This document shows, one piece after another, positions 1 to 39,388 of a stretch of 39,388 nucleotides of DNA. The stretch is from an uncultured Mollicutes bacterium (GTDB lineage: Bacteria; Bacillota_I; Bacilli_A; Acholeplasmatales; Anaeroplasmataceae), in the NCBI GenBank assembly GCA_947174785.1, contig CAMWKG010000016.1:1-39388 (forward strand), written 5' to 3'. The position numbers and the translations under genes are program-made. Position 1 is the first letter of the stretch; each line of letters opens with the position of its first letter. Under the pieces are notes generated by a model. It did not search any database and was not told where the DNA came from. It saw only the letters and a program-made list of their open reading frames with translations.

Positions 1-429
1 CATATTCGTTACTTTTTCGGTATTGAACGAATCAGGCAAGGTGAGTGACGTCAAGCTACTACAATTGCGGAACATACTTTCCATATTTGCGACGTTTGAG
101 GTATCAAGATAATCCAAATTGGTAATAGTCGTTAAATTTGAACATCCTATAAACCAAAAACTCGTAGATGACGGTGCTATGTTAGTTTCGATTACAACCT
201 GTTCAATCGAGCTAGCACTGCCGGACCAACTGCTGTACGCGTTATTAGTGTACGTGCTGTCAATCTGATCCGACCTTAAAGTAAGCACTCCTCCGTCTAA
301 TTTCCAATACACGGCGGTTGTTGTTGACGCGGCGTGCGCCGTAGTTTTAGACATGAACATAAAAAGAAATAGTGCAGAAATAAAACTCAAAATTATAATT
401 AATCGATGCTTTTTATCATGAATATTCAT
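1..429 (-). CDS. BspA-type DUF285 surface protein, 5' part only
   Basis: The first 143 codons of an exported protein; the rest lies beyond the left edge. The start is the ATG at 429, preceded on the minus strand by GGAGGTACACT, a strong ribosome site. Residues 1-30 form a signal peptide (basic MNIHDKKHR, a hydrophobic stretch, then AHA-A) with no lipobox cysteine, so it is not a lipoprotein. From about residue 95 the sequence has the DUF285/BspA-type leucine-rich pattern: LDTSNVANMESMF, then CSSLTSL and FNTEKVTNM. Such repeats are known from surface proteins of gut Bacillota and from Mycoplasma lipoproteins, often in adhesion or host contact. GC content is well above the neighbours and CpG is frequent, suggesting acquisition or a different selective history. 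The wall anchor, if any, is not visible. Family is fairly certain; ligand unknown. Confidence 0.85.
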   Translation of the reverse strand, partial: MNIHDKKHRLIIILSFISALFLFMFMSKTTAHAASTTTAVYWKLDGGVLTLRSDQIDSTYTNNAYSSWSGSASSIEQVVIETNIAPSSTSFWFIGCSNLTTITNLDYLDTSNVANMESMFRNCSSLTSLTLPDSFNTEKVTNM

Positions 430-840
430 AGTGTACCTCCAAGTAGTTGAGAGTATAGATATAATCACTTGATAAACTTATACTACTTTTATAATATAAA
501 TATATCATATTTGATATCATATATCAAAGAATATGAAGAAATTAAACATAAAAATTTGAAAAATTATAGTGAAAAATTCTAAAAATGGAGTTTACTGTTA
601 AGGGGCAACATAATATAAAGAAAAAATTTCTTCTGCCAAATAAAATTAATATCTTGTTTTTTTAGTAATACAAGGTTCTCATGTATTCTAAAAAATATTA
701 GAAGTTCCATCTAGTCATCTTCTATTTCCTACCACGAGGTTAAAGCCTTTTATCTATTTGTTTTTAAGGGATATGAACACGAGGTTGATTGTATTACATT
801 AAGAATAGATGAAAAATAAAGGATTCTATTTCAAAAGAAA
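430..840. other. Intergenic region, no gene recognised
   Basis: This is most of the 458-base stretch between two minus-strand genes. It holds the promoter and palindromes described for the left gene and is otherwise A+T-rich with stops in all frames. Two copies of the 9-mer CACGAGGTT occur at 733-741 and 778-786. I see no tRNA, no convincing small ORF and no riboswitch. Confidence 0.6.
499..527 (-). promoter_or_regulatory. Promoter of the BspA-type gene with overlapping palindromes
   Basis: On the minus strand a -35 TTGATA (522-527) lies 17 bases before a -10 TATATT (499-504) that has an upstream TG. The inverted repeat TTTGATAT-CAT-ATATCAAA (510-528) covers the -35, and ATATCA-TATT-TGATAT (502-517) covers the spacer and -10. 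The predicted leader is about 63 bases. The overlap suggests a repressor site; the regulator is unknown. Confidence 0.55.
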
Positions 841-882
841 AAACCTAAAAATATCTTGATATTCAGGCTTATTTTTAGGTTT
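841..882 (-). terminator. Intrinsic terminator of rlmD
   Basis: A perfect 13-base inverted repeat (AAACCTAAAAATA at 841-853, TATTTTTAGGTTT at 870-882) begins right after the rlmD stop codon. On the minus strand a T-rich run follows (complement of 832-843). Confidence 0.85.
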
Positions 883-887
883 CATTT

Positions 888-2207
888 TTATTTTCTAAGT
901 TCTAGTAATGTGATTACCTCAATATGCTTTGTCCTAGGAAAATTGTCATACCCCACTATGGATTTAATTTGATAGGAATCCTTAAATAAACTTAAATCCC
1001 TTTTTAAAGTTAAAGGATTACAAGAAATATAAATCACTGTTCTAGGCTTTAAATAGCTAATGGCATTGATAAACTGAGGCGTAGATCCTTCTCTTGGAGG
1101 ATCCATAATTAGACAATCCAGTTTTGCTCGATTCTTAGCAGCATTTGTTATATAATTTGTCGCATCATCACAAATAAAGCTGACATTTTGGATTTTGTTG
1201 ACTCTTGCATTTATATTTGCGTCTTGTACAGCTTGCTTATTGAGTTCTACTCCAATAACCTCTTTTGCATATTTAGATGCAAAAATAGAAATTGTCCCCA
1301 CTCCACAATAAGCATCTACAACAACATCTGTTTTTTCGATTTGAGCGGAATTTATGGCTAAGGAATAGAGTTTTTTCATTCCTAAGGAATTTACTTGAAA
1401 AAAGCTATTTGGAGATATTTTGAATTTATAATCACCTACTAGTTCATAAATAAATCCAGGTCCATATAGGATTTTATTTTTATCTCCTAATACTATAGAT
1501 GTATCTCTTGCATTATAATTTTGAACAATTGTAGTAATATTCAAATTCAGTTTAAGTAAATCCTTAACAACATTATTTCTTCCTGGAAACATCTCCCCAT
1601 TCGTAACTAAAACAAGCATAAGCTCTTTAGTTTGAAAGCCATAGCGAACGAGTACATGTCGCAATACACCCGTCCTTGTAGCCTCATCATAGGGCTTAAT
1701 CTTATGCTTAGATAAGATTCTATTGAGTTCTTGGATGACTTTATTAGATGCCTTAGACTGTAACATACAGTCTTCTACTGTAACAAGTCTATGAGAATAT
1801 TCCTCATAAAAGCCACAAACGACCTTCTTGGTTTTAGAAAGCTTATAGGTCATTTGGCTTTTGTTTCGATAATGTGTGGGTTCATATGTTGATATCACTT
1901 CAATTTCAGGAATATTTTTAATTCCTTGAAACAACTCTTTTATGAATTTCTTTTTTTGTTCAACCTCATAGGAATATTCCATATGCATAAACTGGCAGCC
2001 ACCACATTCCTTTTGATAGGGGCAGCCATCCTTAATACGGTGCACACTAGGCTTTAAGATTTTAGAAAGAGTAGGGTATTTTCCTTCTGTTTCAACTAAA
2101 ATATCTTCTCCTTCAATACAATCATGTATTTTATAGGTTTTATCCTTAATTTCAACTAAAGCATCTGCCTCATAGTTTACTTTTACATTTTGAAATTCTT
2201 TAAGCAT
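888..2207 (-). CDS. rlmD: 23S rRNA (uracil-5-)-methyltransferase, RlmD/RlmCD type
   Basis: A cytoplasmic SAM-dependent enzyme of the TrmA/RumA family that makes 5-methyluridine in 23S rRNA. At 439 residues it has normal length. The N-terminus (about 5-55) looks like a TRAM RNA-binding domain. Cysteines 62, 68, 71 and 147 fit the [4Fe-4S] cluster motif (CPYQKECGGC). The SAM fold shows DAYCGVGTISIFAS, then DPPREG, and the catalytic cysteine is in ISCNP (C396), with the base glutamate near the C-terminus in the TKHIE stretch. In Bacillota one enzyme (RlmCD) often modifies two positions; sequence alone cannot tell RlmD from RlmCD or from a tRNA-specific paralogue. The start at 2207 follows AGGTGGTGAGGAT. 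It is the last gene before the terminator at 841-882. Confidence 0.9.
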   Translation of the reverse strand: MLKEFQNVKVNYEADALVEIKDKTYKIHDCIEGEDILVETEGKYPTLSKILKPSVHRIKDGCPYQKECGGCQFMHMEYSYEVEQKKKFIKELFQGIKNIPEIEVISTYEPTHYRNKSQMTYKLSKTKKVVCGFYEEYSHRLVTVEDCMLQSKASNKVIQELNRILSKHKIKPYDEATRTGVLRHVLVRYGFQTKELMLVLVTNGEMFPGRNNVVKDLLKLNLNITTIVQNYNARDTSIVLGDKNKILYGPGFIYELVGDYKFKISPNSFFQVNSLGMKKLYSLAINSAQIEKTDVVVDAYCGVGTISIFASKYAKEVIGVELNKQAVQDANINARVNKIQNVSFICDDATNYITNAAKNRAKLDCLIMDPPREGSTPQFINAISYLKPRTVIYISCNPLTLKRDLSLFKDSYQIKSIVGYDNFPRTKHIEVITLLELRK

Positions 2208-2251
2208 ATCCTCACCACCTTATAATTTTTAAAAGCATTATTGTAAATTAA

Positions 2252-3805
2252 CTATAGGATTTTCGTAGTCCACTTCTCTGCATCAATGACATCATTGACT
2301 AATCCTTCATAGAATTCTTTTTCATGACATACTAAAACGATTGTTCCCTTAAATGCTAGCAAGGCTTCCTTTAAGGATTCCTTTGCTAGAACGTCTAAAT
2401 GGTTCGTAGGTTCATCTAAGATCAGTGTATTACACTCTTTAAGCATAATCTTGCACAATCTTACCTTAGCTGCTTCTCCTCCAGAGAGTACCATCATTAG
2501 GGATTCTATTTTATCCTTGTTTAATCCACAGGCAGCAAGTGCACCACGAACCTCCGCATTTGTCATAGCTGGATATTCATTCCAAACCTCATCTAAAGCC
2601 GTGTTTCTAGAATCAGATTCCTCTTGTGCAAAATAACCATAATGTATATTATAGTCTAATGTACACTCTCCTGATAAAGGAGGTAGCAAGCCTAACAGAG
2701 TTTTTAAAAGGGTTGTTTTACCTATTCCATTCGCGCCTTTAATAACAACTTTTTTTCCACGCTCTATAGTAAAGTTTAATTTAGCTGAAAGTGGTTCAGA
2801 ATACCCAATCACTAAATCCTTAGCAGTAATCACAAATTTACCTGAAGCACCACATTCCTTAAATTTAAAGTTCGGTTTAACCTGTTCTTTTGCTTTATCG
2901 ATAATTTCCATTTTATCAAGTCTTCTTTGCCTTGATTTAGCAAGATCCGTTGTTGCAACTCTTGCCTTATTTTTAGCAATAAATTCCTTTAAATCTTTGA
3001 TTTCCTTTTGCTGTTTTTCATAGGCCATATTTTGTTGTCTTTTCTTAAGTTCATACATCTGCATAAAGCCATCATAATTTCCAGTATACCGTGTAAGTGT
3101 TCCATCCTCCATATGGTAAATGACATTGATTACACTATTTAAAAATGGAACATCATGAGAAACTAAAATAAAGGCATTTTCATAATTGGCTAAATAATTT
3201 CTTAACCATGTCACCTGTGTCTCATCTAAGAAGTTGGTAGGCTCATCTAGAATTAAAATCATCGGCTGAGCAAGTAAAAGTTTTGTCAAAAGAACCTTGG
3301 AACGTTGTCCTCCTGATAAATCAGCCACATCATGGTCTAACCCAATTTCGCCAAGGCCTAAGCCATTGGCAACCTCTTCTATTTTAGCTTCCAAAGAATA
3401 AAACCCGGAGGATTCTAGTTCAGACTGAATCTCTCCTGTCTCATCAAGTAATGCATTCATTTCCTCTTCTGTACAATCACACATTTTTTCATACATTTGA
3501 TTAAGTTCTTTTTCTAAATCATACATATGCTGGAAGGCTTCTCTTAAAACCTCTCTTATGGTTTTTCCTTTTGTTAGGGTTGTATACTGATCTAAGTATC
3601 CTGTAGTTATTCTTTTACACCACTCAATTTTACCACTATCAGGACTAAGAGAACCTGTAATCATTTTTATAAACGTTGTCTTTCCTTCACCATTCAAACC
3701 AATTAATCCTACGTGTTCTCCCTTCTGTAAAACAAAGCTTGCGTTTTCTAATATGGTTCTATTTCCAAAGGAAAAGGAAACATCTGTTACCTTTAATACA
3801 CTCAT
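2252..3805 (-). CDS. ABC-F family ATPase (YbiT/YkpA-like)
   Basis: A soluble protein of 517 residues with two ABC ATPase domains and no membrane segment, typical of ABC-F proteins that act on the ribosome. Domain 1 has Walker A GLNGEGKTT, signature LSGGQRSK and Walker B ILILDEPTNFLD. Domain 2 has GANGIGKTT, LSGGEAAK and LILDEPTNHLD. A charged linker at about 250-310, rich in K, E and R, fits the P-site tRNA interaction motif region. ABC-F members include translation factors (EttA, YbiT, Uup types) and antibiotic-resistance proteins (Vga, Lsa, OptrA types). Length and motifs look like the housekeeping YbiT/YkpA branch, but resistance cannot be excluded by eye. The start follows GGAGAAATTT. It sits 17 bases after nadA and 44 bases before rlmD, probably in one transcript. 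Confidence 0.88.
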   Translation of the reverse strand: MSVLKVTDVSFSFGNRTILENASFVLQKGEHVGLIGLNGEGKTTFIKMITGSLSPDSGKIEWCKRITTGYLDQYTTLTKGKTIREVLREAFQHMYDLEKELNQMYEKMCDCTEEEMNALLDETGEIQSELESSGFYSLEAKIEEVANGLGLGEIGLDHDVADLSGGQRSKVLLTKLLLAQPMILILDEPTNFLDETQVTWLRNYLANYENAFILVSHDVPFLNSVINVIYHMEDGTLTRYTGNYDGFMQMYELKKRQQNMAYEKQQKEIKDLKEFIAKNKARVATTDLAKSRQRRLDKMEIIDKAKEQVKPNFKFKECGASGKFVITAKDLVIGYSEPLSAKLNFTIERGKKVVIKGANGIGKTTLLKTLLGLLPPLSGECTLDYNIHYGYFAQEESDSRNTALDEVWNEYPAMTNAEVRGALAACGLNKDKIESLMMVLSGGEAAKVRLCKIMLKECNTLILDEPTNHLDVLAKESLKEALLAFKGTIVLVCHEKEFYEGLVNDVIDAEKWTTKIL

Positions 3806-3822
3806 AAATTTCTCCTTAAAAT

Positions 3823-4728
3823 TTAAGATAGTCTAAACATTTCATCTAATGCTTTTTTTGCATTTACAGCTATAGTATCATCTACAAAAATCTCATTAGT
3901 TTCATGATTTAAAACTTCATAAACATCCTTTAGAGTTGTATATTTCATATCTCTACAGGACAAGCTTGGACTGGCAAGAATAAAGGTTTTATTTGGACAA
4001 GCTTGCTCCATCGCATGAATAACACCTTTTTCTGTTGCAATGATAAAAATGCTAGCCTCACTTTGAATGGCATAATCTAAAAGCTGTTTTGTAGAGCCTG
4101 CATAATCAGCAAGCTTTACTATGCTTTCTTGACATTCAGGGTGAACTAAGACCTTAGCAGCTGGATACTTTTCTTTAAGCTCTATAATTTTTTTAGGGTC
4201 TAAATGATGATGAATTGGACAACAGCCCTCCCATACGTCAAAATTCTTTCCCCCTAGCTTCATTGCATACTTACCTAAATTTTGATCTGGACAATATAAA
4301 ATGGATTCCCCTTGATCTAAATAATGATTTATAATTTTTAAGGCATTTGTAGAGGTACAGATACAATCACTTAATGCTTTTACACTTGCAGGACTATTCA
4401 CATAGGTGATAATTTTAGTATTTGGGTGCTCTTCCTTATATCTTTTTAATGCAGCAGGCGTAATCATATCTGCCATTAAGCATCCTGACTTCATCACAGG
4501 TAATAATACTTTCTTTCTAGGATTTAAAATCTTAGCGGTTTCTGCCATAAAATGAACACCACAAAATACGATGATATCAGCATTAGATTCGATAGCGATT
4601 TTAGCTAAATTAAGACTATCTCCTAAATAATCTGCAATATCTTGAATCTCAGCTTCTTGATAGTAGTGTGCTAAGATGACGGCATTTTTTTCTTTTTTTA
4701 ATCTTTTAATTTCTTCACTGTAATTCAT
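3823..4728 (-). CDS. nadA: Quinolinate synthase NadA
   Basis: Condenses iminoaspartate (from NadB) with dihydroxyacetone phosphate to give quinolinate, a step of de novo NAD synthesis. At 301 residues it is the short form. Three cysteines fit the ligands of the [4Fe-4S] cluster: C83 (SGCLMADM), C170 (EGCCPIHH) and C258 (SLSCRDMKY). Histidine H21 (AHYYQ) and the CTSTNA stretch fit the substrate site. The ATG at 4728 is preceded by AAGGAGTAAAACA, and this ribosome site includes the nadC stop codon at 4733, so the two genes are tightly coupled. The oxygen-sensitive cluster suits an anaerobe. Confidence 0.96.
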   Translation of the reverse strand: MNYSEEIKRLKKEKNAVILAHYYQEAEIQDIADYLGDSLNLAKIAIESNADIIVFCGVHFMAETAKILNPRKKVLLPVMKSGCLMADMITPAALKRYKEEHPNTKIITYVNSPASVKALSDCICTSTNALKIINHYLDQGESILYCPDQNLGKYAMKLGGKNFDVWEGCCPIHHHLDPKKIIELKEKYPAAKVLVHPECQESIVKLADYAGSTKQLLDYAIQSEASIFIIATEKGVIHAMEQACPNKTFILASPSLSCRDMKYTTLKDVYEVLNHETNEIFVDDTIAVNAKKALDEMFRLS

Positions 4729-4732
4729 TGTT

Positions 4733-5560
4733 TTACTCCTTATGAAACTTTAAGGATATATCCAAAGATTTAACAGAATGAGTTAATGCACCTACAGAAA
4801 TAAAATCTACTCCTAATCTTGATACTTCCTCAATTCTGTCTAAATTCATATTGCCAGAAGCCTCTAGCTTCTTTTTATGATTATTTTTTAATACGCATTT
4901 TAACATAAGCTCATTTGTCATATTATCTAGCATAATAATATCACATTCTGTATTTAAAGCCTCTAGAAATTGTTCATAGGTTTCTACTTCTACCTCTATT
5001 TGAACACCTGTTGTTTTTTCTTTTGCAAGAGCTACAGCCCTTGATATAGAACCAACTGCCTCAATATGATTATCCTTAATCATGACCATATCAGATAAAC
5101 AATACCGATGGTTTGTACCCCCACCATCCTTTACAGCTTGTTTTTCTAAAATTCTCAAATTAGGTGTTGTTTTTCTAGTATCTAGAATTTTGCAGTTTCC
5201 AGTTAATTTTGATACATAAGCATGTGTAGTAGTTGCAATACCACTCATTCGCTGTAAAAGATTTAAGGACACTCGTTCAGCCTTGAGTATCGTTTTAGTA
5301 TCTCCTTCTACTGTTCCTAATACTTGTTTATTTTTAACTGCAGCACCAGATTTAACAGTAAAGGATAATTTGAAGTTTCCACCAACTGCCTGAAATACCT
5401 CTTCAACAACTTCAACTCCAGAGACAATTCCATTCTCTTTTGCGATAAAATAAGCCTTAGATTGATGGCCATCAGGAATTAGATTATCTGTTGTAATATC
5501 TCCTGTTGGCATATCTTCCTTTAACGCTCTTGTGATAATATCTATAATTTCAATATGCAT
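4733..5560 (-). CDS. nadC: Quinolinate phosphoribosyltransferase NadC
   Basis: Decarboxylating enzyme that joins quinolinate to phosphoribosyl pyrophosphate, giving nicotinate mononucleotide and CO2. It is 275 residues, close to the normal length. Family motifs seen are an N-terminal EDMPTGDITTDNL stretch, the ILDTRKTTPNLR core, GGGTNHRYCLSDMVMIKDNH, the VEVE strand, DIIMLDNM, and the C-terminal GVDFISVGALTHSV that forms part of the phosphate site. The start at 5560 follows AAGGTGAAACT. It lies between nadB (9-base gap) and nadA, in the classical nadB-nadC-nadA order of Bacillota. Confidence 0.96.
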   Translation of the reverse strand: MHIEIIDIITRALKEDMPTGDITTDNLIPDGHQSKAYFIAKENGIVSGVEVVEEVFQAVGGNFKLSFTVKSGAAVKNKQVLGTVEGDTKTILKAERVSLNLLQRMSGIATTTHAYVSKLTGNCKILDTRKTTPNLRILEKQAVKDGGGTNHRYCLSDMVMIKDNHIEAVGSISRAVALAKEKTTGVQIEVEVETYEQFLEALNTECDIIMLDNMTNELMLKCVLKNNHKKKLEASGNMNLDRIEEVSRLGVDFISVGALTHSVKSLDISLKFHKE

Positions 5561-5569
5561 AGTTTCACC

Positions 5570-7078
5570 TTAATTCAATCGGAAATGACATCCAATAGAA
5601 TCCTTTCTAGCAAGTGCTTGATCAATAATCAGTAACGCAACAGTTACCATATTGATAGTTTCGTAGTAATATCTAGAAAATACTTGAATCTTTTTCAAGT
5701 TGTTATAATGCTTTGTAAGAAGCTTCTTTGCAAGAAGTAGATTTTCTTCTGTACGTACGATAAAAACATATTTACTCATTACATCTCGTATTTCTACTCT
5801 AATATCTTTGAAATTATATTTTTTATGAGTAAATACCATATCTGGTAATACAACATCAATTTTTCCAAAGGTATCTTTTTCTTTATTGATATCTTCAGCA
5901 GCTCTGCCTGCAAAAACAATACATTCAAGTAAAGAGTTAGAAGCAAGACGATTGGCTCCATGAACACCAGAATTCGCACATTCTCCTATGGCATATAAGT
6001 TTTCCATACTTGTTCTACCATAAACATCGGCATCAATTCCGCCACATAAGAAATGCTCTACAGGAGCTACTGGAATATAATCCTTAGAAATATCAATTCC
6101 ATTTTCCAAGCAATGATTATAAATTGTAGGAAATCTTTTCATTAAGAATTCCTTAGGTTGGTGTGTAATATCTAAGTATACATGATCACTCCATGTATCA
6201 AACATTTCCCTATGAATGGCTTGGGAAACAACATCACGTGGTGCAAGCTCCATACGTTCTTTATCATATTTCTCCATAAAACGGAAGCCTTCTATGTTTC
6301 TTAAAATACCACCCTCACCACGAACAGCCTCACTTATCAAAAAAGTCTTTCCAATCTGATCTTCAACATAAAAACCTGTAGGATGAAATTGAACAAATTC
6401 CATATTTTTTATTTTAACACCTGCACGATTTGCCATCGCAATTCCATCACCACAGGCAATCTTCTCATTGGTAGATTTTTTATAAATTCCACCTATTCCT
6501 CCTGTAGCTAAAATGATACGGTTTGCAAGAACATAAACTTCCTCATTGTCTGGATTAATTACAATAACTCCTAAGGCTTTATTTTCATTATGTAGGATTT
6601 CAATAGCCATTTCATTTTCAAAAACATCAATATTTTTTCTTTTGAAAAGAGCTTCTCTTAAATCTCTCATTACATGAGCACCTGTGTCATCTCCACCTGC
6701 ATGAAGAATTCTTCTACTTCTATGTCCACCCTCAAGCGTTGTTACTAAAGAACCGTCACGATTTTTATCAAACTGTACACCTAAGGATAATAGCTGATTA
6801 ATGTGCTTGCCGGCCTCCTCAACTAATATCCTAGTTGCCTCTGAATCATTTAAATATCCTCCAGCGCGCAAAGTATCCTCATAGTGTTCTTTTATTTTTG
6901 CCTCATCCCAAACAACCTCAGCAGCAATACCACCTTGAGCTAAATTTGAAGAGCCTCTTTCAATAGTATCTTTTATAAATAAGCCTATATGTAAATTTGT
7001 ATCTAGGGTTAACGCAGCATAAATGCCAGCAAGTCCACCACCTAGTATTACAACATCAAATTGCTTGATTTCCTTCAT
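5570..7078 (-). CDS. nadB: L-aspartate oxidase NadB
   Basis: FAD enzyme that oxidises L-aspartate to iminoaspartate, the substrate of NadA; in anaerobes fumarate is the likely electron acceptor. The FAD fold is at the N-terminus (VVILGGGLAGIYAAL), followed by SNLAQGGIAAE, the HRSRRILHAGGD stretch, FVQFHPTGFY, RGEGGILRN, LAPRDVVSQAI and the FAD-tail motif HGANRLASNSLLE. The C-terminal helical domain is complete. I chose the ATG at 7078 (502 residues) over the in-frame ATG at 7108: the latter falls inside the -10 box of the predicted promoter at 7107-7135, while 7078 has AAGGAAAG upstream and starts just before the FAD fold, as homologues do. It is the first gene of the nadBCA operon. Confidence 0.95.
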   Translation of the reverse strand: MKEIKQFDVVILGGGLAGIYAALTLDTNLHIGLFIKDTIERGSSNLAQGGIAAEVVWDEAKIKEHYEDTLRAGGYLNDSEATRILVEEAGKHINQLLSLGVQFDKNRDGSLVTTLEGGHRSRRILHAGGDDTGAHVMRDLREALFKRKNIDVFENEMAIEILHNENKALGVIVINPDNEEVYVLANRIILATGGIGGIYKKSTNEKIACGDGIAMANRAGVKIKNMEFVQFHPTGFYVEDQIGKTFLISEAVRGEGGILRNIEGFRFMEKYDKERMELAPRDVVSQAIHREMFDTWSDHVYLDITHQPKEFLMKRFPTIYNHCLENGIDISKDYIPVAPVEHFLCGGIDADVYGRTSMENLYAIGECANSGVHGANRLASNSLLECIVFAGRAAEDINKEKDTFGKIDVVLPDMVFTHKKYNFKDIRVEIRDVMSKYVFIVRTEENLLLAKKLLTKHYNNLKKIQVFSRYYYETINMVTVALLIIDQALARKDSIGCHFRLN

Positions 7079-7106
7079 AACGATCACTTTCCTTAAAAAC
7101 CAATTC

Positions 7107-7135
7107 ATTATAACATAAAACGCCTTAATAGTAAA
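7107..7135 (-). promoter_or_regulatory. Promoter of nadBCA
   Basis: On the minus strand TTTACT (7130-7135), a 17-base spacer and a perfect TATAAT (7107-7112). The predicted start of transcription is near 7100, giving a leader of about 22 bases before the ATG at 7078. The -35 lies inside the inverted repeat at 7121-7147. Confidence 0.7.
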
Positions 7136-7147
7136 ACTATTAAAGCG
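7121..7147 (-). terminator. Hairpin after the Smr gene, overlapping the nadB promoter
   Basis: Arms CGCCTTAATAGT (7121-7132) and ACTATTAAAGCG (7136-7147) form a 12-base-pair stem with one G-U pair in the minus-strand RNA and a 3-base loop, followed by TTTTAT. It begins 17 bases after the Smr stop codon, so it may end the upstream transcript. It also covers the -35 box of nadB and could be a repressor site. Both readings are inference. Confidence 0.55.
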
Positions 7148-7163
7148 CTAAAAAAGACAAATT

Positions 7164-7484
7164 CTATAAAAGAACAATAATCTCACCTTTATTATAGTTT
7201 CCTTTAGGAATGAGCTCATGTCCCTTTAATGAATGATACTTAGGATTGAACATATCTACTTCATTTCCTTCTAGAAATCCCTTGACCTGATTCTTATCCT
7301 TTAATTCACTGAGACGTTCCAAAACAGCAGTTTTAATCTTATGGGTACCACCTGTACTACCATAGCCAACAATTAAGCATAAAACACGCTCCTTAGAAGC
7401 TCTGGCAAGCTTGATATTTTCCATAAGGTTATAACAAGCAGTCTCTACCGTTTCATTCTTTAAATGCAAATCAACGGTATACAT
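7164..7484 (-). CDS. Smr-domain protein, small
   Basis: A single-domain protein of 106 residues. The opening TVDLHLKNETVETA resembles the DLHG...EA motif of Smr domains (without the glycine after H), and LCLIVGYGSTGGTHKIK matches the second motif, usually HGxGxGxLK-like, here with Y replacing H. Smr domains are known to bind or nick nucleic acid; MutS2 and stand-alone forms act in ribosome rescue or DNA repair. The altered motif residues mean nuclease activity is uncertain. Its ATG at 7484 shares a base with the flavin-reductase stop (TAATG), with GGAG seven bases upstream, so translation is coupled. Confidence 0.65.
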   Translation of the reverse strand: MYTVDLHLKNETVETACYNLMENIKLARASKERVLCLIVGYGSTGGTHKIKTAVLERLSELKDKNQVKGFLEGNEVDMFNPKYHSLKGHELIPKGNYNKGEIIVLL

Positions 7485-7918
7485 TATAATTCTCCATAAT
7501 GTAAGAAATCATTTCCACACTCTGAACCCTTCTTAATACGTACATAAATGAGCTGATCCTCTTCAATTTCTTTTAAATGAAGAATATCAATAACCTCACA
7601 CTCCATCATACGTGCTGAGTGTGGAATCAAGAGAATTGAACCCTTTTGTTCAACTTCAACTCCTTTAAATTTATCTGCTGAAGCAGAATGATTTTCTCCA
7701 AAATGTAGAGCAATATCCTTTTGATTTTTACTCATTATGGAAATTCCAATTTGATCTCCAACCTCTAAATGCTTTCCTGTATCACTTTGTGCTCCTAATA
7801 GGCAGACCATTTTATCATAATCCACCTGCATGCACCAGGCACAGGACATCCCATATTTCACTTTTTTCTTCTCATAAGCAATTACACTTACACTATAATC
7901 TAATGCACTAAATCCCAT
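7484..7918 (-). CDS. Flavin reductase-like FMN-binding protein
   Basis: A protein of 144 residues of the split-barrel flavin reductase-like family. It opens with an ALDYSVSVIAYEKK strand, then YGMSCAWCMQVDYDKMVCLLG (the flavin-binding region; substrates use the AWCMQV turn), SDTGKHLEVGDQIGISIMS, and a C-terminal EVIDILHLKEIE strand common to this family. Members pass electrons from NAD(P)H to FMN or act as rubredoxin-linked flavoproteins in anaerobes. It starts at 7918, 11 bases inside the end of the SDR gene, and shares its stop with the start of the Smr gene. A redox role with the neighbouring SDR protein is possible but unproven. Confidence 0.8.
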   Translation of the reverse strand: MGFSALDYSVSVIAYEKKKVKYGMSCAWCMQVDYDKMVCLLGAQSDTGKHLEVGDQIGISIMSKNQKDIALHFGENHSASADKFKGVEVEQKGSILLIPHSARMMECEVIDILHLKEIEEDQLIYVRIKKGSECGNDFLHYGEL

Positions 7919-8666
7919 ATTTTTCTTCTAACTCCTTTTCCATTTTTATTATAGTTTTCTTGATTTCATCTTTTAAAAGCACACTTCTTTTTATTTTCTT
8001 CACTTTAGGTCTTCCTCGCAAATTAAAGATCCCTCTAGGAACAACCCAAGTATTTTTACAAGACGGTAAGCTAGAGGCATAGATTAAACAATTTGCCCCA
8101 GCTTCTAAAGTATTTCCAAAAAGCTGAATGAATCGACGTGTGGGTACAGCGTGTAGCCCAAAGGATAACCTTGATGGAACAATTCCTGGATGGGCATAAA
8201 AAATTGAATTTGGATAAAGCCCTTCTAAATTCTTAAGTAATCCATGTTCTATAAGCTTTGTGTTTCTATATATTCTCTTCCAATTTTTAGGATTCAACTC
8301 CTGCTTAGCATGGAGGATACTGATAGAGGAGGTTAATACAATTCTGCAGTCTGGCTGTAATTCCAATACTCTTTTAGCAATATAATATGGACTAAAAGCG
8401 TTAACCATAAAATTATATTCATATCCATCTTGTGTATACTTTTTCTCTTCAAATACTCCACTATTCAAAAATAATATATCAATTTTTTCTATACTTATTC
8501 TTTTGATAAAATCACAAACACTTCTAAAATCTGACAAATCCAAATGAACTTTATTTTCTTTAGTTTTTAAGCTACGACTTGCTTCTATACAATTTTCATT
8601 TTTAAAATAGGAAGCTAAAGCACTCCCTATCGTTCCTGTAGAACCAATAATCACGATTGTTTTCAT
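7908..8666 (-). CDS. Short-chain dehydrogenase/reductase (SDR) family protein
   Basis: A Rossmann-fold oxidoreductase of 252 residues from the chosen ATG at 8666. The nucleotide-binding motif IGSTGTIGSALASYF is at residues 7-21, the LFLNSG strand replaces the usual NNAG, and IVLTSSISI carries the catalytic-type serine. The YxxxK position is represented by YRNTKLIEH. An upstream in-frame TTG at 8705 is open but would add 13 residues across a hairpin and is unlikely. No strong Shine-Dalgarno is visible, which is unusual here. The C-terminus is long and basic (RGRPKVKKIKRS). Substrate unknown. Confidence 0.75.
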   Translation of the reverse strand: MKTIVIIGSTGTIGSALASYFKNENCIEASRSLKTKENKVHLDLSDFRSVCDFIKRISIEKIDILFLNSGVFEEKKYTQDGYEYNFMVNAFSPYYIAKRVLELQPDCRIVLTSSISILHAKQELNPKNWKRIYRNTKLIEHGLLKNLEGLYPNSIFYAHPGIVPSRLSFGLHAVPTRRFIQLFGNTLEAGANCLIYASSLPSCKNTWVVPRGIFNLRGRPKVKKIKRSVLLKDEIKKTIIKMEKELEEKYGI

Positions 8667-8678
8667 AACAAAGAAACA

Positions 8679-8701
8679 TTGCCCGCAAAGTTTGCGAGCA
8701 A
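8679..8701 (-). terminator. Hairpin between the kinase-like and SDR genes
   Basis: Arms TTGCCCGCAAA (8679-8689) and TTTGCGAGCAA (8691-8701) pair with one G-U in the minus-strand RNA. Sterically it is an 8-pair stem with a 7-base loop. It follows the kinase stop at 8709 by 7 bases; the downstream tract TGTTTCTTTGTT is only moderately T-rich. It may be a weak terminator or may occlude initiation of the SDR gene. Confidence 0.5.
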
Positions 8702-8708
8702 ACAATAA

Positions 8709-9296
8709 TTAAATATTGAATCTTCTCTTAGTATAAGCACATACAGCTTCTACTGCAGTTTCTATACCATTTTTAGAATTGATACACAAATCATAGGAAT
8801 CTGGTTTTCCCCATTCCTTATCTGTATAAAAATTGTAATAGGAACGTCTCTTTTTATTCTTTTTAGAAATGATACTTGCAGCCTTTGCAGGATTGATTTT
8901 GTAGTATGTGATTGCACGCTCAATCTTATCTTCAAGTGGAGCACAAATAAATACCTTGACTACATTAGGATTATCCTTTAAAACATAATCTGCACAACGA
9001 CCAACAATCACACAGGATTCTTGGCTAGCAATTTTCTTAATTGTATCAAACTGAGCTAAAAATACCTTTTGACCTAAGGACATATCCATTCCATATAATC
9101 CTTGGGCATAAGAAAATGCACTTTCCTTTGTTTCATCATAATTTTCTAGACAAGTTTGAGATATACCAGATAAATTTGATGCCTTAGTAAGTAGTTCGGA
9201 ATCATAAAAGCTAATTCCAAGCTTTTCTGCAATAAGCTTTCCAATAAAACGACCACCGCTTCCATATTCACGACTAATAGTAATTACATATTTCAT
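8709..9296 (-). CDS. Cytidylate kinase-like family protein
   Basis: A P-loop protein of 195 residues. The start MKYVITISREYGSGGRFIGK has the GSGG-type P-loop of the cytidylate-kinase-like family (Pfam Cytidylate_kin2), followed by LAEKLGISFYDSELL, SCVIVGRCADYVL and KVFICAP. The true housekeeping Cmk has a different N-terminus (IAIDGPAGSGKST), so this is the shorter relative found in many anaerobic Bacillota; its substrate is not established. The start follows GAGGAGGAAAAAAAG, and a good promoter lies at 9335-9363. It heads the transcript that continues into the SDR, flavin reductase and Smr genes. Confidence 0.85.
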   Translation of the reverse strand: MKYVITISREYGSGGRFIGKLIAEKLGISFYDSELLTKASNLSGISQTCLENYDETKESAFSYAQGLYGMDMSLGQKVFLAQFDTIKKIASQESCVIVGRCADYVLKDNPNVVKVFICAPLEDKIERAITYYKINPAKAASIISKKNKKRRSYYNFYTDKEWGKPDSYDLCINSKNGIETAVEAVCAYTKRRFNI

Positions 9297-9334
9297 CTTT
9301 TTTTCCTCCTCTTACTTCTTCATCTTCTATCTAT

Positions 9335-9363
9335 ATTATAGCATTATTTCGAAAAAAATGTAA
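9335..9363 (-). promoter_or_regulatory. Promoter of the kinase-SDR-flavin reductase-Smr transcript
   Basis: On the minus strand TTACAT (9358-9363), a 17-base spacer and TATAAT (9335-9340), with an extended -10 (TGC before TATAAT). The next gene start, at 9296, has a consensus ribosome site. Confidence 0.65.
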
Positions 9364-9425
9364 GTGTTTTCATTTATTTTTTTATGGATTTTTGAGCATA
9401 AAGTCTTAAAAAAATAAAAAAAGTG

Positions 9426-9453
9426 TTGACTTGAAATCGAATTATGATATAAT
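9426..9453 (+). promoter_or_regulatory. Promoter of tRNA-Glu
   Basis: TTGACT (9426-9431), a 16-base spacer and TATAAT (9448-9453) with an extended TGA before the -10. It is 18 bases upstream of the mature tRNA 5' end, as expected for a strong stable-RNA promoter. Confidence 0.85.
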
Positions 9454-9471
9454 AAATGAGCAATAACAAAT

Positions 9472-9547
9472 GGCCTGTTGGTGAAACGGTTAACACACAT
9501 GCCTTTCACGCATGCATTTATGGGTTCGAACCCCGTACAGGTCACCA
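9472..9547 (+). tRNA. tRNA-Glu (anticodon TTC)
   Basis: A 76-base cloverleaf with encoded CCA. The acceptor stem GGCCTGT pairs with ACAGGTC (one G-U), the anticodon stem CATGC/GCATG encloses the loop CTTTCAC with anticodon TTC at 9505-9507, and the T arm contains GGGTTCGAACCCC. The discriminator is A. The anticodon reads GAA and GAG. It is a single-tRNA transcript with its own promoter and terminator. In addition to translation, Glu-tRNA can feed Gln-tRNA or haem synthesis in other bacteria; nothing here points to that. Confidence 0.97.
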
Positions 9548-9559
9548 TTTAAAAAATAC

Positions 9560-9587
9560 GCTATTCCATTTGGAATAGCTTTTTTTT
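9560..9587 (+). terminator. Bidirectional terminator between tRNA-Glu and a convergent gene
   Basis: GCTATTCC (9560-9567), a 4-base loop and GGAATAGC (9572-9579), followed by eight T on the plus strand. An A run at 9551-9556 gives T on the minus strand, so it can also end the gene whose stop codon is at 9586. Confidence 0.9.
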
Positions 9588-10116
9588 ATCTATTATCAAT
9601 TAGCATTTGATAATATTCTTTAGAATCAATCTGTAATCCATCATTTGTTTTCTCAATATAATTTAAAAACTTTTTTATCGTAAAAATTTCTTTATAATTC
9701 TTCATTTCACTTAAATCAATGTGTCCCATAAATAGAACAACATTTTCAATAGGAGCATCTTCTCCTAAAATAGACTTTAAGAATTTGATATTTTCTTCGT
9801 TACTAAGGATAGGATTTGGAATGGTTTTATTTCCTATGATCCAATTTACAGCTTCAAGATTTCCTATACATTTCCCGGCGAATTTATTTCCTGTTATACA
9901 AAGAATACGCCATGGTGTAATTAAAATAAAATCTATTTTTCCAGAGTAATTAAATGCTCTGAAATACCCCTCTTTTTTTATATATCTTCTTGTGATTTTA
10001 TTTAAATCAGACGTAAAGGTTCCTCCTCGATTTTTTTGAACTAAGCCAAGCATTATAATTGATCCAAGAAAAAATATAAATAAGCAACAAAATAAAAAAG
10101 ACAAAAATATCCCCAT
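9586..10116 (-). CDS. Membrane-anchored protein, possible NERD-like domain
   Basis: I do not recognise this 176-residue protein with confidence. Residues 1-27 are one very hydrophobic segment (MGIFLSFLFCCLFIFFLG...), then a soluble part. KIDFILITPWRILCITGN followed by a lysine and FAGKCIG resembles the core of NERD (nuclease-related) domains, where IDH-V-hydrophobic-G-hydrophobic and ETK motifs occur, but the acidic and lysine positions are not all present. The rest is polar and helical. It has an ATG with AAGGT upstream and lies 35 bases after the small helical-protein gene, in the same direction. It may belong to the Fur-controlled transcript. Function unknown. Confidence 0.55.
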   Translation of the reverse strand: MGIFLSFLFCCLFIFFLGSIIMLGLVQKNRGGTFTSDLNKITRRYIKKEGYFRAFNYSGKIDFILITPWRILCITGNKFAGKCIGNLEAVNWIIGNKTIPNPILSNEENIKFLKSILGEDAPIENVVLFMGHIDLSEMKNYKEIFTIKKFLNYIEKTNDGLQIDSKEYYQMLIDNR

Positions 10117-10151
10117 CTCAGTACCTTCTTTCTGTAAACATTATATCGTAT

Positions 10152-10469
10152 TTAAAAAAGTAGAACAATAATTAGAATAATAGTTCCTATAAGTGCGCTA
10201 CCAAACATCAATATTTTAGAAAGAATATTAATTCTTCTTCTTTTATACGCATCTGTAAAATAATTATAATCTTTATAAAAGGAAAGACTTTCTAAATACT
10301 CTAATGCTTTTTTCTTTTTAGAATAAAAAATCAAATCCTCTAAATAATCAACGCATTGGTTTTCAAATTTTTTACTATCCTCATAATCTATTTCAGAAAA
10401 TAGTTTTAATGCCTCAACAAAATTTTTTTGTTCAAAAAACTCTTTAGCCTTACGATATTGTTCTTCCAT
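10152..10469 (-). CDS. Small tail-anchored helical (TPR-like) protein
   Basis: A protein of 105 residues from the ATG at 10469. The start KAKEFFEQKNFVEALKLFSEI looks like one TPR-type helical hairpin; the chain stays helical and charged and ends in a hydrophobic segment (about 82-105, IGTIILIIVLLF) that should anchor it in the membrane with the N-terminus in the cytoplasm. An in-frame GTG at 10481 would add four residues, but the ATG shares a base with the permease stop codon (TAATG), the usual coupled arrangement. No known function; the coupling suggests a role with the permease. Confidence 0.6.
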   Translation of the reverse strand: MEEQYRKAKEFFEQKNFVEALKLFSEIDYEDSKKFENQCVDYLEDLIFYSKKKKALEYLESLSFYKDYNYFTDAYKRRRINILSKILMFGSALIGTIILIIVLLF

Positions 10470-11317
10470 TACCCTATACACTCCATAATTCCTAAAATAA
10501 TGTAGCCAATCATTAAAGAATAAAAGAAAAGAATAACTGCCATTATACCCACTTTTTTTCTCATCTCTTTAAACTTTAATAAATAAAACAGACCCACACC
10601 AGCATTTACACTTAAACCTGTAACCAAGGCACCAAAGGATAATCCATCCAATAAGAATAATTCACTCATTAATACACTTGCAGCACAATTTGGTATAAGT
10701 CCTATCACACCTGAAACCATTGGTCCAAAGACTTTATTGCTTTGGAGGAAGGCTAGAATTCTATCTTCACCAATATAATAAACTAAAATTCCAAAAAAAA
10801 GATTGATAATAAATACATAAACAAATATTTTGAAGCAATGGATAAGAGGATGAATGAAATGCTTTTGAAGCTTATTTTCCTCATGATGGTGCTCACAACA
10901 ATCTAGCTTTAAATCCATTTCATCGTTGGAAATAAGTTTTTCCTTATGAAGCTGATCCACTGTATATCCAAGTACACAAGCAAATATAAATTTAATGCCT
11001 AGTAGTGGAATTACATAAATCATCTTCCTATAATCACTAAACAAAATAAACAAAGCCTCATCAGAACAAGCAAAAAAGATAGCTAGAATGGTTCCCATAC
11101 TCATCTCTTTCTTTTGATACATATCAGCACCAACAACAGATATTCCACACTCAGGAATTAGTCCACAGCTTGCTCCTATGAGAGGTGAAATTCTCTTATG
11201 CTTTTGGAATAGATGGGTAATCTTATCATGAACAAAGGAAAAAATAAAATAGAGGACAAATGCTATACCAAAAACTTTAAGACTGTCTAAGAATGCATCC
11301 AAGCAAACATCAAGCAT
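10469..11317 (-). CDS. ArsP_2-family permease (putative metal or metalloid exporter)
   Basis: An integral membrane protein of 282 residues with about eight to nine hydrophobic segments. The two halves each carry a related motif, GLIPECGISVVGADM and GLIPNCAASVLMSEL, typical of the ArsP_2 family (Pfam PF11449), annotated as putative arsenic or manganese exporters. The central cytoplasmic loop (about 130-155) is rich in metal-binding residues: CCEHHHEE then H and HPLIHC. The ATG at 11317 is chosen over an upstream TTG at 11344 because of a nearby GAGGGG and TAGGA ribosome site. It overlaps the end of the Fur-family gene by 8 bases, so the pair is very likely a metal-responsive unit. The transported ion is not known. 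Confidence 0.75.
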   Translation of the reverse strand: MLDVCLDAFLDSLKVFGIAFVLYFIFSFVHDKITHLFQKHKRISPLIGASCGLIPECGISVVGADMYQKKEMSMGTILAIFFACSDEALFILFSDYRKMIYVIPLLGIKFIFACVLGYTVDQLHKEKLISNDEMDLKLDCCEHHHEENKLQKHFIHPLIHCFKIFVYVFIINLFFGILVYYIGEDRILAFLQSNKVFGPMVSGVIGLIPNCAASVLMSELFLLDGLSFGALVTGLSVNAGVGLFYLLKFKEMRKKVGIMAVILFFYSLMIGYIILGIMECIG

Positions 11318-11693
11318 GATTCCTACACCCCTCGCATACGCCAAAAATCATCGTACTTGCTTGATCCATAAGAAAACCATGGTGGTTAGATAAATGAGAA
11401 ACAAAATCAGTTGTTTGTTCACATTTTAAATGAATTATTTTACCACAAAGCTTACAAACCAGGTGAAGATGATTTTCACAATCCTGAGCATATTGATATT
11501 CATAGGACTTCTTAGTAAGATTGTAAGTTTTACGCACAATTTTGTTTTCCTCTAGCAAGTGGAGTTTACGATAAATTGTAGCTTTATTAATTTGATTTTT
11601 AAAAACATCTAGTAAGGCTAATGCAGTAAAAGCCTCCTCTTGATGATTCTTAAAAAAATCTAAAATAATCCTTTGATGATTGGTTTGATACAT
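11310..11693 (-). CDS. Fur-family metal- or peroxide-responsive repressor
   Basis: A protein of 127 residues, a DNA-binding winged helix followed by a dimerisation domain. NQINKATIYRKLHLLEENKIV is the Fur-type recognition region. The C-terminal part has LHLVCKLCGKIIHLKC and GVCEGC, two CxxC pairs that form the structural zinc site, and histidines (HLHL, HHG) for sensing. Fur, Zur, Mur and PerR cannot be told apart by eye. The start at 11693 has AGAGGTGTGCT upstream. The gene is preceded by a promoter with a palindrome placed at the predicted transcription start (11706-11722), consistent with autorepression, and is followed directly by the ArsP_2 permease. Confidence 0.88.
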   Translation of the reverse strand: MYQTNHQRIILDFFKNHQEEAFTALALLDVFKNQINKATIYRKLHLLEENKIVRKTYNLTKKSYEYQYAQDCENHLHLVCKLCGKIIHLKCEQTTDFVSHLSNHHGFLMDQASTMIFGVCEGCRNHA

Positions 11694-11705
11694 AGCACAC
11701 CTCTT

Positions 11706-11722
11706 TTGCGACTGAATCGCAA
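11706..11722. promoter_or_regulatory. Palindromic operator at the Fur-family gene
   Basis: A 17-base palindrome, TTGCGACT-G-AATCGCAA, of the 8-1-8 form with one mismatched pair. It covers the predicted transcription start and lies between the -10 box and the ribosome site. Fur-family boxes have a similar inverted-repeat form. It is also about 67 bases upstream of the divergent ftsW start. Confidence 0.6.
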
Positions 11723-11730
11723 TTGTTATT

Positions 11731-11758
11731 ATTATACTTCTTTTTCTAATAAAATCAA
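11731..11758 (-). promoter_or_regulatory. Promoter of the Fur-permease transcript
   Basis: On the minus strand TTGATT (11753-11758), a 16-base spacer and TATAAT (11731-11736). The palindrome at 11706-11722 begins eight bases after the -10. Confidence 0.7.
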
Positions 11759-11789
11759 GAACTTAAGCATAAAATTTTTTGGTGATGCT

Positions 11790-12941
11790 ATGAAAAAATA
11801 CTTAATCTTATACAACCTAGTCCTTTTTACTATTATTGGAATAGGCTTAGTTATGATTTATTCTGCATCTAGCATTTGGGCAGAATTCAAGACAGGTAAC
11901 CCATATTACTATCTTTTAAGACAAGGATTATTCTTTGGTGTTGGACTTGTAGGCTATATCATAGCATCAAAAATTCCTTATACATTCTGGTTGAAATATG
12001 CTAATAAAATATTTTTGGGCTGTCTTCTCCTTTTAATATTAGTCTTAATTCCTGGAATTGGAATTGTAAGAGGTGGAGCAAGATCCTGGATTGGCATTGG
12101 TGATTTTTCTATTCAGCCTGCAGAATTTATGAAGCTAGGACTTATCATTTTCACTGCAAAATTTTTATCTAAAAATAAAGGAATTCTTAAAAAAAATAAA
12201 TATTTTTATTTATATATGCTCTTTGTTGGCATCATTTTTGGACTTATTCTTTTACAGCCAGATTTCGGTAGCGGTCTAATTATGGTGATGAGTATTGTTA
12301 TGCTTCTATTTGTGGGTGAGTTTCAATTAAAAAACATTGTAATAGGGGTAGTTGCGGCAGTGATTGGTCTAACCTTAATGATACTGGCTGCACCATATCG
12401 ATTAGAACGTATCATTTCCTTTTTAGATCCTTGGAATGACCCACTAGGAAGTGGATTTCAAATCATCCAATCCTTGTACGCCATTTCTCCTGCATCCTTG
12501 TTTGGGTATGGTCTTTTTAAATCCAAACAGAAATATTTTTATTTGCCAGAACCAGGTAACGATTTTATTTTTGCTATTATAGTAGAGGAATTAGGGATAT
12601 TAGGTGGTGTATTACTTATATGCTTATTTGGGTATTTAATATATTTAGGCTATAAATTAGCTAAAGCTTCTAAGGATGCTTTTGCAAGCTACTTGGTTTT
12701 TGGATTTACTTCACTACTGATGATACAGGTCTTCATTAATATTGCAGTAGTTATTGGTCTAATCCCTGTTACGGGTGTAACCCTTCCCTTTGTTTCTTAT
12801 GGTGGATCTAGTCTAGTCATTTCTATGTTTATGATGGGAATAACCTATAATGCGATGAAGACCTGTGAAAAGGATTTATCCTTCGAGTACAACGTAAAAC
12901 TCAAAAGAAAAAGAAAAAAGCCCAAACGGGCTAATCTATAA
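11790..12941 (+). CDS. ftsW: FtsW/RodA/SpoVE-family peptidoglycan polymerase
   Basis: A multi-spanning protein (about ten membrane segments, 383 residues) of the SEDS glycosyltransferases that polymerise lipid II with a class B PBP. Motifs: GARSWIGIGDFSIQPAEFMKL, LLQPDFGSG with the catalytic-type aspartate, QSLYAISPASLFGYGL, KYFYLPEPGNDFIFAI and a VTGVTLPFVSYGGSS stretch near the C-terminus, features of FtsW more than RodA. The start is the ATG at 11790 with GGTGAT five bases before it. The last residues are a basic tail (KLKRKRKKPKRANL) whose codons also encode the terminator of the convergent gene. FtsW versus SpoVE is not certain. Confidence 0.85.
   Translation: MKKYLILYNLVLFTIIGIGLVMIYSASSIWAEFKTGNPYYYLLRQGLFFGVGLVGYIIASKIPYTFWLKYANKIFLGCLLLLILVLIPGIGIVRGGARSWIGIGDFSIQPAEFMKLGLIIFTAKFLSKNKGILKKNKYFYLYMLFVGIIFGLILLQPDFGSGLIMVMSIVMLLFVGEFQLKNIVIGVVAAVIGLTLMILAAPYRLERIISFLDPWNDPLGSGFQIIQSLYAISPASLFGYGLFKSKQKYFYLPEPGNDFIFAIIVEELGILGGVLLICLFGYLIYLGYKLAKASKDAFASYLVFGFTSLLMIQVFINIAVVIGLIPVTGVTLPFVSYGGSSLVISMFMMGITYNAMKTCEKDLSFEYNVKLKRKRKKPKRANL
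12919..12932 (-). terminator. Terminator of the SGNH gene, inside the 3' end of ftsW
   Basis: AGCCC (12919-12923) and GGGCT (12928-12932) with a 4-base loop. On the minus strand a long T-rich run follows (complement of 12904-12919). The hairpin overlaps the SGNH stop codon at 12931-12933 and lies within the ftsW reading frame. Confidence 0.75.
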
Positions 12942-13644
12942 GCATTTTCTCATCAATAGGCTCTTTTTTCTGTAAATCTAAGAAGCATTCCTTTAGAGGA
13001 TCATTTGTTTTTGCTAGAGCTCTTACAAAGGTTTCAGCTATCATAAGTGCACCTTCCATAACAAGATGGGAATGATCATCCTTTGCTTCTTGATGAGCCG
13101 CATATGTTCCTGCTGGAAATATCATATGAAACTTTTTAGATTCTTCTTCGCCAAGCTTATTGTATAAATCTATAGTAAGATGATTTAAATCAATACAAGT
13201 ATATCCATTTTTTCTTGCGAAATCTAGCATAGCTTGTGGATAATCTTGATGGGAATTGATGCATTTCCCATTTTCAAATTTATGTCGCGTAATGGAGGTT
13301 GCATATACAATATGCCCTCCCTTTTCTTCTGTCTTTTTAGCAAAATATTTTAAGTTTTCCTGATATGATCCATATGCATCCGTATAACGAGATGGATCAT
13401 TCTTTTTTTCATCATTATGACCAAACTGGCAAATCACAAAATCTCCAGGTTGTAGTTTATTTAAAATGACATCAAATCTTCCTTCTTCAATAAAGCTTTT
13501 CGTGCTTCTGCCATTTTCTGCATGGTCCTCAATTAAACACTCATTTTTAGCAAACAAATGTAACACCTGTCCCCAGCCAACTTGTGGATAGGAATAGATG
13601 TTATTATACTTCATGGTAGAGTCTCCCATCATAAAAATCTTCAT
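12931..13644 (-). CDS. SGNH/GDSL hydrolase, rhamnogalacturonan acetylesterase-like
   Basis: A protein of 237 residues with the four SGNH blocks in order: MMGDSTMKY (catalytic serine S9), NGRSTKSF (block II glycine), QFGHNDEKK (block III asparagine) and DHSHL near residue 198-202 (catalytic D and H). It matches the CE12/RhgT type that removes acetyl groups from pectic rhamnogalacturonan. No signal peptide is seen, so it acts in the cytoplasm on imported oligosaccharides. No sugar transporter or lyase is nearby, so the substrate is inferred. It overlaps ftsW by 11 bases at the stop codons. The start follows AAAGGAATGATATT. Confidence 0.85.
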   Translation of the reverse strand: MKIFMMGDSTMKYNNIYSYPQVGWGQVLHLFAKNECLIEDHAENGRSTKSFIEEGRFDVILNKLQPGDFVICQFGHNDEKKNDPSRYTDAYGSYQENLKYFAKKTEEKGGHIVYATSITRHKFENGKCINSHQDYPQAMLDFARKNGYTCIDLNHLTIDLYNKLGEEESKKFHMIFPAGTYAAHQEAKDDHSHLVMEGALMIAETFVRALAKTNDPLKECFLDLQKKEPIDEKMLID

Positions 13645-13669
13645 AATATCATTCCTTTCTTTAAAAATG

Positions 13670-13691
13670 AAAAGGGCTTAAAAGCCCTTTT
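13670..13691 (-). terminator. Terminator of rpsU
   Basis: AAAAGGGCTT (13670-13679), a 2-base loop and AAGCCCTTTT (13682-13691), immediately after the rpsU stop. The minus strand then reads TTTTCATTTTT. The hairpin is nearly symmetric, so it can act in both directions. Confidence 0.8.
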
Positions 13692-13693
13692 TT

Positions 13694-13867
13694 CTACTTA
13701 TATTTCTTACGAGCCTCTTGACGCTTTTGTTTACGAACATCACTAGGTTTTAGATAATATTGACGTTTTTTCGCCTCTTGAAGGTTACCAGATCTAGAAA
13801 CATCTCTTTTAAATCTACGTAATGCATCTTCGATGCTTTCTTTTTCACGTACAACAGTTTTTGGCAT
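13694..13867 (-). CDS. rpsU: 30S ribosomal protein S21
   Basis: A small basic protein of 57 residues. [20 protein letters not shown] then RDVSRSG and a basic tail ending KKYK match S21, which binds the 3' domain of 16S rRNA during initiation. The ATG at 13867 has GGAGGCTTAGTC before it; an ATG at 13885 is in frame but lies upstream of the ribosome site. It is alone between its own promoter (13903-13931) and terminator. Confidence 0.95.
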
Positions 13868-13902
13868 GACTAAGCCTCCTTCCAAGGACGAATTCCTATA
13901 AT

Positions 13903-13931
13903 ATTATACATAAAGTCATATCAAATGTAAA
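13903..13931 (-). promoter_or_regulatory. Promoter of rpsU
   Basis: On the minus strand TTTACA (13926-13931), a 17-base spacer and TATAAT (13903-13908). The predicted leader is about 28 bases. Confidence 0.75.
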
Positions 13932-14019
13932 GATTTTTTTATAAAAAATAAAGCTTTTTGTAAAAATTTAAAAATTCTATGAAAAAAGTAGGATTTTTCA
14001 ACAAAATTTTAATATTTTT

Positions 14020-15315
14020 TTACCTCTCTATAAGAACTCCATATAATTGACCTTGAGCCACTCTTTCAATTTTGACAAGTACATTTTTCTTAAGATAAGC
14101 TTCATTTTTAGGAAGATAAATCTGTAGATAATTACTAGAATGCCCCACCATATAGGTATCATCTACAATTTGTTCAATGATTACTTCCACAATACTCCCT
14201 ATAAACCTTTTTGCATAGCTGAGTTCTAATTTCTTTGACAAAGAAATAAGCCTTGCAGTACGCTCCTTCTTTATAGATTCCTGGGTTTGAGGAAAACTAC
14301 AAGCTTTAGTTCCCTTTCGCATAGAATAAGGAAACACGTGAAGCTTGCTGAAATTTACCTTTTTAATAAAATCTATAGAAGCTAAAAATTCCTCTTCTGT
14401 TTCATAAGGAAAACCAACAATGACATCTGTTGTAATAGAAATATTGGGACGTACACTTCTAATTTTTTCTATCTTTTTCAAGAAAAAGTCGGTGTTATAT
14501 TTTCTTTCCATCTTCTCCAAAACAACATCACTTCCACTTTGCAATGGCAAATGAAGATGATCAGCAAGAATTTTAGAGTTAGACATTAATTCAATAAATG
14601 CATCATCTACCTCATTAATTTCAATAGAGGACAATCTTAATCTTTCTAGATTAGGTACTTCCGTTATAATTCTTTTTATTAAAGTAGAAAGATTAACGCT
14701 TTGGTCTTGATATCTTCCTGTATGAATGCCAGCTAAAACTACTTCCAAATAGCCTTCATTAACAATTCTTTTAATCTCAGCGATAACCTCACAAGCAGGT
14801 TTAGAACGGACAGGTCCTCTAGCGTATGGGATAATGCAATAGGTACAAAAGTTTTCACAACCATCTTCAATTTTCACAAAAGCACGTGTATGGTCATAGG
14901 TTGTCACCTCTAGAGGTTCATAGTCCTTATGATTCAATATATCTAAAATTGCTATTTTCTTTTCAATTGATTTATCTAAAAGCTTGTCTTCAAGCAAGGG
15001 AAGAATATCTAGCTTATTTCCATTTCCAACTAAAATATCTACTCCATCTAATTCTAATGCCTCTGGATTCGTTTGACTATAACAGCCCATAACACAAAGA
15101 ATAGCATCGGGATTTAGTTTTGCAAGTCGATGAATCATTCTTCTACTTTTAGCATCAGCCATATTCGTTACAGAGCAAGTGTTAATAATATAAGCATCAC
15201 AAAAAGGAGTAGGTTCTCCTACCTCGTACCCTCTTTCAATCAATTCATTTTTTAATGCATTAGACTCATAGATATTTACCTTACAGCCTAAAGTGACAAA
15301 ACCTATTCTTTTCAT
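14020..15315 (-). CDS. mtaB: tRNA methylthiotransferase MtaB
   Basis: A radical-SAM enzyme that adds a methylthio group to t6A37 of tRNAs, giving ms2t6A. It has 431 residues. The N-terminal UPF0004 domain (VTLGCKVNIYESN, INTCSVT, VMGCYSQ) holds the auxiliary [4Fe-4S] cluster. The radical-SAM motif CENFCTYCIIPYARG binds the catalytic cluster. A C-terminal TRAM domain (about 370-431) binds tRNA. The LGCKVN sequence is characteristic of MtaB as opposed to MiaB or RimO. The ATG at 15315 shares one base with the rsmE stop (TAATG); an ATG at 15330 is in frame but would overlap. It forms an operon with rsmE and the membrane gene at 16051. Confidence 0.93.
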   Translation of the reverse strand: MKRIGFVTLGCKVNIYESNALKNELIERGYEVGEPTPFCDAYIINTCSVTNMADAKSRRMIHRLAKLNPDAILCVMGCYSQTNPEALELDGVDILVGNGNKLDILPLLEDKLLDKSIEKKIAILDILNHKDYEPLEVTTYDHTRAFVKIEDGCENFCTYCIIPYARGPVRSKPACEVIAEIKRIVNEGYLEVVLAGIHTGRYQDQSVNLSTLIKRIITEVPNLERLRLSSIEINEVDDAFIELMSNSKILADHLHLPLQSGSDVVLEKMERKYNTDFFLKKIEKIRSVRPNISITTDVIVGFPYETEEEFLASIDFIKKVNFSKLHVFPYSMRKGTKACSFPQTQESIKKERTARLISLSKKLELSYAKRFIGSIVEVIIEQIVDDTYMVGHSSNYLQIYLPKNEAYLKKNVLVKIERVAQGQLYGVLIER

Positions 15316-16049
15316 TACTTCAATTCCCATTCATAGCTTATCGCTGATAAAATATAATATATAACTGTTTCTGTTCTTAAAATTCTAGGACCCAAACCAA
15401 CTCGAATAAAGCCTTGATTTTCAAGATAATTTACCTCCTCAGGTGTAATCCCACCCTCTGGACCAACTAAAACTGCAATCCTATCTTTAGAGGTTAAAGA
15501 TTGGATAGCCCTTTTAAAAGCACTCTTTTCTCCCTCTTTAGCACTTTCTTCATAGCATAAGAGTTTTATCGTATAGCTAGAAAAGTCCAAATCCTTAAGC
15601 TTATTTATGTCCTTGATAACAGGAACGACATTCCTAAAGGATTGTTCAGCAGCTTCCTTCGCTATCTTATTTAATCGTTCTAGCTTGCCTACTTTTTTAC
15701 CCTCATCAATTTTTACGATGGAACGTGTCATTAGAGTTGGATGTATTTCAGATATACCTAACTGTGTACCATACTTTATGATAGACTCAAGCTTATCCCC
15801 CTTTGGGTAGCCTTGAAATAAAGAAACAAAAACTGGCAATTCAAAATTGCCAGCCACCTCTTCAACAACTCTAAATTTGACATCTTTATTTCCTATTTCC
15901 GTAATTTCGGCTAAAAAGGTTTTCCCATCAAGTCCAACGTAGAACTGATCCTTCACTCTTCCTCTGAGCACATTTTTTATTTGATAGGCTATATCGCTAG
16001 ATAAAACCTTACTTTCAAAATCATTTAAGGAAATAAAAAACTTCTGCAT
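15315..16049 (-). CDS. rsmE: 16S rRNA m3U1498 methyltransferase RsmE
   Basis: A SPOUT-class methyltransferase of 244 residues that makes 3-methyluridine 1498 in 16S rRNA. It has the N-terminal RNA-binding barrel (YQIKNVLRGRVKDQFYVG) and the C-terminal knot with AVLVGPEGGITPEEV and GLGPRILRTETV, which binds SAM. The start at 16049 is chosen over an ORF extension to 16115 because AAGG precedes it and because it lies one base after the stop codon of the membrane-protein gene. Confidence 0.95.
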   Translation of the reverse strand: MQKFFISLNDFESKVLSSDIAYQIKNVLRGRVKDQFYVGLDGKTFLAEITEIGNKDVKFRVVEEVAGNFELPVFVSLFQGYPKGDKLESIIKYGTQLGISEIHPTLMTRSIVKIDEGKKVGKLERLNKIAKEAAEQSFRNVVPVIKDINKLKDLDFSSYTIKLLCYEESAKEGEKSAFKRAIQSLTSKDRIAVLVGPEGGITPEEVNYLENQGFIRVGLGPRILRTETVIYYILSAISYEWELK

Positions 16050-16050
16050 A

Positions 16051-16605
16051 TTATTGTGCCTTAAACTTACGATATTGAATGCAAAGAATTGGTAAAAGTG
16101 CTGTAAATAAGGCAAGAGGTCCCCATAAAGCTCCGCACAAAATTAAAACATTCTCTAGAGATTGTACTACTAAGAAATAGATAGATAATCCTAGGGTTAA
16201 AGCCAAATAGATAAAGTAAAGGGATATAGATGCATAATATAATACATCGATAAAAATGCTTTTCTCATGAACTGCAGCCTGTTTAACTAGTGCATATCCT
16301 TCTTCATCTAGATATTCAATATATATACAATCATAAGCATAAGGTGTTAAATCCTTACGTTCATTATAATCCCCTTTATTATTTTCAATTAATGGACATA
16401 CCATAACAAGCTCTAATGTCTCATTATTTTGATATAAATCATAAAGTCCTTTAAACTTTTTACCATAGGTCATTTTTGTATAAAGAGAAAAATCAAAGGT
16501 TTCTTCTTCCTTTTGTTCAAATAAGCCTAGCTTTATTTCTGTCAAAGCCTTTTGAGTTTCTTTTCTTTTTGTATCCTCAAATAATAATTTTTCATATTCC
16601 TTCAT
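16051..16605 (-). CDS. Unrecognised membrane protein with an acidic N-terminal domain
   Basis: I do not recognise this 184-residue protein. Residues 1-120 are soluble and acidic with many E, K and Y; two hydrophobic segments follow (about 125-150 and 157-178), and a short basic tail KFKAQ. The ATG at 16605 has GGAGGATAATGAC before it; the ATG at 16620 is upstream of that site. A good promoter is at 16641-16669. It is the first gene of a transcript with rsmE and mtaB, separated from rsmE by a single base. No function is suggested by its partners, which both act on RNA. Confidence 0.65.
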   Translation of the reverse strand: MKEYEKLLFEDTKRKETQKALTEIKLGLFEQKEEETFDFSLYTKMTYGKKFKGLYDLYQNNETLELVMVCPLIENNKGDYNERKDLTPYAYDCIYIEYLDEEGYALVKQAAVHEKSIFIDVLYYASISLYFIYLALTLGLSIYFLVVQSLENVLILCGALWGPLALFTALLPILCIQYRKFKAQ

Positions 16606-16640
16606 GTCATTATCCTCCATGTATATATCATATAAATTAT

Positions 16641-16669
16641 ATCAATTTTCATTAGTTTTATCAAGATTG
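16641..16669 (-). promoter_or_regulatory. Promoter of the membrane protein-rsmE-mtaB operon
   Basis: On the minus strand TTGATA, a 17-base spacer and TATAAT preceded by TGA (extended -10). The leader to the ATG at 16605 is about 30 bases and carries GGAGG. Confidence 0.65.
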
Positions 16670-16682
16670 AGTATAAAGAAAA

Positions 16683-16704
16683 GGCTAAATTCTTTCATTT
16701 AGCC
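16683..16704 (-). terminator. Terminator of the heat-shock operon
   Basis: GGCTAAAT (16683-16690), a 6-base loop and ATTTAGCC (16697-16704), followed on the minus strand by TTTTCTTT. It lies just after the dnaJ stop. Confidence 0.85.
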
Positions 16705-16711
16705 CTAATTT

Positions 16712-17830
16712 TTATTGAAATAATTTCTTAAATTTTTCCCAAGGAGACTTTTTCTCCTTCTTTTCAACATTTCCAAGCTTTTCTAATAAGTCCTTTTCTT
16801 CGGAAGTTAAATTTGTTGGAGTTTCTACATGAACAATCACATATTGATCTCCACGTGAAGAGGATGAGGATTTTGGATTTTTTGTGCCCTTACCTCTTAA
16901 GCGAAAACGTGTTTCTGATTGTGTACCAGCTGGAATCTTAAGAACTACAGGGGAATCAATTGTTGGTACCTCTATAGAATCTCCTAATGCAGCCTGAGTA
17001 AAGCTGATAGGAACATTTAAGATAATGTCTGATCCTTCGCGAATAAAATTCTTATGTGGAGTAACTGTAAAGGTAATAAATAAATCTCCTGGAGCTCCAC
17101 CATGAACTCCTGCTTCTCCACACCCAGCCATACGGAGTGTCATTCCTGTATCAATACCTGCAGGAATATTCACTTCTACATCCTTTGTCCTACGGATTCT
17201 ACCCTTACCACCACAGGCATCACATTTTCTAGTTATAGTTTTACCTGTACCACCGCAATCTGGACAAGTAGTCTGTACAGTAGACTGACCAAAGATAGTC
17301 TGTTGACGCACATAGACACGTCCTTGTCCCTTACATTTAGGGCAAGTCTTTATATCATTTTTAGAATAAGCACCTGTACCACCACAGGATGTACATTCAT
17401 CGTCAACAGTTAATCGAATTTTCTTCTTACAACCATAAACTGCATCCTCAAAGCTGATAGTCATTGTTTTTTCTACATCAGCTCCCTGACGTGGACCATG
17501 TTGATTTCTTGACCCACCACCAAAGAAGGACGAAAAGATATCTTCAAAGCCACCAAAGCCTGAAAAACCACCACCAAAGCCGCCAAAGCCTCCGCCAGCT
17601 CCACCGCCCATAGGATCATCAAAGCCAAATTGGTCATAGCGTGCTTTCTTTTGTTCATCAGATAGGGTGTCGTATGCTTCATTTATCTCTTTAAATTTTT
17701 CTTCGGCACCAGGCTCTTTATTAATATCAGGATGATATTTTTTTGCAAGCTGCCTGTAAGCTCTTTTAATTTCATCCTGACTAGCTCCCTTAGATAAGCC
17801 TAATACCTCATAATAATCTCTCTTTGCCAC
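16712..17830 (-). CDS. dnaJ: Chaperone DnaJ
   Basis: Hsp40 co-chaperone of 372 residues that delivers substrates to DnaK and stimulates its ATPase. In order: J domain with KKYHPDIN (HPD at about 33-35), a long Gly/Phe linker (about 75-110), four CxxCxGxG zinc repeats ([32 protein letters not shown]), and the substrate-binding C-terminal domains. The start codon is GTG at 17830, with AGGTGG eight bases upstream. It is the last gene of hrcA-grpE-dnaK-dnaJ, with a hairpin in the gap after dnaK. Confidence 0.98.
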
Positions 17831-17849
17831 TTAAGCCACCTCATAAGCA

Positions 17850-17873
17850 GAAGGGCCCATAAAGGGTCCCTTC
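17850..17873 (-). other. Hairpin between dnaK and dnaJ
   Basis: GAAGGGCCC (17850-17858) pairs with GGGTCCCTTC (17864-17873), with one bulged base and a 5-base loop. No T run follows it, so it is not a typical terminator. It could act as a processing or mRNA-stability element that sets the dnaK to dnaJ ratio; this is inference. Confidence 0.55.
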
Positions 17874-17890
17874 AAAATTGTTTATATCTC

Positions 17891-19708
17891 TTATTGTACG
17901 TCAGAGAAATCTGCGTCTACTGTGTTATCCTTCTTTGAAGAATCTCCTGCATCCTCTCCTGGATTAGATTGACCTTGAGTTTGTTGATATGCCTTAACAG
18001 CAATATCCTGTGCAACCTTTTCTAAGGCTTCCTTCTTTTCCTTGATATCAGCAATATCGTTCTTATCTAAAGCCTTTTGTAAATCCTCACAAAGATGCTC
18101 TGCATTTTCCTTTTCAGTAGGATCAACATTTTGTAAATCATTTAATGCTTTCTTAGTTTGGAAAATCAATTGGTTAGCTTCATTGATTAAATCAGCCTCT
18201 TCCTTACGCTTCTTATCTGCATCAGCATTTTCTTCAGCTTCTTTAACCATTCTTTCAATTTCAGCATCAGATAATCCTGAACCGCCTTGAATCGTAATCT
18301 TTTGTTCCTTACCAGTACCTAAGTTCTTAGCTGAAACATTAACGATACCATTTGCATCAATATCAAATTTAACCTCAATTTGTGGAACACCACGAGGTGC
18401 AGCAGGAATATCTCCTAATTGGAAACGACCTAATGTCTTATTATCTGCAGCCATTGGTCTTTCACCCTGTAATACATGAATATCTACAGCAGGCTGATTA
18501 TCAGCTGCAGTTGAGAATACTTGGCTCTTAGAACAAGGAATTGTAGTATTTCTTTCAATTAGCTTAGTAAATACTCCACCTAAAGTTTCAATACCTAAAG
18601 ATAGTGGTGTAACATCTAGTAATAATACATCCTTAACATCACCAGTTAATACACCACCTTGAATTGCAGCTCCCATAGCTACAACCTCATCTGGGTTAAC
18701 GCTCTTGTTAGGTTCTTTTCCTAATTCCTTCTTAACTAGTTCTTGAACGGCAGGAATACGAGTAGAACCACCTACTAACAATACTTGGTCTAAATCCTTA
18801 GAAGTTAGCTTTGCATCCTTTAATGCTCTACGAACTGGACCTAAACAACGCTCTACTAAATTAGCAGTTAATTCATTAAACTTAGTTCTTGAAAGTGTTC
18901 TATTTAAATGTAGAGGTCCAGCAGCTCCCATAGAAATAAATGGTAAGCTGATTTCTACAGATGTAACACCTGATAAGTCCTTCTTTGCTTTTTCAGAAGC
19001 ATCCTTTAAACGTTGTAAAGCCATCTTATCTTGATTTAAATCTACTCCGCTTTCACTCTTGAATTCAGCGACTAACCAGTCCATAACAGCCTTATCAAAG
19101 TCATCTCCACCTAATACGTTATCTCCAGCAGTTGATAAAACTTCAAATGTACCATCAGCTAAAGAAAGGATAGATACATCGAATGTACCTCCACCTAGGT
19201 CAAATACTAATACAGTCTGTTCCTTATCTGTCTTATCAATACCATATGCAAGGGCAGCTGCAGTTGGTTCATTAATGATACGTAAAACCTCTAGACCTGC
19301 AATCTTACCTGCATCCTTAGTTGCTTGACGTTGTGCATCATTAAAGTATGCTGGAACTGTAATAACAGCCTTATCTACTGTTTCACCTAAGTAGCTTTCT
19401 GCTGTCTTCTTTAAGTTTTGTAATACCATTGCAGAAATTTCTTGTGGAGTATATTTCTTTCCATTAATATCTACACGATAGTTTGCATCACCCATATGAC
19501 GCTTAATTGAACTTACTGTGTTAGGATTTGTGATTGCTTGACGCTTTGCAACATCACCAACCTGGATTTCATCGCCCTTGAAGGCAACTACAGATGGGGT
19601 AGTTCTTACACCCTCAGCATTTGTAATAACCTTAGCCTCTCCAGCCTCCATAACACTTACACATGAATTTGTTGTACCTAAATCAATACCAATAACCTTA
19701 TTTGACAT
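17891..19708 (-). CDS. dnaK: Chaperone DnaK (Hsp70)
   Basis: Hsp70 chaperone of 605 residues. The ATPase domain starts with [14 protein letters not shown], has the second phosphate loop [14 protein letters not shown] and the adenosine motif [12 protein letters not shown]. The linker [10 protein letters not shown] is followed by the substrate-binding domain and a helical lid that ends in an acidic, disordered tail ([14 protein letters not shown]). The lid is complete and of the Gram-positive type, without the 24-residue insertion of the Gram-negative ATPase domain. The ATG at 19708 follows GGAGGAAGAGTAATT. It starts two bases after the grpE stop. Confidence 0.99.
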
Positions 19709-19710
19709 AA

Positions 19711-20322
19711 TTACTCTTCCTCCTGTTTGTCTTTTTGTTCTTTTTTATTTACTACAACCATTGCTGGTCTTAAGATTCGATCCTTATACATATACCCTGT
19801 TTGCATAACCTTTAGAACGATGTTATCTGGGGCATCCTCTACACATTCTGTAGACATAGCCTGCATTAGATTAGGATCAAACTCCTTCTGCAATGCTTCA
19901 ATCTCTGTTAAGCCTTCTCCCTTTAAGATATCCATTAATTGATTTGTAATCATCTGAAAACCAATCAAGTAATTTGCAATCTCTGGGGATGGAGCAGGAG
20001 ATGCAACAATTTTACAAAGCATATCGATTGGATTAATTAATTCTCCAATAACCTTTTGTGAGGCATATTTACGATCTTTAACAGCCTCTTCTTTTAGTCT
20101 TCGTTTCGTATTTTCCATTTCAGCGAAAACTTTTAAATAATCATTGTGTTTTTCTTTCAACTCAGCTTCTAGCTTAGCTATCTGTTCTTTATACTTATCT
20201 TTTTTTTCTTTTTTCGTTTTTACTTCTTCCTTGGAGGGTTCTTCTGTTTCTACAGTTTGTTCTTCCTCCTGGATTTCTTCTTCAACTTTCACTTCTTCTT
20301 TAATTTCTTCAGCCAATTTCAT
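19711..20322 (-). CDS. grpE: Nucleotide exchange factor GrpE
   Basis: Cofactor of DnaK, 203 residues. A long acidic N-terminal coiled region (about 1-60, rich in E and K) precedes the conserved core: [27 protein letters not shown] and the C-terminal beta-wing [18 protein letters not shown]. The N-terminal extension is longer and more acidic than usual. The ATG at 20322 lies a few bases after the hrcA stop. Confidence 0.97.
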
Positions 20323-20325
20323 TAC

Positions 20326-21339
20326 CTACCTATTATATAATTTTGGCATACTTTTAGCGACATATTCTAAAAGTGGAACAACTCCTCGATAATTCATACG
20401 AGTAGGACCTACTAAAATAATTGTACCATATTCATTATCATCAATATAATAAGGAACAGTTACAATTGAACAATCCTCAAGTCCCTTCGTATTTTCCTTG
20501 CCAATTTGAATTTTTAAATTACCTGCACCTGATTGTGCGAAATCAGTGATTGTCTCATCATCAATTGCTTTAAGAATTTTTTGCATGATTTGATAATCCT
20601 GAAATTCTGGTTGATTAAATAATCTGGATAATCCTGAGTCATAGGTTTCTGTGTTTAAGAATCTAGAGAAACCCTTAATCATAAAGTTTAAGATATCATC
20701 TCTAAAATCAACCATTTGTCTAATTCTAGGCTTAGCTGCTTCTTTGGATAAAATCTCTCGAATCTCATATACAGAATGATCATACATTGCATTATCAAAC
20801 ATTTGAATAATCTTTAATAGGTCATCTTGATTGTATCCTTCAGGAATTGTAATTCTTTGAGATTGAACCTGACCAGTGTTAGTAACGATAAGCATAACTG
20901 CTTCTCGATTTGAAAGTGGAACAATTTCCATTTTCATAACTTTAGCAAAGTCAGCACTTGAGCCTAAGATGATGGAATAATATCCAGTAAGTTCACTTAA
21001 GAAATCTGCAATCTTCTTTAAGGCATCTTCTTTTGCTAGATGCTTATTATCAAAGATTTCATCCAAATACTTAAAGTATTCTAGAACTGTTTCATCTCTT
21101 ATAATTAAATGATCTACATAATATCTGTATCCTACCTCAGAAGGTATTCTACCAGATGAGGTGTGTGTCTTTTCTAGATACCCCTTTTCCTCTAAATCCT
21201 GCATATCATATCGAATGGTCGCAGATGAAAAATCTAGATAAGGCTTCTCTGTTAAAGACTTAGAACCTACTGGTTCATTATTACTTACATAGTCTTCTAT
21301 AATTGCTTTTAAAATTAATTTCTGACGATCGGTTAGCAT
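20326..21339 (-). CDS. hrcA: Heat-inducible transcription repressor HrcA
   Basis: Repressor of 337 residues that binds CIRCE. The N-terminal winged helix reads LILKAIIEDYVSNNEPVGSKSL, then SSATIRYDMQDLEEKGYL. The rest is the GAF-like dimerisation domain, ending PLLEYVAKSMPKLYNR. The ATG at 21339 follows GAGGTGAAGAA. Its promoter carries two CIRCE-like sites, so the operon controls itself through GroE-dependent HrcA activity, as known in Bacillus. No groESL is in the window. Confidence 0.97.
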   Translation of the reverse strand: MLTDRQKLILKAIIEDYVSNNEPVGSKSLTEKPYLDFSSATIRYDMQDLEEKGYLEKTHTSSGRIPSEVGYRYYVDHLIIRDETVLEYFKYLDEIFDNKHLAKEDALKKIADFLSELTGYYSIILGSSADFAKVMKMEIVPLSNREAVMLIVTNTGQVQSQRITIPEGYNQDDLLKIIQMFDNAMYDHSVYEIREILSKEAAKPRIRQMVDFRDDILNFMIKGFSRFLNTETYDSGLSRLFNQPEFQDYQIMQKILKAIDDETITDFAQSGAGNLKIQIGKENTKGLEDCSIVTVPYYIDDNEYGTIILVGPTRMNYRGVVPLLEYVAKSMPKLYNR

Positions 21340-21353
21340 TTCTTCACCTCGTT

Positions 21354-21378
21354 TTGCACTCTTCTTTCCCTAGTGCAA
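21354..21378. promoter_or_regulatory. Second CIRCE-like operator
   Basis: TTGCACT (21354-21360) and AGTGCAA (21372-21378), separated by 11 bases. The GCACT-N11-AGTGC core has exactly CIRCE spacing, but the outer bases deviate (TT before GCACT where TTA is usual). It lies in the untranslated leader of hrcA. Confidence 0.65.
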
Positions 21379-21382
21379 CACT

Positions 21383-21411
21383 ATTATATAACAAGCGTTT
21401 GGCACTGTCAA
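21383..21411 (-). promoter_or_regulatory. Sigma-A promoter of hrcA-grpE-dnaK-dnaJ
   Basis: On the minus strand a perfect TTGACA (21406-21411), a 17-base spacer and a perfect TATAAT (21383-21388). The -35 lies within the first CIRCE site. Confidence 0.9.
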
Positions 21412-21425
21412 CTAAAAAGTGCTAA
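21399..21425. promoter_or_regulatory. First CIRCE operator (HrcA site)
   Basis: On the minus strand TTAGCACTT, nine bases, CAGTGCCAA. Consensus is TTAGCACTC-N9-GAGTGCTAA, so the halves match 8 of 9 and 7 of 9. It overlaps the -35 box. Confidence 0.9.
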
Positions 21426-21459
21426 AAAATAAATTTTTGTTTAATTTCTCCAAAATTAA

Positions 21460-21480
21460 AAGAGGCTAATAAAGCCTCTT
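21460..21480 (-). terminator. Terminator upstream of the hrcA promoter
   Basis: AAGAGGCT (21460-21467) and AGCCTCTT (21473-21480) with a 5-base loop; the minus strand then reads TTTTAATTTTG. It ends the gene with its stop at 21481. Confidence 0.85.
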
Positions 21481-22044
21481 CTATTCCTCACCATTTTCTT
21501 CATTTTCTTTCTTTTGCTCTAAAAAATACATAAACAATCTTTTTATATCAGAGCTTTTCATAAATGGATATAAATCATTAACATCTACATCCTGATAATT
21601 TCCCTTCAAATATTCATCAACAAAGGCTGTCAATGCTTTTTCTGAAACGAACGGTGCTATGTCTGCAGGATTAATTTTTAAATTAGGGGAGGATATTCCT
21701 TTAGCAAATAAGAAATCTGAGTCTTCTTCATTTAAATATGGGAACAGCTCCTCAAAATCTAAATCCTTATATTTACTATTCTCTTCTTCATTTACTATGG
21801 ATAAAACAATCTCATGAAGATCTTCATCATCCAAAAAAGGAAGCATGTCAGAATACTTTGACTCCTTTTTTGAATCATCTACAGGGGCAGGAGGATACTT
21901 CTTTAATACCTCCTTATAAAAATTCATTTCTTCTATTGGGGAATCAAAAACTAAAGCTCCTGTTCCTGCTAAAGGGAATGCTTCCTCAAAAGATATTTCT
22001 TTCAATTCTGTTTCTGTTCCATTTTGATTTTTTTTATAAATCAT
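21481..22044 (-). CDS. Unrecognised acidic protein with four tandem helical repeats
   Basis: A protein of 187 residues with no signal peptide or membrane segment. Residues 64-80 (YSDMLPFLDDEDLHEIV), 97-113 (FEELFPYLNEEDSDFLF), 126-142 (PADIAPFVSEKALTAFV) and 155-171 (VNDLYPFMKSSDIKRLF) are copies of one unit, 29-33 residues apart; the pattern is a hydrophobic residue, x, P, aromatic, hydrophobic, three or four polar, hydrophobic. A first degenerate copy, FEEAFPLAG, may be at 19. Repeats of this kind should form paired helices for protein contact. The start follows AAAGGAGATTTTAAT. It sits between the heat-shock operon and an XRE regulator; function unknown. Confidence 0.65.
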   Translation of the reverse strand: MIYKKNQNGTETELKEISFEEAFPLAGTGALVFDSPIEEMNFYKEVLKKYPPAPVDDSKKESKYSDMLPFLDDEDLHEIVLSIVNEEENSKYKDLDFEELFPYLNEEDSDFLFAKGISSPNLKINPADIAPFVSEKALTAFVDEYLKGNYQDVDVNDLYPFMKSSDIKRLFMYFLEQKKENEENGEE

Positions 22045-22143
22045 ATTAAAATCTCCTTTTTAAATATATTGTAAGAATTAAGATAGTCACAATGCATATT
22101 CCTTGTTTTGAGTTCAAATAAAATCGCTAGCATATTTTATTCA

Positions 22144-22362
22144 TCATTCAGAATCATTTAAACAAAGAATATCTTCGAAAGTTTTTTGATAAAGCTTACA
22201 TAATTCTAAAAGACAATCAATGGAGGGAACGCCATTTCCTTTTTCCCATCTTGAAACCAATTGCCTTGTAACAAATAGTTTTTCTGCAACTTCATCTTGG
22301 GTTAGTCCCATCTCCTTACGATATTTTGTGAGTTTTTGTCCAACAAGATAAAAATTAATCAT
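22144..22362 (-). CDS. Small XRE-family transcription regulator
   Basis: A protein of 72 residues that is almost all helix-turn-helix: LTKYRKEMGLTQDEVAEKLF then VTRQLVSRWEKGNGVPS, a classic Cro/CI-type recognition motif. A short C-terminal tail (LYQKTFEDILCLNDSE) may hold a dimer contact. The start follows GGAGAGAACAATC. No target site could be assigned. It lies 82 bases downstream of the MBL hydrolase on the same strand. Confidence 0.88.
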   Translation of the reverse strand: MINFYLVGQKLTKYRKEMGLTQDEVAEKLFVTRQLVSRWEKGNGVPSIDCLLELCKLYQKTFEDILCLNDSE

Positions 22363-22417
22363 GATTGTTCTCTCCTTTCCTTACAGCCTTAAGTTTATCA
22401 CAATAAATATAAAAAAG

Positions 22418-22438
22418 CACGCAATTCTAAGTTGCGCA
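22418..22438 (-). terminator. Terminator of the MBL-fold gene
   Basis: CGCAA (22420-22424) and TTGCG (22432-22436) with a 7-base loop, extendable with wobble pairs, then TTTTTTATATTT on the minus strand. A T run also follows on the plus strand. Confidence 0.7.
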
Positions 22439-22443
22439 TTTTT

Positions 22444-23046
22444 TTATAAGTAAGGATTATACTTTCTTTCATAGCCAATCGTTGTTTTCTCATCATGGCC
22501 TGGATAAACATCCATAACATCAGGAAATGTGGCTATTATTTTTTTCAAGCTTTCTCTCATACTTTTAGAATCTCCAGTTGGAAAATCTGTCCTTCCCATA
22601 CTCATATGAAAAAGTGTGTCTCCACTGAATAGTTTATCCTTATAGCTATAAACAACACTTCCCCTTGTATGGCCAGGAGTATGCATTACCTTAAAGGTAT
22701 AACCTATAAGCTCTATTTCCATTCCATCTTTAATAGGAACAATTTTTAAAGAATCCCTTTGAAATGGAATTTTTGTTCCAAACATACGATATAGTGAAAG
22801 GCTAGCATCCTCTAAAAAAGGTATTTCTAATTCATGAATATAAATTGGAACATCAAAATACCTTATTCCATCAATATGGTCCATATGTCCGTGAGTCAAA
22901 AGGATACCTACAACCTCATACTTTTCTTTTATCTTTGATGCCGCATTTTCAAAGTCTAATCCTGGATCAACAATTATACATTGTCCTTCCTTAGAAATAA
23001 TATAGGTATTGGTTGCAAAGTCACCTGTTACAATTTTTTCTATCAT
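22444..23046 (-). CDS. MBL-fold metallo-hydrolase (glyoxalase II-like)
   Basis: A soluble protein of 200 residues. The metal motif LTHGHMDHIDG (HxHxDH) is at about 51-61, followed by HTPGHTRGSVVY, FSGDTLFHMSMGRTDFPTGD and the last ligand in YPGHDEKTTIGYE. This set binds two metal ions. The family covers glyoxalase II-like thioester hydrolases and related enzymes of unknown substrate in Bacillota. No Shine-Dalgarno is visible before the ATG at 23046 (the preceding bases are ATAATAAAG). It follows rpmG by 32 bases and its terminator. Confidence 0.85.
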   Translation of the reverse strand: MIEKIVTGDFATNTYIISKEGQCIIVDPGLDFENAASKIKEKYEVVGILLTHGHMDHIDGIRYFDVPIYIHELEIPFLEDASLSLYRMFGTKIPFQRDSLKIVPIKDGMEIELIGYTFKVMHTPGHTRGSVVYSYKDKLFSGDTLFHMSMGRTDFPTGDSKSMRESLKKIIATFPDVMDVYPGHDEKTTIGYERKYNPYL

Positions 23047-23064
23047 CTTTATTATAAAGAAAAA

Positions 23065-23080
23065 AAGCTTTTACAAGCTT
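23065..23080 (-). terminator. Terminator of rpmG
   Basis: AAGCTT (23065-23070), a 4-base loop and AAGCTT (23075-23080); the minus strand then reads TTTTTTTC. The hairpin overlaps the stop codon. Confidence 0.75.
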
Positions 23081-23228
23081 ATTTCTTTTCCTTATGAGTA
23101 GTATGTTTACGGCAAAAAGGACAATATTTCTTAATCTCCATTCTTTCAGGAGTTGTCTTCTTATTTTTGTCTGTATAGTAATTTTCATTCTTGCATTCAG
23201 AACAAACTAGTTTTACTAAATCACGCAT
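23079..23228 (-). CDS. rpmG: 50S ribosomal protein L33
   Basis: A 49-residue gene, read by eye on the minus strand. [12 protein letters not shown], then [18 protein letters not shown] and [16 protein letters not shown] are standard for L33. The CSEC and CPFC pairs form the zinc ribbon, so this is the zinc-binding (C+) form. Bacillota often carry a zinc-free paralogue elsewhere, controlled by Zur. The ATG at 23228 has GGAGGGAAAGAAGA upstream, and the promoter is at 23268-23296. Confidence 0.95.
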
Positions 23229-23267
23229 TCTTCTTTCCCTCCAGACTTAAAGATTACTTCCTTTAGA

Positions 23268-23296
23268 ATTATACCAAATAAAATTATTTTATGCAA
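23268..23296 (-). promoter_or_regulatory. Promoter of rpmG
   Basis: On the minus strand TTGCAT (23291-23296), a 17-base spacer and TATAAT (23268-23273) with an extended TGG. It is back to back with the ispG promoter. Confidence 0.7.
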
Positions 23297-23323
23297 CACC
23301 TTTTTTTCTTTTCTTACCTTTGA

Positions 23324-23329
23324 TATAAT
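23324..23329 (+). promoter_or_regulatory. Extended -10 promoter of ispG
   Basis: TATAAT with TGA directly upstream; no clear -35 is seen in the T-rich region. The predicted transcript starts near 23336, giving a leader of only about 11 bases with AGGTGAT at its very 5' end. Confidence 0.55.
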
Positions 23330-23346
23330 ATAAAAAGGTGATAAAA

Positions 23347-24387
23347 ATGTATACACGAATAAATTCAAAACAATTTATGCTGAAAAATCTCGAATTTGGT
23401 GGAAATAATCACATCTATATTCAAAGTATGTGTAACACAAAAACGAAAAATGTAAAAGAAACTGTTGAGCAAATTTTAGAGTTAGAACAGCTAGGCTGTG
23501 AGATTATACGCGTAGCTGTTTTAGACCAAGAGGATGCCTTAAGTATCTCTAAGATTAAGAATCAAATTCATATTCCCTTAGTTGCTGATATCCATTTCGA
23601 CCCTGAGCTTGCTATTATAGCGATTCAGCAAGGAGTGGATAAAATCAGATTAAATCCTGGAAATATCTCTAATAAAGAAAAAATCGTAGAAATTGTGAAT
23701 ATGTGTAAGGAAAGAAATATACCTATCCGTATAGGAGTAAATGGTGGTTCTCTTCCAAAGGATATTGCTAAGCCAACGGCTGAGCATATGATTGAGGCTG
23801 CAAGAAGACACATTTCCATTTTAGAGGAGCTTGATTTTCATAATATATGCCTATCCTTAAAATGCTCTAATATTGATTTAACCTTAGAAGCCTATAAATT
23901 AGCTAGTGAAACCTTCCCTTATCCTCTTCATATTGGTATTACTGAGGCTGGTACTTCTTTTAAGGGATTGATTAAGTCTAGTATAGGAATTTCTAAAATT
24001 CTAGACTTAGGCATTGGAAATACAATTCGTGTATCTTTAACAGATGACCCTAAATATGAAGTAATCGCTGCTAAAGAAATCTTAAAGGAACTCCATTTTA
24101 AAGAGGATTTACCTACACTTACCTCCTGTCCTACATGTGGTAGAACAGCTTATAATATGATTCCCATTGCCAAAGAAATTGAAGAGTACTTGAATTTTGT
24201 AAATAAAAAAATCCATGTAGCAGTTATGGGATGTGCTGTCAATGGTCCTGGTGAGGCGAAGGAAGCAGACTTAGGTGTAGCAGGTGGAAATCATGAGGCT
24301 ATTTTATTCAAAAAAGGTATTATCATTAGAAAGATTAAAGAGGAAAATATTTTAGAAGAATTAAAAAAAGAAATTGATTTATTTTAG
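23347..24387 (+). CDS. ispG: 4-hydroxy-3-methylbut-2-enyl diphosphate synthase (flavodoxin-type) IspG/GcpE
   Basis: Seventh enzyme of the MEP isoprenoid pathway; reduces the cyclic diphosphate of methylerythritol to HMBPP. It has 346 residues, the short bacterial form without the plant-type insertion. The N-terminal barrel has IQSMCNTKT, DIHFDPELA and RIGVNGGSL, and the C-terminal part has the cluster cysteines SCPTCGR and MGCAVNGPGE. The ATG at 23347 follows AAGGTGAT; a GTG at 23338 is in frame but overlaps the ribosome site. It indicates use of the MEP route for undecaprenyl phosphate, needed by the wall genes next door. It is followed by a terminator. Confidence 0.97.
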   Translation: MYTRINSKQFMLKNLEFGGNNHIYIQSMCNTKTKNVKETVEQILELEQLGCEIIRVAVLDQEDALSISKIKNQIHIPLVADIHFDPELAIIAIQQGVDKIRLNPGNISNKEKIVEIVNMCKERNIPIRIGVNGGSLPKDIAKPTAEHMIEAARRHISILEELDFHNICLSLKCSNIDLTLEAYKLASETFPYPLHIGITEAGTSFKGLIKSSIGISKILDLGIGNTIRVSLTDDPKYEVIAAKEILKELHFKEDLPTLTSCPTCGRTAYNMIPIAKEIEEYLNFVNKKIHVAVMGCAVNGPGEAKEADLGVAGGNHEAILFKKGIIIRKIKEENILEELKKEIDLF

Positions 24388-24405
24388 GAGCTTAAGCTCC
24401 TTTTT
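24386..24405 (+). terminator. Terminator of ispG
   Basis: A palindrome AGGAGCTT-AAGCTCCT (24386-24401) followed by TTTTT. It overlaps the ispG stop codon (24385-24387). Confidence 0.85.
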
Positions 24406-24472
24406 CTTTTTATTCTTCCTTTCTTTGTTATGAAATTCTATTCATTGCCATATTTTTATATAGGTGATACTT

Positions 24473-26365
24473 TTGAAAAAAAGAATTTTTATGGTAATGA
24501 TTGTTTTTCTTCTTCTGTTTAGTGCACTAGTAGTGAAACTAGGATATATAACTTTTATAGATTCAAATAAAATCAACATCTTGGCAGATGAGCTTTGGAA
24601 ACGAGATATTCCAGTTCAAAGTAGTAGAGGATTAATTTATGACAGAAATGGGACTGTGATAGTAGGAAATAAGCTTGCCTATACTGTTGCCTCCATTAAT
24701 AGACAGGTAAAGGATAAGGAAAAAACTGCGAAGACATTGGCTGAAATTTTAAACTGTAAGCCTAGTGCTATTCTTTCCCATCTCAATAAAAATAACAGTC
24801 TTGAAATTATTAAGCCTGAAGGTAGACGTATTACAGATGAGCAAGCCAAGACCATAAATTCTTTAGGGCTTCCAGGCATTTATTTGACAGCAGATTCTAC
24901 GAGATATTATCCTTATGGCTCTACCCTTGGGCAGGTGCTGGGCTTCTGTGGAATTGATATGCAGGGGCTGTCTGGAATTGAATATCAATATGATGATTAT
25001 TTAACAAGTCAAACAGGTGCTTTATCTATTTATACAGATGCTAAAGGAAATTTGATGCATGACACCACCTCTGTGTATAAAGCCTCCACACCAGGTATGA
25101 ACATATATCTGACTATAGATTTAAATTTACAATTGATTCTTGATGGGGTAATCAATAACGCAATCGCCGAATATGATCCAGATCAAGTGATGGGACTTAT
25201 CGTGGATACACAAACTGGGGAAATTCTTGCAATGACATCCTATCCTTACTTTGAGCCTAGTCATTATCAGGATTATGATTCTAGCATTTATAATCGAATT
25301 CTTCCTATCTTCTATTCCTTTGAGCTCGGTTCTACTTTTAAAATATTTACCTATAGTGTTGCCTTAGAATTAGGCTTATTCGATATGAACGACTTTTTTT
25401 ATTGTGGAGGAAGCACAGTTGTTGCAGATAGAAAAATCAGATGCTGGAAAGCTGGCGGACATGGTTCACAAACCTTTTTAGAGGTAATTCAAAATTCCTG
25501 TAACCCAGGTTTTATGGAGTTAGGTAGACGTATAGGAGTAGAAAACTTTTATAAATATTTAAAGCTTTATGGATTTACAGAAAAAACAGGAATTGATATA
25601 CAAGGAGAATCTAAGGGCATTGTAATGAACCAGAAAAGCTGTGGACCTGTAGAGCTTGCTACCCAAAGCTTCGGTCAAACAAGTGCCTATACTCCTATTC
25701 AGCTTGTTATGGCCGCAAATGCTGCTACAAATGGTGGAACACTTCTACAGCCTTATATCTTAAAAGAAATTCATAATTACACAGATGAAATTCTATACAC
25801 AAGTCAAAAGAAAATTAAACGACAGGTTATCAGTGATAAAACTTCTAGTCTTATGCGATATGCTTTAGAAAATGTATGCGCACTAGGTACAGGTAGAAAC
25901 GCCTTTATTGAGGGCTATAGAGTTGGGGGAAAAACAGGTACAGCCCAAAAAATTTCTTCTACTGGTGGCTATATTCAAGGAGAATATATTCTATCCTTTT
26001 TAGGCTTAGCGCCAATGAACAATCCAAGGATTGCCGTATATCTAGCCATTGATCATCCTAAGAATGTAATTCAATATGGTGGTACAGTTGCAGCACCTCT
26101 TGTTGGTCAAATTATGGAACAATCTCTAAACTATATAGGAGTGGAAAGAGATTATGAAAATCAAATAGAAAAAAATTTAAGATGGTTTCTAGATACGCCA
26201 ACCTATAAGGTAGAAAATTATATTGGCAAGACAAAAAAAGATATTAAAGCTTCTTCCTTTTATAAATATATCTTCTATGGAGAGGGTGATACTGTCATTT
26301 ATCAATCTCCTGATGCAGGAGAAAAAATAAAAGAAGGAGATTCCATCCTTCTTTATTTGGGATAA
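24473..26365 (+). CDS. Class B penicillin-binding protein with PASTA domain (SpoVD/PBP2-like)
   Basis: A membrane-anchored transpeptidase of 630 residues that cross-links septal or lateral wall. One N-terminal membrane segment (about 5-26), then the PBP dimerisation domain (RGLIYDRNG at about 52), then the transpeptidase domain: SxxK as STFK (S287), SxN as SCN (S342), and KTG (K487). A single PASTA repeat ends the chain (about 585-630, with YKVENYIGKTKKDI and GEKIKEGD). I choose TTG at 24473: AGGTGAT lies just before it, while the GTG at 24464 sits within that ribosome site. The product is likely the partner of the FtsW-type polymerase. An 8-pair hairpin at 26331-26353 lies in the last codons. 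Confidence 0.87.
   Translation: MKKRIFMVMIVFLLLFSALVVKLGYITFIDSNKINILADELWKRDIPVQSSRGLIYDRNGTVIVGNKLAYTVASINRQVKDKEKTAKTLAEILNCKPSAILSHLNKNNSLEIIKPEGRRITDEQAKTINSLGLPGIYLTADSTRYYPYGSTLGQVLGFCGIDMQGLSGIEYQYDDYLTSQTGALSIYTDAKGNLMHDTTSVYKASTPGMNIYLTIDLNLQLILDGVINNAIAEYDPDQVMGLIVDTQTGEILAMTSYPYFEPSHYQDYDSSIYNRILPIFYSFELGSTFKIFTYSVALELGLFDMNDFFYCGGSTVVADRKIRCWKAGGHGSQTFLEVIQNSCNPGFMELGRRIGVENFYKYLKLYGFTEKTGIDIQGESKGIVMNQKSCGPVELATQSFGQTSAYTPIQLVMAANAATNGGTLLQPYILKEIHNYTDEILYTSQKKIKRQVISDKTSSLMRYALENVCALGTGRNAFIEGYRVGGKTGTAQKISSTGGYIQGEYILSFLGLAPMNNPRIAVYLAIDHPKNVIQYGGTVAAPLVGQIMEQSLNYIGVERDYENQIEKNLRWFLDTPTYKVENYIGKTKKDIKASSFYKYIFYGEGDTVIYQSPDAGEKIKEGDSILLYLG
26331..26353 (+). terminator. Possible terminator in the last codons of the PBP gene
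   Basis: AAGAAGGA (26331-26338), a 7-base loop and TCCTTCTT (26346-26353), a perfect 8-pair stem followed by TATTTGGG. The T run is short, so the call is weak. Confidence 0.4.
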
Positions 26366-26504
26366 CTATTTTCACTTTCAAATCATAAAAGCTTAAGTTC
26401 TTAAAAAAATTTATTCTATGTAATCTTTACTCATGCTTGGCAATAAATACTCAAAAATAAGCCTTCTCTTTATTTCTAACATTGATGACATTTTTCTTTA
26501 TGAA

Positions 26505-26768
26505 TTATTTTATAACTACTTTATTTTCCTCTTTAAATTCGTAGAACTCAAATAGAGTTATATCCAACGCTCTTGCAATACGATAGACTATAATGGCATT
26601 GGGGCAGCATTTTCCATTTTCTATTTCACTTAACGACCTAGAAGCTATTTTCACTTTATCTGCAAGCTCTTCTTGAGTTAATCCATATTTATGTCTCAAT
26701 TCAACGATTCTTTTTCCAAGTAATTCTCTATGCCTAAATTCTTCTTCTGTATATTTTATAATGCTCAC
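26505..26768 (-). CDS. XRE-family transcription regulator
   Basis: A helix-turn-helix regulator of 87 residues. An N-terminal helix (MSIIKYTEEEFRHRELLGKR) precedes LRHKYGLTQEELADKVK and the recognition helix IASRSLSEIENGKCCPNAI, then ALDITLFEFYEFKEE. The start codon is GTG at 26768, preceded by GGTGAAGAAAA. A TTTGA-TG-TCAAA palindrome at 26798-26809 contains a TTGACA on the minus strand and may be its own -35 and operator. It stands 3' to 3' with the PBP gene and 178 bases 3' of hydA. Target unknown. Confidence 0.85.
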   Translation of the reverse strand: MSIIKYTEEEFRHRELLGKRIVELRHKYGLTQEELADKVKIASRSLSEIENGKCCPNAIIVYRIARALDITLFEFYEFKEENKVVIK

Positions 26769-26797
26769 TTTTCTTCACCAAATTAATTATCTTATAA

Positions 26798-26809
26798 TTT
26801 GATGTCAAA
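26798..26809. promoter_or_regulatory. Palindrome at the XRE gene promoter
   Basis: TTTGATGTCAAA, an inverted repeat with arms TTTGA and TCAAA. On the minus strand it carries TTGACA, a perfect -35, but the base spacing to a -10 is not convincing. Confidence 0.4.
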
Positions 26810-26905
26810 CTCCACGAGGTTAACATCGTATTTGAATAAAAAAGAATTATTTTGGGTATTTATAAAACATTTTTTTACTTTTTTGATAAAAAAATTTCAA
26901 AAGAA

Positions 26906-26939
26906 AAAGGGATTGGTAATTAAAACTACCAATCCCTTT
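26906..26939 (-). terminator. Terminator of the hydrogenase operon
   Basis: AAAGGGATTGGTA (26906-26918), an 8-base loop and TACCAATCCCTTT (26927-26939): a perfect 13-pair stem, followed on the minus strand by TTTTTCTTTTG. Confidence 0.9.
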
Positions 26940-26945
26940 ATCCTC

Positions 26946-28721
26946 TTACTTTGTAGGATACTTTTCTCTATCTTTATTATAGGATGTGTGTAATAATTCT
27001 TCTGCCTTATGAGATAAAGGTTTTCCTAAGAAATCTGCATAAAGCTTTTGGATTTGAGGATTTAAATGAGAACGTCTAAGTGGACGGTTTTCATCCTCAT
27101 GATATAATACCTTAGCACGCTTTTCAATATAAGTATCTAAGATTTCATCTTCTTCATTTGGTAAGAATACCTGCTTAACAAATGGTTGACCACCACCATT
27201 GATACAGCCACCAGGACAGCACATAATTTCAATGAATTGATATTTTGACTTACCATTCTTGATATCCTCTAATAATGGTTTAGCATGCTTCATACCAGAT
27301 GCCATAGCAATGTTCAATGTAGTGCCATTGAGCTTAACTGTAGCTTCTTTTACTCCTTCAAGTCCACGACAAGGAGTCAATACAACTGGTTCCATTTCTT
27401 CTCCTGTTAATACATGATAAGCTGTACGAATAGCAGCCTCCATAACACCACCAGTTACACCAAAGATAACACCAGCACCAGTATAATCACCAATTAAGTC
27501 ATGGTCGAATTCCTCATCAGGAAGCTTCTTCCAATCAATACCATTTCTACGGATTAATCTTGCAAGCTCACGAGTTGTAATAGAAATATCTACGTTAGGT
27601 AAATCTCCATTTTGTAATGCTGGACGCTCAACCTCATACTTCTTAGCTGTACAAGGCATAATAGATACTACAAAGATATCCTTTGGATCAATATTATTCT
27701 TTTCAGCATAGTAGGATTTGATGATAGCACCCATCATAGCTTGAGGTGACTTACTTGTAGAAAGATTTGGAATTAATTCTGGATAGAAATATTCACAATA
27801 ATTAATCCAACCTGGTGAACAAGAGGTAATCATTGGAATAGGTCCAGTCTTCTTTGTTAAACGGTCTAATAATTCAGATGCCTCTTCCATAATGGTTAAG
27901 TCAGCACCAAAGTTTGTATCAAATACACGATAGAAGCCTAAACGATGTAGGGCTGCAACCATCTTACCTGTACAAGGTGTACCAATAGGTAAACCAAATT
28001 CCTCACCGATTGCTGCACGAACAGCTGGAGCCACCTGTACAATAACCTTCTTGCCAGCCTTTAATGCTTCATCTAAGCGGTCAATTTGGCTATGCTCCAT
28101 TAAAGCACTTGTAGGACATACATTGACACATTGTCCACATTGTAAACAAGGTGATTCAGCAAAGCTTCTATTTCCAGCAGGACCAACAATAGTGTTGAAG
28201 CCACGGTTTTCAAAGCCTAAAATACCAATGCCATGTGCTTCCTTACAAGCTTCAATACATCTACCACATAAAATACATTTTGAAGTATCACGAACGATAG
28301 ATGGAGCTATCTTATCATAAGTAGCTGGAGTTTGGCTACCACCATAGAAATGTGGTCTAGCCATAACAAGGTGAGCTACCTCTAGTAATTCACAGTCGCC
28401 ATTCTTATAGCATTCCTGACAGCTACGGTTATGGTTAGAAAGTAAAAGCTCAACACTTGTTCTTCTTGCAATAACTGCATCTGGATCAGAAATATGAATA
28501 CTCATACCATCACGAACAGGATATACACAGGAAGCAACTAAATCACGAACACCTTCGATACGCACTAAGCATACACGACAGCTTGCAACAGAACATTTTC
28601 CATTTTTAAATGAACATAAAGAAGGAATATTATATCCACATTTACGACAAGCCTGTAACACAGTTAAAGAATCATCAACTAAATAGGAAAAGCCTTCAAT
28701 TTTAATATTAACTAATGCCAT
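26946..28721 (-). CDS. hydA: [FeFe] hydrogenase catalytic subunit HydA
   Basis: The H2-producing subunit of a multimeric NADH-linked hydrogenase, 591 residues. In order: a [2Fe-2S] ferredoxin domain (C36, C48, C51, C65), a His/Cys-ligated [4Fe-4S] site (H97, C101, C104, C110), two [4Fe-4S] clusters (C149/152/155/159 and C192/195/198/202), and the H-cluster domain with L1 TSCSPGW (C301), L2 MPCTAKK (C357) and L3 MCCPGGCINGG (C502, C506). L1 has serine at 302 where many characterised enzymes have cysteine. The C-terminal small-subunit part (YADFLGKPLSHKA) is included. It starts after GGAGGTTAGAATT, 12 bases after hydB. With HydB and HydC it should couple NADH and ferredoxin oxidation to H2 formation. 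Confidence 0.95.
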   Translation of the reverse strand: MALVNIKIEGFSYLVDDSLTVLQACRKCGYNIPSLCSFKNGKCSVASCRVCLVRIEGVRDLVASCVYPVRDGMSIHISDPDAVIARRTSVELLLSNHNRSCQECYKNGDCELLEVAHLVMARPHFYGGSQTPATYDKIAPSIVRDTSKCILCGRCIEACKEAHGIGILGFENRGFNTIVGPAGNRSFAESPCLQCGQCVNVCPTSALMEHSQIDRLDEALKAGKKVIVQVAPAVRAAIGEEFGLPIGTPCTGKMVAALHRLGFYRVFDTNFGADLTIMEEASELLDRLTKKTGPIPMITSCSPGWINYCEYFYPELIPNLSTSKSPQAMMGAIIKSYYAEKNNIDPKDIFVVSIMPCTAKKYEVERPALQNGDLPNVDISITTRELARLIRRNGIDWKKLPDEEFDHDLIGDYTGAGVIFGVTGGVMEAAIRTAYHVLTGEEMEPVVLTPCRGLEGVKEATVKLNGTTLNIAMASGMKHAKPLLEDIKNGKSKYQFIEIMCCPGGCINGGGQPFVKQVFLPNEEDEILDTYIEKRAKVLYHEDENRPLRRSHLNPQIQKLYADFLGKPLSHKAEELLHTSYNKDREKYPTK

Positions 28722-28733
28722 AATTCTAACCTC

Positions 28734-30602
28734 CTATCCTTTATAAATTGCGTTAAATTTACATGTAGCCATACAAGTACCACACTTAATACACTTATTT
28801 ACATTAATTACATATGGTTCTTTACCTGGAACACCAGATATTGCGTTTGTAGGACAAACACGAGAACACATAGAACACTTCTTACATCTTTCAGGATTGA
28901 TGTGATAATCAATCAAGCTCTTACATACACCAGCAGGACATCTCTTCTCTTCAATATGAGCGATATATTCATCCTTAAATTTAAGTAGTGTCGAAAGAAC
29001 AGGGTTTGCAGCAGTCTTACCAAGACCACATAGAGCTCCAACCTTGATTGTTGAAGATAGACTTTCTAGCTTATCAATATCAGCAAGCTCTCCATTACCT
29101 TCAGTAATCTTATTTAAGAACTCTAAAAGACGCTTTGTACCAATACGACATTGTGTACACTTTCCACAGGATTCATCACAGATAAATTCCATATAGAACT
29201 TAGCAACATCTACCATACAGTTATCTTCATCCATTACGATAGCTCCACCAGAACCCATCATAGATCCAGCAGCAATTAGGTTATCATAATCGATTGGAGT
29301 ATCAAGGTCATCCTTAGTTAAGCATCCACCAGATGGACCACCTGTCTGAATAGCCTTAAATGCCTTATCATTAGGGATACCACCACCGATATCATAAATT
29401 AATTCTCTTAAGGTTGTTCCCATTGGAACCTCAACTAAACCAACGTTATTTACCTTACCACCTAAAGCAAATACCTTAGTACCCTTAGAACCTTCTGTAC
29501 CAATAGAATTGAAGGCTTTAGCTCCTTCACGTAAAATATATGGTACACTAGCTAAGGTTTCTACGTTATTGATAACTGTTGGTTTACCCCATAAACCCTT
29601 TACAGCAGGGAATGGTGGTCTTGGACGTGGGTTACCACGTTCACCTTCAATAGAATTTAATAATGCAGTTTCCTCGCCACAAACGAAGGCACCAGCACCT
29701 AAACGGATACCAATACGGAAATTGAATCCTGTACCTAAGATGTTATCTCCTAAAAGTCCAAGTGCTTCTGCTTGTTCAATTGCAATCTTTAAACGAGAAA
29801 TTGCAACTGGATATTCAGCACGAACATAGAAATAACCTTGAGAAGCACCAATTGCATAACCTGCAATCATCATACCTTCAATAACAGCAAGTGGATTACC
29901 CTCTAAAATAGAACGGTCCATAAATGCACCTGGGTCACCCTCATCACCATTACAAACTACATACTTAATTTCACTTGCTACATCATAAGCAAATTGCCAC
30001 TTCTTACCTGTAGGGAAACCAGCACCACCACGACCACGAAGACCAGCAGTTAATACTTCAGTAATAACCTCCTGTGGAGTCATAGATAATGCGCGTAATA
30101 AACCCTTGAAGCCATCATAGCCTAAAGCCTCTTCAATGTTTTCAGGATCAATTACAGAACATCCATGTAAAGCAATACGCTTTTGCTTCTTATAGAAATT
30201 GATGTCATCCTGCTTAGCAACCTTCTTTTGAGTTGCTGGATCAACATATAATAAATCCTCAACAATCTTATGATTGATTAAATCCTCTTTAACAATCTTA
30301 TCTACATCTGCAACTGTTACTGTACGATACAAAGTATCTTCAGGCATAATCTTAACAAATGGTCCTTGAGAACAGAAACCGAAACAACCAACTTGATTTA
30401 CTTCTACAGTATCCTCTAAGCCATTTGCTTTAATTTCTTCTCTAATCTTTTCTAAGATTTCCTTAGATTCATTTGCAAGACAGCCTGTACCACCACAGAT
30501 AAGTACAGAACGTTTTCCTTTAGAATTTAGCTTCTGATTTAAGCAAGCTGTACAATGAGAAATGTGCTCATTTAACTGTTCTTTAGTCTTAATTTGCTCC
30601 AT
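28734..30602 (-). CDS. hydB: NADH-binding NuoF-like subunit HydB
   Basis: Flavoprotein subunit of 622 residues. The N-terminal thioredoxin-like domain carries a [2Fe-2S] site (C36, C41, C73, C77). The NuoF domain has the FMN-loop GLRGRGGAGFPTGK (188-200), the NADH site CNGDEGDPGAFMDR and the SLBB region. CDESCGKCTQCR near 480 is the [4Fe-4S] site. At the C-terminus two ferredoxin clusters follow (CKKCSMCSRVCP and CIKCGTCMATC). This fused NuoF architecture is typical of HydB in electron-bifurcating hydrogenases. The ATG shares a base with the hydC stop (TAATG), so it is coupled. Confidence 0.95.
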   Translation of the reverse strand: MEQIKTKEQLNEHISHCTACLNQKLNSKGKRSVLICGGTGCLANESKEILEKIREEIKANGLEDTVEVNQVGCFGFCSQGPFVKIMPEDTLYRTVTVADVDKIVKEDLINHKIVEDLLYVDPATQKKVAKQDDINFYKKQKRIALHGCSVIDPENIEEALGYDGFKGLLRALSMTPQEVITEVLTAGLRGRGGAGFPTGKKWQFAYDVASEIKYVVCNGDEGDPGAFMDRSILEGNPLAVIEGMMIAGYAIGASQGYFYVRAEYPVAISRLKIAIEQAEALGLLGDNILGTGFNFRIGIRLGAGAFVCGEETALLNSIEGERGNPRPRPPFPAVKGLWGKPTVINNVETLASVPYILREGAKAFNSIGTEGSKGTKVFALGGKVNNVGLVEVPMGTTLRELIYDIGGGIPNDKAFKAIQTGGPSGGCLTKDDLDTPIDYDNLIAAGSMMGSGGAIVMDEDNCMVDVAKFYMEFICDESCGKCTQCRIGTKRLLEFLNKITEGNGELADIDKLESLSSTIKVGALCGLGKTAANPVLSTLLKFKDEYIAHIEEKRCPAGVCKSLIDYHINPERCKKCSMCSRVCPTNAISGVPGKEPYVINVNKCIKCGTCMATCKFNAIYKG

Positions 30603-31084
30603 TATAGTGCAGCCTCCTTTCTATAGGAATCAATGATTCTAGCAACTTCATCTACAGTAACCTTAGAATAAACCTTACCATTGATAGATACTGCAGGAGC
30701 AATACCACATGCACCAATGCATCTTAAGGAGTCTAAGGTAAATAGTCCATCCTCTGTAGTTTCGCCTGATTTAATGTTCAAAAGATTAGAAAATTTATCT
30801 AATACGTTTTGACCACCCTTAACATAGCAGGCTGTACCTAGGCATACACCGATTACATATTTTCCCTTTGGTGTTAAAGAGAAAAAAGAATAGAATGTAA
30901 CTACACCATAAATTTCAGATACAGGCATTCCTAACTTTTCAGAAACAATTTCCTGTACCTCTAGAGGAATATAGCCATATTCCTTTTGAATGTCGCTTAA
31001 TACTAGCATTAATGGAGTAGGTTCATTTTTGTACCTATCACAAATGCTTTCAATCAGCTTTACAGCATCATGTCTTAATTTCAA
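30602..31084 (-). CDS. hydC: NuoE-like [2Fe-2S] subunit HydC
   Basis: Thioredoxin-like iron-sulfur subunit, about 160 residues. It has the helical N-terminus (LIESICDRYKNE, LSDIQKEYGYIPLEV), the YGVVTFYSFFSL motif and the cluster cysteines in CLGTACYVKGG and CIGACGIAPAV. I choose TTG at 31084, with AAAGGA ten bases before it (TTG at 31090 is an alternative). The ATG at 31135 is not used: it immediately follows the -10 TATAAT and would not be in the transcript. It passes electrons to HydB and is the first gene of hydCBA. Confidence 0.88.
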   Translation of the reverse strand: MKLRHDAVKLIESICDRYKNEPTPLMLVLSDIQKEYGYIPLEVQEIVSEKLGMPVSEIYGVVTFYSFFSLTPKGKYVIGVCLGTACYVKGGQNVLDKFSNLLNIKSGETTEDGLFTLDSLRCIGACGIAPAVSINGKVYSKVTVDEVARIIDSYRKEAAL

Positions 31085-31135
31085 ATTCAACACATCCTTT
31101 ATTTTTTTAAAATTGTTTTTACAACATACAAGCAT

Positions 31136-31163
31136 ATTATAACATAGATTTTACTTAAGTAAA
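31136..31163 (-). promoter_or_regulatory. Promoter of hydCBA
   Basis: On the minus strand TTTACT (31158-31163), a 16-base spacer and TATAAT (31136-31141). The -35 lies in a perfect 16-base palindrome, TTTTACTTAAGTAAAA (31149-31164), a candidate operator. Confidence 0.7.
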
Positions 31164-31173
31164 AGAACAAAAA

Positions 31174-31199
31174 ACCACATTTTTTCAATAAATTGTGGT
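31174..31199 (-). terminator. Second hairpin after the first DegV gene
   Basis: ACCACA (31174-31179) and TGTGGT (31194-31199), a 6-pair stem, with TTTTTTGTTC following on the minus strand. It lies between the DegV terminator and the hyd promoter and may be a backup terminator. Confidence 0.45.
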
Positions 31200-31255
31200 C
31201 ATTTTTCTATATTTTGGTAATAAACAATAGGACTTGCCAATTTATGTCAAAATAA

Positions 31256-31278
31256 AAACTCTCAAAACCTGAGAGTTT
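31256..31278 (-). terminator. Terminator of the downstream DegV gene
   Basis: AAACTCTCA (31256-31264), a 5-base loop and TGAGAGTTT (31270-31278), then TTTTATTTTG on the minus strand. Confidence 0.85.
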
Positions 31279-31291
31279 CTAATTTTACAGT

Positions 31292-32158
31292 TTATTTTCC
31301 TATATGACAAATGGCAACCATACCTGGACCTGTATGAGCTCCAATAATTGGACATAAGGTGGTATGTTTAATCTCAACATTAGGAAATTCTTTTTTCACT
31401 TCTGCATCTAAAGCTAAAGCAAGATCTCTTGCATCGGCATCACAAATATAAACAGTTTTAGTCAATTCTTCATTATAGCTTGCTTTGAAATATTCAAACA
31501 ATGCATGAACTGCTGCCTTATTTCCATGCTTTTTAGCAATCGTTGCAAGATGTCCTGTTTCATCAATTTTTAAAATAGGTTTAATATTTAACATAGAACC
31601 CACTACTGCAGTTGCAGAGCTTACTCTTCCACCACGCTTTAGATACATTAAATCCTGAACTAAAAACCAATGCTTTATCTTTGGTACCAATGCCTCAATT
31701 GCATTTTTATTTTCCTCAATAGGCATCCCTGCCTCACGATTTTTTAAAGCCTCTTCTATAAGTACACCCATACCACCTGTCGCACCCAAAGAGTCCACAG
31801 GATAAACATCTAATTCAGGATACTTTTCTTTTAAGCTTTCCTTTGCTAGACAAGCAGCACTGTAAGTAGAGGAAAGTCCACTAGATAAGCATAAATAAAG
31901 CACAGAATATCCTTCTTTTAAATATGGTTCAAAATACTCCTCATAAAGATATGGGGTAATTTGAGAGGTCTTAGTCAAATCTCCTTTTCTTTGTCCATCA
32001 TAGAACTTTTTCATAAGTTCATCGCTTTCTGGACCATAAGAGGTACGCATTTCTTCTCCTAAGGAATATTGCATAGGGATAAATTTCAACCCCCATTTTT
32101 CTATAGACTCAGGAAGAATATCTCCTGATACATCCATTAAAATAACATAATTACTCAT
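31292..32158 (-). CDS. DegV family fatty-acid-binding protein, copy 1
   Basis: A soluble protein of 288 residues. DegV proteins bind a fatty acid and serve as the substrate carrier of fatty acid kinase (FakB) in Bacillota, so lipid head-group recycling or incorporation of exogenous fatty acids is the likely role. Motifs seen are LMDVSGDI, TSQITPYLYEEYF, LYLCLSSGLSSTY, YPVDSLGATGGMG, QDLMYLKRGGR and the C-terminal PIIGAHTGPGM, all typical. The ATG at 32158 follows AGGAG at a 9-base spacing, and the paralogue has the same start. It is about 70 percent identical by eye to the second copy. Confidence 0.88.
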   Translation of the reverse strand: MSNYVILMDVSGDILPESIEKWGLKFIPMQYSLGEEMRTSYGPESDELMKKFYDGQRKGDLTKTSQITPYLYEEYFEPYLKEGYSVLYLCLSSGLSSTYSAACLAKESLKEKYPELDVYPVDSLGATGGMGVLIEEALKNREAGMPIEENKNAIEALVPKIKHWFLVQDLMYLKRGGRVSSATAVVGSMLNIKPILKIDETGHLATIAKKHGNKAAVHALFEYFKASYNEELTKTVYICDADARDLALALDAEVKKEFPNVEIKHTTLCPIIGAHTGPGMVAICHIGK

Positions 32159-32196
32159 ATTCATTCACTCCTAAAAAATATATCAACTTCTTACAT

Positions 32197-32225
32197 ATTT
32201 TACATTATAAAAAGAGTTTATGCAA
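32197..32225 (-). promoter_or_regulatory. Promoter of DegV copy 1
   Basis: On the minus strand TTGCAT (32220-32225), a 17-base spacer and TAAAAT (32197-32202). The -10 and the following leader are shared with DegV copy 2. Confidence 0.55.
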
Positions 32226-32229
32226 CTCT
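32213..32229 (-). terminator. Terminator of DegV copy 2
   Basis: AGAGTT (32213-32218), a 5-base loop and AACTCT (32224-32229), followed by TTTTTATAA on the minus strand. Confidence 0.65.
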
Positions 32230-32249
32230 CTTTATCATTTTCAATTTAA

Positions 32250-33116
32250 CTATTTACCTACATGGCTTAAGATAAGCATACCAGGACCTGTATGAGCTCC
32301 AATGATTGGAGATAAAGTGGTTTGCTTAATTTCTATATTAGGGAATTCCTTTAAAATCTTTTCAGCTAAAAGATCCCCTAAATCCTTGCAATCTGCATTA
32401 CAAATATAAACTATACTTGGAGCAGTAGGGTCATAGTATTCTTTAAAATAATCGATTAAGGCTTGTACAGCCATCTTATTTCCACGTTTCTTAGCAATCG
32501 TAGTAAGCTTACCTTGATCATCAATTTTTAAAATAGGCTTAATGTTCAGCATAGTACCAAACACTGCAGTGGTAGCACTGATTCTTCCACCACGCTTAAG
32601 GTACTTCAAATCTTGAACTAAAAACCAGTTTCTTTGTCTTGGAATTAAAGATAACAAATCATCTCTATTTTCTTCAATGCTTAAGCCCTTTTCACGATTT
32701 CTCAATGCAATTTCTGCTAAAACTCCCATACCACCTGTGGCAGCTAAGGTATCAATAGGATAAACATCTAATTCTGGATATTTTTCCTTTAAGCTTTCTT
32801 TAGCTAAGCATGCAGCACTATAAGTTGAAGACAACCCACTAGATAAGCATAAATATAACACAGAATATCCATCCTTTAAATAAGGCTCAAAATATTCTTC
32901 ATATTGAAAAGGGGTAATTTGACTCGTCTTAGTCAAATCTCCATTTCTTTGTCCATCATAAAATAATTTTAAAACATCCTCTGGTTCAGGACCGTTGGAG
33001 GTACGCATTTCTTCTCCTAAAGAATATTGCATAGGGATAAACTTTAAATCCCATTTATCTACAGATGCTTGTTCAATATCACCAGAAACATCCATAAGTA
33101 TAACATATTTGCTCAT
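32250..33116 (-). CDS. DegV family fatty-acid-binding protein, copy 2
   Basis: The 288-residue paralogue of the DegV gene downstream, with the same length and the same motifs (LMDVSGD, TSQITPF, LSSGLSSTYSAACLAKES, LKYLKRGGR, SPIIGAHTGPGM). The ATG at 33116 has GGAG eight bases before it; two ATGs upstream (33122 and beyond) lie in or near the ribosome site. It lies 79 bases after murD. Differences from copy 1 are concentrated at surface positions and in the second half, suggesting a different fatty-acid preference. Confidence 0.88.
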   Translation of the reverse strand: MSKYVILMDVSGDIEQASVDKWDLKFIPMQYSLGEEMRTSNGPEPEDVLKLFYDGQRNGDLTKTSQITPFQYEEYFEPYLKDGYSVLYLCLSSGLSSTYSAACLAKESLKEKYPELDVYPIDTLAATGGMGVLAEIALRNREKGLSIEENRDDLLSLIPRQRNWFLVQDLKYLKRGGRISATTAVFGTMLNIKPILKIDDQGKLTTIAKKRGNKMAVQALIDYFKEYYDPTAPSIVYICNADCKDLGDLLAEKILKEFPNIEIKQTTLSPIIGAHTGPGMLILSHVGK

Positions 33117-33154
33117 AATCATTTCTCCTTGCAAAATATATCAATTTCTTACAT

Positions 33155-33183
33155 ATTTTACCCTATATCCTTGATTATTGCAA
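33155..33183 (-). promoter_or_regulatory. Promoter of DegV copy 2
   Basis: On the minus strand TTGCAA (33178-33183), a 17-base spacer and TAAAAT (33155-33160). The same arrangement as at 32197-32225. Confidence 0.55.
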
Positions 33184-33195
33184 GAAAATTATGTT

Positions 33196-34422
33196 TTATT
33201 CTAGGATTTTCATCGCAATTTCGTTAAAATATTTCCCTCGTTCTATATAATTCTTAAAATGATCAAAGCTCGCAAACATAGGAGAAAATAAAATAATTTC
33301 TTCTTTTCTATCTTGATAAGCTTTTATAAAGGCCTCATCTAAAGAATCAAAGGTAAGACACTCTATTTCGTTTTCTTTCATATAGCTTTTTACCTTTTCC
33401 TTAGTTTGACCATAGGCATACACCCTTTTTAATTTAGGCAAGGCACTCTGCAAGCAAGCTAGATTCTCCTTACGATCATACCCTCCACAAATAAGCTCTA
33501 CCGCATCAAAGCATTCTAATGCTGCCATTGTTGAATATGGATTTGTACTTTTAGCATCATTATAGATAAAATCATTAATTTTAGTCAAACGATATTCTAC
33601 CTCTTCAAAGGTCTTTAATTGCTCCTTAATGACTCTTGGAGATATCCCTTTTACCAAAGATACTGCTGAGATAGCAGCCATCACATCCTCTAATAAAAAT
33701 GGCTTATCTATTAGATTTTGTTCTATCTTCATTATTTTCTTTTTATTATTATATATGTATCCATCATGAATATAGCATTTTGCTAAATAAGAGTTTTTAG
33801 AAAATGAAATTCTTTCTGACTCAATAGACTTCACTATATCTCTAAGAATAGGATCATCTAAATGATAAATTGTATAGTGATTAGGACTTTGGTATTTGCA
33901 AAGATTTGCCTTGCTATCCACATAATCCTTATAAGTCGCATGATGGTCTAAATGGCAAGGATGAGCGTTTAATAAAACACTTATATTGAAATCCAATCTA
34001 CTCATTTCAAGCTGAAAGCTAGAAAGCTCAACAACATATATATCTGCCTTAGGATGCTCAACTAAAGCCCTACATACACTATATCCAATATTGCCACAGG
34101 ATACAGCATCATACTTTGCAGATAAAATATGAGTAATCAAAGAAACGGTTGTAGTCTTTCCATTACTTCCAGTAACACCAATATAAAACTTCTTTCTTAG
34201 CATATAGGCAAGTTCAATATCCGTAATAACTTGAATTTTACATTCTAAAAATTTTTGAATGACAGGCTCAAATACTGGAATACCTGGGGCCTTTACCACA
34301 AGGTCATAATTATAATCTGTAACTTCATTTAAATTTAAATACTCATACTCTATTTGTTCTTCTTCCAACAATAAAACAACACCATCATTAGCTACGCCTT
34401 TCCCTAGAACTAAAATTTTCAT
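33196..34422 (-). CDS. murD: UDP-N-acetylmuramoylalanine-D-glutamate ligase MurD
   Basis: Cytoplasmic ligase of 408 residues that adds D-glutamate to UDP-MurNAc-L-Ala. The N-terminal nucleotide-binding fold (ILVLGKGVANDG) is followed by the ATP loop GVTGSNGKTTT, VELSSFQLE, a NAHPCHLDHHATYKDY stretch that resembles the Gram-positive form (HLDYH in Bacillus), and the C-terminal domain with YNDAKSTNPYST and CGGYDRK. The ATG at 34422 follows AGGGGTGTTACT; an upstream start at 34446 has no ribosome site. No other dcw-cluster gene adjoins it. Confidence 0.95.
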   Translation of the reverse strand: MKILVLGKGVANDGVVLLLEEEQIEYEYLNLNEVTDYNYDLVVKAPGIPVFEPVIQKFLECKIQVITDIELAYMLRKKFYIGVTGSNGKTTTVSLITHILSAKYDAVSCGNIGYSVCRALVEHPKADIYVVELSSFQLEMSRLDFNISVLLNAHPCHLDHHATYKDYVDSKANLCKYQSPNHYTIYHLDDPILRDIVKSIESERISFSKNSYLAKCYIHDGYIYNNKKKIMKIEQNLIDKPFLLEDVMAAISAVSLVKGISPRVIKEQLKTFEEVEYRLTKINDFIYNDAKSTNPYSTMAALECFDAVELICGGYDRKENLACLQSALPKLKRVYAYGQTKEKVKSYMKENEIECLTFDSLDEAFIKAYQDRKEEIILFSPMFASFDHFKNYIERGKYFNEIAMKILE

Positions 34423-34480
34423 AGTAACACCCCTATATATAAGCATACGAGGAAATGGATTGTTTTATGTAATAAAAAAA

Positions 34481-34513
34481 ATCTACCTTGAGCAGCTAAG
34501 CAAACAGATAGAT
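34481..34513 (-). terminator. Terminator of the lipoprotein gene
   Basis: ATCTACC (34481-34487) and GATAGAT (34507-34513), a 7-pair stem with one G-U in the minus-strand RNA, flanked by A runs and followed by TTTTTTTT. Confidence 0.75.
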
Positions 34514-34549
34514 TTTTTTAATAATACTTTATTTTTAAGTTTAGCCTTT

Positions 34550-35647
34550 CTAGTATATAGAAGCAAAATGACAATCTATCATTTTGCAATCTTGTTCCGG
34601 GATTTCAATATAACCACACAATGCACCTAAACAAGTATCACTTTTGATATTAGTTTTTACATAGCATTGTTGAACAACTGAACCTATAGGTTGAATAGCA
34701 TGATCAACTACACCAACTATGCCACCTTTACCATAACTACTTGTGACATCTGGATTAATATTTTCTAAATTGCCTATAAAAATATTTTTAATGAAACTTG
34801 ATTCAGATGCCCCACCTACTAAGCCTCCAACCCTATTCTTTCCAGCAATATTCCCTTCTACACTACAATTCTTTATTGCAGAAAAATGTGAATAGCCAGC
34901 AATGGCTCCTATGGAATAATATTGAAAATCTTCATTAATGTTCCATAAGGAAACATTACACAACTTAAGCCCATCTATGTAAGCAAGACTTAAGCCATTA
35001 AATAGTCCAAAGTTAATGTGCTTGCTTGAACTCAATGCTGGAGAATGCAAATTATAAATTGTATATCCATCAGGATTTATCAATAGCCCTTCAAACGCTT
35101 TTTCTTTTGATAAAGGCTCCCATTCTTCAGAGGATAAATCTATATCATTTTTCAATATATATTGCCCATTATATTTTATTGCTTTTAAATCATCAACACT
35201 ATGAATCTCTTCTAAAGCATTAGGATCATAACAAGACACCATACCTATCCATAGCATTTGAGATATTTTCTTATCCCAAATAACACGGGCAATGATTTCG
35301 AAATTTCCTAAAGAATTAACAACAATTTTATTTTGAGATACTTTGTATTCATTATAATTGGTCAAGACAAACAATTCATAGGTATAATCCTTAATTGTAT
35401 TCCGGACATAAGTATGAGATTGTGTATCCTTCTCACCTGTATAATAGCTAATTTCACCCAATACTTTTTCCACATCTACTATAAATTCTTCACCCTTTTT
35501 GACCAACTCAGTGAATCGAACACAATTCTTATATTCAACATTGATTTCCTGATAATCCTTATAATTTTGTCTTGGTTTACTACAACCTGCCATAGCTAAA
35601 ATGAATATCAAAATGGATAATAAAAACAGTAAACTTTTTTTCTTCAT
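34550..35647 (-). CDS. GLUG-repeat lipoprotein
   Basis: An exported lipoprotein of 365 residues. The ATG at 35647 (GGGAG upstream) gives a basic N-terminus, a hydrophobic stretch and the lipobox LAMAGC, with the lipid-bearing cysteine near residue 21. Residues 22-160 are an unrecognised soluble region. Then comes a DIDLSSEEW entry strand and several GLUG-type turns (FGLFNGL, IGAIAGY, VGGLVGGASESSFIKN, GGIVGVV, LGALCGY) that form a beta-helix in other surface proteins. The function is likely binding of a polymer or a wall component. It is next to the hydrolase fusion and may share its substrate. Confidence 0.75.
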   Translation of the reverse strand: MKKKSLLFLLSILIFILAMAGCSKPRQNYKDYQEINVEYKNCVRFTELVKKGEEFIVDVEKVLGEISYYTGEKDTQSHTYVRNTIKDYTYELFVLTNYNEYKVSQNKIVVNSLGNFEIIARVIWDKKISQMLWIGMVSCYDPNALEEIHSVDDLKAIKYNGQYILKNDIDLSSEEWEPLSKEKAFEGLLINPDGYTIYNLHSPALSSSKHINFGLFNGLSLAYIDGLKLCNVSLWNINEDFQYYSIGAIAGYSHFSAIKNCSVEGNIAGKNRVGGLVGGASESSFIKNIFIGNLENINPDVTSSYGKGGIVGVVDHAIQPIGSVVQQCYVKTNIKSDTCLGALCGYIEIPEQDCKMIDCHFASIY

Positions 35648-35699
35648 ATATTTTTCTCCCTTTACTATCATTAGATTTAAAACTGCCTCAGAATATTAA

Positions 35700-37775
35700 C
35701 TAATCTATTTGATAATCCGAAATCAATACATTTCCTTTTAGAGTATCATCCCAGATAGCTTCATTAGCAAAACGAATACTTCTAATTCCACCATCTTTAA
35801 AATCGTCTGCTAAAATGAAATATATTTTATATTCACCTGAAGCAATGTTCTTTTTAGATACTTCAAAATTCAAGTGGCTCATATCTACGCTTTCAAATTC
35901 AAAATGATAGGTATGCTCTTTACTTTGAAATACTATATAAGCATTTTTATTTTTTAGAAGATTTCCAAAACCAACATTGATTACATTGAGTTTAAAGCTC
36001 ATTTTATTTCCATCATCCTTATAGATGAGATTTTCTAAAACAAAGCGATAGCCCAAATGATTCTTGATATAACTGAATTCTGTACTCTTCTTATATAAAG
36101 GATCAGAGCCTGTATATTTATTATCCTGCCAACGTTTAACAACTTGGTCATTCCAAAGCAAATTCAAATAGCTTAAATGAAGCTTATACATTTCCTCTAC
36201 AGCGTTATTTAATTGATTATAACTACTCCCTGGAACAGTTACCTCACCGCCATAGGATGTTGTTTCATTGATTTTGCTCAACCAAGCAACCTCTACCTCT
36301 CGATTATCATAAGTACCTAAATCATTTCCTGAACCTAAATATCCATCATTATAAACTCCTAAACGGCAATTAGGAATATTAAATTGATCCAAGGTGGAAA
36401 GTGTATAGCCATAGTAGCTATATAAAAATTTTGGACGTCTTAATAATAGCTTTAAAGTCTTTGGTAATACCTTCAAATAAGCATCAATGAGTTTATTATA
36501 GGTTTCTTGATTGGCTATCTTACTAGTATGCATCTCTCCCCAAGGACCAACAAGACCACATTCTACTGCTGTAATCATTTTTTCATATTTCACAAATAAA
36601 GATTGAAGCGATTCAATATGCTTTACCATCATAGCTATTTCTGGCTCTATATCCTTAGATCCATTAAACCCTGGGTCATAAGCGAACCTAACAATCACTG
36701 AGCATGAGGCTTCATCCATTTTATGAAAAACCTCATCTAACCCGGCTAGCATTGCCGAAGTGAATTCCATATCTTTTGAGCCATTTACCTTGCCACTAAA
36801 GGCTGAAACATCAATTCTCAAATGGAGAAGTGCATTATATTTCAAATAATTTTTACTAACATCAGAAACACTATCTGTCTTACATTTAATATATACAGGT
36901 TCATAGAATCCACAATCAGGATTTGAAAATTCATCTATAGATTCCTTATACGTAATCATTTCATTAGAACCCATATTCTCTAAAATAAACGAAACTGTTT
37001 CTTCAATTTGTTGTTCATTTGTAATGGTCGGTGTGCCATCTCCTTTTTGAGCTCCATAGGAACCAAAGAATGCGTGACATCCACCTCTTATTACATACTC
37101 ATTATAGTGATTAGGAAGTTTAGAAAGACTTTCCTCATACTTCTTTCTATTTAAAACTCTATCATATTCTCCATATATTGATAAAACCTTTAAATCCGTA
37201 TCAGACAAATCTACAGTAGAATAGGCAGCTAGTAGGATTAATCCATCATACTCCTTACTATGCTTTGCAATATAGGATGCAGCCATAGAACCTCCTAAAG
37301 AGTGTCCTGCCATATACCAATGTTCTACTTCAAATTTCTCTTGAATTCCATCAGCAGCATTTGAATTTAAAACTGCTAAACGGAATGGCATTTCACATAA
37401 AATGCATAAAATTCCTTCACGTGCAAGACTTTTTAACAAAGGCGCATATGCCTTAGCATCTACTTTTCCTCCTGGATAAAAAATTATTCCTGTATCATAT
37501 ACTTCTGGTTTAAAAACATAGTAATTTTTTTCATGAGAAACTTCTACTATTTCATTTGATTTCAATTCTTCCTTTGCATAAGAATTGGCGGAATAATATA
37601 TATTCACATAAATTGTAAGAGCAATAAATATAGCTAGAATAACTCCTAAAATACTTCCTAAAATAATCCATAGCTTTTTATGATGCTGAACCTTCTTATT
37701 CTTTCTTTTTTTATTATTCTTGTTTCTTTTGGTATTTTTTGTATTTTTAGTGTTTCTTTTAACTTTCTGTGCCAT
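35700..37775 (-). CDS. Membrane-anchored alpha/beta-hydrolase fused to DUF4874 and DUF4832
   Basis: A 691-residue multi-domain protein. A very basic N-terminus (about 1-33, with repeated NTK and KNK) precedes one membrane segment (about 36-58), so the rest is outside. An alpha/beta-hydrolase domain (about 65-270) has AGHSLGGSMA with nucleophile S159, an acid candidate D205 (GEYDRV) and H234 (GGCHAFFG). A second part starts with EFSNPDCGFYE (about 282), typical of DUF4874, and contains GLVGPWGEMH (E414); DUF4832 follows with YNDGYLGSGNDLGTY and the C-terminal beta domain. These last two resemble a glycosidase with a carbohydrate-binding end. The start at 37775 has AGGAG upstream and overlaps the MATE gene by 17 bases. 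Activity unknown. Confidence 0.75.
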   Translation of the reverse strand: MAQKVKRNTKNTKNTKRNKNNKKRKNKKVQHHKKLWIILGSILGVILAIFIALTIYVNIYYSANSYAKEELKSNEIVEVSHEKNYYVFKPEVYDTGIIFYPGGKVDAKAYAPLLKSLAREGILCILCEMPFRLAVLNSNAADGIQEKFEVEHWYMAGHSLGGSMAASYIAKHSKEYDGLILLAAYSTVDLSDTDLKVLSIYGEYDRVLNRKKYEESLSKLPNHYNEYVIRGGCHAFFGSYGAQKGDGTPTITNEQQIEETVSFILENMGSNEMITYKESIDEFSNPDCGFYEPVYIKCKTDSVSDVSKNYLKYNALLHLRIDVSAFSGKVNGSKDMEFTSAMLAGLDEVFHKMDEASCSVIVRFAYDPGFNGSKDIEPEIAMMVKHIESLQSLFVKYEKMITAVECGLVGPWGEMHTSKIANQETYNKLIDAYLKVLPKTLKLLLRRPKFLYSYYGYTLSTLDQFNIPNCRLGVYNDGYLGSGNDLGTYDNREVEVAWLSKINETTSYGGEVTVPGSSYNQLNNAVEEMYKLHLSYLNLLWNDQVVKRWQDNKYTGSDPLYKKSTEFSYIKNHLGYRFVLENLIYKDDGNKMSFKLNVINVGFGNLLKNKNAYIVFQSKEHTYHFEFESVDMSHLNFEVSKKNIASGEYKIYFILADDFKDGGIRSIRFANEAIWDDTLKGNVLISDYQID

Positions 37776-39141
37776 CACTAACAACTCCTATATTACCTTT
37801 ATTATACTCCAATTTTCGATAAGTTTTAATAACTAAAATTACATTTATTGCAAAAATAATAATTTCAGTAATAAGCATTGTATACCAAATAATCGAAAAG
37901 CCAAACACTGCTGGTAAGAAAAATAATAAAGAGCAAGATACTACAAATCCTCTACATATAGATACTACAAATGCAAAGTGTGCCTTTAATATAGATTGTA
38001 GATAATATGTTGTAAACACATTAAAGCATAAAAATATAAAGCTTAAGAAATACTTTCTTTCAATAGAATTACATAGTTTTAAAATAAGAGAGTCTTTTTC
38101 TACACTCAAAAATATACATAATACTTCTTTAGGAAATAATTCTAAAAGTAAAACTGCTATGAAAGAAATAATGCAACAAGAAATAATACCATACTTCAAA
38201 AATTTTTTTACACGGTCCATTTTACCAGCTCCATAATTTTCAGAAAGTAATGGCTGACTTGCCTGACCTACAGCATAGCCTAAGGATTGAACTAACGCAA
38301 CGATATTACAAATTACTCCATAAATTGCAAGAGTTGCAGTTTCTTCTTCCCCGTCTGTATAACTAACAATTTGATTATTAAATAGAATTACCAATACTCC
38401 CATTGCAATATCTAAAACAAAGGATGGAATACCCACCTTGATAATTTGTAAAAGAGTCCTTTTGAATTTCTTTATTTTCACAAATTTTATTTGTTTTTTC
38501 TTTGAAAAAAAGTGTGTACATAAAATTAAAAAGCTAACAAATTGACCTAGCATTGTTGCAAGACCTGCACCACGAATTCCCATCTTACAGCCAAAAACTA
38601 AGCTAATATCTAATACAATATTTGTAGCACCACCACAAATCACTGCTATGGTTGCGCGCATAGGTGCATTATCATTTCTTAAGAAACAAGTAAAAAACTG
38701 TCCCAAAAGAAATACTGGTAAGGATATCTTCATCCAGAAGGTATACCTTTTGGCATAGGCAAAGATTGTAGCATCACTTGCACCAAAAAATCTTAACAAA
38801 GGATTTTCAAAGCAATTAATTAAAATCCACAAAATAGCTGTAATACAAATAGCTCCTATAAAAGCAGCAGTATAAAATACATTCCCTTCCTCTATCTCAT
38901 TTCTTCCTCTTCGCTCTACCATAAGTGTAGCACCACCAATGCCAAAGAGTAATCCAAAGCTAAAAATAATTGTCCATAGTGGCATAACTACTGCAAGGGC
39001 AGCTCCACCAACCTCTCCTTCATATTGACCAACACATAAGGCATCAACTAAAGAATAAATACTCATAACTATTGCACTTCCAAAGGAAGCCAATAAATAT
39101 TTAGAAAATAAGTTTATAGGTTTAGCTTCTGTAATTGACAT
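37759..39141 (-). CDS. MATE family efflux transporter
   Basis: A 460-residue membrane protein with about twelve hydrophobic segments, of the MATE/MVF type: LFSKYLLASFGSAIVMSIYSLVDA at the start, GGAALAVVMPLW, FGIGGATLMVERRG, AFIGAICITAILW, a LRNDNAPMRAT turn in the middle and QASQPLLSENYGAG. Such proteins export drugs or metabolites using Na+ or H+. The ATG at 39141 has AGGAGGTATATT upstream; the reading frame stays open to 39207, but this part lies in the leader. It may be coupled to the hydrolase fusion, which starts inside its last codons. Confidence 0.9.
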   Translation of the reverse strand: MSITEAKPINLFSKYLLASFGSAIVMSIYSLVDALCVGQYEGEVGGAALAVVMPLWTIIFSFGLLFGIGGATLMVERRGRNEIEEGNVFYTAAFIGAICITAILWILINCFENPLLRFFGASDATIFAYAKRYTFWMKISLPVFLLGQFFTCFLRNDNAPMRATIAVICGGATNIVLDISLVFGCKMGIRGAGLATMLGQFVSFLILCTHFFSKKKQIKFVKIKKFKRTLLQIIKVGIPSFVLDIAMGVLVILFNNQIVSYTDGEEETATLAIYGVICNIVALVQSLGYAVGQASQPLLSENYGAGKMDRVKKFLKYGIISCCIISFIAVLLLELFPKEVLCIFLSVEKDSLILKLCNSIERKYFLSFIFLCFNVFTTYYLQSILKAHFAFVVSICRGFVVSCSLLFFLPAVFGFSIIWYTMLITEIIIFAINVILVIKTYRKLEYNKGNIGVVSDGTES

Positions 39142-39181
39142 AATATACCTCCTATAGAAAAGAAAAAGGCTGAATAAAATT

Positions 39182-39195
39182 CTAGGCGCACCTAG
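39182..39195 (-). other. Short hairpin in the MATE leader
   Basis: CTAGG (39182-39186) and CCTAG (39191-39195) with a 4-base loop. On the minus strand AATTTTATT follows. It may be an attenuator or part of a regulatory leader; not enough for a riboswitch call. Confidence 0.4.
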
Positions 39196-39210
39196 CATCT
39201 TATCCAACCA

Positions 39211-39228
39211 TTGTAATTACGATTACAA
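39211..39228. promoter_or_regulatory. Inverted repeat downstream of the MATE promoter
   Basis: TTGTAAT-TACG-ATTACAA, perfect 7-base arms around 4 bases, about 14 to 31 bases after the predicted transcription start. A position typical for a repressor; MarR- or TetR-like binding is inferred from the form only. Confidence 0.5.
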
Positions 39229-39248
39229 GTCCTCCGATGACCATTTTA

Positions 39249-39276
39249 ATTATATCAAAAGATAGTATTAAGTCAA
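39249..39276 (-). promoter_or_regulatory. Promoter of the MATE gene
   Basis: On the minus strand TTGACT (39271-39276), a 16-base spacer and TATAAT (39249-39254) with an extended TGA. The leader is about 100 bases. Confidence 0.75.
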
Positions 39277-39314
39277 GATATAGTATATAAAAACATTTGA
39301 AGTTTTATTATTAC

Positions 39315-39388
39315 TTACAGTGCTTCAATAATTTCTATACTAAGACCTGTTGCCTCAGATATAAACTCATCAGTAGATCCCATAGCCT
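39315..39388 (-). CDS. C-terminal end of an unidentified gene
   Basis: The last 24 codons or so of a gene that enters from the right edge and stops at 39315. The readable tail is AMGSTDEFISEATGLSIEII followed by EAL and stop. A closing TGLSIEEI-type helix occurs in Rpn/PD-(D/E)XK nuclease-like proteins, but 23 residues are not enough for an assignment. Confidence 0.6.
   Translation of the reverse strand, partial: AMGSTDEFISEATGLSIEIIEAL

Follow-up and report, generated by a model that had tools for sequence, protein, structure and literature searches.

A tethered chain of a predicted serine esterase and a predicted barrel glycosidase in one genus of Anaeroplasmataceae

We found that a single gene in the window, the whole 39,388-nt stretch of DNA analyzed here from an uncultured Mollicutes bacterium, joins an alpha/beta-hydrolase to a DUF4874/DUF4832 module behind one membrane helix, and that this fusion is shared within its genus. 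Its product is best explained as an outward-facing single-pass protein, predicted to be a tethered serine esterase plus a barrel glycosidase that probably serve the same or an associated glycan, an explanation that we regard as evenly poised between right and wrong.

The gene occupies a single minus-strand open frame, running from an ATG at 37775 to a stop codon that ends at 35700. An AGGAG-like stretch precedes the ATG, and an alternative mechanical TTG start at 37784 would add 3 aa. A Pfam profile search bore out the domain content and order proposed in an earlier sequence-only reading: Abhydrolase_5 (PF12695; 163.8 bits versus a cut-off of 27), then DUF4874 (103.5 versus 30.1), then DUF4832 (137.2 versus 29.2). 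The features of the chain are as follows.

35700..37775, minus strand: fusion gene, a single ORF of 691 aa from ATG, with homologues in the genus
37674..37775, minus strand: basic N-terminal tail, residues 1-34, with 16 K/R and no D/E
37593..37673, minus strand: single membrane helix, residues ~35-61, by hydropathy (helix 18-60 in the full-length model)
37005..37490, minus strand: alpha/beta-hydrolase domain (Abhydrolase_5), residues 96-257, by Pfam, with solved relative 9eh6
37299..37301, minus strand: S159, nucleophile candidate in GHSLGG, 43/43 in the family alignment
37161..37163, minus strand: D205, putative triad acid, 41/43 in the family alignment (one N, one E)
37074..37076, minus strand: H234, putative triad base, 43/43 in the family alignment
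36429..36923, minus strand: DUF4874 by Pfam, first part of the modeled barrel
36534..36536, minus strand: E414 in GPWGEMH, acid/base candidate after barrel strand 4 of the model, 80/80
35763..36365, minus strand: DUF4832 by Pfam, residues 471-671, remaining barrel and beta-sandwich by model fold
36243..36245, minus strand: E511 in GGE, nucleophile or base candidate on barrel strand 7 of the model, 80/80

Consistent with the single anchor expected earlier, only one strong hydrophobic segment was found, directly behind the basic tail, with a 19-residue mean of 2.9 from residue 37 and a best value of 1.28 past residue 70. By the positive-inside rule, under which a basic tail is expected to be cytoplasmic, the tail would lie inside, the one helix would cross the membrane, and both enzyme domains would face the outside of the cell.

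The triad S159, D205, and H234, read as intact from the letters, held up in an alignment of 43 hydrolases, 40 of which are neither this fusion nor a cut copy of it. All three residues align with identical residues of the solved 9eh6, which Foldseek ranked first for the full-length model (E 4.4e-10) and which VIA matched to that model with Z 11.1 and rmsd 3.9 over 161 aligned residues. The pLDDT of the model is low in the hydrolase half because only six sequences cover it. An active site in this half is supported by homology and by purifying selection on its sequence.

The DUF half was modeled alone with 80 sequences, giving a pLDDT of 95.9 and a pTM of 0.93. By our count on the model, it has eight barrel strands (residues 289-298, 316-322, 359-365, 401-405, 443-445, 472-479, 509-512, and 536-538) that span both DUFs, so the Pfam boundary between DUF4874 and DUF4832 falls inside the barrel, and a beta-sandwich follows from about residue 578. 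In the model, the two families are therefore one (beta/alpha)8 barrel and then a beta-sandwich, not two domains. Strands 4 and 7 are the sites of catalytic glutamates in many retaining and beta-amylase-like glycosidases, the so-called 4/7 rule. DSSP of the model puts E414 after strand 4, where a catalytic acid would be expected, and E511 on strand 7, making both candidate catalytic residues. We take GPWGEMH to resemble the beta-amylase acid motif. Both glutamates are invariant in the 80-row alignment, from which L095 was excluded for its late ORF start, and both are also kept in two streptococcal-type sequences, L026 and L028.

All 50 structures shown by VIA for the barrel bear titles of glycosidases, namely GH5 enzymes and beta-amylases. 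The top one had a Z of 12.6 and an rmsd of 4.5 across 241 aligned residues at 11% identity, and the beta-amylases 1vep_A (Z 11.9, rmsd 4.4, 237 aligned) and 3voc (Z 11.8) were tied with GH5 rows. Foldseek matches were modest (TM 0.2-0.4, large rmsd), which weighs against our explanation, and included flavin enzymes built on this barrel as well; function cannot be read from the fold by itself. By sequence, no PDB chain matched the DUF half significantly in a profile search (best E 0.93), and neither the GH14 beta-amylase profile PF01373 nor GH5 or any other clan GH-A Pfam family was listed for the protein at E up to 1; the GH14 profile matched neither its own genome nor any of 195 genomes. Since the fold is silent on function, the predicted glycosidase activity leans on that reported for the homologue SIR_1591, and homology and purifying selection support an active site in the barrel. 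The glycosidase-like module of the sequence-only reading thus stands as one glycosidase-type barrel plus sandwich with a homologue reported active, but that reading had missed the second invariant glutamate, E511.

SIR_1591 of S. intermedius is described as combining a transmembrane helix with a TIM barrel and a DUF4832 sandwich; the purified protein, added from outside, disperses preformed Pel aggregates and is reported to be an active glycoside hydrolase (PMC12345266). It shares with the window protein the barrel and sandwich, the N-terminal membrane helix, and a predicted surface location, but as described there it has no alpha/beta-hydrolase (PMC12345266). It also belongs to a pel cluster, whereas PelG was found in none of 55 genomes of the window's family, its own included (control positive in 1/14). 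This absence argues against self-made Pel as the substrate, PelG being the one pel gene searched. In place of SIR_1591, we compared the pel-accessory-type L026 and L028, which are 27-28% identical to the window protein and have VTC-like and DUF4956-like neighbors (by eye). These resemble the published pel-accessory cluster, where DUF4832 genes adjoin genes for CotH, polyphosphate polymerase, and DUF4956 in the vicinity of pel clusters (PMC7112168).

DUF4874 was present in 6 of the 11 genus genomes searched, the window's genome counted, and in all six the hydrolase lies in the same frame. The five other fused proteins are 84, 80, 79, 63, and 55% identical to the window protein, and S159, D205, H234, and E414 are invariant across the six. 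Close relatives thus keep the fusion rather than two separate genes, and its in-frame recurrence in five other genomes of this Anaeroplasmataceae genus rules out an assembly error as its source. The fused loci L031-L035 come from the same genomes as G004, G001, G007, G010, and G008 and are not extra evidence; G003 was left out of the count, its hydrolase half running off the contig end after an efp-like gene.

Outside the genus, the halves were found apart. A genome scan confirmed 350 DUF relatives, the best 80 of which were retained, and an HMM of the hydrolase half matched 5 of these 80 DUF-pair loci, all five in genus genomes. At the other 75 (flanks of at most 6 kb, often shorter) it was silent, which weighs against our explanation; a tandem arrangement of hydrolase and DUF genes was accordingly not seen among these 75, and the DUF pair, as proposed from the sequence, mostly occurs without this hydrolase. 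In other genera of the family (44 genomes), the DUF pair occurs in 7, with a visible N-terminus in six of them that lacks the hydrolase and starts lipobox-like (by eye), the seventh copy being truncated where its contig stops. The hydrolase half occurs in 16 of the 44, always in frames of 247-290 aa. Both halves occur together in 3 of the 44, on different contigs, versus ~2.5 expected, i.e., at chance level. Across the phylum, 51 of 392 genomes gave a hydrolase match; 13 were weak or partial (<56 bits) and were not used, and the other 38 comprised 3 fusions, 1 hydrolase joined to a multi-pass membrane part (G151), and 34 frames of 233-290 aa, two of which (G195 and G078) have stops inside the match. 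A would-be ninth phylum match to DUF4874, G426, scored 18.9 bits, below the cut-off, inside a gatB-like ORF (by eye) and was set aside. At L173:502-2190, from a different family of the class, this hydrolase domain is attached to a multi-pass membrane part, which makes a second type of hydrolase fusion.

Stand-alone, membrane-anchored hydrolases such as L120, L121, and L156, and the solved 9eh6 ("AroC"), have the same domain with GHSLGG and GGxH, many being 39-54% identical, but carry no DUF4874/DUF4832. Stand-alone DUF4874-DUF4832 proteins (L036, 53% identical) have the same barrel, sandwich, and E414/E511, but a lipoprotein-like or otherwise secreted start in the hydrolase's place, and some carry a dockerin (L089) or LRR_5 (L098) instead. 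One such protein, L100:2452-5145, has an extra N-terminal region that is weakly GH18-like (18.9 bits, below the cut-off of 29.6) and is perhaps a two-glycosidase chain. Chains that pair an esterase with a glycosidase are familiar in themselves: the carbohydrate-esterase/glycoside-hydrolase fusions of plant-fiber degraders likewise unite the two, but draw on other families on both sides and are mostly secreted or cellulosomal, unlike the single N-terminal helix here. The combination is thus new at the level of the genus, built from known kinds of enzyme, and the accessible portion of the literature naming DUF4874 or DUF4832 does not describe it.

The fusion is old on the scale of the genus and selected on both sides. 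Between the window gene and L014, the hydrolase has a dN/dS of 0.084 and the two DUF stretches have values of 0.076 and 0.112, indicating that neither half is decaying; the ratios are rough, dS being near or >1 in most pairs, which tempers our explanation. All fused DUF halves group in a single clade (support 0.94) whose nearest relative is the stand-alone L036 of the sister genus (support 1.0), a topology that fits one fusion event as far as the DUF-half tree goes. The hydrolase tree left the fused group unresolved (support 0.34), a point against our explanation. In the sister genus, two genomes (G024 and G032) have the hydrolase, and one (G019) a DUF protein, in the slot 3' of a gltD-like gene, among 30 loci viewed of 45 matches, a pattern noticed post hoc. 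It hints that both halves may once have occupied one place, though a hot spot could account for it too. The slot, with a ~279-aa gene also adjoining, lies at L148:4973-7917, L151:5249-8281, and L021:4407-8058, the DUF copy being a lipoprotein.

These data bear directly on the strongest alternative, in which the fusion only lends the glycosidase a membrane anchor and each active site has its own substrate, unrelated to the other's. The glycosidase, a lipoprotein in sister genera, would here ride on a hydrolase whose membrane anchor predates the fusion. An N-terminal hydrophobic anchor is indeed present in the family's stand-alone hydrolases (by eye), the lipobox-like starts of the six family DUF proteins fit as well, and the chance-level co-occurrence of the separate halves favors this account as it weighs against ours. 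However, the hydrolase triad and its dN/dS are as constrained as the glycosidase half, although this alternative permits both to be active, and the common gltD slot hints, post hoc, at a link between the halves. We consider it a possible explanation, but not a likely one.

The neighboring features in the window are as follows.

37759..39207, minus strand: MATE-family transporter ORF, a neighbor sharing 17 nt with the fusion gene
34550..35671, minus strand: GLUG-motif lipoprotein-like ORF (GLUG 33.3 bits), a neighbor judged separate
33196..34446, minus strand: murD, a neighbor, next downstream gene in four relatives with the fused gene

The sequence-only reading saw overlapping genes and a possible three-gene module of MATE, fusion, and GLUG genes. 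The MATE overlap is real, but the GLUG ORF starts 28 nt past the end of the fusion gene, and the module did not survive a survey of the neighbors in relatives. MATE flanks four of the six fused genes, lying upstream with an overlap of 17 nt in the window and of 23, 35, and 62 nt in three relatives, and is missing beside the fused genes of two more distant relatives. GLUG, which was compared with the regions around fusion-related loci only (12 + 10 regions), stands between the fusion gene and murD in the window and was not found there in the four of five fused relatives with a visible interval. In all four fused relatives whose next gene is visible, murD follows directly, 111, 233, 95, and 43 nt away. 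G005, which has neither half in its genome, has the MATE end and murD 110 nt apart with nothing between, which makes the fusion gene an accessory in a MATE-murD interval. Stand-alone DUF genes likewise showed no common partner: 116 of 125 immediate neighbors were scanned, and the commonest family among the matches listed occurred in 4/116, another point against our explanation. Two further observations concern this region. In G006 (L152:2644-6978), a 1,444-aa secreted-looking protein lies directly upstream of murD, where others carry the fusion gene. Behind murD, two tandem DegV-family genes (window 31292-33134), ~72-74% alike by comparisons of relatives, are retained as a pair in G002, G004, and G005.

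The Anaeroplasmataceae are held to be wall-less; a murD match was nevertheless present in 10 of the 11 genus genomes, and the window copy looks intact. The protein may then remodel the cell's own wall or surface polymer, and its place before murD in the four relatives, and before GLUG and then murD in the window, would suit this role. So would the mur genes reported for 40-60% of Anaeroplasmataceae genomes in a published survey (PMC10868615). Against it, murD is also found in relatives without the fusion (G005, G009, and G006), and the closest stand-alone DUF proteins lie in other gene contexts, so that the tie to murD is one of adjacency alone. Such trimming of the cell's own envelope seems improbable to us. 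That only one half is catalytic, with the barrel (or the hydrolase) serving as a binding or structural module, is very improbable: E405 is invariant (80/80) here but Q in both streptococcal-type sequences, so the active sites differ in detail, yet the triad and E414/E511 are conserved throughout the family alignments, and SIR_1591 is reported active (PMC12345266).

In the tethered esterase-glycosidase that we favor, an esterase-type serine alpha/beta-hydrolase would sit next to the membrane and remove an acyl ester, for instance an O-acetyl group. Beyond it, the (beta/alpha)8-barrel glycoside hydrolase with its C-terminal beta-sandwich would cut a sugar chain with E414 and E511, bringing both activities near the cell surface, perhaps to serve one acylated glycan. 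Both the activity of each half and the ester and glycan substrates are predicted from homology, and a substrate common to both halves, as in the one-step action suggested by the sequence-only reading, is a guess, the weakest link of this explanation. PelA pairs a deacetylase with a hydrolase. More speculatively, and with a low likelihood in our estimate, the window protein could be a genus-specific tethered esterase-glycosidase that deacylates and cuts a Pel-like or other acylated aminosugar polymer of neighbors or the host, a serine-esterase counterpart of the PelA pairing in an organism without pel genes, as judged by PelG.

The fusion joins two little-understood families in one chain, so an assay on either half would inform both, and the model shows two Pfam DUFs as one barrel-plus-sandwich unit. 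If the coupling is real, acylated glycans would be a likely target of DUF4874/DUF4832 enzymes, a group with 350 relatives confirmed in one scan.
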